Origin: Ilumatobacteraceae bacterium
GTDB taxonomy: Bacteria > Actinomycetota > Acidimicrobiia > Acidimicrobiales > Ilumatobacteraceae
Direction of reading: 5' to 3'
Assembly (NCBI GenBank): GCA_023262325.1
Contig: JALRBS010000170.1
Coordinates: 1-38,447 of the forward strand
Length of the DNA: 38,447 nt
Shown one piece after another: positions 1 through 38,447 of the stretch (positions within the stretch are counted from its first letter, which is position 1; every line of letters begins with the position of its first letter). The position numbers were made by a program, and so were the translations under genes. Under the pieces are notes generated by a model. It was not told the DNA's origin. It did no database searches and was given only the letters and a program-made list of their open reading frames with translations.

Positions 1-54
1 CGCTTATCGGTACGACATATCAGCGTCGCGTGCCGAAATATTAGTTAACGCCGA

Positions 55-378
55 TTAGTTGCTTCGAGGTGGCGGTGGCGGCCCAAAACGATTTTCACCC
101 GCATCGCCCCTTCTTAAACCCAAAACCAAATTATAAATCGGCACCAACATAAACCAGCCCGCGCGATCAACGTCGTGCATGCGACGAATCGCAACTGCAA
201 TTGATGGCAAAAGCGTTACAAGCGAACCAAGATTGCCAAACGACTCGTCAATCGACGAGAGCAAGACGCTCAAGATCACCGTGAATAATGCCCACCACCA
301 ATATTCGGCGCGCGATGCACGACCTTTGAAGTTTGCGTAGTTTTGAAACCCCGAGCGAATTGCGGTTTGAAAGTTCAT
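55..378 (-). CDS. DUF805 family small membrane protein
   Basis: This 107-residue protein matches the DUF805 (YhaH-like) family of small inner-membrane proteins, whose role is not established. The visible signatures are an N-terminal FKGRASRAEYWWW segment, two or three hydrophobic stretches (about residues 28-42, 50-65 and 74-87), an RRMHDVDRAGW motif and a GENRFGPPPP tail. These correspond to the usual order R-x-R-x-E-[YF]-W, RxHDxxRSGW and G-NRFG. The length is normal for the family. The start is an ATG. It lies 16 bp downstream of the acyl-CoA dehydrogenase stop on the same strand, so the two may be cotranscribed. By eye its base composition is somewhat lower in GC than the genes that follow. 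No function is inferred beyond membrane location. Confidence 0.85.
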   Translation of the reverse strand: MNFQTAIRSGFQNYANFKGRASRAEYWWWALFTVILSVLLSSIDESFGNLGSLVTLLPSIAVAIRRMHDVDRAGWFMLVPIYNLVLGLRRGDAGENRFGPPPPPRSN

Positions 379-394
379 GGTTTTATAACACTAG

Positions 395-1639
395 TTATTC
401 GCCGCCAGCGGGCTTTGGTTCTTTTGGCAATGCCAAGACTCGCTCGCCGACGATGTTGCGCTGAATCTGGCTGGTGCCGCCCCAGATGGTCTCTGAACGG
501 GAGAAGAAGAACGACGACATCATCGCGCTCACCGGGTAACCGTCGCGACGACGATCACGTATCGCACCTGGCCACGAGCCGCTTTCCGGACCGGTGTTAA
601 TGAGCATCGACTCTGCGCCAAAAATGTCAAGCGCAAGTTCCATCGCCGCCTTGTGCATCTCCGACCAAAACATTTTGTTCGTCACCCCGAGCGCAATCGT
701 TCCCATGTCCTTGCTCTTGTTCAGCGTTGACGTGAGGTTGCGAAGCCCATTGATGCGCAGAATTTGCACCTTGGTGTAGTACTCCATCAGTCGCTGCCGA
801 ATGGTTGGGTCATGAATGCGGCCGTTCTCGGTCGCGACCTCAACGAGAATGCGGTACTCCTCTTCGAACCGCCGGTATCCCGTCGTCGCCGACTGACCGC
901 GTTCGAACGCCAATGTTGAGTTCGCAACCTTCCAGCCATTGTTCACTCCACCGACAACGTTCTCGGCTGGGCAGCGGGCGTCGGTGAAGAACACCTCGCA
1001 GAAGTCCGCGGTTCCGTCGGGCTGTGTGATGCCGCGCACCTCGATACCTGGCTGCTTCATTGGCACCAGGAGATACGAGATGCCAGCATGCTTTGGCGCC
1101 TCCGGATCGGTGCGGGTCAGCAAGAAGCAATAGTCAGCATGGTGTCCCTGCGTGGTCCACACCTTCTGGCCGTTAATCACCCATTCGTTGCCATCAAGCA
1201 CCGCTGAGGTTTTCAGACTCGCAAGGTCAGAACCCGAGTTCGGCTCCGAGAACCCCTGGCACCATCGAATTTCACCCTTCAGAATTCCGGGAAGAAACTG
1301 CTGTTTCTGCTCCTCAGTACCCCACTGCAACAGCGTTGGACCGACGAGCGTGTCTCCAAAGAAGTCACCCCGCATCGGCGCGCGGGCGTACGCAAATTCC
1401 TCGGCAAGTACGACACCTTGCATTGTCGACAAGCCTTTGCCGCCGTACTCGGTCGGCCACGTCGCGCAGATCCAACCGCCGGCAAACAGTTTCGCTGGCC
1501 ACTCCTTGTTGAACTTCGTCCGATCTGCGTCGGACATCGCGAAGCCCGGCTCAAACCAGCCATCGGGCAAGTTCTCCTTAAGCCACGACTTGATTTCGAC
1601 GCGGAATGCTTCTGCTTCTGAGGGGTAAGCCAAATCCAT
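395..1639 (-). CDS. Acyl-CoA dehydrogenase family protein
   Basis: This is a 414-residue flavoprotein of the acyl-CoA dehydrogenase superfamily, expected to oxidise an acyl-CoA thioester at C2-C3 and pass electrons to electron-transfer flavoprotein. The N-terminal helical domain is followed by the flavin-contacting motif CQGFSEPNSGSDLASL (about residues 127-142), a central beta domain with a VWTTQGHHADY segment, and the C-terminal helical domain ending in ETIWGGTSQIQRNIVGERVL, which is the canonical ACAD C-terminal signature. The length is normal. The etfBA genes further along the window could serve as its acceptor. The substrate (fatty acyl, branched or steroid side chain) cannot be read from sequence alone, so no gene symbol is given. 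The gene is divergent from the ammonium transporter operon. Confidence 0.93.
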   Translation of the reverse strand: MDLAYPSEAEAFRVEIKSWLKENLPDGWFEPGFAMSDADRTKFNKEWPAKLFAGGWICATWPTEYGGKGLSTMQGVVLAEEFAYARAPMRGDFFGDTLVGPTLLQWGTEEQKQQFLPGILKGEIRWCQGFSEPNSGSDLASLKTSAVLDGNEWVINGQKVWTTQGHHADYCFLLTRTDPEAPKHAGISYLLVPMKQPGIEVRGITQPDGTADFCEVFFTDARCPAENVVGGVNNGWKVANSTLAFERGQSATTGYRRFEEEYRILVEVATENGRIHDPTIRQRLMEYYTKVQILRINGLRNLTSTLNKSKDMGTIALGVTNKMFWSEMHKAAMELALDIFGAESMLINTGPESGSWPGAIRDRRRDGYPVSAMMSSFFFSRSETIWGGTSQIQRNIVGERVLALPKEPKPAGGE

Positions 1640-1672
1640 TCGGACATTCTGCCGTGGAATTTCGAACGATTG

Positions 1673-1700
1673 GTAACCGACCTCGAAACAGAGTGTTCAC
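1673..1700 (+). promoter_or_regulatory. Possible GlnR-like box upstream of amt1
   Basis: GTAAC (1673-1677), GAAAC (1685-1689) and TTCAC (1696-1700) are spaced 12 and 11 bp start to start. Actinobacterial GlnR boxes use GTnAC and GAAAC half-sites at 11-bp intervals, so this is an imperfect match with one extra base. It lies 108 bp before the chosen amt1 start. No GlnR gene is present in the window, so this remains a weak candidate. Confidence 0.3.
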
Positions 1701-1795
1701 ACTCGGGCGACATCGGCGAAAACTCTCTCGCTTATGTTCACCATGTCTCGACGGCAGCGTGGCCACCCGGACGTCATCATCCGACTTATTTCAAC

Positions 1796-1803
1796 AAAGG
1801 AGG
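1796..1803 (+). promoter_or_regulatory. Ribosome binding site deciding the amt1 start
   Basis: AAAGGAGG, a near-perfect Shine-Dalgarno sequence, lies 4 bp before the GTG at 1808. It supports that GTG over the upstream ATG at 1670, which would add 46 residues before the signal peptide. Confidence 0.8.
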
Positions 1804-1807
1804 CCAC

Positions 1808-3184
1808 GTGCGTTCACGTGCTCTACGTGTTTTTTCAGGTCTTGGAGGAACACTCGCCCTACTCACATTGACCCCAAAGATCGGGTATGCCCAGGACCTC
1901 ACACCGGAGGACGTGCAAGTCGTGCTCAACAACCTGTGGGTGTTCATTGCCGGCATTCTCGTCTTCTTCATGCAAGCCGGTTTCGCTCTCGTCGAGGCCG
2001 GTCTCACACGAGCGAAGAACGTCGTCAACATTTTTGCGAAGAACATGTCCGACGCACTCGTCGGCATCCTCGCGTTCTTTGCAACGGGTTACGCATTCGC
2101 CTTTGGTTCAGGTGGCGGAAGCTTCATTGGCAGTGGGAACTTCTTCCTGTCCGGTTACGAGGACTACTCGGCCTTCGACGGTGGACTGAGCCCAGCAACA
2201 TCGTTCTTCTTTCAGGCAGTGTTTGCAGCGACCGCAGTCACCATCGCATCGGGTGCGATGGCCGAGCGAACAAAGTTCACCTCCTACCTCGTGTTCAGCC
2301 TCATCATGTGCGCGTTCATCTACCCCGTCGTTGTCCACTGGACCTGGGGCGGAGGTCTCATCGCGCAGCTCAACATTGGCGATGCGGTCTACTCAGACTT
2401 TGCCGGCTCGGGAGTCGTGCACATGGTCGGTGGCATTGCAGCCCTCGTCGGTGCCGTCTTTCTCGGACCACGAATCGGTCGTTACGGCCCAGACGGGCAG
2501 CCGCGAGCAATCCCAGGACACAACATTCCGTTTGCAATTCTTGGCGTCTTCATTCTGTGGATGGGCTGGTTCGGATTCAACCCTGGTTCAAAGCTCGCCG
2601 CAGACCAGTACGTCATGTCGGTTGGTGTCAACACGATGCTCGCCGCAGCGGCCGGAGGCGTGTTCTCGGCAGTGGTGATCTGGCTCAAAGCCGGCAAACC
2701 CGACCTCGCCATGATCGGCAACGGCACACTCGCAGGACTCGTCGCAATCACCGCACCATGCGGTGCAGTTGATCCACTACCGGCAGCGATCATCGGCGGC
2801 GTCGCCGGCGTCATCGTCGTCTACTCGGTGTATTTCTTCGATGGCATCAAAGTCGACGACCCCGTCGGCGCCGTCTCCGTACACGGTGTCTGCGGCCTTT
2901 GGGGGGTGCTTTCGGTCGGGCTGTTCGCCAAATATGACGACGCTTTTCTTGGTAGGGAACGTGCCGGGCTCTTCTATGGCGGTGGCCTCGATCAACTCAC
3001 GATGCAGGCGCTCATGGCCCTCATCATCATCGTCTGGGTTGCGATCACCGTGTCGATCCTGTTCGCAATCATCAAGGCGACGGTCGGGCTGCGAGTAAGC
3101 GCCGAAGAAGAGGTGCAAGGGCTCGACATTCTTGAACACGGACTCCCGGGATATAGCGGCGACAACGTCACCGTCGGCGCCTAA
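1808..3184 (+). CDS. amt: Ammonium transporter Amt, first copy (with signal peptide)
   Basis: This Amt/MEP/Rh family channel, 458 residues from the GTG at 1808, moves ammonium across the cytoplasmic membrane as a trimer. The strong Shine-Dalgarno at 1796-1803 fixes the start. The first ~30 residues (basic start, hydrophobic core, ending near IGYAQD) look like a Sec signal peptide, as in E. coli AmtB. About eleven membrane helices follow. The pore twin histidines are visible as H205 in GVVHMVGG and H359 in SVHGVCGLWG. The C-terminal tail (LRVSAEEEVQGLDILEHG) is the cytosolic segment typical of Amt proteins that respond to PII. glnK1 follows 21 bp later, giving the classical amt-glnK operon in which PII blocks the channel when nitrogen is plentiful. 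Confidence 0.95.
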   Translation: MRSRALRVFSGLGGTLALLTLTPKIGYAQDLTPEDVQVVLNNLWVFIAGILVFFMQAGFALVEAGLTRAKNVVNIFAKNMSDALVGILAFFATGYAFAFGSGGGSFIGSGNFFLSGYEDYSAFDGGLSPATSFFFQAVFAATAVTIASGAMAERTKFTSYLVFSLIMCAFIYPVVVHWTWGGGLIAQLNIGDAVYSDFAGSGVVHMVGGIAALVGAVFLGPRIGRYGPDGQPRAIPGHNIPFAILGVFILWMGWFGFNPGSKLAADQYVMSVGVNTMLAAAAGGVFSAVVIWLKAGKPDLAMIGNGTLAGLVAITAPCGAVDPLPAAIIGGVAGVIVVYSVYFFDGIKVDDPVGAVSVHGVCGLWGVLSVGLFAKYDDAFLGRERAGLFYGGGLDQLTMQALMALIIIVWVAITVSILFAIIKATVGLRVSAEEEVQGLDILEHGLPGYSGDNVTVGA

Positions 3185-3544
<360 letters not shown>

Positions 3545-3547
3545 TTG

Positions 3548-3578
3548 GCGGTCATCCGCACGCTGGGTGGAGGACCGC
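3548..3578 (+). terminator. Hairpin just after glnK1
   Basis: Arms 3548-3557 and 3569-3578 pair over 10 bp with one mismatch and leave an 11-base loop. The stem begins 3 bases after the glnK1 stop codon. There is no T-tract, which is common for actinobacterial terminators. It probably ends the amt1-glnK1 transcript. Confidence 0.45.
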
Positions 3579-3612
3579 AAGTAACTCTGTTCGTTTACTT
3601 GCTGGCGCATGC

Positions 3613-3657
3613 AGCAGAACGTTCTTATGCCACATGCTGGCCCGAGAACGTTCTGCT
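3613..3657. promoter_or_regulatory. Perfect 13-bp inverted repeat with nested palindromes upstream of amt2
   Basis: AGCAGAACGTTCT (3613-3625) is repeated exactly as its reverse complement at 3645-3657, with 19 bases between. Each arm contains the 10-bp palindrome AGAACGTTCT, so the site also reads as two copies of a dimer-type operator with centres 29 bp apart. It lies between the glnK1 terminator and the amt2 start. It could be a pair of operators controlling amt2-glnK2, or a hairpin in the leader. The regulator is unknown. Confidence 0.55.
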
Positions 3658-3687
3658 CGCGCAGGCAACACGAATGCGAACGTTGAC

Positions 3688-3703
3688 GAAACATTCCAGA
3701 AAC
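3688..3703 (+). promoter_or_regulatory. GlnR-like direct repeat upstream of amt2
   Basis: GAAAC occurs at 3688-3692 and again at 3699-3703, exactly 11 bp apart, which is the half-site period of GlnR boxes. The first half-site departs from the GTnAC consensus. It lies 22 bp before the amt2 start. This is a candidate only. Confidence 0.3.
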
Positions 3704-3725
3704 AGACGACTCATACGATGAGTGA

Positions 3726-5283
<1,558 letters not shown>

Positions 5284-5340
5284 GGTTTGCTCAAGCCGTT
5301 CGGGTCATGGTGCGACCGGTAAATCACCTACCGTAGGAAC

Positions 5341-6528
5341 ATGACCGTCACCGAAAGTGCTACTCCAGCAACGCCAACTCGCTGGACCGCGCAATGGAAA
5401 GAGTTGAAGGCCGAAGTGATCGACACCGGCCTGTGCACCGGATGCTCAGGGTGCGTGGTCACCTGCCCTCATGACGTCATCGGGTACGAGCACGAGGAAG
5501 GCAAATACGTGCCGTTCCATCTCGAAACCGAACTTGGTCCCGACAACTGTGTTCACGGTGAGAAAGGTTGCACGACCTGCACGCGAGCATGCCCACGGTT
5601 TGGCGCCTGGGAGCCAAGCGCCGACATGCACCTCTTCGGACGCATCCGTGAACCAGACGAAATGGCGGGCATCTGGCAACAACTGCTTCTCACCCGCGCC
5701 AGCGACGACATGGTGCACAAAATGGGTCAGGACGGCGGATTCGTTTCGGCAATGTTGATCTGGCTTCGCGAACACGACTACATCGATGCAGCCCTCGTAT
5801 CAGGCGTTGAGGACGACGACCGTTGGAAAGCGAAACCTGTCGTTGTGTCAACGCGCGAAGAAATCCTTGCGACCGCTGGGAGCCGATACACCTATTGCGC
5901 AAATCCGCTTGCGCTTCCCGAAGCGAAGGCAGCCGGTCATGAACGACTCGCTCTCGTCGGCATGGGATGCCAAACCTCGTCGCCGCCAACCATGTGGGAT
6001 CGCAAGGCAGGCAAGGTCGCCAAGCCGTTCCTCTTCAATATTGGCTTGCTGTGTTCAAAGACCTTTGACGACGCAATTTTCGCTGAGTTATTCGAAGCGA
6101 AGTACGGCCTCGCCAAACAGGACATGGTCAAGATGAACATCAAAGGTGCGTTCCAAATCTGGATGAAGGACGGTTCGTTTCACGAAATCGACTTGAAGGA
6201 ATGTCACCAGTGGACAAGAAAGGGTTGCAACCACTGCCCTGACTTCGCTGCGGAACACGCCGACATTTCAACCGGTGGTATCGGCGAAGACAACGACTGG
6301 ACCCTCACCATCGTGCGTACCGATCTCGGGGTTGAAGTCATTAACCGAATGATCGCCGATGGTTCGATCATTGCGCGACCAGCGCAAGAAGACGAGAAGG
6401 CGATGAAGCTGCTACGCATGCTGTCGATCGTCAGCCGGCGACGCTGGCCGAACGATGCGGATCCAGCACCTGCGGTTGGGGTTCCTCCGCCGAAGAAAAA
6501 AGCTCCGGCCCCCGCTCCAGCGGAGTAG
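5341..6528 (+). CDS. FrhB-like F420 hydrogenase/dehydrogenase beta-subunit family protein
   Basis: This 395-residue protein belongs to the coenzyme F420 hydrogenase/dehydrogenase beta-subunit (FrhB) family, flavoproteins that exchange electrons between F420 and iron-sulfur clusters. Cysteines C32, C35, C38 and C42 and then C70, C77, C80 and C84 form two ferredoxin-like 4Fe-4S motifs at the N-terminus. GQDGGFVSAMLIW and VGMGCQTS are the FrhB-type flavin/F420 region, and a further cysteine group lies in ECHQWTRKGCNHCPDF. The C-terminus is a Lys/Pro/Ala-rich tail, unusual for the family. No hydrogenase, formate dehydrogenase or sulfite reductase partner lies beside it. Its position 57 bp after glnK2 on the same strand makes a role in nitrogen assimilation conceivable, for example supplying reductant, but that is inference. 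Confidence 0.85.
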   Translation: MTVTESATPATPTRWTAQWKELKAEVIDTGLCTGCSGCVVTCPHDVIGYEHEEGKYVPFHLETELGPDNCVHGEKGCTTCTRACPRFGAWEPSADMHLFGRIREPDEMAGIWQQLLLTRASDDMVHKMGQDGGFVSAMLIWLREHDYIDAALVSGVEDDDRWKAKPVVVSTREEILATAGSRYTYCANPLALPEAKAAGHERLALVGMGCQTSSPPTMWDRKAGKVAKPFLFNIGLLCSKTFDDAIFAELFEAKYGLAKQDMVKMNIKGAFQIWMKDGSFHEIDLKECHQWTRKGCNHCPDFAAEHADISTGGIGEDNDWTLTIVRTDLGVEVINRMIADGSIIARPAQEDEKAMKLLRMLSIVSRRRWPNDADPAPAVGVPPPKKKAPAPAPAE

Positions 6529-6530
6529 CC

Positions 6531-6553
6531 GTCAGCTGCCGCGGCAAGCTGAC
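6531..6553 (+). terminator. Convergent-gene hairpin
   Basis: GTCAGCT (6531-6537) and AGCTGAC (6547-6553) pair around a GC-rich 9-base loop. AATTTTG follows on the plus strand. The stem lies 3 bp after the FrhB-like stop and overlaps the end of the convergent lipoprotein gene, so it may end the plus-strand transcript. Confidence 0.5.
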
Positions 6554-6834
6554 AATTTTGCGCTGAACGAGTCGAGCACCAATTGGTCGGTGCTCTGCGC
6601 GATGAGCGTCACCTCGTCTTCACTCATCGCGGAAACCGCTGCTTTCATGCAGTCAATTTCTGCGTCGGTGATCGCAATACCGTTGCTGTCGGACGTACCG
6701 CGCAATGTCTCGATCATTTCGAGCGCAACGAGACGGGCAGGCGGAGGACTCGAGCATCCGAGTGCACCGAGTGACGACACGACGAGTAACGCGCCTGCAA
6801 CGAGAGTGTGACGTGAGGTTCTCAAGGAGGTCAA
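6532..6834 (-). CDS. Small secreted lipoprotein of unknown function
   Basis: This 100-residue protein has an N-terminal lipoprotein signal: basic start MTSLRTSRH, hydrophobic core LVAGALLVVSSL and lipobox LGALGC, with the acylated cysteine at about residue 27. The mature part is short, helical-looking and acidic (DAEIDCMKAAVSAMSEDEVTLIAQ), with two further cysteines (IDCMKA and LSACRGS) that could form a disulfide. It resembles the many small actinobacterial lipoproteins with a two-cysteine helical domain, but I do not recognise a named family. It overlaps the start of the minus-strand run by 4 bp with the end of the uracil-DNA glycosylase gene (ATGA-type overlap), so the two are probably cotranscribed. 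Confidence 0.75.
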   Translation of the reverse strand: MTSLRTSRHTLVAGALLVVSSLGALGCSSPPPARLVALEMIETLRGTSDSNGIAITDAEIDCMKAAVSAMSEDEVTLIAQSTDQLVLDSFSAKLSACRGS

Positions 6835-7541
6835 AGGCTACCGGCGATCTCTCGTGCCGTCGCGAAGACCGAGTCAAACATTGGTTCGGTCAGCCGCCCT
6901 GTGAACGTGTTTTGCTGGCTCGGGTGATACGAACACACGAGTGTCGGTGTCGACTCAGCACCAAGTACGACGACTCCATGACCAAATTTCGGCCGTGGCG
7001 ATAACTCAAAATGTCGACAGGCGGCGTCGTAACCGAATCCACCGAGGCAGACGACCACCTTGCATCTGCGCAACAGAGCGAACTCTCGAGCAAGGAACGG
7101 GGCACACAGATCACGCTCGACAGGTAACGGCTTATTGGCTGGCGGCGCGCAACGCACGGCTGCGGTCACCCACGCATCGCTGAGCACCAAACCGTCATCA
7201 CGATCGGTCGAAGTCGGCTGATTCGCGAATCCGGCGCGATGGAGTGCTCGGAAGAGCCAATCTCCACTTCGATCCCCGGTAAACACACGTCCAGTGCGAT
7301 TCGCACCGTGTGCTGCCGGTGCGAGGCCGAGTACGACAACGCGCGCATTCGGGTCACCAAACCCACTAATTGGTCGACCCCAATACTCCTCATTGCGATA
7401 CGCCGCCCGACGTTCAACCGCCACACGCTCACGCCACTCCACCAAACGTTCGCAGGCATGGCAGTTCCAAATCTCGTGTTGCAGTCGCTCAAAATTGTCG
7501 ACACCGTCGGTCGACGCATCGGGCTCGCCAATGTGAGGCAT
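6831..7541 (-). CDS. Uracil-DNA glycosylase, family 5 (UdgB) type
   Basis: This DNA repair enzyme excises uracil, and possibly other deaminated bases, from DNA. The active-site region VLGLAPAAHGANRTGRVFTG and the C-terminal motif CSYHPSQQNTFTGRL match the family 5 (UdgB) type. Four cysteines, in NCHACERL and then RC-x14-C in the CAPP...DLC segment, fit the 4Fe-4S cluster of family 4/5 enzymes. The ATG at 7541 is chosen (236 residues). A GTG at 7574 would add 11 residues but would overlap the start of the divergent phosphatase gene at 7568. The length and motifs are complete, so the enzyme should be active. Confidence 0.88.
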   Translation of the reverse strand: MPHIGEPDASTDGVDNFERLQHEIWNCHACERLVEWRERVAVERRAAYRNEEYWGRPISGFGDPNARVVVLGLAPAAHGANRTGRVFTGDRSGDWLFRALHRAGFANQPTSTDRDDGLVLSDAWVTAAVRCAPPANKPLPVERDLCAPFLAREFALLRRCKVVVCLGGFGYDAACRHFELSPRPKFGHGVVVLGAESTPTLVCSYHPSQQNTFTGRLTEPMFDSVFATAREIAGSL

Positions 7542-7567
7542 GACCAAGGACAGTAGGTTGGAATGCG

Positions 7568-8218
7568 ATGCCACGACAACGCAAAGCAGTTCCGCAATTC
7601 ACGACAGTCCTGCTCGTACGGCATGGCAACACACCAACGACGGGCAAGGTACTCCCAGGTCGCGCCGCCGGTCTCTCGCTCTCTGACAAGGGTCTCGAGC
7701 AGGCGACTCGCGCCGGCGAACGCATTCACGCGCTTGCCCGTGTGGACGCCATCTACTGTTCGCCACTCGAACGGGCACGGGAAACCGCAGCACCAATCGC
7801 ACAGATGCGAGGACTCAAACCAAAAATTGACAAGGGGCTCTTGGAATGCGACTTCGGGGACTGGACGGGCGAATCACTCGCTCGACTCTCGAAATTGCCT
7901 GAATGGCAGACCGTCCAACGGTCGCCTTCCACCTTCCGGTTTCCGAACGGTGAAAGCTTCACCGAAATGCAGGTGCGAATCGTCTCGACCCTCGACCGAC
8001 TTCGCCAAGCGCACCCAGGTGGCACCATCGTCTGTGTCTCGCACGCAGACCCGATCAAGGCGGCCCTCGCGCACGCAGTCGGTACACACCTTGATCTCTT
8101 TCAACGAATCATCATCTCAACGTGTTCAATTTCGGCGCTTGCGTGGTCCTCTCACGGGCCGGCAGTGCTCGCAATGAATACAACAGGCGGACCGATCGGG
8201 GATCTCGCAATCTCATGA
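7568..8218 (+). CDS. Histidine phosphatase, MSMEG_4193 family
   Basis: This is a 216-residue member of the histidine phosphatase (phosphoglycerate mutase-like) superfamily. The catalytic signature LLVRHGNTPTTG places the phospho-accepting histidine at H19. CSPLERARETA supplies the second arginine/glutamate region and VCVSHADPIKAAL the second catalytic histidine. It matches the actinobacterial subfamily TIGR03848, which is typically followed by DUF3090 (TIGR03847) and an SCO1664-type kinase-like protein (TIGR03843), exactly the order seen here. The substrate is unknown. The stop codon overlaps the next start in ATGA, so translation of the cluster is coupled. Confidence 0.92.
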   Translation: MPRQRKAVPQFTTVLLVRHGNTPTTGKVLPGRAAGLSLSDKGLEQATRAGERIHALARVDAIYCSPLERARETAAPIAQMRGLKPKIDKGLLECDFGDWTGESLARLSKLPEWQTVQRSPSTFRFPNGESFTEMQVRIVSTLDRLRQAHPGGTIVCVSHADPIKAALAHAVGTHLDLFQRIIISTCSISALAWSSHGPAVLAMNTTGGPIGDLAIS

Positions 8219-8727
8219 ACCCAATCGACGAATTTCTCGAAGATGTCGACACGTTCACAACGGGAACGATCGGTCGGCCCGGCCAACGCACCTTCTTCCT
8301 TCAGGTTCGTGCAGACGGCCAGTTCTTCAGTGTGAAATGCGAGAAACTGCAGGTTGCTGCCATCGCTCGTTTTCTCACCGGAGTGTTACAGGATTTGCCA
8401 CCGGCTGAAGATCGACCCGTGCCCGCCGCAATGACACTCGTGCCACCGGGCTCACCCGCGTTTGTGCTCGGAGGCATCGCTCTCGGCTACGACCAGCGCG
8501 CCGATCGACTCGTGCTCGAACTCACCGAACTCGGTGACCAAGACGAGGACGACGACCTTGAAGACGCCGATGACGACCTCGGGCGTCTCCGAATCTCGAT
8601 CACCCGCGGTCAGGCACTGGCATTTTGTGAGCTCGCTGAAGCGTCGGTGGCGGCAGGTCGACCGCTGTGCCAATGGTGCAACCTTCCCATCGACCCTGAC
8701 GGTCACCCATGTCCACGAATGAACTAA
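8215..8727 (+). CDS. DUF3090 family protein
   Basis: This 170-residue protein belongs to the DUF3090/TIGR03847 family found almost only in Actinobacteria, always near the other two members of this cluster. The start is the ATG at 8215 (MNPIDEFLEDVDTF), which overlaps the preceding stop as ATGA. A longer reading from 8122 is not supported. An acidic run (DQDEDDDLEDADDDLG) sits in the middle and the C-terminus ends in CQWCNLPIDPDGHPCPRMN, a CxxC-x8-C arrangement that could hold a metal. The biochemical role is unknown. It overlaps the next gene by 19 bp. Confidence 0.92.
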   Translation: MNPIDEFLEDVDTFTTGTIGRPGQRTFFLQVRADGQFFSVKCEKLQVAAIARFLTGVLQDLPPAEDRPVPAAMTLVPPGSPAFVLGGIALGYDQRADRLVLELTELGDQDEDDDLEDADDDLGRLRISITRGQALAFCELAEASVAAGRPLCQWCNLPIDPDGHPCPRMN

Positions 8728-9413
8728 GCCCACTTCGCGTCGTCGAAGATGCCGACATCGAAATTGAAGGGCGAATGCCCTGGAGTTCAAACGCAACGTT
8801 TGCAGTGTTTTTGCATCTCGATGGGCAGACGCATCGAGGTATCTACAAACCTGTTCGTGGTGAACGCCCGCTATGGGATTTCGAAGCAGGGCTATATCGA
8901 CGCGAACGCGCCGCGTATGTGCTGAGTGAGGCGCTCGAGTTTCATGTTGTGCCACCAACGATTGTGCGTGATGGCCCACTCGGAATCGGTTCGGTGCAGT
9001 GGTATGTCGACGCTGACCACAGCGAGCACTACTTCACCATCTACGAGTCTCGATCCGACCTGCACGACATCCTGCGCGACATCGCAATTCTTGATATTGC
9101 AGCAAACAACACCGATCGCAAAAGTGGGCACTGCCTCATCGCCGACGATCGCGTGTGGGCGATCGACAATGGACTCTGTTTCGCCGCTCCATACAAGGTA
9201 CGAACGGTGATCTGGGATTTTGCCGGTGACATCATTTGCGAAGAGACACGCACTCGACTCGATGCACTCGCGTCTGAGCCGCCTGCAGAATTCGCCGATC
9301 TGTTGAATTCGGACGAGGTGAACGCCTTCCGGCACCGATGCGCGACGATCGCATCCGAAGGAACGCTTCCGCATGACGAGACGGGTCAGCGTTACCCATG
9401 GCCGCTGATATGA
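8709..9413 (+). CDS. SCO1664 family PI3/4-kinase-like protein
   Basis: This 234-residue protein matches the actinobacterial SCO1664 family (TIGR03843), remotely related to PI3/PI4-kinase-like and HipA-like folds. The nucleotide-binding lysine is likely in GIYKPVRGERPLWDF. The catalytic loop is visible as DIAANNTDRKSGHCL, and the metal-binding position as AIDNGLCF, which replaces the DFG motif of ordinary kinases. The protein therefore looks like a complete small-molecule or protein kinase with unknown substrate. It shares the operon with the phosphatase and DUF3090 protein, suggesting a kinase/phosphatase pair acting on the same target. In several actinobacteria mshC of mycothiol synthesis lies nearby; it does not here. 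Confidence 0.9.
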   Translation: MSTNELSPLRVVEDADIEIEGRMPWSSNATFAVFLHLDGQTHRGIYKPVRGERPLWDFEAGLYRRERAAYVLSEALEFHVVPPTIVRDGPLGIGSVQWYVDADHSEHYFTIYESRSDLHDILRDIAILDIAANNTDRKSGHCLIADDRVWAIDNGLCFAAPYKVRTVIWDFAGDIICEETRTRLDALASEPPAEFADLLNSDEVNAFRHRCATIASEGTLPHDETGQRYPWPLI

Positions 9414-10435
9414 GCGACAACACGCCGCTGACAGACGACGGAAGCGATCAACGCGACGACGAGCTCGATGCACGAATTCACCGGGCCGATGTGGACGATC
9501 TCATTCGTCTCATCGATGCACGGACCGCGCAACGAGACTGGCCCGGCATTCTGCGTACCAGAAACCGCGCTCGCGCCGCCGTCGATTCCGGCCGCCAACT
9601 GTGGCCTGTCGCAACGCTCGCTGAATACCGACTCGCACTGTGGGCAAGTGATGAATGGTGCGCAACCGTGCTCGATGAGGAGTCGGGTCGGCTGACGATT
9701 GGCCCCCTCTCCGAAGTCGCTGCCGTCCACCACACCTGGGCAGGTCTCGGGCAACTGCTGTCGCCAGGACCGACCGCAACGTACTTTGCTCATGAGCGGT
9801 CACTCAGAGGCGAGCAGATTCCACGTGAAGATGCCCACCAACTTGTCAAGGTCATCGATGTGCCGGTCGATCTGCAGGCGTGGGAACCGCATTATGAGGT
9901 CGCTACGTATGACGACGATGGTGTGCACGTCGATCGACCGACGATGGGTGTCGACATGGCGGCCATCGCACTTCCATCACATTTTGAAGTGATCGAGGAT
10001 GACGAGTCCGAGGCAGCCTTTCGACAGCTCGTCGACGTCTGGATTGAACGATCGAACGGTCGCGCCGAGCTCGTCTGCGTTGAAGGTGATATCGAGCATG
10101 CGATCGCCGCAACCGGTGCGCGAAAAGCGCGGGCGAGTCGTATCACCGCAGCCGAAGGACTCAGTGTGCTCGCCTGGGCGGGTTCTTCAGGCGGTGCGCA
10201 CGGTCGGCGTCGCGGCAGCGCTGTTGGCAGATTCGGCGCATGGTGGTTCGCTGCAGCACTTGTCGACGACAACCGATGGCCACCCAAAGCGGATGCCTTT
10301 GGCGACGCAGTCAACGCCCTTGAGTGGTGGATGTGGGACGCCTTCGAACCCGACACCGGATGGTCGCTTCGACTTGCGATCGCATCACCCGATGACGGCC
10401 TTGCGTGGGCGTGTGCCGCAACCGATGTCGCGTAA
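9398..10435 (+). CDS. Unrecognised protein downstream of the SCO1664 cluster
   Basis: This 345-residue protein is not recognised. It starts within the end of the SCO1664-type gene, either at the ATG at 9398 or at the ATG at 9410, which forms an ATGA overlap. Either way it belongs to the operon. The N-terminal quarter is charged (DDGSDQRDDELDARIHRADVDDLIRLIDA). Residues about 50-120 contain helix-like repeats rich in Trp/Leu (DWPGILRTRNRARAAV, LAEYRLALWASDEWC), and the C-terminal third has a glycine-rich GSSGGAHGRRRG segment followed by a tryptophan-rich region (FGAWWFAAAL, LEWWMWDAF). No signal peptide or membrane helix is evident, so it is cytoplasmic. Its coding pattern is like its neighbours. 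Confidence 0.8.
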   Translation: MAADMSDNTPLTDDGSDQRDDELDARIHRADVDDLIRLIDARTAQRDWPGILRTRNRARAAVDSGRQLWPVATLAEYRLALWASDEWCATVLDEESGRLTIGPLSEVAAVHHTWAGLGQLLSPGPTATYFAHERSLRGEQIPREDAHQLVKVIDVPVDLQAWEPHYEVATYDDDGVHVDRPTMGVDMAAIALPSHFEVIEDDESEAAFRQLVDVWIERSNGRAELVCVEGDIEHAIAATGARKARASRITAAEGLSVLAWAGSSGGAHGRRRGSAVGRFGAWWFAAALVDDNRWPPKADAFGDAVNALEWWMWDAFEPDTGWSLRLAIASPDDGLAWACAATDVA

Positions 10436-10454
10436 CACCCTCGTGTGACCGCCT

Positions 10455-10471
10455 ACGCCGTCAACCGGCGT
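10455..10471. terminator. Small hairpin between convergent genes
   Basis: ACGCCG and CGGCGT pair around a 5-base loop in the 53-bp gap between the unknown gene and etfA, which converge here. It has no T-tract on either side. It may act as a bidirectional terminator. Confidence 0.3.
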
Positions 10472-10488
10472 CACGTCGCTACCTCGGT

Positions 10489-11457
10489 TCAGCCGCGCGC
10501 GCGAAGCGCATCGATGAGTTTCGGCAGCACCTTGTGCACATCACCGACGATGCCGAGATCAGCGACACCAAAAATTGGTGCCTCGGCATCTTTGTTGATC
10601 GCAATGATGTTCTTCGATCCCTTCATGCCGACCATGTGCTGCGTCGCACCCGAAATTCCGGCGGCGATGTACACGTTGGGCTTCACTACCTTGCCGGTCT
10701 GTCCAACCTGCATCGAGTAAGGAACCCAGCCAGCGTCGACGATCGCCCGAGATGCACCCGCGGCACCCTTGAGCAGTTTCGCAAGGTCGCTGACCATTGC
10801 ATATTTTTCGGCCTCGCCGAGCCCACGACCGCCTGATACAACGATGTCGGCCTCATCGAGCTTCGGTCCCGTCGACTCCTCAACATGCACCGAAGTGACA
10901 ACTGCGCCACCGGTTGACCCGAGATCACCGCTCGGGGCTGCAACAACCTCAGCAGCGCCGCCACCGGCCGACTCTGCTGCAAACGACTTCGGACGGAAGG
11001 CAGCGAGATAAGGCGCCGCACCTGAGAACGAGGTGCTGACAAGCGTGTTTCCGCCGAAGACCGGTGTTGTCACCGTGACCGTGCCACCGTCAACGGAACA
11101 ATCGATGTTGTTCGTGAGCACCGTTCGGTCGAGCTTGACTGACAGCCGTGCCATGACGTCACGACCCTCGTAGTTCTGGGGGAACATGATGAGGTCTGGT
11201 GCATCACCACCATCGATCGCTGCCTTCATTGCTGACGACACCGCGACACCCGGAAGTGCGCCACCGAGATCGCCGGTTGCGTACACCTTGGTCGCACCGT
11301 ATTCGCCGAGTGTTCCAGCGATCGATGACGCATCACCACCAACCCAAGCCGACACCGTCGCGCCGAGTTCTCGCGCCTTTGTCAACAGCTCGAGTGTTGC
11401 ACTCGTTGCAGATCCGTTCGCAGCCTGTGCAAAGACCCAAATGTTGTTTAGTCCCAT
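10489..11457 (-). CDS. etfA: Electron transfer flavoprotein alpha subunit
   Basis: This 322-residue alpha subunit of electron transfer flavoprotein forms the FAD-carrying half of the EtfAB dimer. It takes electrons from acyl-CoA dehydrogenases and passes them to the quinone pool through ETF dehydrogenase. The N-terminal alpha/beta domain begins [15 protein letters not shown]. The C-terminal FAD domain shows [50 protein letters not shown] and [18 protein letters not shown], all canonical. The length is normal. etfB lies 41 bp upstream on the same strand, so the genes are transcribed as etfBA. The acyl-CoA dehydrogenase at 395-1639 is a possible electron donor. Confidence 0.96.
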
Positions 11458-11498
11458 GTTCTTTCCTGTCTCTCGTTCTTTCGTTCGCCGTACCTGGA

Positions 11499-12275
11499 CT
11501 AAATGACCTTGATCGTCTCGAGGAACTCGACAATCTTGCCGAAAGCTTCACCATCGTCTTCAATGATCGTTCCTGCCTCGCGAGCAGGCGCTTGAGCGAC
11601 TGATGCAACCGCTTGTCCTGAACCCGCCCAGCCGACCGCCGTCACACCGAGGTCTGCCGCAGTCACCGTGTCGACTGGTTTCGACTTAGCCGCCATGATG
11701 CCCTTAAAACTTGGGTAGCGAGGCTCAACAACACCTGCCGTCACGCTGACGAGCGCCGGCAACGGGCAGGTCACTTCGTCGTAACCAGCTTCGGTTTGAC
11801 GATCAACCTTGAGGGTTGCGCCATCGACGGTCACCTTCTTGGCGAATGTCACCGATGGCAAGCCGAGCAACTCCGCCATTTGCTCCGGAACGGTGCCGGT
11901 GTAGCCGTCGGATGACTCGGTGCCAGCAAGGACGAGATCGGCACCACCGAGTCGTTGCACAGCTGCGGCGAGCACCTTGGCTGTCGTCAACGCATCTGAC
12001 CCTGAGAGAGCAGGATCTGAAACGAGCACTCCCTCGGCAGCACCCATTGCGAGAGCGGTGCGGAGACCAGACATTTCATTGTTGGGCGCCATCGAAACAA
12101 GCGCAACTTCGCCACCGCCCGCCGCATCAACAAGCTGCAACGCCATTTCGACGCCGTAGCTATCCGACTCGTCGAGAATGAGCTTTCCGTCACGTTTTAA
12201 CGTATTTGTTGCCGCATCCAACTCACCTGGCAGTGCCGGATCTGGAATCTGCTTTACACACACAATGACCTTCAT
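11499..12275 (-). CDS. etfB: Electron transfer flavoprotein beta subunit
   Basis: This is the beta subunit of electron transfer flavoprotein, 258 residues, which binds AMP and pairs with EtfA. The start is set at the ATG giving MKVIVCVKQIPDPALPGELD, the canonical EtfB N-terminus. An upstream in-frame extension to 12404 would run into the divergent lipid kinase gene and has no family support. The signature VDRQTEAGYDEVTCPLPALV and the ALAMGAAEGVLVSD segment are typical. A second ATG three codons upstream (12284) is possible. The gene is divergent from the lipid kinase, and the 73-bp gap contains a palindromic operator candidate. Confidence 0.95.
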   Translation of the reverse strand: MKVIVCVKQIPDPALPGELDAATNTLKRDGKLILDESDSYGVEMALQLVDAAGGGEVALVSMAPNNEMSGLRTALAMGAAEGVLVSDPALSGSDALTTAKVLAAAVQRLGGADLVLAGTESSDGYTGTVPEQMAELLGLPSVTFAKKVTVDGATLKVDRQTEAGYDEVTCPLPALVSVTAGVVEPRYPSFKGIMAAKSKPVDTVTAADLGVTAVGWAGSGQAVASVAQAPAREAGTIIEDDGEAFGKIVEFLETIKVI

Positions 12276-12285
12276 GGAGGACATT

Positions 12286-12301
12286 GTTACCGATCGGTCA
12301 C
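12286..12301. promoter_or_regulatory. Palindromic operator candidate between etfB and the lipid kinase
   Basis: GTTACCGATCGGTCAC is a 16-bp palindrome with seven of eight base pairs matching around the perfect core ACCGATCGGT (12289-12298). It sits 11 bp upstream of the etfB start. Its form (ACCG..CGGT) is like operators of TetR-type regulators of fatty-acid oxidation, which would fit etfBA, but the regulator is not in the window. Confidence 0.4.
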
Positions 12302-12348
12302 CCATCCCCCAACCCGACCTCAGATGTGTACTGATACCGTCATATCCA

Positions 12349-13323
12349 GTGCGCCTCTTGCTCGTCGTGAACTCGTTTGCCTCATCGGTGAGCGCGCGCA
12401 ACACGGTGACGATTCATCGACGGCTCAGCGACCAGCACGAGGTCGAAATCGTCGAGACAAATCGACGGGGACATGCGATTCGCTTCGCCCAAGACGCAGC
12501 GCGACGCGAACTCGACGCGGTCATTGCATTTGGTGGCGACGGCACACTCAATGAAGTCGCCACGGGGCTCGCTGGGTCGCACACCGCGCTTGGTGTGCTT
12601 CCGGGCGGATCAACGAACGTGTTTGCGCGCACCATCGGCGTTCCGAACGATCCACTCGCCGCCGTCGCCGGACTTATGGATGGTCTCGACGCAACCGACG
12701 TTCGACCGATCGGGCTTGGCAAAGTCAACGGTCGCTACTTCTGTTTTCACACCGGTATCGGCTTCGATGCATCAGTTGTCGCTGCTGTTGAACGCCACGC
12801 AACGTTGAAGCGTTGGCTTGGACACCCGCTGTTCATGTGGTCTGCGATGACAACCTGGGCGAAGAGGTACCAGAACTCGCCCGCATTGTTTGAGTTTGTC
12901 GATGACCGCGGCGTTCCCACGCCGAGCGTGTTCACGGTCGTCCTCAATACGAATCCGTACACCTATTTGGGTAACCGCCCGATCAACCTCGCGCCGGAGG
13001 CCTCGCTGTCCTCAGGACTCGTTGCGATCTCGTTCACCGCATTCAACCTGTCAACGATCGCACGAACGCTCCAGCATGCGTTCGGCGCGAATGGCGTCGG
13101 CGAGTTGGACGCGGTTGTCGAGTCTCGCTTCGCAACTACCGCAACCGCTCGACCGCTCAGCACCCATCACGGAATTCCGTTTCAGGTCGATGGTGATTAC
13201 CTCGGAGAGGTCGATGGACTCGATATCGAGTATGTCCCTGACGCCATCAAGGTCGTATGGCCGAGTCGGGCTGTCACGCGTAACCACCCCGCACGGCTAC
13301 GGCGACATCCGGCACATCGGTGA
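12349..13323 (+). CDS. Diacylglycerol/lipid kinase family protein (YegS-like)
   Basis: This 324-residue lipid kinase belongs to the diacylglycerol kinase catalytic family. The ATP-binding motif FGGDGTLNEVATG (glycines at 62-63, aspartate 64) and the second motif LGVLPGGSTNVFAR are intact, followed by HTGIGFDASVVAAVE and a C-terminal QVDGDYLGEVDGLDI segment typical of DagK/YegS proteins. The GTG at 12349, immediately before RLLLVVNSFASS (first beta strand), is the best start. Upstream codons overlap the divergent etfB. The likely substrate is diacylglycerol or a related lipid. Its 3' end overlaps the convergent glycerophosphodiester phosphodiesterase gene by 50 bp. Confidence 0.9.
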   Translation: MRLLLVVNSFASSVSARNTVTIHRRLSDQHEVEIVETNRRGHAIRFAQDAARRELDAVIAFGGDGTLNEVATGLAGSHTALGVLPGGSTNVFARTIGVPNDPLAAVAGLMDGLDATDVRPIGLGKVNGRYFCFHTGIGFDASVVAAVERHATLKRWLGHPLFMWSAMTTWAKRYQNSPALFEFVDDRGVPTPSVFTVVLNTNPYTYLGNRPINLAPEASLSSGLVAISFTAFNLSTIARTLQHAFGANGVGELDAVVESRFATTATARPLSTHHGIPFQVDGDYLGEVDGLDIEYVPDAIKVVWPSRAVTRNHPARLRRHPAHR

Positions 13324-13981
13324 TGATCCCATCGACACCCCACTCGATGAGCCGTTCGTGATCGGCGGGTTCGTTGGTTGTCCAGACATTGACAAGCAGT
13401 CCGAAGTCCTGGGCCGCACGAAGTAACTCAAGGCTGAGATCTTGATGAAACGGATGCCAGATCGGATGTTCGTCGCGCACGGCAGCACGAAGGGCTTCTT
13501 CGGGTGATCCGAACGACAACAGCGCGGTCGGCACTTCGGGCCGTAGTCGATGAAACTCGTTCAGCGTTGCGAGATCAAAGCAAGAGACCACCCATCGCAT
13601 GGGGGACCCACCTCGGTCATCAAGTTCGCGCGTCACGAGTTCGACGACCACCATGTCAGGGTCGTATCCAGGGTCGTCTGGAGAATTCTTGATTTCAATA
13701 TTGACGATTGCGCCCTCGCAGGCGTCGATCGCCGCAGCGAGTGTCGGAATATCAGGATCGAGTTCACGGGCCAAGGAGGTGTGAATCAGACGGCCAGCGG
13801 CGGTAACCGGATCGTGGTGGATGACGAGTACGTCGTCACTGGTTCGACGCACGTCTAATTCAATGCCGTCCGCGCCCATCTCGACCGCGAGGCGAAAGGC
13901 GCGCTCTGTGTTTTCCTTCGCGACCCTTCGCGCGCCGCGATGAGCAATGACCGACGTCACGTCAACGACGCTAGCGATCAC
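13274..13981 (-). CDS. Glycerophosphodiester phosphodiesterase
   Basis: This 235-residue GDPD-family enzyme hydrolyses glycerophosphodiesters to glycerol-3-phosphate and an alcohol. The catalytic elements are present: IAHRGARRVAKENTERAF with the first histidine/arginine and the conserved glutamate-asparagine-threonine, DGIELDVRRTSDD with the metal-binding glutamate and aspartate, and VIHHDP with the second catalytic histidine. The TIM-barrel end NVWTTNEPADHERLIEWGVDGIITDVPD is canonical. It has no signal peptide, so it is cytoplasmic (UgpQ-like). The start is a GTG at 13981. Pairing with a lipid kinase suggests a phospholipid turnover locus, although the two genes are on opposite strands. Confidence 0.92.
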   Translation of the reverse strand: MIASVVDVTSVIAHRGARRVAKENTERAFRLAVEMGADGIELDVRRTSDDVLVIHHDPVTAAGRLIHTSLARELDPDIPTLAAAIDACEGAIVNIEIKNSPDDPGYDPDMVVVELVTRELDDRGGSPMRWVVSCFDLATLNEFHRLRPEVPTALLSFGSPEEALRAAVRDEHPIWHPFHQDLSLELLRAAQDFGLLVNVWTTNEPADHERLIEWGVDGIITDVPDVAVAVRGGYA

Positions 13982-14031
13982 TCACGATCGCAACGAGATC
14001 GTCGCGAGTTCAATTTCCGCGATAGCGGCCC

Positions 14032-14046
14032 ATCTCTCCTAGAGAT
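14032..14046. promoter_or_regulatory. Short inverted repeat in the GDPD-whiB gap
   Basis: ATCTCT and AGAGAT flank a 3-base centre in the 223-bp gap between the divergent GDPD and whiB1-like genes. It lies 158 bp before the whiB start and could be an operator. The rest of the gap shows no clear promoter that I can support. Confidence 0.25.
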
Positions 14047-14193
14047 AGGATTATCGGAAGTAGCAACAAAGAATCCCGCCGCGAACCCTTGCGACGTCAA
14101 CGGTCGCCGTCCTAACTTTCGGGAACCCCCAGCGGACCATTCCCGCTCACCTGCGTGATCCACTGAGGGCGCAGTTTCCCGACCGCCACCCAC

Positions 14194-14199
14194 GAGGAG
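14194..14199 (+). promoter_or_regulatory. Ribosome binding site deciding the whiB1 start
   Basis: GAGGAG ends 5 bases before the GTG at 14205. This favours 14205 over the in-frame GTG at 14199, which lies inside the Shine-Dalgarno itself. Confidence 0.75.
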
Positions 14200-14204
14200 T
14201 GAAT

Positions 14205-14516
14205 GTGACGACCACCGGCAATACCGAAGCGCTCTCAACCGCCGATGATGAATGGCGTGATCTCGCACTCTGCCGAGACACCGATCCCGAGTTGTTCTTC
14301 CCGATTGGAACCACCGGTCTCGCAGTCTCCGCAATTGAGGAGGCCAAGCGAGTGTGTTGCGAATGTCGGGTCACTACCGAATGCCTCGACTACGCACTTG
14401 CGACTAACCAAGATTCAGGAGTCTGGGGCGGTCACTCCGAAGAGGAACGCCGCGATATCCGTCGAGAACGAGCGCGAGCTGCGCGCGCCGCTCGCCTGGC
14501 CCGCGCCGCGAGCTGA
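14205..14516 (+). CDS. whiB1: WhiB1-like iron-sulfur transcription regulator
   Basis: This 103-residue Wbl protein carries a 4Fe-4S cluster and acts as a sigma-factor-associated transcription regulator. The four ligands are C23, C51, C54 and C60 in the pattern C-x27-C-x2-C-x5-C, which is the spacing of WhiB1. An extra cysteine (C52) lies next to C51. DPELFFPIG before the cluster, the GVWGG turn and a basic C-terminal tail (RRERARAARAARLARAAS) are typical and suggest DNA contact. The assignment to WhiB1 rests on the sequence and on the nearby pdtaS-like gene, as in M. tuberculosis (Rv3219 and Rv3220c). Nitric oxide sensing is known for mycobacterial WhiB1 but is not shown here. Confidence 0.9.
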   Translation: MTTTGNTEALSTADDEWRDLALCRDTDPELFFPIGTTGLAVSAIEEAKRVCCECRVTTECLDYALATNQDSGVWGGHSEEERRDIRRERARAARAARLARAAS

Positions 14517-14566
14517 CGAATTACCCGTTAGGACTCAGAATTACTTCGTCGACGGCCGTCGAACCA

Positions 14567-15382
14567 TCAGTCGATGCCGTCGTTCTTCAACGCTTCTTCG
14601 GCTCGACGAACAAGCCGATCACGTTCACGTGCGTCGAGCGGACGGGCCGTCACCACGTCAATCGAAATCTCACCTGTTGCCTCTTGATGACTCGCAATGT
14701 CGTCAACGAAGAGCACTTGAGTGAGACCCGGTGAACCAGCAAGGTCGCGAAGAGTCGATTCGACCTCGGCGGCGTGTTTGCGTTCATCAACACGAAGTTT
14801 GAGCGTTGTCGACACCGGCTCCTGCGATGCGTTGCGCAACATGTTGAGTTGAGAATTTGGTACGTGTAAGGAACCATTCACATCGCGCACCCGTGTCGTA
14901 AAAATGCCGACGTACTCAACGATGCCGGAGAAATTCGTCCCTACTGGTGACTCCCACTCCACACGGTCACCAACCCCGTACCGATCCTCAAGGTGGACGA
15001 GCAGCCCGGTGAGATAGTCGTTCACCTTGTGCTGACCACCGATTGCGACTGCTGCACCGAGGAACCCAGCACTCGACAGATAGAACGCTGCGTCGATATC
15101 AATCACATGGAACACGACGATGAGCGCGATGATCCAGATGACCATCGCAACGAGGTGGTTCACCATCTTTGACGCAGCATCAACTCGTTGACGCCGCCTC
15201 TGCTCTCTGAGTACCGACGAATCTTCCTCGGCTCGCCCTGACCGCACCCGCCATGGCCCACCACCAGCGCTCAGCGCGCGGTTCGCGAGATAGCGAACGA
15301 ACCATTTCAACAACAGTCCGGTAACGCGGGTGAACACCCACGCTCCAATGACGACAATGACGGCGACAACCCAACGCTGCAC
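14567..15382 (-). CDS. MscS-type mechanosensitive ion channel
   Basis: This 271-residue small-conductance mechanosensitive channel protein has three membrane helices: about residues 3-28, 72-95, and the pore-lining helix beginning AAFYLSSAGFLGAAVAIGG, followed by the MscS beta domain (GDRVEWESPVGTNFSGIVEYVGIFTTRVRDVNGSLHVPN is split across residues ~135-175). An arginine-rich loop between helices 1 and 2 is cytoplasmic. The carboxyl-terminal alpha/beta domain is present but shorter than in E. coli MscS. It opens under membrane tension to release solutes. The gene lies 24 bp after the PdtaS-like kinase on the same strand and converges with whiB1. Confidence 0.88.
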   Translation of the reverse strand: MQRWVVAVIVVIGAWVFTRVTGLLLKWFVRYLANRALSAGGGPWRVRSGRAEEDSSVLREQRRRQRVDAASKMVNHLVAMVIWIIALIVVFHVIDIDAAFYLSSAGFLGAAVAIGGQHKVNDYLTGLLVHLEDRYGVGDRVEWESPVGTNFSGIVEYVGIFTTRVRDVNGSLHVPNSQLNMLRNASQEPVSTTLKLRVDERKHAAEVESTLRDLAGSPGLTQVLFVDDIASHQEATGEISIDVVTARPLDARERDRLVRRAEEALKNDGID

Positions 15383-15406
15383 AGCAGAAAGTCTGCCAGA
15401 AAAGTC

Positions 15407-16900
15407 TTAGTCGTCGGCGTCGCCGACAGGCACGCTCAACGCAACGACGGTGCCGCGGCTGCTTTCGCCCGCCGGCAGACCCGCGCCTTCGAGATCCGCA
15501 GCGGTTGCAGGCTCAATCACAATCGAACCGGCAAGTTCGGTTGTCACCAGGGTTCTCACAATTGAAAGGCCAAGTCCGGTCGCAAGATCAAGATCGAACC
15601 CGCTCGACACACCACGACCGTTATCGACAACTCGAATTCCGAGTTGCTCTCCATGAGTCAGTTGTACGACGACGTCGCCACTCGCGTCTCCGTAGCCAAA
15701 ACCGTGTTCAACTGCGTTCTGAAGGAGTTCGGTGAGCACAACCGAGAGTGGCGTCGCAATCCGAGCCGGAATGCGTCCACCGTCACCCTCGACAGAAAAG
15801 CGAACCGGGCGGTCCGAGGACTGCAACCCCTCTTCTGCAAGTCGCACGAGCGGACGCACAATTTCGATAAACGTGACATCATCCCCTGGTTCACGTGACA
15901 GCGCCTCGTGCACCAGAGCGATCGTTCGAATTCGCCGCACGGACTCACCGACAGCCGCAACAGCCTCAGGGTGTGTCAGCCGTCGGGCCTGAAGTCGAAG
16001 CAGTGACGAAATCGTCTGCAGATTGTTCTTCACCCGGTGATGGATCTCGCGAATCGTTGCATCCTTCGACAAAATGAGTCGATCACGTCGACGAAGTTCG
16101 GTCACATCTCGAACGAGCAGTACCCCACCGACCACCGAGCCACCCTCGACAAAGGGCACACACCGGCACAGCAACGTCGTTTCCGCACCCTGTTCAAATT
16201 CTTCGATGACGGGCACCTGTCGTTCGTACGCCTGACGCACGGGACCGTCATGAAATCCAAGTTCGGCGAGTTTCATGCCGACCGGCGTCGACTGAATGCC
16301 GACGCGGTGCAATGCCGAATTCGCATTCGGCGAAGCGAACTCAATGCAACCATCACGATCGAGATACATCACGCCGTCACCGACGCGCGGTGCCGCCGAC
16401 GAACCGCCAACACGCTCCGCCGTTGGAAACTCGCCGGACGAAATCATTGACACGAAGGCCTCAGAAATCTTCGTATAGACGCGCTCGAGTTCACCCGGGC
16501 GACGACCAACTTGTTCGATCCACTCTTTGGTCAGCACCGCAATCACATTGCCGTCGAATCGGACGGGCACCGCGAACATCCGAGACTCATCGGCGAGCCC
16601 TTCAACCCGGACGTCACCCTCAGCAGTCGCTCCTAACGCGTGACAGGCTGCGAGCACCTCGACCTCTGCATCATTGGCGAAGGTGCCAACGAAGTCTGTG
16701 GCGAAAATCGTTTGACCGGTGGCTGGTCGAACTTGGGCGACTGTCAACCACCGACCCTCGCGTGTCGGCAAGTACAACAGCAGGTCAGCGAAACAAAAAT
16801 CAGCAACCATGCCCCACTCGGAAACAAGTCGATTGAGGTGGGCGATCGCATCGCGGTCGAGATCGGTATGCGCCTTCGCGAAATCGGTGAGCGACGACAT
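15407..16900 (-). CDS. pdtaS: PdtaS-like sensor histidine kinase
   Basis: This 497-residue soluble histidine kinase closely follows the layout of M. tuberculosis PdtaS (Rv3220c, about 500 residues). It has an N-terminal GAF-like domain (about 10-155), a PAS-like domain (about 175-270), a HisKA_2 dimerisation domain and a HATPase domain. The phospho-accepting histidine lies in REIHHRVKNNLQT (H287). The ATP-binding boxes are TELLQNAVEHGF (N box), VVDNGRGV (G1) and GLGLSI (G2). No membrane helix is visible. The start is the ATG at 16900; an upstream reading to 17245 would overlap the divergent HD-domain gene. Its usual partner PdtaR, an ANTAR-domain response regulator, is not in the window. Confidence 0.9.
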   Translation of the reverse strand: MSSLTDFAKAHTDLDRDAIAHLNRLVSEWGMVADFCFADLLLYLPTREGRWLTVAQVRPATGQTIFATDFVGTFANDAEVEVLAACHALGATAEGDVRVEGLADESRMFAVPVRFDGNVIAVLTKEWIEQVGRRPGELERVYTKISEAFVSMISSGEFPTAERVGGSSAAPRVGDGVMYLDRDGCIEFASPNANSALHRVGIQSTPVGMKLAELGFHDGPVRQAYERQVPVIEEFEQGAETTLLCRCVPFVEGGSVVGGVLLVRDVTELRRRDRLILSKDATIREIHHRVKNNLQTISSLLRLQARRLTHPEAVAAVGESVRRIRTIALVHEALSREPGDDVTFIEIVRPLVRLAEEGLQSSDRPVRFSVEGDGGRIPARIATPLSVVLTELLQNAVEHGFGYGDASGDVVVQLTHGEQLGIRVVDNGRGVSSGFDLDLATGLGLSIVRTLVTTELAGSIVIEPATAADLEGAGLPAGESSRGTVVALSVPVGDADD

Positions 16901-16969
16901 CACCGCAAGTTTGCCCGATGCACACCCGCTGAGTCCGGCATACTCCCGCAAAGTCGCTACGGTTACAAC

Positions 16970-17551
16970 ATGACCGCAAAGGCATCTTTCCGAACCTTCG
17001 AAGAATCGACCGTTGAAGACTGGGCGATTATCTCGAGCGAATTCCCTGTGACGCAGGCAATGGCGGCCCATAACGTCATCGAGCAGCTCCGAATACTTGA
17101 GCGCGATCACGGCGGGTTCCCAGTGAGCCGTCTTGAGCATTCGCTCCAAACTGCAACTCGCGCTGCCGAGGACGGTCGCGACGATGAGTATGTGCTCTGC
17201 GCCCTTCTGCACGACATCGGCGACACGCTCGCACCGATGAACCATCCATCGATTGCTGCCGGCATCATCAAACCGTTCGTCTCAGAAGCAAACCACTGGA
17301 TGGTCGAGCACCACGGGATCTTTCAGGGTTATTACTTCTGGCACCATATTGGTGGCGACAGAAACACCCGCGAGAACTACCGAGACTCTCCGTACTTTGA
17401 CTACACCGAAGAGTTCTGTTGGAAGTACGACCAAACTGCATTCGACCCGGACTACACCTCCGCACCACTCGACACGTTCGTTCCGATCATCGAGAAGTTC
17501 TTCGTGCCTCAATCAGAGGTTGCGACCGCCGCGTACAACGCTTTGAGATAA
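16970..17551 (+). CDS. HD-domain metal-dependent protein
   Basis: This 193-residue protein has an HD-type metal site: H57 in RLEHSLQTATRAA, the HD pair H81-D82 in LLHDIGDTLAPMNH, and further histidines at 92, 109 and 114-115 (NHWMVEHHGIFQGYYFWHH). The arrangement resembles the HD-fold oxygenases (PhnZ/inositol oxygenase-like) as well as HD phosphohydrolases, so either hydrolysis or di-iron oxygenation is possible. The ATG at 16970 is chosen because upstream codons overlap the divergent PdtaS-like gene. Its last 43 bp overlap the convergent RlmI-type gene. The substrate is not identifiable. Confidence 0.85.
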   Translation: MTAKASFRTFEESTVEDWAIISSEFPVTQAMAAHNVIEQLRILERDHGGFPVSRLEHSLQTATRAAEDGRDDEYVLCALLHDIGDTLAPMNHPSIAAGIIKPFVSEANHWMVEHHGIFQGYYFWHHIGGDRNTRENYRDSPYFDYTEEFCWKYDQTAFDPDYTSAPLDTFVPIIEKFFVPQSEVATAAYNALR

Positions 17552-18744
17552 GCACCACGCGTAAAGCCGACGGGGTGATCGATCGCGTGTGCGGTGCGCC
17601 GCACCTCGCGAAAGTTCCGACGCACCTCACGGGAGGCCTGACGCAGTACCTCCGCAAGTTGTTCGACATCGACGCGGCTTGAACACGAGGCTTGCACGAA
17701 CAATCCACCTGGTTCAGTAAGACGAAGCCCTGCCCGAGCGAGACGTCGATATGCCGCAAGCGCTCCCGGAACCGAGCGCTCATTTTGGGCAAATGAGGGC
17801 GGATCAATAATGACGAGATCGAATGTCCGTCGCTGGTCAATGAGATCGTCGAGCACCACAAACGCGTCGCCACACTGCGACGTCACCTCACACCGACGCA
17901 CCTCGGGAATCTGTCGATTGCGCCGCATATTTTCAACCGCAACATTGAGCGCTGGCTGTGAGATGTCCACCATGTGAACACTCTTCGCACCTCCGGCGGC
18001 AGCCGAAACGGCGAATCCGCCGGTTGCGGTGAACACATCGAGCACACGCGCTCCGTCGCTGTGAGAGCGAATCAACCACCGATTATCTCGCTGGTCGAGA
18101 AATGCTCCTGTTTTGTTACCCGCCACAACATCGACACCAAAGACGAGGCCCTTCTCGAGATACGTCAAGGCTCCCGAAGGCAGTTCTCCAAAAATCGTGT
18201 CTCCATCTCGCGGACCGCCTGATGGCGAAGTCACACGCCTCGCGCTACGAAAGACGATGCACGAGGGATCGACCATCGAAGCGATCACCGACACGATGTC
18301 ATCGAGGTGAACGAACCAAATGTCGGAGTAAATCTTCAGGACGACAACCTCGCCATAACGATCGACGACAAGCCCAGGCAGCCCATCGTTCTCACCGTGA
18401 ACCCATCGCCACGCGGTGGTCTGCGGGTCTCGGTCAAGTTCGAAGCGACGATGCAACGCAGCAGCGAGCCGCTGCTCCCACAGTGCGGGACCAACCTGAA
18501 GTTGACCGTTTCCGCCTAACACTTTGACGCGGATTGGCGAGTTTGGATCCCACAGCCCTACACCTGCGACCCGCTTGCCATCGAACAATACGGCGGTCGC
18601 TCCCGGCGGAAGATCCGCGGGATCTGCAGCCGAAATCGAACCGTCAAACAACCACGGGTCGCCCGATCGAATCGCCCTCAAACCTGCTGGTGTTGGGCGA
18701 ACCGCTACCCGCCGTTGAGCGGGCGATGCAAGATGCTCAGCCAC
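17509..18744 (-). CDS. RlmI-type class I SAM-dependent rRNA methyltransferase
   Basis: This 411-residue protein fits the RlmI/COG1092 family, which methylates cytosine in 23S rRNA. An N-terminal PUA-like domain (RRVAVRPTPAGLRAIRSGDPWLFDG) is followed by an EEHAD-like central domain and a Rossmann methyltransferase domain with SAM motif I LDVFTATGGFAVSAAAGG, the acidic VDISQPAL, and the catalytic motif IDPPSFAQNE. A C-terminal cysteine lies in ASCSSRV. The GTG at 18744 is selected: it overlaps the DUF3107 stop in GTGGCTGA. The longer frame to 18813 would overlap DUF3107 by 77 bp. The exact target nucleotide cannot be told from sequence. Confidence 0.88.
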   Translation of the reverse strand: MAEHLASPAQRRVAVRPTPAGLRAIRSGDPWLFDGSISAADPADLPPGATAVLFDGKRVAGVGLWDPNSPIRVKVLGGNGQLQVGPALWEQRLAAALHRRFELDRDPQTTAWRWVHGENDGLPGLVVDRYGEVVVLKIYSDIWFVHLDDIVSVIASMVDPSCIVFRSARRVTSPSGGPRDGDTIFGELPSGALTYLEKGLVFGVDVVAGNKTGAFLDQRDNRWLIRSHSDGARVLDVFTATGGFAVSAAAGGAKSVHMVDISQPALNVAVENMRRNRQIPEVRRCEVTSQCGDAFVVLDDLIDQRRTFDLVIIDPPSFAQNERSVPGALAAYRRLARAGLRLTEPGGLFVQASCSSRVDVEQLAEVLRQASREVRRNFREVRRTAHAIDHPVGFTRGAYLKALYAAVATSD

Positions 18745-18964
18745 CGAAGCCGATGCGTCGCTCCTCAGGGGAGCCGAGCTCGACGTAAGCGATTTTCGTC
18801 GATGGCACAGCAACTGATCTGCCTCGGCGATCGTTCACCCACAGCACATCGGTTGCCCCGGACAGCGCCGCTTCAACACGCGATACGAGCTCATCTCGGT
18901 CGCTATCAGCGACCTCAAATGAGAGCTCTCGAGCAGCCTGAGTTACGCCAATTCGTACGTCCAC
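18737..18964 (-). CDS. DUF3107 family protein
   Basis: This 75-residue protein belongs to the actinobacterial DUF3107 family (M. tuberculosis Rv3208A type), whose function is unknown. It begins MDVRIGVTQAARELSFEVAD and carries the typical VNDRRGRSVAVPSTKIAYVELG segment and a Gly-rich end (RRIGFGG). The length is normal. It sits between an ABC-2 permease gene (18 bp upstream) and the RlmI-type gene, overlapping the latter by 8 bp, so it is part of the same transcript. Confidence 0.88.
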   Translation of the reverse strand: MDVRIGVTQAARELSFEVADSDRDELVSRVEAALSGATDVLWVNDRRGRSVAVPSTKIAYVELGSPEERRIGFGG

Positions 18965-18982
18965 GGACTCTACGGTACCGCC

Positions 18983-19783
18983 TCAGGTCATCAGCAGCGT
19001 CGCTAGGCGCCGGGAGGCGATTCGCATTCCAATGACCGAAACGACCCCGAGCACGACGACGTGTCCAACCATTGACCATTCGACCTCACCCAGGCTCAAC
19101 GCACGAATGAGCGCAACACCGTGGTAGAGCGGACTGAGTTCGACGACCCACGCGTACGACCCATAGGACGACAGCGGATAAAACGTCGCCGAAAACAGAA
19201 ACATCGGCAACGTCGCTGCCGGGATGAACTCAAAATCATTCCAGCCGCGCATGTAGGTCGTAATCGCCATTCCAAACGACGAGAACGCGAGCCCGATCAA
19301 CGCGCACGCAGGAATCGTGAGCACAACCCACCACGACGACGTCATGCCGAGCGCAACGAGGCAGACCAGAAAGGCAGTTGAGTAGATGAGACCACGAATA
19401 AGTGCCCAGGCGATTTCGCCCAGCGCGACTTCCGTCGGTCCGAGAGGCGTCGACAACACCGTGTCGTACAGCTTCGCATTTCGAAGTTTGTGAAAGATAT
19501 TCATCGTGGAGTCGTAGACCGCTCCGTTCATCGCTGCTGATGCCATGAGCGCCGGCGCGACAAATTGTGCGTAGTCGACGAGAGTTCCATCTACTTCGAC
19601 ATCACCGATCAGCGCGCCGAACCCAATCCGAATCGAGAGCAAGTAAAAGAGCGGCTCGAAGAATCCGCTCACGATGATCATCCACGTGCGGCGGTACACC
19701 ATGATCGATCGCTCGACGAGCCGCGTCGATCGACGCACCCGTAACGGAATGTGTGGTGCGATTCGAAGAAGACCGGTGCTCAT
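18983..19783 (-). CDS. ABC-2 type transporter permease (second of pair)
   Basis: This 266-residue ABC-2 family membrane subunit begins at the ATG at 19783, overlapping the preceding permease stop as ATGA. The longer reading to 19837 adds residues inside the neighbour. The hydrophobic segments (about WMIIVSGFFEPLFYLLSIRI, the YAQFVAPALMASAAMNG helix, and four more) give six predicted membrane spans. The TPLGPTEVALGEIAWALIRGLIY segment is the usual coupling region for ABC-2 exporters of the NodJ/DrrB kind. Together with the neighbouring permease and ATPase it forms an exporter, possibly for a lipid, polysaccharide or drug. The substrate is unknown. Confidence 0.88.
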   Translation of the reverse strand: MSTGLLRIAPHIPLRVRRSTRLVERSIMVYRRTWMIIVSGFFEPLFYLLSIRIGFGALIGDVEVDGTLVDYAQFVAPALMASAAMNGAVYDSTMNIFHKLRNAKLYDTVLSTPLGPTEVALGEIAWALIRGLIYSTAFLVCLVALGMTSSWWVVLTIPACALIGLAFSSFGMAITTYMRGWNDFEFIPAATLPMFLFSATFYPLSSYGSYAWVVELSPLYHGVALIRALSLGEVEWSMVGHVVVLGVVSVIGMRIASRRLATLLMT

Positions 19784-20562
19784 CGTCGAATCCTCCGGTC
19801 GAAGGTAACGAGACACGCAAGGTAACCGGCGACGCACCAGGCAAGGAGCACCCCGAGGTGGACGTACACGCCGTATGGACTTGAGTTACCCACCGTGAAC
19901 GAACGGCATAGTTCGACACCATGCCACAGCGGCGTCACCCATGCGACCGGCCGAATCGCACCCGGCAACGCAGTCAATGGATAGAACGCTCCCCCAAAGA
20001 GAAAGAGCGGCGTGATGACGAACCGTTGCAACGCGGCAAATGGCGTATCCGAGGTGCGCGTCGCCGTCCATGACGCAATCGGTGCAGCAAAACCAAGACC
20101 GCACAGCACGCTGACGACCACGGCGGGGATAATTCCCCAACTGCGCGTCGATGGCATGACGACAAGAGCGATTGCAACCCCACCGACACCCACGACAACC
20201 CGAGTCGTCCACCACAACATGAGTCCGTTGACCACGGCGCGGGGACTCACTGGTGTCGCCGCAACCGCCTCGAACGTCCGCCGCCAGTAGAAGCCGTCGT
20301 GAACCGGCCACATTGCTTCGAATGCACCCGCCATCATCGCAGTCGTGGCAAGCAACGCTGGCGCAAGAAACTGCACGTACGAGAGCCCGCCAAGGCTGGA
20401 TTGCGCTCCGTCACCCGCATCAACGAGCGCTCCTACACCGAAGCCCATACCAGCAAGAAAGATGAACGGCTGGGTCATGCTCAACGCAACTGACGTGCGC
20501 CAGGCATTCCAAACAGTTCGAATCTGCCCCTCCCACACACGTACGGCAACGGGTGTCGTCAT
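19780..20562 (-). CDS. ABC-2 type transporter permease (first of pair)
   Basis: This 260-residue ABC-2 permease has six hydrophobic segments. The signature YVQFLAPALLATTAMMAGAF and the ATPVSPRAVVNGLMLW segment match NodJ-like and DrrB-like exporters, and PLFLFGGAFYPLTALPGAIRPVAWVTPLWHGVELCRS is typical of the C-terminal half (shown here in part: FYPLTALPG, WVTPLWHGVEL). The two permeases are related but distinct and would form the heterodimeric membrane part. It starts 23 bp after the ATPase gene. Confidence 0.88.
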   Translation of the reverse strand: MTTPVAVRVWEGQIRTVWNAWRTSVALSMTQPFIFLAGMGFGVGALVDAGDGAQSSLGGLSYVQFLAPALLATTAMMAGAFEAMWPVHDGFYWRRTFEAVAATPVSPRAVVNGLMLWWTTRVVVGVGGVAIALVVMPSTRSWGIIPAVVVSVLCGLGFAAPIASWTATRTSDTPFAALQRFVITPLFLFGGAFYPLTALPGAIRPVAWVTPLWHGVELCRSFTVGNSSPYGVYVHLGVLLAWCVAGYLACLVTFDRRIRR

Positions 20563-20585
20563 CTCATCGTTCCTATCGTGCGGCG

Positions 20586-21554
20586 TCAGTCGTTGAGTGT
20601 CCGACCGGTTAAACGCAAGAACACGTCTTCGAGCGAGCTGCGTCGAACGAGCGAACTCAACGTCGTGATCCCAAGCTCGTGCACATCTTTCAATGTCTGC
20701 TCACCGTTATTCGAATACAACAGAACGCGGTCTGGCAATACTTCTGTGCGCAATCCGAGCGATGACAGCGCTGACTCAATACCGGCAACGACAGAAGCCG
20801 CAACACGAATCTCCAGAACCTCGCGCGTCGCATGTTCCCGAATGAGTTGGGCTGGTGAACCTTCAGCGACGATCTGCCCGCGGTCAACAACGACGAGGCG
20901 GTCGCAGAGCTGTTCAGCCTCGTCCATGTAGTGAGTCGTGAGCACAAGCGTGACCCCCTGTTCCTTGAGCCGGTACAGGCGGTCCCATAAGACATGACGC
21001 GCCTGCGGATCGAGACCGGTCGTCGGTTCGTCGAGTAACAGCAATTCAGGTTTACTCATCAGGCTTCGCGCGATCGTCAGTCGTCGTTTCATGCCACCCG
21101 AAAGCGGTTCGACCCGCGACTGGGCGCGATCACCGAGTTGCACGAAATCCAAAAGGTCCTTCGCTCGCCGGCGGCACTCCGCTCGCGACAGGTCGAAATA
21201 ACGTCCGTAAATCAGCAGGTTCTCTTCGACCGTGAGTTCTTGATCAAGATTGTCGGTCTGAGGCACGACGCCCATTCGGGCGCGTATCTGAGAGCCCGAG
21301 GTGCGAGGATCGAGACCGAAGATGCTCATGGTGCCTGACGTAGCTGGCGATACCGAGGACACCATGCGCATGAGCGATGATTTGCCCGCGCCATTTGGTC
21401 CGAGGAATCCGAAACATTCCCCACGACGAACCTCAAATGACACGCCCCGGACTGCCTCAAAGGCTCCAAACTGCTTGCGGATATCGACTGCAGCCACAAC
21501 AGGCGCTGTCGCGGTGGCAGTCTCTGCAGGTTGGGTCAATACGGTCTCAGGCAC
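20586..21554 (-). CDS. ABC exporter ATP-binding protein (NodI/DrrA type)
   Basis: This 322-residue ATPase of an ABC-2 exporter shows Walker A GPNGAGKSS, signature LSGGMKRRL, Walker B LLLLDEPTTGLDP and the H-loop TTHYMDEAEQLCDR. A C-terminal extension of about 80 residues (VLEIRVAASVVAGIESAL and the ELGITTLSSLVRRSSLEDVFLRLTGR tail, given in part) is the DrrA/NodI-type domain. It drives the two permeases downstream. It starts 48 bp after the oppF stop on the same strand, so read-through from the peptide importer is possible. Confidence 0.93.
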   Translation of the reverse strand: MPETVLTQPAETATATAPVVAAVDIRKQFGAFEAVRGVSFEVRRGECFGFLGPNGAGKSSLMRMVSSVSPATSGTMSIFGLDPRTSGSQIRARMGVVPQTDNLDQELTVEENLLIYGRYFDLSRAECRRRAKDLLDFVQLGDRAQSRVEPLSGGMKRRLTIARSLMSKPELLLLDEPTTGLDPQARHVLWDRLYRLKEQGVTLVLTTHYMDEAEQLCDRLVVVDRGQIVAEGSPAQLIREHATREVLEIRVAASVVAGIESALSSLGLRTEVLPDRVLLYSNNGEQTLKDVHELGITTLSSLVRRSSLEDVFLRLTGRTLND

Positions 21555-21602
21555 GGCGGGGCACGCTATCTCTCGGTGGTCACCATGGGGTGGAACACCG
21601 GG

Positions 21603-22625
21603 TCAGGCTGAAGCGGCAGCTCGACCCGCCAACTCAACAAGGGTGACGCCAGGCTCCAACGGGAAGTGACACGCAACTGATTGACCGCCAGTCACCGTTC
21701 GCATCGCTGGCTCCTCGGTACGACAACGATCCTGCGCGATCGGACAACGGGTGTGGAAACGACACCCACTTGGCGGGTTGATCGGGCTTGGCACATCACC
21801 GGTCAACACAATTCGCTGTCGTGCTCGCTCAACTTCGGGATCTGGAACCGGAACTGCAGACAGCAATGCATGCGTATACGGGTGTGCCGGGTTCTCGTAG
21901 ATCGTCTCACTATCGCCAAGCTCGACGATCTTGCCGAGATACATCACGGCAATGCGATCACTTGTATGCCGCACAACCGAAAGGTCGTGCGCAATGAACA
22001 TGTAGGCGAGGTTGAGTTCGGTCTGAAGCTCGCCGAGCAGGTTGAGCACCTGCGCTTGGATGCTCACGTCCAATGCCGACACGGGCTCATCGAGAATGAG
22101 CAATGACGGATTCAACGCAAGCGCTCGAGCAATACCGATTCGCTGCCGTTGACCTCCCGAAAATTCATGCGGGTATCGGCGCGCATGGTCGGGCGACAGA
22201 CCAACGAGTTCGAGCAACTCGCGTACTCGCTGAGGATGGTCGCCACCGACCCGCTGGATCTCCAGCGGCTCAGCGATCGCCGCCTGAACGGTTCGCTTTG
22301 GGTCAAGCGATGCGAATGGATCCTGAAAGACGATTTGCATATCGCGTCGAAGCGCCCGAAGCCCATCAGACGACAGTCCGACAATTTCTTGACCTTTGAA
22401 CACAATGGAGCCTGCGGTCGGTTCAAGCAGACGAAGCACACAACGGCCAAGCGTTGTCTTACCCGAGCCGGACTCGCCGACAAGGCCGAGCGTCTCTCCG
22501 CTATCGACGGAGAACGACACGTTTGATACGGCCTGAACCTTCAGTTTCTGACTGCGAATCCCAAGGTTTCGACGAACGTCGAACTCTTTGACGAGCCCTT
22601 CGACCTGTAACAAGGTGTCAGCCAC
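21603..22625 (-). CDS. oppF: Oligopeptide ABC transporter ATP-binding protein (OppF/DppF type)
   Basis: This 340-residue ATPase is one of the two that power the oligopeptide/dipeptide importer. Walker [12 protein letters not shown], signature [15 protein letters not shown], Walker [13 protein letters not shown] and the C-terminal oligopeptide_HPY motif ([20 protein letters not shown]) are all present; the HPY domain can carry a 4Fe-4S cluster. The GTG start overlaps the oppD stop in GTGGCTGA. Its partner oppD has the other typical motif set. Confidence 0.95.
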
Positions 22626-23601
22626 GAGTGCCCACCTCCAACTGCAGTTCGTGCGAACGAATACACGCCGTCAATCCCGAACGACCCTCGCGAAGGTCAG
22701 GAATTTCAGCTGAGCACGCCGCTTGGGCGTGTGCGCAGCGAGGTGCAAACGCGCATCCTGGCGGCGGTTCAAGCATGTTCGGCGGCGAACCCGGAATCGG
22801 TTCGAGACGTTCACGACCGAGTGCCGGCAACGAGCGCATCAACCCCACTGTGTAAGGGTGCGACGGGGTATCGAACAGATTGGCAACGGTTGCCCGCTCA
22901 ACGGCTCGACCTGCGTACATGACCTCGACACGATCAACGACACGCGCAACGATCCCGAGGTCGTGCGTGATCAAGACGATCGCGGTGTCAAGCTCTTGGC
23001 GGATACGTTCGAGCACTTCGAGAATCTGCGCTTGCACCGTGACATCAAGCGCCGTCGTCGGCTCATCCGCAATAAGCAACTCGGGGTTGTTTGCGATTGC
23101 CATCGCAATCATCACACGTTGACGCATTCCACCAGAGAATTCGTGTGGGAACTGACGCGCCCGCTGGTCCGGCTGCGGAATGCCAACGATGTCGAGCAAC
23201 TCGATGACGCGCCGCTCACTCTCTTGTCGTGAGAGCGACTGGTGGGCACCGAGCATCTCTTCGATCTGCGCGCCGATGCGATGCACAGGGTTCAATGCTG
23301 ACAACGGATCCTGGAAAATCATGCTGATCTTTTGACCACGCACCGATCGCATTTTTCGATTCGACGCACCGACGAGTTCCTCACCGTTGATCTTCGCCGA
23401 GCCGCCGACGATGGCGGACTTTGGCAAGAGCCCCATCATGCCAAGGAAGGTCACCGACTTTCCGGAGCCAGACTCGCCGACAACGCCGACGAACTCGCCC
23501 GGATTCACATCGAGGGACAGACCACGAACTGCGCGAACGGTGCCGTACAGCGTGGGAAATGACACAGTGAAATCGCGCAATGAGAGAACAGAATCACTCA
23601 T
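22618..23601 (-). CDS. oppD: Oligopeptide ABC transporter ATP-binding protein (OppD/DppD type)
   Basis: This 327-residue ATPase of the peptide importer has Walker [15 protein letters not shown]-loop [10 protein letters not shown], signature [15 protein letters not shown], Walker [13 protein letters not shown] and the C-terminal HPY motif ([21 protein letters not shown]). The shape GMMGLLP after Walker A is typical of OppD/DppD. It starts 2 bp after the oppC stop. OppD pairs with OppF as the heterodimeric motor. Confidence 0.95.
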
Positions 23602-23603
23602 CG

Positions 23604-24581
23604 TCAGTTCCCCCTCTCAAGCCGTGGGTCGGTCGCGTCACGCAGGCCATCACCGATGAAGTTGACGCATAGGGCGACGATGCACAGCAGTCCGCAAGGA
23701 AAGATGACGAGCCACCAGTAGCCGGCGCTCACACCACCTTTTGCATCGGCGACAAGGAGTCCGAGCGACGTCTTTCCAGAACCAGCATCGGGACCAAAGC
23801 CAAAGAACGACAACGTCGCCTCACCGATGATGGCGCCGACGACCGTGCTCGTGAGCGCGACCAAGATCGGACCGATCGAGTTGGGCAGCAGGTGGCGGGT
23901 CACGATTCTGAAGTCCGACGCGCCCAGTGCGCGAGCCGCTTCGATGAATTCACGTTCCTTCAGTGCAATCACCGAGCCGCGAACGAGACGGGCGACACCC
24001 ATCCATCCAAAAATGACGAAGAGCAAAATAATGAATCGAATCGACGAACGATCACCGACAACGACCGTGACGAACTCAAGTTCGCCAAGGAAGCTACGAA
24101 CAATAAGAAGTGCCACAAGAAATGGGAACGCAAGGAAGATGTCGGTGACGCGCATCATGAGATCGTCGAAACGGCCACCTCGAAGTCCGGCAACTGCGCC
24201 GACTGCAACGCCGACAAGCGTGGAGAAAATTGCGGTGAACAGCCCGATGATGAGGGAGACTCGAAGGCTGTAAATCATTCGCGAATACACATCCCGACCA
24301 ATCGAGTCCGTACCGAACCAGGCTTCAGCCCTCGGCGGAAGATACGAGTTCGGACGACCCTTGACCGCCTCAAATATCGATTCGTTGATGCCATACCTCG
24401 TCGTGAACGGTGCGAGAACAACGATGATGACCATGATTGCCATGAGCACTGTCGAAATGACAGCGCCTTTGTGCTGCAAGTAACGCTTGACCGCCATCTG
24501 GGCTGGCGAGAGCGTTTTGGAGGTCAAACCTTCAGCGGCAATGCCGTTTTCAACAGCAACATTCGAAGTTTCAGTCGTCAT
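23604..24581 (-). CDS. oppC: Oligopeptide ABC transporter permease (OppC/DppC type)
   Basis: This 325-residue permease has an N-terminal OppC_N-type region with the first membrane helix VISTVLMAIMVIIVVLAPF, the GTDSIGRDVYSRMIYSLRVS signature that begins the permease domain, and the EAA coupling motif around FIEAARALGASDFRIVTRHLLPN. About six helices are present. The C-terminus ends GDGLRDATDPRLERGN, normal for DppC. It is 3 bp after oppB and 2 bp before oppD. Confidence 0.95.
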   Translation of the reverse strand: MTTETSNVAVENGIAAEGLTSKTLSPAQMAVKRYLQHKGAVISTVLMAIMVIIVVLAPFTTRYGINESIFEAVKGRPNSYLPPRAEAWFGTDSIGRDVYSRMIYSLRVSLIIGLFTAIFSTLVGVAVGAVAGLRGGRFDDLMMRVTDIFLAFPFLVALLIVRSFLGELEFVTVVVGDRSSIRFIILLFVIFGWMGVARLVRGSVIALKEREFIEAARALGASDFRIVTRHLLPNSIGPILVALTSTVVGAIIGEATLSFFGFGPDAGSGKTSLGLLVADAKGGVSAGYWWLVIFPCGLLCIVALCVNFIGDGLRDATDPRLERGN

Positions 24582-24584
24582 GGT

Positions 24585-25586
24585 TCATCCAACTCGAATA
24601 CGTGGGTCAAGCCAGGCATAGGAAATGTCGGCGATGAGGTTGAAGATGACTACGGCAAGAACGATGATGACCATGAACGGCATCAACTGCGGGAAGTCAC
24701 CGTTATCGAACGCGGTTAAGAAGAAGTCGCCCATACCTGGATACGAGAAGACTCGTTCGGTAATGATGAGACCACCGATAATTCCACCAATGTCAATTGC
24801 GGCGATGGTGACAAGCGGAATCAACGAGTTGCGAACCGCGTGACCAACGAGCACTCGTCGCTCACTAATCCCCTTCGAACGTGCGGTGCGCATGAAGTCG
24901 CTGTTCAGCACGTCAAGGAGCGACGCTCGCATATATCTCGCATACACCGCAATGATTTGAATAGCGACAACGAAAACCGGAAGCACCATGTGCTTCATCA
25001 TGAGCAATAAATCAAATCCTTGTTGTCCCGGTGGGTACACCCCGGAGGTTGGAAGCAAAGGGTCGCCGTACCAACGGCTCCACATGACAGCAAACAGCAG
25101 CTGCAGCAAGACGGCAGAGACATATGGCGGAATGCTGAAGGCAACAAAGGCACCTGTGTTCACGCTCGAGTCACGCAGGCTGCCAGGGCGAAGTGCCGCA
25201 AAAATGCCGAGCAGGACGCCGATGAAAATTCCGAGCACCGATGCTGCAATGCCGAGACGAAGCGAGTTCGCCATTGCGTACTTCATCTCAGGCCAGACCT
25301 CGCGGCGACCCTTGATACTTCGTGGCCAACTTTCGCCACCATTGAAAAGTCCTGCGAAGAAGTTGCGAAGCCAACCCCAGTAGCCCTTGAAGTAGCCGCT
25401 CACGCCAGGGAACAGGTTGTTGATCTCCTCGTACTGTCGAATTTTTTCTTCGTTCGCTCGAGGATTCGACCGCTGATAGGCCTCGGACGGGTTCGTACCA
25501 AGACGGATAGCGACATAGACCAAAAAGGTGACAATGAGAATTGTTGGAACTGCCCACAGCAGTCTGCGCAAGACAAATCGAAGCAT
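24585..25586 (-). CDS. oppB: Oligopeptide ABC transporter permease (OppB/DppB type)
   Basis: This permease has 333 residues from the ATG at 25586 (MLRFVLRRLLWAVPTILIV); a GTG four codons upstream is also possible. The first helix carries the family's typical start, followed by a longer-than-usual extracytoplasmic segment rich in charged and aromatic residues (about residues 40-105, with FPGVSGYFKGYWGWLRNFFA). The permease domain shows the EAA-like motif DFMRTARSKGISERRVLVGHAVRNSLIP and ends AWLDPRIRVG. It forms the translocation pore with OppC. The gap between it and oppA contains two strong hairpins. Confidence 0.95.
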   Translation of the reverse strand: MLRFVLRRLLWAVPTILIVTFLVYVAIRLGTNPSEAYQRSNPRANEEKIRQYEEINNLFPGVSGYFKGYWGWLRNFFAGLFNGGESWPRSIKGRREVWPEMKYAMANSLRLGIAASVLGIFIGVLLGIFAALRPGSLRDSSVNTGAFVAFSIPPYVSAVLLQLLFAVMWSRWYGDPLLPTSGVYPPGQQGFDLLLMMKHMVLPVFVVAIQIIAVYARYMRASLLDVLNSDFMRTARSKGISERRVLVGHAVRNSLIPLVTIAAIDIGGIIGGLIITERVFSYPGMGDFFLTAFDNGDFPQLMPFMVIIVLAVVIFNLIADISYAWLDPRIRVG

Positions 25587-25653
25587 TGTTACCACCACAA
25601 GAGAGCGTTAAGAACGCTCGAAACGTTTACATACACGGGTACCAGTTCACAAG

Positions 25654-25680
25654 TTGGGGGATGGCATCGCCATCCCCCAA
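25654..25680 (-). terminator. Second hairpin between oppA and oppB
   Basis: A perfect 12-bp stem (arms 25654-25665 and 25669-25680) closes a 3-base loop. In transcription order it follows the hairpin at 25690-25721. It has no T-tract. Confidence 0.6.
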
Positions 25681-25689
25681 CCAGCGAAC

Positions 25690-25721
25690 AGTGGTCCCGC
25701 CGGCAAACCGGCGGGACCACT
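25690..25721 (-). terminator. First hairpin after oppA
   Basis: A perfect 14-bp GC-rich stem (arms 25690-25703 and 25708-25721) closes a 4-base CAAA loop, 20 bases after the oppA stop. Together with the next hairpin it probably reduces read-through into oppB or protects the oppA mRNA, as is common after binding-protein genes that must be made in excess. Confidence 0.65.
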
Positions 25722-25741
25722 TGAAACTCAGGAAATCCGAA

Positions 25742-27535
25742 TTACAGGACTTCTGCTGTCCACGACTCGAGGAGCGGGCTCTCGACGAACGCCTGGTCGT
25801 CTGTGGTGTCCCACAAACCTGGCTGCACAACTGCTGCAACCGTCCAGACGTACCACGATGAGTTCGCGCACTCGGTGACCGGGTTGAGGCACTCTGGCCA
25901 CTGCTCGGCACCGATAACGATCTGGCCGTCGCCGTCAAGATCTTCCCAGAGCGGCATGCTCGGGACGTATCCGACGTAGTTGGCGGTGTTCGCCGACATT
26001 TCTGCCGACGGACCGACCTGATCGCTCCTCCACAGGAACGAGTTCGGGAACTGGAAGAGTGGGGTCATGACGAAGTCGTCGGCCATCATCTGGATCGCAT
26101 CCTTGATGAGCGTTGCACGAGCGGCTGCGTCAGTCGTCACGTCGGCCTCGGTCAACATTGCCGAAGCCTCTTCGTTGCACCAACCCTGGGAGTTCTGACC
26201 GGCGTAGCCGTTGTCCTCCGTCGGGACGGCGTCACAGATGAAGCTTCCGGTCAGGTAGCCGGGGTCTGGTGACGGGACCGAAATGTACATGGCCATGTCG
26301 TAGTCGAGGGCTGGGAGGCGCTGCTGGAAGTAGCAGGCAGCATCACAGTTGTCAGGGACAACCTTGAAGCCGAGTTCTGCCAACTTCGGAATGAGGAACG
26401 CCTGGGTGCTCTCACGACGGCCGTTGCCGGTGTTGATGATCCAACGGACTTCAGGCACCTCACCGGTGTCTGGGTTCACCCAGAATCCGTCGGCGTCCTG
26501 GGTCCAGCCTTCGCTCGACAGCAGGTCAGCTGCGCCTTCTGGGTCGTAGATGTCCTGGAATGGAGCGGTTGCCGGGTCACAGTATGGGCCAGGAACGATC
26601 GGGCCACAGGTGAGCGCCTCAGTGTCTGCGCCACCGATCGGGACGTAGATCTGCTGAATGACGGCCTCGCGGTCGATCGAACGAGCGAACGCCTCGCGGT
26701 AGACATCATTGGCAAATGGGCCGTCGTACTGGCTGTCGACCTTGCCACCCTGCTGGAAGTAGAAGCCCTCGTACATGGCGCCTGGGCGAACGTCGAGTCC
26801 GATCGCTGAGTCAGCCTCAGCAACTTCACGGAATGACGGATCCCACTGTGGCGAGATGAAGTCGACTTCACCAGAGGCGATAGCGGCCTGCTCGGTCTCG
26901 AAGTCAGCGAGCGGAACGGCCACGATCTTCGAGGTCACAGGAGCGTCGCCCCAGTAGTTCTCGTTTGGTTCGTAGACGACCTGAGTCGGCGACCACTCGG
27001 TGATCTTGTATGGGCGACCAGATGCAGGCCATGCATCGTCAAAGTCGAGCGACACGTCGTTGCAATCGTCATGCATCGAAGCCATCAACAACCCACCGAA
27101 CAAGGTTCGGAACGGTGCGTAGACCGAAGCGAAGTACACGACGCCTTGCTTGTCACTGGAACCCTGTACGACGTCGATGATCTGGTCGTAACCGACCGTG
27201 CTCAACGAGCCTGGGGTGTTCATTGCCGCTTGCCATGTGCAAATCATGTCGGCGACAGTGATTGGGCTGCCATCCTCCCAAACTGCGTCTGGGTGAAGGT
27301 TGACGGTGTAGACCATCGCCGTGCCATCCGGTGCCGCAGCTGGTTCTGCCGCAGGCTCATCAGCTGGTGCATCTGCTGGCTCGTCGGCCGGCTCATCTGC
27401 TGGCTCGTCGGCCGGAGCCTCTGCCGCCGGCTCGTCGGCCGGCGCATCTGCGGTGTCGCTACCACCACACGACGCTGCGATGAATGACATCGCAGCGACG
27501 GCGGCGATCACACGACCGCGCCTGTTCTTTCTCAT
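25742..27535 (-). CDS. oppA: Peptide-binding lipoprotein, apparently circularly permuted
   Basis: This 597-residue family 5 substrate-binding lipoprotein of the peptide importer carries a lipobox SFIAASC with the acylated C23. Residues 24-68 are a repetitive Ala/Asp/Glu/Pro linker. The folded part begins PDGTAMVYTVNLHPDAVWEDGSP (split here as PDGTAMVYTV and DAVWEDGSPIT), which in other family members is preceded by about 60 residues containing a first beta strand, an E-W/P-ECLNP motif and a terminal LLESW. Here that segment (QIVIGAEQWPECLNP to PLLESWTAEVL) is the last 60 residues, encoded at 25745-25924. The order of all other segments is normal. An AAGGAGG Shine-Dalgarno lies 9 bp before the chosen ATG; a GTG one codon earlier is possible. 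Confidence 0.9.
   Translation of the reverse strand: MRKNRRGRVIAAVAAMSFIAASCGGSDTADAPADEPAAEAPADEPADEPADEPADAPADEPAAEPAAAPDGTAMVYTVNLHPDAVWEDGSPITVADMICTWQAAMNTPGSLSTVGYDQIIDVVQGSSDKQGVVYFASVYAPFRTLFGGLLMASMHDDCNDVSLDFDDAWPASGRPYKITEWSPTQVVYEPNENYWGDAPVTSKIVAVPLADFETEQAAIASGEVDFISPQWDPSFREVAEADSAIGLDVRPGAMYEGFYFQQGGKVDSQYDGPFANDVYREAFARSIDREAVIQQIYVPIGGADTEALTCGPIVPGPYCDPATAPFQDIYDPEGAADLLSSEGWTQDADGFWVNPDTGEVPEVRWIINTGNGRRESTQAFLIPKLAELGFKVVPDNCDAACYFQQRLPALDYDMAMYISVPSPDPGYLTGSFICDAVPTEDNGYAGQNSQGWCNEEASAMLTEADVTTDAAARATLIKDAIQMMADDFVMTPLFQFPNSFLWRSDQVGPSAEMSANTANYVGYVPSMPLWEDLDGDGQIVIGAEQWPECLNPVTECANSSWYVWTVAAVVQPGLWDTTDDQAFVESPLLESWTAEVL
27371..27442. repeat. 24-bp in-frame tandem repeat in the oppA linker
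   Basis: A 21-bp sequence at 27371-27391 is repeated exactly at 27395-27415, with a 14-bp partial copy at 27429-27442. The period of 24 bp encodes eight residues of the PADEPADE-type linker, so changes in copy number would keep the reading frame. Confidence 0.75.
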
Positions 27536-27544
27536 CACGCTGTT

Positions 27545-27551
27545 CCTCCTT
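27545..27551 (-). promoter_or_regulatory. Ribosome binding site of oppA
   Basis: AAGGAGG on the minus strand is a near-consensus Shine-Dalgarno, 9 bases before the ATG at 27535 and 6 before the GTG at 27538. It fits high expression of the binding protein. Confidence 0.8.
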
Positions 27552-27612
27552 GTGTGGAACCGGGAGTGTTAGGACCTCCACTTCGGACCTCCCCCGCCCG
27601 AAGCACCTCAAC

Positions 27613-27640
27613 ATTATCCTCCGAACACCTGCTTTGTATA
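27613..27640 (-). promoter_or_regulatory. Possible oppA promoter
   Basis: On the minus strand TATACA (27640-27635) and GATAAT (27618-27613) are separated by 16 bases and lie about 78 bp before the oppA start. They resemble -35 and -10 elements, the -10 better than the -35. This is a motif match only. Confidence 0.35.
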
Positions 27641-27724
27641 CCTCTCGGTAACCAGAGTGAAACAGGGCACCTCGGTGCAGGATGCGGCGCTGGCGATCGT
27701 TGCGGCAGCGCCGGGCACGTGAAA

Positions 27725-28963
27725 TCAGATTGTCACTGGCGGAACTGCTGGTCGAGCCACTCGTGCCGATACGTGAGCGAGCACCGCAAAGACGAGAGCC
27801 GCTATTGCAAACGGCGTTACCGAGGTGTCGATTCTTGTCGCAACAACGCCGCCAATCACCGAGCCACCAAGCATGCGCAGGGCACCCGACAGTGCCGACA
27901 CGGTTCCGGCGATGTGAGGCACCGGCTGCATCGCCTCCGAGTTCATGTTCGGCATGATGAACATAAACACCGACAACATGAATGCAAGCGTTGGCATAAA
28001 CAACCAGAACGACGGCTGCCCGTGGCCCGCGATCGCGACGATGAACAACAGAGCAGCCGCACCGATGAGGACGAGCAGCATGACATCGAGCACCTTGCGA
28101 ACGCCGTATTTTCCGACTACCCGACCGTTGACGAGCGACGCAACACCAAAGCCGGTTGCAGTGATGCCGAACACGAAAGGGAACCACGACCGACGGCCAA
28201 AAATTTCACTCACAATCAGCTCAGAAGAGGCGAGGTACATCGTAAACACGCTCTGCATAAACACTGACGCGATCGAATACCACAATGTCGGCCGAGTGCG
28301 CAGAAATGTCGAATAACTATCCGCGATATCGCTTCGATCAAGCCGTCGTCGGCGCTCGACCGGCAAGGTTTCCGGCAACCGTTTCGACCACAACCACATG
28401 CCAACCGCCCAAATTGAGCAGGCCCAGAACACAGCCTGCCAGGGCAGCAGCGCAATAATTCCCGCCCCGAATGCCGGTGCGATGACGGGGACCATGATGA
28501 ACACCGCCATGATCTGCGACATGGCCTGCGCCATCTCCACACCCTCAAACAGATCGCGAACGACTGCCGTTGCAACAACGCGTGCTCCAGCAGCCCCAAT
28601 TCCCCATAGGAAACGTGCGGCGAACAGCAGCCCAAGGGTCGGCGCAAGGGCCGAAAGTACTCCACCGACGACGTAAATCGCAATGCTCACGCCAAGCACC
28701 GGCTTTCGCCCGAACCTGTCGGTAATTGGCCCATAAAAAAATTGCGCAACCGCGAACCCCATGAAGAACCACGTGACGACGCCAGCCACTTCGTTCGACG
28801 TAGCCACCAATCCAAACTGACTGCGGATGTCATCGAATGCCGACAGCATGAGATCGATCGCCATCGCCATGAGCGCCATGATGAGCGACAACATCGCAAG
28901 GGTCTCACGACGTCCGGGAGCGCGCGCGGCGACAGCCTCGTGCTGCACTGCTGTGGGGGTCAC
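27725..28963 (-). CDS. MFS drug-resistance transporter, Bcr/CflA type
   Basis: This 412-residue major facilitator protein with about twelve membrane helices resembles the Bcr/CflA drug-export subfamily. The signs are MALMAMAIDLMLSAFDDI in helix 1 (with its acidic residues), GPITDRFGRKPVLGVSIAIY in the loop 2-3 motif, and ARFLWGIGAAGARVVATAVVRD in helix 4. It is expected to export small molecules by proton antiport. The cytoplasmic central loop is short (ERRRRLDRSDIADS). It lies 190 bp upstream of oppA on the same strand but probably has its own transcript. The export substrate is unknown. Confidence 0.9.
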   Translation of the reverse strand: MTPTAVQHEAVAARAPGRRETLAMLSLIMALMAMAIDLMLSAFDDIRSQFGLVATSNEVAGVVTWFFMGFAVAQFFYGPITDRFGRKPVLGVSIAIYVVGGVLSALAPTLGLLFAARFLWGIGAAGARVVATAVVRDLFEGVEMAQAMSQIMAVFIMVPVIAPAFGAGIIALLPWQAVFWACSIWAVGMWLWSKRLPETLPVERRRRLDRSDIADSYSTFLRTRPTLWYSIASVFMQSVFTMYLASSELIVSEIFGRRSWFPFVFGITATGFGVASLVNGRVVGKYGVRKVLDVMLLVLIGAAALLFIVAIAGHGQPSFWLFMPTLAFMLSVFMFIMPNMNSEAMQPVPHIAGTVSALSGALRMLGGSVIGGVVATRIDTSVTPFAIAALVFAVLAHVSARVARPAVPPVTI

Positions 28964-29048
28964 GGGACGACGTTAACGCTCTCTGCTCCTAATCGAAGGT
29001 TCCGTTCAAACGACCGATCATTCAGATGGTTCAGTTGGGAAGGTCTCA

Positions 29049-30881
29049 GTGAGTGCTGCCACAATCGTGCGTATGACTGACGTCGTCGATACCGATCTTG
29101 CTGCTAGCGAAATCTCGTGGGACCTCGACGGGCTCCTTAATGAAGTCGGGGGGCGTGATGCGATGGCGCTTATTGACAAGGCACGTGGCATCGCCGACGA
29201 ACTCCAGACATTTAAGGGACGCATTTCCCAGCTTGACTCAGGCGAACTCGCCTCACTGATGCACCGGCTCGCCGAGCTTTCTGATCTCGTGAGCCGAGCC
29301 GGACATTTCACCTCGCTGAAGTTCTCCGAGAACACGTCCGATCCGGTCGTCGCCGCCGACATGCAGCAGGTCAATGAGCAGTCAACGGCAATCTCAACAC
29401 GACTCCTATTTATTGATCTTGAGTGGTCGGCAACGTCGGATGACCATGCGTCGACGGTGCTCGCTGATGAACGGCTCGACTTCTGTCGTCACCATCTTGA
29501 GAACCTTCGGAAGTACCAGCCATACCAGCTCACTGAACCCGAGGAAACAGTGCTCAGCGAGACATCGCTTGCTGGTTCACAAGCGTGGGTTCGACTCTTC
29601 GAAGAACAGACCGCTGCAATCGAAGTCGATCTTGACGATGACATGGGTGGACGCGTCAGCCTCATGACAGCGCTTTCGCACCTTCACGATCCGAGCGGCA
29701 GTCGGCGCGAACGAGCGGCCCAGGCGGTGACGAAGGCGCTCGAACCGGGACTTCGCACGCGAGCCTTCATCTACAACACATTGCTGCTCGATAAGTCGGT
29801 CGATGACCGCCTCAGGGGATACCCAAGTTGGATTTCGAGTCGAAATATGGCGAACGAAGCAAGCGACGAGAGCGTCGAAGCCCTTATTTCCGCCGTCGTC
29901 GCTCGCTACGACATTCCGCAACGTTGGTACTCACTCAAGGCGCAGGTGCTCGGTGTGGATCGACTTCGTGACTTTGATCGCATGGCATCGGTCGCTGAGA
30001 GCGAGTCGACAATCGGCTGGGCTGAGGGAACACGGATCGTGCGTGACGCGTACGAAAGTTTTTCTCCCGAACTCGCAAGCATCGTCGGACGATTTATCGA
30101 TGAACGCTGGATCGATGCACCAGTTCGACCAGGAAAGCGCGGCGGTGCATTCTGCGCGTACGCAACGCCGAGCCACCACCCATATGTGTTGCTTAATTGG
30201 ACCTCGACCGCTCGCGACGTGGCGACACTCGCGCATGAACTTGGCCATGGTGTGCACGGCTATCTCGCACGTGAACAAGGCATTTTTCACCAGTCGACAC
30301 CGCTCACCCTCGCCGAAACGGCCTCGGTGTTCGGCGAAACCGTGACAAATAACCGACTGCTCTCGATGCTGAGTGATCCTGCCGAGAAATTCTCCCTGCT
30401 CGCTTCGACCCTCGAGGACTCGATTGCAACCGTGTTCCGCCAAGTGGCGATGAATCGATTCGAGCACGCCTGCCACACCGAGCGACGCGAGGTTGGAGAA
30501 CTCTCCGTCGCACGCTTTGGCGAACTCTGGGCCCAGTCCCAAGAGGCGATGCTCGGGTCATCAGTTGAGGTGACCGATGGCTACCGCACCTGGTGGAGTT
30601 ACATCCCACACTTCATCGCAACACCCGGATACGTGTACGCGTATGCATACGGACAACTCCTCGCACTCAGTGTCTACGCCCAGTACGAAACGCACGGCGA
30701 GAGTTTCGTTCCGGCCTATCTCGACATGTTGCGTTCAGGCGGTTCGATGCTTCCAGAAGATCTCACGCGAATCGTCGGGTGCGACCTCACCGACCCCGGA
30801 TTTTGGTCGGCAGGACTCGACATTGTCGAGCAGCAACTCGACCGAGCAACTCACGCAGCAACCGCAGCCGGACGCATCTGA
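29049..30881 (+). CDS. M3 family oligoendopeptidase F
   Basis: This 610-residue zinc metallopeptidase of family M3 (oligoendopeptidase F type) cleaves short peptides in the cytoplasm. The zinc site is intact: H396, E397 and H400 in AHELGHGVHG and the third ligand E423 in LTLAETASVFGE. The N-terminal helical region (about 1-190) and the C-terminal block YGQLLALSVYAQYE are typical. The start is set at a GTG at 29049 because a GGAAGG sequence sits 5 bases upstream; an ATG eight codons later (29073) is the alternative. It lies beside the peptide import genes, although on the opposite strand, and could degrade the imported peptides. Confidence 0.93.
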   Translation: MSAATIVRMTDVVDTDLAASEISWDLDGLLNEVGGRDAMALIDKARGIADELQTFKGRISQLDSGELASLMHRLAELSDLVSRAGHFTSLKFSENTSDPVVAADMQQVNEQSTAISTRLLFIDLEWSATSDDHASTVLADERLDFCRHHLENLRKYQPYQLTEPEETVLSETSLAGSQAWVRLFEEQTAAIEVDLDDDMGGRVSLMTALSHLHDPSGSRRERAAQAVTKALEPGLRTRAFIYNTLLLDKSVDDRLRGYPSWISSRNMANEASDESVEALISAVVARYDIPQRWYSLKAQVLGVDRLRDFDRMASVAESESTIGWAEGTRIVRDAYESFSPELASIVGRFIDERWIDAPVRPGKRGGAFCAYATPSHHPYVLLNWTSTARDVATLAHELGHGVHGYLAREQGIFHQSTPLTLAETASVFGETVTNNRLLSMLSDPAEKFSLLASTLEDSIATVFRQVAMNRFEHACHTERREVGELSVARFGELWAQSQEAMLGSSVEVTDGYRTWWSYIPHFIATPGYVYAYAYGQLLALSVYAQYETHGESFVPAYLDMLRSGGSMLPEDLTRIVGCDLTDPGFWSAGLDIVEQQLDRATHAATAAGRI

Positions 30882-30885
30882 CGAG

Positions 30886-32175
30886 TTACGACTTCGCAGC
30901 GCGCACTGGCAGCGTCAGCAACACAATCGTCGACAAACCGGCGACCACGATTGCGTAGGTGATGCCCGCGCCATACCCAGCACGATCGATAATGACCCCT
31001 GCGAGGGGCGGACCAATAAGTCCGCCGATTCCGGCGCCGGTGTACGTCGCACCAAGCACCGTCGCCATCCCATTCGTGCCAAACATGAGTGCGACCGCCG
31101 CCGGTGAAAGGGCAATAAACCCTCCGTACCCGACGCCGAGCACGATCGCAAAGGTGATGAGAATCGAATAGTTGCCGCCTGCGACCAACCAAATTGCGTA
31201 GGAACCCGTCATGACCGCAAACGCAACTTGCATGAGTCGTATCGGGCCAATTCGACCTCCGAGCGCACCGAGACCAAGACGACCGACGATTGACGAGGCC
31301 CCAATGACGCCCACGATCGCTGCCGCTCGGGCCGAAGGGATCCCACGATCCGTTGCATACGACTTCACGAATACGAACGGCGTAAAGAGCGCCATCGTCG
31401 CAATGAGCGAGGATGAATACAACGTGAGAAATCGGCGATCGCGAACGAGTTCACGTAACTCGATCGAACCGCCATCACCTGCGAGCGGAGGGCGTGACGC
31501 GCCAAGCGATGCGATGAGCAACGCCAACGTGCCACCAATCGCAAAGATGACGTACGTCGTGCGCCATCCGTAACGGTCAATTAATGAAGCCGCCAATGGT
31601 GCGCACACCAGCGTTCCGGCACCGATTCCTGCGACAGCAAGACCGAGTGCAAGGGTCCGACGGCGAATGAACCAACCCCCGACCGTCGCCACCATCGGCA
31701 CATACCCACACGCCGTCGCTGTACCAACACCGACGCCGTAGGTGATGTATCCAACCCAAATGTGTTGCACCATCGAGGTCAGCAAAAGACCGACACCCAT
31801 CGACAACGCTCCGACAACAACGACTGGTCTCGGTCCGAAACGATCGGCGAGGCGACCCGTCACGACACCACCCGTGAAATAAAAACATGTCGTCAACGCA
31901 AACATAAGAGCGGTGACTCCTCTGCCGGTTCCGAACTCATCAGACATCGACTCAAAGAACGCGCCAAACGAATACGCGACGCCGAAACAGGTGAACGTCG
32001 AGAGAAACGCGGCAGCGACGATGAGCCACCTTCGCAACGAACTCAGATCTCCAGGCTCAGCCACTTCAGACACGCACGCCCCCTTGACCGACATCTCAGC
32101 AGACACGCCCTCGTCGAGTTGCATCAGAGCGACCGGCAGATGCAACGCGTGACTCGCGAAATTCGACGACATCAC
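30886..32175 (-). CDS. MFS transporter, monocarboxylate/oxalate-formate type
   Basis: This major facilitator protein of up to 429 residues has twelve predicted helices. The starts of helix 1 (LIVAAAFLSTFTCFGVAYSFGAFF) and the GRLADRFGPRPVVVVGAL loop (in part) match the oxalate:formate antiporter/monocarboxylate transporter branch of the superfamily. The RRRTLALGLAVAGIGAGTLV stretch is also typical. The start is uncertain: M28 (32094) is closer to the first helix than the first ATG at 32175, which adds a 27-residue leader. Its stop lies 4 bp from that of the convergent oligoendopeptidase gene. The transported acid is not identifiable. Confidence 0.85.
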   Translation of the reverse strand: MMSSNFASHALHLPVALMQLDEGVSAEMSVKGACVSEVAEPGDLSSLRRWLIVAAAFLSTFTCFGVAYSFGAFFESMSDEFGTGRGVTALMFALTTCFYFTGGVVTGRLADRFGPRPVVVVGALSMGVGLLLTSMVQHIWVGYITYGVGVGTATACGYVPMVATVGGWFIRRRTLALGLAVAGIGAGTLVCAPLAASLIDRYGWRTTYVIFAIGGTLALLIASLGASRPPLAGDGGSIELRELVRDRRFLTLYSSSLIATMALFTPFVFVKSYATDRGIPSARAAAIVGVIGASSIVGRLGLGALGGRIGPIRLMQVAFAVMTGSYAIWLVAGGNYSILITFAIVLGVGYGGFIALSPAAVALMFGTNGMATVLGATYTGAGIGGLIGPPLAGVIIDRAGYGAGITYAIVVAGLSTIVLLTLPVRAAKS

Positions 32176-32225
32176 CGCACCCGCAACTGGTAGTCAACAC
32201 ACACCACTGAAACCGCTCCAATTTC

Positions 32226-32266
32226 GCCGCAGTTGATTCTTCGCACAACACGTAACAAACTGCGGC
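32226..32266. promoter_or_regulatory. Inverted repeat in the MFS-protease divergent gap
   Basis: GCCGCAGTT (32226-32234) and AACTGCGGC (32258-32266) are perfect 9-bp arms separated by 23 bases. The repeat lies in the 138-bp gap between the divergent MFS and protease genes, 48 bp before the protease start, and could be an operator or leader hairpin. Confidence 0.4.
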
Positions 32267-32300
32267 ATGCGAGCGATCACTCCAGTGGCGACGTTCAAGG

Positions 32301-32307
32301 GAGAAGG
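32301..32307 (+). promoter_or_regulatory. Ribosome binding site supporting a TTG start of the protease
   Basis: GAGAAGG ends 6 bases before the TTG at 32314, which begins the signal peptide MKNPIHPQSARRPVRAV. The ATG at 32233 would place 27 non-signal residues in front and has no such site. Confidence 0.55.
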
Positions 32308-32313
32308 CGCGCA

Positions 32314-35300
32314 TTGAAGAATCCGATACATCCGCAGAGTGCTCGCAGACCTGTTCGCGCCGTCATCGTTGCTGTGACGAGCACGATCGTTGCGCTCAAT
32401 GTCATGGCGGCACCGGCGACGACAGTTGTCGCAGCAGCACAGGACTCCCAACTCGAGGTACCGTCGTTTACTCAATCGAGCGCATCCGCTCAATACCTCG
32501 TTCGCGTAGACACGACGCTCATCCAGGTCGAAGCGCTCCGGAACGTACTCGAGCGTGCAGGGTCACCCATCACGAATTCGTTCGATGACTTTGGCATCAT
32601 CGTCACCCAGCTCAACCTCGAACAAGTCGACAGTCTTCGACTGACGAACGGTGTACTCGCAGTTGACCTCGACCGCGAAGTATCTGTTGATGGGAACGAG
32701 GTTGGGTCAATTATCGACGAGTCGGCGACGCCCGGGCCGATCGAAGGCAGATACATCGTCACGGTGAGCTCGTCGGCCTCGGCGACGGCCCGAGCCTCGA
32801 TCGTGTCAGCATTCGGCGATGGCGTAATCGCAACCTACAGCCACGCCATCAACGGTTACGCAGTGCAACTGACCGACGATGAGGTGAAAACGGTCAAGAG
32901 CCTCCCCGGGGTCATCGGTATTGAAAACGACGCCATCATCACACTTGACGCAACGAACCTGCTCCCAGCAGCAACGCAAACCAATCCGCCATGGGGGCTC
33001 GATCGAATCGACCAGTCAACCCTTCCACTGAGCCGCTCGTACACCGCCCCTAGTGATGGCGCCGGCGTCACTGCCTATGTCATCGACACAGGTGTTGCAC
33101 CACACGCCGAATTCGGCAGCCGACTTCACGCCGGCCGCCGCTATTACAACGCAGGCTGGGATTGGTTGCCGTGGATCACATGGGACACAAACACCGACGA
33201 CTGCAATGGGCACGGAACGCACGTCGCAGGAACGATCGCCGGCACGACATACGGAGTTGCAAAAGCGGCCTCGGTGGTTCCAGTTCGCGTGTTCGACTGC
33301 TCGGGAAGCACCGCCACGTCAATCATTATTGATGCAATCGACTGGGTCGTTTCGAACCATCGAGCCGGGGTTCCAGCCGTCGCCAACCTCAGCCTGGGCG
33401 GCGGCGCATCCTCCGCGCTTGACGCGGCAGTCCGTTCGATGGTGAACGATGGCATTGTCGTCGCAGTTGCTGCCGGAAATTCAAACCAGAACGCGTGCTA
33501 CACATCGCCGGCTCGAGAGACGATGGCGTTCACGGTTGCAGCGAGTACATCGACCGACGCTCGAGCCAGCTTCTCCAACTTCGGCCCGTGCGTTGACCTG
33601 TTCGCACCGGGCCTCTGGATCCAATCAGCATGGCCGAGTGATGTGTACCCGTACACATCAAGTCGAACGATTTCGGGTACGTCGATGGCGAGTCCTCACG
33701 TCGCCGGCGCGGCAGCAGCCATATGGGGTGAGGACCTCACCGCATCCGCAGTCTCAGTAAGCGAGACACTCGGACGCTCATTCACTGCAGACAAGATCAC
33801 CGATCCAGGCACCGGAACGCTGAACAGAATGCTCACCCTGGCGTCCGGGGTTGGCTCGGCACCCGACGCTCCGCAGACACCATCCGCAACCGTGTCGAAC
33901 GAAACCGTCACCGTGACATGGCTGGCTGCCGACAATGCGGCCACGTCAGAAGTCACTGCGTATACCGTCACGGCTCACGACGAAGCCGGAGGAACGTCAA
34001 CGGCCTGCATCTGGTCGAGCGGTCCGTTGGAGTGTTCGACCTCCGGGCTCGCTCCTGGAAACTGGACCTTCACCGTTACTGCGTCAAACCGGTGGGGCGA
34101 ATCAGCTGCATCGCCAGTAAGCAACGTCGTTCGTGTCGCGCTGTCGAATGACTTCTGGGTCGGAGCGACACCGCTGCTCGGCCTCTCCGGCGTGCTCTCA
34201 GCAAATAACTCATCCGCCACACTTGAACCGAACGAACCGTCGCTTGGGTACGGATACGGCGGCGCGTCACTGTGGTTTGCGTATACCCCGACTTCAAACG
34301 GATCACTTACGGTGAACACACGGGGCAGCAACTTCGACACCGTGCTTGCGGTGTTCTCTGGCGCCCAACTTGCGAATCTGAGTCGACTCGCGATCAACGA
34401 TGACTACAGGTTCGAGACCAATTACAGCCTTCAATCTCAAGTCACCTTCACCCTCGCCGCCGGACAGACCTACTGGATCCGAGTTCATAGTTACGGATCG
34501 AGTCGCGGCGACGTCGTACTCAACTGGTCACTTGAGTCAGCATGCACCGAACGGGTTGTCGCGAACGACGATTTCTGCGCTGCCGTCGAACTCATCGCAG
34601 GAGACGAGCCCGCGATCGTGAACGCGTCGCTCGCAACAACCGAGACCGGTGAACCCGGAGTCGGTTCACACAGCCTGTGGTACATGTACACCGCACCAGC
34701 AGATGGCACCCTCACGATCACCCGAGCGGACGAGATCTCAAGCGTCATCGAGGTTTACAAAGGCGACACACTGTCGTCGCTTCAGCCCGATTCACGATGG
34801 CTCACACTCTCAGGAACATCACCTCGCTCAGGAACGATGCAAACTTCGGCCGGCGAGACCTACCGCATTCGACGTGCGCTCGACACCGCCGCAAGTGGAT
34901 CGATTTCGACATCATTAAGTTTCGTACCGACGCCGACGTTCACTGTGCCGAGTCGACCCACCTCATTCTCGGTTCGCGACGGCGCACATGGGTCAGTCAT
35001 CGTTTCATGGCAACCACCGACGAACGACGGTGGAACGCCAATCACCTCCTACGACGTGACAACGCAACCCGAAGCAGGCACGTGCGAGGCTGACTCGACC
35101 ACGTTGACGTGCACTCTGGATGGCCTCTCCGCGTGGACGCGGTACACAGTTGCCGTCACCGCTCGAAATGCTGTCGGGCAAAGTGTCGCAAGGTCCCAAA
35201 CTTTTGTTCCCGGCAATATGAACGATTCCTTCTCGTCGGCGTCACAACTCGCCGATGGCAATTCGGGAACGACGTATTCGTCCAACAATTTTGCGACCGC

Positions 35301-37920
35301 TGAATACGGTGAACCGGCCCACGTGTACGGCCCGTATCACTCGATGTGGTTCATCATCGACGTACCCGGGAGTGGCGCTCTTCATCTTTCGACCGCCGGT
35401 TCGAACTTCGATACGACAATGGCGGTCTATCGAGGCTCGACGTTCGCAACCTTGAGCAAAGTTGCGCAGAACGACGACGCCACCGGAACCGTTACTTCTG
35501 CAGTCGATGTCATCGTCGAAACACCCACGCAATACCTCATTGCAGTCGATGGATACAACGGTCGACAGGGCGCAATCACGCTCAACTGGGAAATTGTTGC
35601 CGCTGCACCCCCGGCCAGCCCTCAGAATGTCTCCGCGCTCGCTACTGGTGTCAACAGCGCTGTCGTCACCTGGTCACCACCTTCGAGCAGCCTCCCAATC
35701 ACGTCAACCACCGTTACCGCCCACCCCGGTGGCGCAACGTGCGCGTCGACTACAAGCAACCAGTGTGAAGTGACCGGTCTTGTCACCGGCGGCATCTACA
35801 CCTTCACCGCCCAGTCGTCGAATTCGGCAGGAACGGGAAGCGCCTCAGCTCCATCTGAGTCGATGATCGTCGGTTCATCGAGCGGAGCCCGGGTGAGTTT
35901 TCCGACAAGTTGGGGGCAGGACCGAATTGACCAGCGGTCGCTCCCGCTCGACGGCCGATATGAGACCGTCAATCGGGGTGCAGGCGCGGTGATTTTCGTC
36001 GTCGACAGCGGAGTGAGTGCCCACGATGAATTCGGGGCTCGTCGCCTCGATGGTTACGACGTCGTCCGCGACGGACACGGAACGTCGGACTGTCACGGGC
36101 ACGGCACACACGTCGCCTCGACCGCTGCCGGGGCAACCGTCGGCGTCGCAAGCGACGCGTTCATCGTTCCAGTTCGTGTGCTCGACTGCGGCGGAGCCGG
36201 ATCTATCTCAGAGGTGATCGCAGGGCTCAACTGGATTCGCAACTATGACCTCGGTTCACGTCGCGGAGTCATCAACCTGAGCCTTGGCGGCCAGGCAGAA
36301 TCAAGTCTCGACTACGTCGTCTCGCAGGTTGTCGCCGATGGCTTCGTTGTCACGGTGGCAGCGGGGAACGAGGCGCAAGACGCCTGCGGAGTGTCTCCCG
36401 CACGCGAATCCTCGGCAATTACTGTTGCGGCAACGACCACGCAGGATGAACGAACCTGGTTCTCGAATTTCGGTTCATGCGTCGATCTCTTCGCACCCGG
36501 TAGTTCGATTATTGGGGCCGGGATCACTAGTCAGCATGCACGCACGACGATGAGTGGCACGTCGATGGCAAGTCCGCATGCTGCCGGCGCCGCGGCGATC
36601 GTGTTGACGGCCTATCCCGAACTGTCGGCGCCGGGCGTCGAACAACTCCTCGTCTCCGAAGGCACCCACGATGTGGTCTCCGACCCCGGCGCGAATTCGC
36701 CGAACGTCTTACTCATGGTCGCTGGAGAATCGCTTCCGCCAACTGATACCCCGTCGACACCAAAAGACGTCGAGGCAGTAGTCGATGCGAGTTCGATCAC
36801 TATCTCGTGGACACCAGGAGCGGCGGCGATCGTGCCAGTTGCGAGTTTTACCGCGACCGGTACTCCCGAGGGCACATGCGTGACGCAGGCTGAGTCATTG
36901 ACCGCCCGGCACTCGTGCACGATCCTCGGTCTCAACTCTGATATCGAATATTCGTTCTCGGTCGTCGCAGTGAATGCTGCCGGCGTCGCAAGCGCAGCAT
37001 CAACGCCGGTCGTTGCGTCGCCTGATGCCAGATTCGGGCAACCCGTGTCGGATGAAAATGTGTCGACTGATCCTGACTCATCAACATCGCTACCGTCACT
37101 CGGCACATCAGCAAAGGTCATCACGCCGATCGCCCCGACGAGGATCGTGGATACCCGTTCACATCCCGGAGCACGATCTTCTGGTGGGTGGGTCGGGGGC
37201 GACCGAGTGCTCGAGGTCACGATCGCTGACGCGCTCGACATCGATATTGCGAAGGTGAGCGCCGTCGCAGCAACCATCACCGTCACCAACACTGTTGGAA
37301 CACCATCGAACGGCTACCTCACGGTATTCCCGTGTGGGACGACGATGCCGTCCACATCAAACCTCAACTTTGTGACCGGTCAAACCATCGCTAATTCAGT
37401 CATCGCTACGCTGGCTGACGACGGTGGACTCTGCGTATACGTTCGCGGACGTGCGGATGTGCTGATTGACGTCACAGGAACCGTTGCGAAAGACGCGGGG
37501 TTCACGGCGCTGACGCCAGCCCGACGAATCGATACGAGATCGTCTCGAACGACAACTCACCCGACGCAAATTTCGAATAGCGAACTTGCCGTGCTGATGC
37601 TCGGAGAGTCCGGTGTGCCGGCGAGTGGCGTTGCCGCAGTCGCGATCAACCTCACACTCACGAATACATCCGCACCGAGGGGTGGGTACGCAACTGTCTA
37701 CCCGTGCGGAACTTCAGCACCAAATACCTCAAACCTCAACTTCGTGACCGGACAAACCGTTGCAAACTCGGTCATCGCCCCACTCTCGAACGACGGCAGA
37801 CTCTGCGTTGCAGTTCACGGATCGGCAGACGTCATCATCGACGTCAATGGCGTCTTCCTCAGCGCATCGAACTACACCGCTCTCCCACCAACGCGGGCGA
37901 TGGACACGCGTTCTAGCGGA
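32314..37920 (+). CDS. Giant secreted twin-subtilisin protease, 3' truncated
   Basis: This secreted multidomain protein has at least about 1,870 residues. A signal peptide (1-43, cleaved near VVAAA) precedes two inhibitor I9-like prodomain segments (about 59-125 and 145-212). The first S8 subtilisin domain (about 225-510) has catalytic D258, H300 and S457, with an AAGNSN oxyanion site. Then come an FN3-like domain, two PPC-like beta domains (the second less typical), FN3, a third PPC-like domain and FN3. A second complete S8 domain (about 1195-1471) has D1231, H1263 and S1417 and AAGNEA. Another FN3 and C-terminal repeats of about 125 residues (TRIVDTRS, YPCGT, SNLNFVTGQT, ADVIIDV) end the readable part. 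The reading frame runs to 38106, but homology stops near 37917. Confidence 0.88.
37117..37917 (+). repeat. C-terminal surface-protein repeats
   Basis: Two full copies (about 37117-37490 and 37495-37870) and the start of a third (37876 onward) share the order ...DTRS..., ...YPCGT...TSNLNFVTGQT.ANSVIA... and ADV.IDV.G. Such repeats end many secreted proteins of Acidimicrobiia and probably act in cell-surface display or binding. This repeat also sets where homology to the host is lost. Confidence 0.8.
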
Positions 37921-37945
37921 CGACTCGGCGACATTCGCAACAGGG
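37918..37945. other. Probable chimeric assembly junction
   Basis: The plus-strand protease loses homology to its own repeat after DTRSS (ending at 37917), while the minus-strand phage-like gene starting at 38025 is cut by the same point. From here to the end of the window the base composition is visibly more AT-rich and the gene packing is phage-like. The exact base of the join cannot be fixed by eye. Confidence 0.75.
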
Positions 37946-38025
37946 CGACTGCCTTTGCCAGGAGTAACTGTCTCCACGCTTGCGGCGCGGGTTTCTACTT
38001 CGGGTGGTGCAATTGGATCAGCCAT
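37930..38025 (-). CDS. Phage-like gene start, truncated at the junction
   Basis: A minus-strand reading begins with ATG at 38025 and gives MADPIAPPEVETRAASVETV before running into the junction. The ATG lies 1 base after the stop of the preceding phage-like gene. Only about 30 residues are likely to be genuine. The product is unknown. Confidence 0.5.
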
Positions 38026-38026
38026 G

Positions 38027-38377
38027 TTAGTCAAGCCCGTGTAAGTAATCGTGGACGTTGGGGTCAACTGCTGCCGGTTGTGCAGGAGTCATGGGTGCAG
38101 TTGTAGGTTGCTTTGGTTTTACACCTCTTAAAGTGTTAACACCTTGCATGAAATTGCCTTGACCAAATTGAGACATTGCTGGCGAAATAGCCGCCAAGGG
38201 AGCCATCATTTGATCTGTTTTTTGATCAATTAATTCGCTAAAACTTTCAGGCGGTTTAATTCCTTCAGCAGGAATGCTGGATGTCATCTCGCCGGTTCTG
38301 CGGTCAAAACCAGCATAAGAAGCCCAATCTCCGTATGTAGATGGACTTGCAAAATCAAAAGTGTTGATTTTCATCAT
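38027..38377 (-). CDS. Phage-like protein of unknown function
   Basis: This 116-residue protein is rich in Met, Gln, Pro and Ser, with no membrane segment (SELIDQKTDQMMAPLAAISP and PKQPTTAPMTPAQPAAVDPN). I do not recognise a family. Its start codon abuts the previous stop and its stop is followed after 1 base by the next start, a packing typical of phage structural gene clusters. The codon use, with many AT-ending codons, is unlike that of the actinobacterial genes. It is probably from a virus or another organism joined by assembly error. Confidence 0.65.
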   Translation of the reverse strand: MMKINTFDFASPSTYGDWASYAGFDRRTGEMTSSIPAEGIKPPESFSELIDQKTDQMMAPLAAISPAMSQFGQGNFMQGVNTLRGVKPKQPTTAPMTPAQPAAVDPNVHDYLHGLD

Positions 38378-38446
38378 TTAACCACCCCACTTAAGACCGC
38401 CGCCTTTGCTGGAAGTAGTTCCGCTAGTGCCCTGCGTACCTTGGAA
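38378..38446 (-). CDS. C-terminal end of a phage-like gene, cut by the window edge
   Basis: The minus strand reads an open frame from the window edge to a TAA at 38380-38378, giving a Gly/Ser/Thr-rich tail that ends SKGGGLKWGG. The stop codon directly abuts the next start. Only the last 22 residues are visible, so no function can be given. Confidence 0.5.
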   Translation of the reverse strand, partial: FQGTQGTSGTTSSKGGGLKWGG

Positions 38447-38447
38447 G

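Follow-up and report, generated by a model that had tools for sequence, protein, structure and literature searches.

In published structures of family 5 solute-binding proteins (cluster C, which includes OppA, DppA and NikA; PF00496), the chain opens with 33–35 residues of domain I before it enters domain II (PMC5736914; PMC11192437). This first stretch covers residues 30–62 in BbOppA4, whose chain starts at residue 30, and residues 29–63 in AliD, with domain II following at 63–186 and 64–190, respectively (PMC5736914; PMC11192437). Natural circular permutation has been described in a binding protein of a different class: TpMglB-2 (Tp0684), from Treponema pallidum and its relatives, is a permuted lipoprotein of type Ic (cluster Bc), and its authors proposed that tethering might favor such a permutation (PMC4990184). 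The saposin/swaposin pair and DNA methyltransferases illustrate permutation by tandem duplication, fusion and loss of the redundant ends (PMC3320104). Full-text searches of the open-access literature found no report of natural permutation in family 5, and TpMglB-2 was the only permuted binding protein that they returned.

We analyzed a 38,447-nucleotide stretch of DNA (the window) encoding P0001, a circularly permuted family 5 protein that is a member by homology but lacks the canonical chain start. P0001 shares with family 5 its core fold, a Pfam score, the lipoprotein form and oppBCDF partners. It differs in that the opening ∼60 residues are C-terminal, the termini would lie in domain II and the old termini are fused through a Dx[DN]xDG motif. 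The nearest solved protein is Mycobacterium tuberculosis OppA (Rv1280c; 8j5q–8j5u), which has the same core fold with Z scores of 26–27 over ∼430 residues. Like P0001, TpMglB-2 is membrane tethered and clade-wide, and has part of its N-terminal region (N-lobe strands) moved to the C terminus (PMC4990184). Unlike P0001, it has the type I/cluster B sugar-binding fold, in which the move involves three N-lobe strands and creates a fourth hinge crossing, and its moved part is poorly conserved (PMC4990184), whereas that of P0001 is ∼43%–56% identical to its counterpart in normal-order relatives. P0001 falls outside type Ic/cluster Bc, as both its profile match and its best-scoring fold matches are to family 5 (cluster C).

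The P0001 Gene and Its Operon

The P0001 open reading frame (ORF) runs on the minus strand from an ATG at 27535 to a stop codon at 25742–25744 (Table 1). The product scores 145.2 bits against PF00496 (SBP_bac_5), above the curated cut-off of 32.4 bits. The lipobox and the oppBCDF partners of Gram-positive family 5 members are both present, the latter directly 3′ of the gene, and Cys23 is invariant among 30 aligned proteins. A first-pass annotation, made from the letters and their translations, had described a lipoprotein with an Ala/Asp/Glu/Pro linker and a mature part starting at PDGTAM, about residue 69; the frame, its coordinates and these motifs were confirmed, with 597 residues, an AASC lipobox and PDGTAM at residues 69–74. 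After the tether the chain continues DGTAMVYTVNLHPDAVWEDGSPIT, a block that in family 5 binding proteins is normally preceded by an opening segment of ∼60 residues. In P0001 this segment is the extreme C terminus and reads QIVIGAEQWPECLNP...LLESWTAEVL (for residues 538–597, also written QIVIGAEQWPECLNPVTECANSSW...LLESWTAEVL). The core segments are in normal family order, with strand 74–80 as the new N-terminal edge.

Table 1. Features of the P0001 Locus, in Window Coordinates
Feature	Position	Strand	Basis or remark
Circularly permuted family 5 solute-binding lipoprotein (OppA-type), P0001, 597 aa	25742..27535	-	ORF; PF00496, 145 bits; first gene of oppABCDF
Signal peptide with lipobox AAS-C, lipidated Cys23	27467..27535	-	Sequence
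Low-complexity Ala/Asp/Glu/Pro tether, residues 24–68	27332..27466	-	pLDDT < 50 up to residue 61
Core, residues 70–531 (rest of domain II, domain III, remaining domain I)	25943..27328	-	HMM and structure alignment
Dx[DN]xDG loop DLDGDG, residues 532–537, joint of old C terminus and old N terminus	25925..25942	-	Putative Ca2+ site
Moved opening segment, residues 538–597	25745..25924	-	Domain I first strand and helix, domain II start
14-bp G+C-rich hairpin in the gap between the P0001 gene and oppB	25690..25721	-	Fold z −5.4
oppB-like permease	24585..25598	-	PF00528
oppC-like permease	23604..24581	-	PF00528 and OppC_N
oppD-like ATPase	22618..23601	-	ABC_tran and oligo_HPY
oppF-like ATPase	21603..22625	-	ABC_tran and oligo_HPY
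M3-family oligoendopeptidase close to the opp operon	29049..30881	+	TIGR02290/Peptidase_M3

Several minor features accompany the gene. The hairpin downstream of P0001 is of the type that allows a binding protein to be produced at higher levels than its permease. The M3 oligoendopeptidase is consistent with peptide use, and a gene for an MFS transporter also lies near the operon. P0001 has four conserved cysteine pairs (310/319, 397/401, 434/453 and 549/556), which are likely disulfides; the last of these is within the moved segment.

Evidence for the Permuted Order

The order of segments was probed with a profile built from 30 normal-order proteins. Native P0001 gives two matches in swapped order, one covering profile positions 75–505 (336 bits) and the other positions 5–59 (60 bits). 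Moving the last 60 residues to the front, as the first-pass annotation had proposed, yields a single contiguous match (positions 5–503, 407 bits). The same rotation produced one contiguous match in all 60 permuted proteins to which it was applied, with a mean gain of 71.4 bits (range 34–81), and rotations placed 60–200 residues off scored lower on average. Native P0001 enters the Pfam SBP_bac_5 profile only at position 16; the rotated protein enters it at position 6. The rotated sequence also aligns through the seam to solved family 5 proteins (residues 2–495 to 18–473 of 5isu). Single-sequence gains against the PDB are small, about 1–6 bits, and the argument for permutation therefore rests on the profile of close relatives. 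In normal-order relatives the equivalent segment of ∼55 residues precedes the core and is 43%–56% identical to that of P0001 (E values down to 5e-13). The position of the seam corresponds to a loop that is variable among normal proteins.

The same order recurs widely in related genomes. A scan taking one genome per species gave 75 loci, of which ∼50 align to P0001 with its segment order retained (46%–71% identity), some interrupted by contig ends, and ∼20 give split matches in which the C-terminal part of P0001 comes first, which is the normal order. With separate profiles for the core (residues 73–522) and the moved segment (residues 536–593), 64 ORFs, mostly from independent metagenome-assembled genomes (MAGs), read core-then-segment, 30 read segment-then-core and none was mixed. 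Three further ORFs were left unassigned by profile; inspection shows two of them, L103 and L104, to have the normal order. No ORF in this set carried two matches to the moved segment, or a segment at both ends. The first-pass annotation had placed the 60-residue opening segment at the extreme C terminus with all else in normal order and had suggested looking for the same arrangement in relatives; the swapped matches and order profiles bear out both points. Its wider claim, that a family 5 binding lipoprotein has been circularly permuted, agrees with the profiles, trees, synteny and models alike.

Phylogeny and Genomic Setting

Trees were built by quick searches with SH-aLRT support. On the tree of core sequences, permuted and normal proteins are separated by one change with support of 100 in two data sets. 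The OppB tree has a concordant split, with 50 permuted and 32 normal rows and support of 100. Several independent origins of the permutation are thus unnecessary. Among the genomes sampled (395 from the class, 121 from the family and 396 from the phylum), permuted genes were found only in the window's family, which we take to be Ilumatobacteraceae. A search of the 396 phylum genomes with the joint gave joint-spanning matches only in this family; the remaining matches covered the segment half only, or almost only. Judged by these sequences, the permuted order is clade-wide, of single origin and not peculiar to the window's genome; the clade that carries it is a group of aquatic (lake) actinobacteria.

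Many permuted and normal genes lie directly after pgk-tpiA; the operon in the window is located elsewhere. The presence of both orders after pgk-tpiA indicates that the permuted gene occupies an old slot of the class, and the sharing of this slot with normal-order operons suggests that it probably arose in place. The nearest normal-order OppB to the permuted clade, that of L110, is also at pgk-tpiA. What follows tpiA (L121–L140) varies among genera of the family, and even within genus g11, between distinct opp operons and other genes. Exchange of operons may therefore have contributed to the history of this slot. The view of permuted and normal pgk-tpiA genes as simple one-to-one orthologs is weakened by the distant opp operons or other genes found there in several genera.

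A tandem pair of normal-order binding-protein genes, ∼60 bp apart, heads the opp operon in L061 (2629–4497 and 4558–6366) and in L067, which shows that the duplication needed for the permutation does occur. Permutation by duplication is the likeliest route; no intermediate was found among the ORFs, and in this the lineage differs from saposin/swaposin and the DNA methyltransferases, for which the same route has been proposed (PMC3320104).

Predicted Structure and the Position of the Termini

An AlphaFold2 model of the permuted protein was built from 30 sequences, all of them permuted (pLDDT 82.5, pTM 0.79); a model of the normal-order relative L108 has a pLDDT of 89.1 and a pTM of 0.87. The permuted model has strands at residues 74–80, 539–543 and 589–596 and a helix at 560–570. 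Its last 30 residues have a pLDDT of 90–94, and residues 554–559 are below 50. Taking the segment's first strand as the origin, the helix begins at +21 in the permuted and +22 in the normal protein, and the next two strands follow at +36/+37 and +44/+45 (permuted/normal). A sequential aligner superposes residues 67–533 of the permuted model on DppA 54–507 (Z 25.0) and residues 44–564 of the normal model on DppA 1–507 (Z 37.3). The stretch of DppA lost from the permuted alignment is the one that the moved segment should fill, and secondary structure and model confidence together suggest, indirectly, that residues 538–597 would occupy the old N-terminal position in space. The permuted model also aligns with many other family 5 structures, with Z scores of up to 26.9 over 430 residues.

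The old termini belong to domain I and are now fused. The first-pass annotation had expected the new termini to be in domain I as well; here the match to DppA 54–507 and the domain boundaries of BbOppA4 point elsewhere. Since the opening domain I stretch is 33–35 residues long, a cut near DppA residue 54 would be ∼20 residues inside domain II and, by length, the new termini of P0001 are placed there. It would follow that the lipid anchor has shifted to another domain.

In OppA, Asp419 provides the docking site for the amino group of the peptide. The loop that likely corresponds to it has the sequence T-A-P-P-D-P in most relatives, and D424 of P0001 is a candidate for the Asp419 position.

A Putative Calcium Loop at the Joint

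The joint links the old C-terminal Trp to the first strand, and here a Dx[DN]xDG-type motif, with G or R in its last place, is found in 62 of 64 permuted proteins and in none of 30 normal ones. In P0001, residues 532–539 (DLDGDGQI) fit Dx[DN]xDGx[ILV]. Columns 532, 534, 536 and 537 are nearly invariant, even in the divergent orphan proteins described below, among which L002 carries an R at position 537. Calcium loops of the Dx[DN]xDG type are EF-hand-like and occur typically in proteins outside the cytoplasm (PMC3123361). The loop of P0001 resembles these in pattern and extracytoplasmic setting, but is located where the old ends of a permuted receptor meet, and is a putative Ca2+ site; by its sequence it is probably a Ca2+-binding clamp. 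The early-branching permuted members L057 and L091 have only a short GDT-type turn at the joint. From their lack of the motif, we infer that the calcium-type motif was probably gained after the permutation, and its pairing with the joint suggests stepwise stabilization.

Proposed Model and Alternative Explanations

We are highly confident that P0001 is the permuted OppA-type receptor lipoprotein of an Opp importer, with a single origin, likely in situ through duplication and trimming. The part relocated to the C terminus is the opening segment, made up of the first domain I strand and helix together with the first strands of domain II. Past the lipobox and tether, the chain would start at strand two of a domain II hairpin and would end with strand one of the same hairpin. 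The old domain I termini are linked by a short loop, to which the Dx[DN]xDG motif, a probable Ca2+ clamp, was later added. The usual bilobed receptor fold is expected, with peptides or similar solutes captured outside the membrane and passed to OppBCDF, and the lipid anchor would suspend the receptor by domain II in place of domain I. The change would have happened once, most likely in place, within a single family of Acidimicrobiia: in an ancestral genome the gene for the binding protein would have been duplicated in tandem and fused, and would then have shed its redundant ends.

A chimera of tandem genes or a mis-joined repeat could mimic a permutation, and the window's assembly is in 221 contigs; tandem normal-order binding-protein genes do exist in relatives (L061, L067). 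However, the order and seam recur at 46%–71% identity in ∼50 loci from many projects, including low-contig assemblies (G036, 7 contigs). The window's genome also encodes a second permuted protein, L002 (1462–3246), only 31% identical to P0001, which excludes a local assembly error. Given this recurrence in other MAGs and the paralog in the same genome, we reject an artefact of assembly or binning, to which we attach a negligible probability. It is also very improbable that a neighboring binding-protein gene supplied the C-terminal segment as an additional copy and that the true N-terminal segment lies unrecognized in the linker. The linker is variable, with 40–50 residues in many relatives, but it is of low complexity with a pLDDT below 50, and in L056 the lipidated Cys and the core are separated by only some two dozen residues. 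The spacing of secondary structure in the C-terminal segment is that of a normal N terminus, and the absence of any ORF with two copies led us to reject an extra rather than a moved segment.

Two further possibilities accept the permutation as real. In one, residues 538–597 would complete a neighboring molecule by three-dimensional domain swapping, giving an obligate dimer at the membrane. AliC, another family 5 protein, is known to form a swapped dimer by exchanging whole lobes (PMC11192437); in P0001, however, the single-chain model is confident over most of the segment and the joint leads straight into the domain I strand, and we regard swapping as improbable. The other concerns the route: the permuted operon may have arisen elsewhere and replaced a normal-order pgk-tpiA operon by recombination. 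The varied contents of that slot among genera of the family, even within g11, favor such a replacement, but the pgk-tpiA location of the nearest normal-order OppB and the agreement of the binding-protein and OppB trees on one permuted clade argue for the origin in place that we prefer. Replacement is the most serious of these alternatives, although still unlikely.

We consider a broader statement about as likely as not: that this is the first natural permutation in cluster C, fixed in a clade, with the anchor moved from domain I to domain II and a post-permutation calcium loop clamping the fused old termini, so that docking to an Opp-type permease would require neither a set chain order nor a set anchor position. 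The first-pass annotation had called the arrangement perhaps undescribed, which stands for family 5 in the open-access literature and fails for binding proteins at large, given the published permutation of TpMglB-2 (PMC4990184). It is rare for a natural permutation to have arisen once and to have close unpermuted relatives that share its partners and often its slot. By comparing permuted with normal receptors, one can ask directly whether anchor position and chain order influence closure around the ligand and its transfer to the permease; the pair is a natural experiment on how much rewiring nutrient-capturing receptors tolerate. There is also a warning for annotation, as the Pfam model covers only the middle of the permuted proteins.

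Divergent and Probably Mislabeled Members

L002 is one of a set of fast-evolving permuted orphans that follow pgk-tpiA in eight genomes of the window's genus (L002 and L095–L101). On the core tree their stem is 1.5 changes per site. No oppBCDF genes were found beside them in the stretches examined, and they may feed another permease. The MAGs of L017, L046 and L051, labeled Bifidobacterium breve or Acidimicrobium ferrooxidans, carry the permuted gene and group with Ilumatobacteraceae; these labels look wrong. In L092, a 793-residue ORF on the minus strand encodes a permuted protein with opp genes absent nearby. Its frame runs upstream into apparent Hsp70-like sequence and then a segment resembling a membrane span, an extension that is either a fused anchor or an artefact of the start site.
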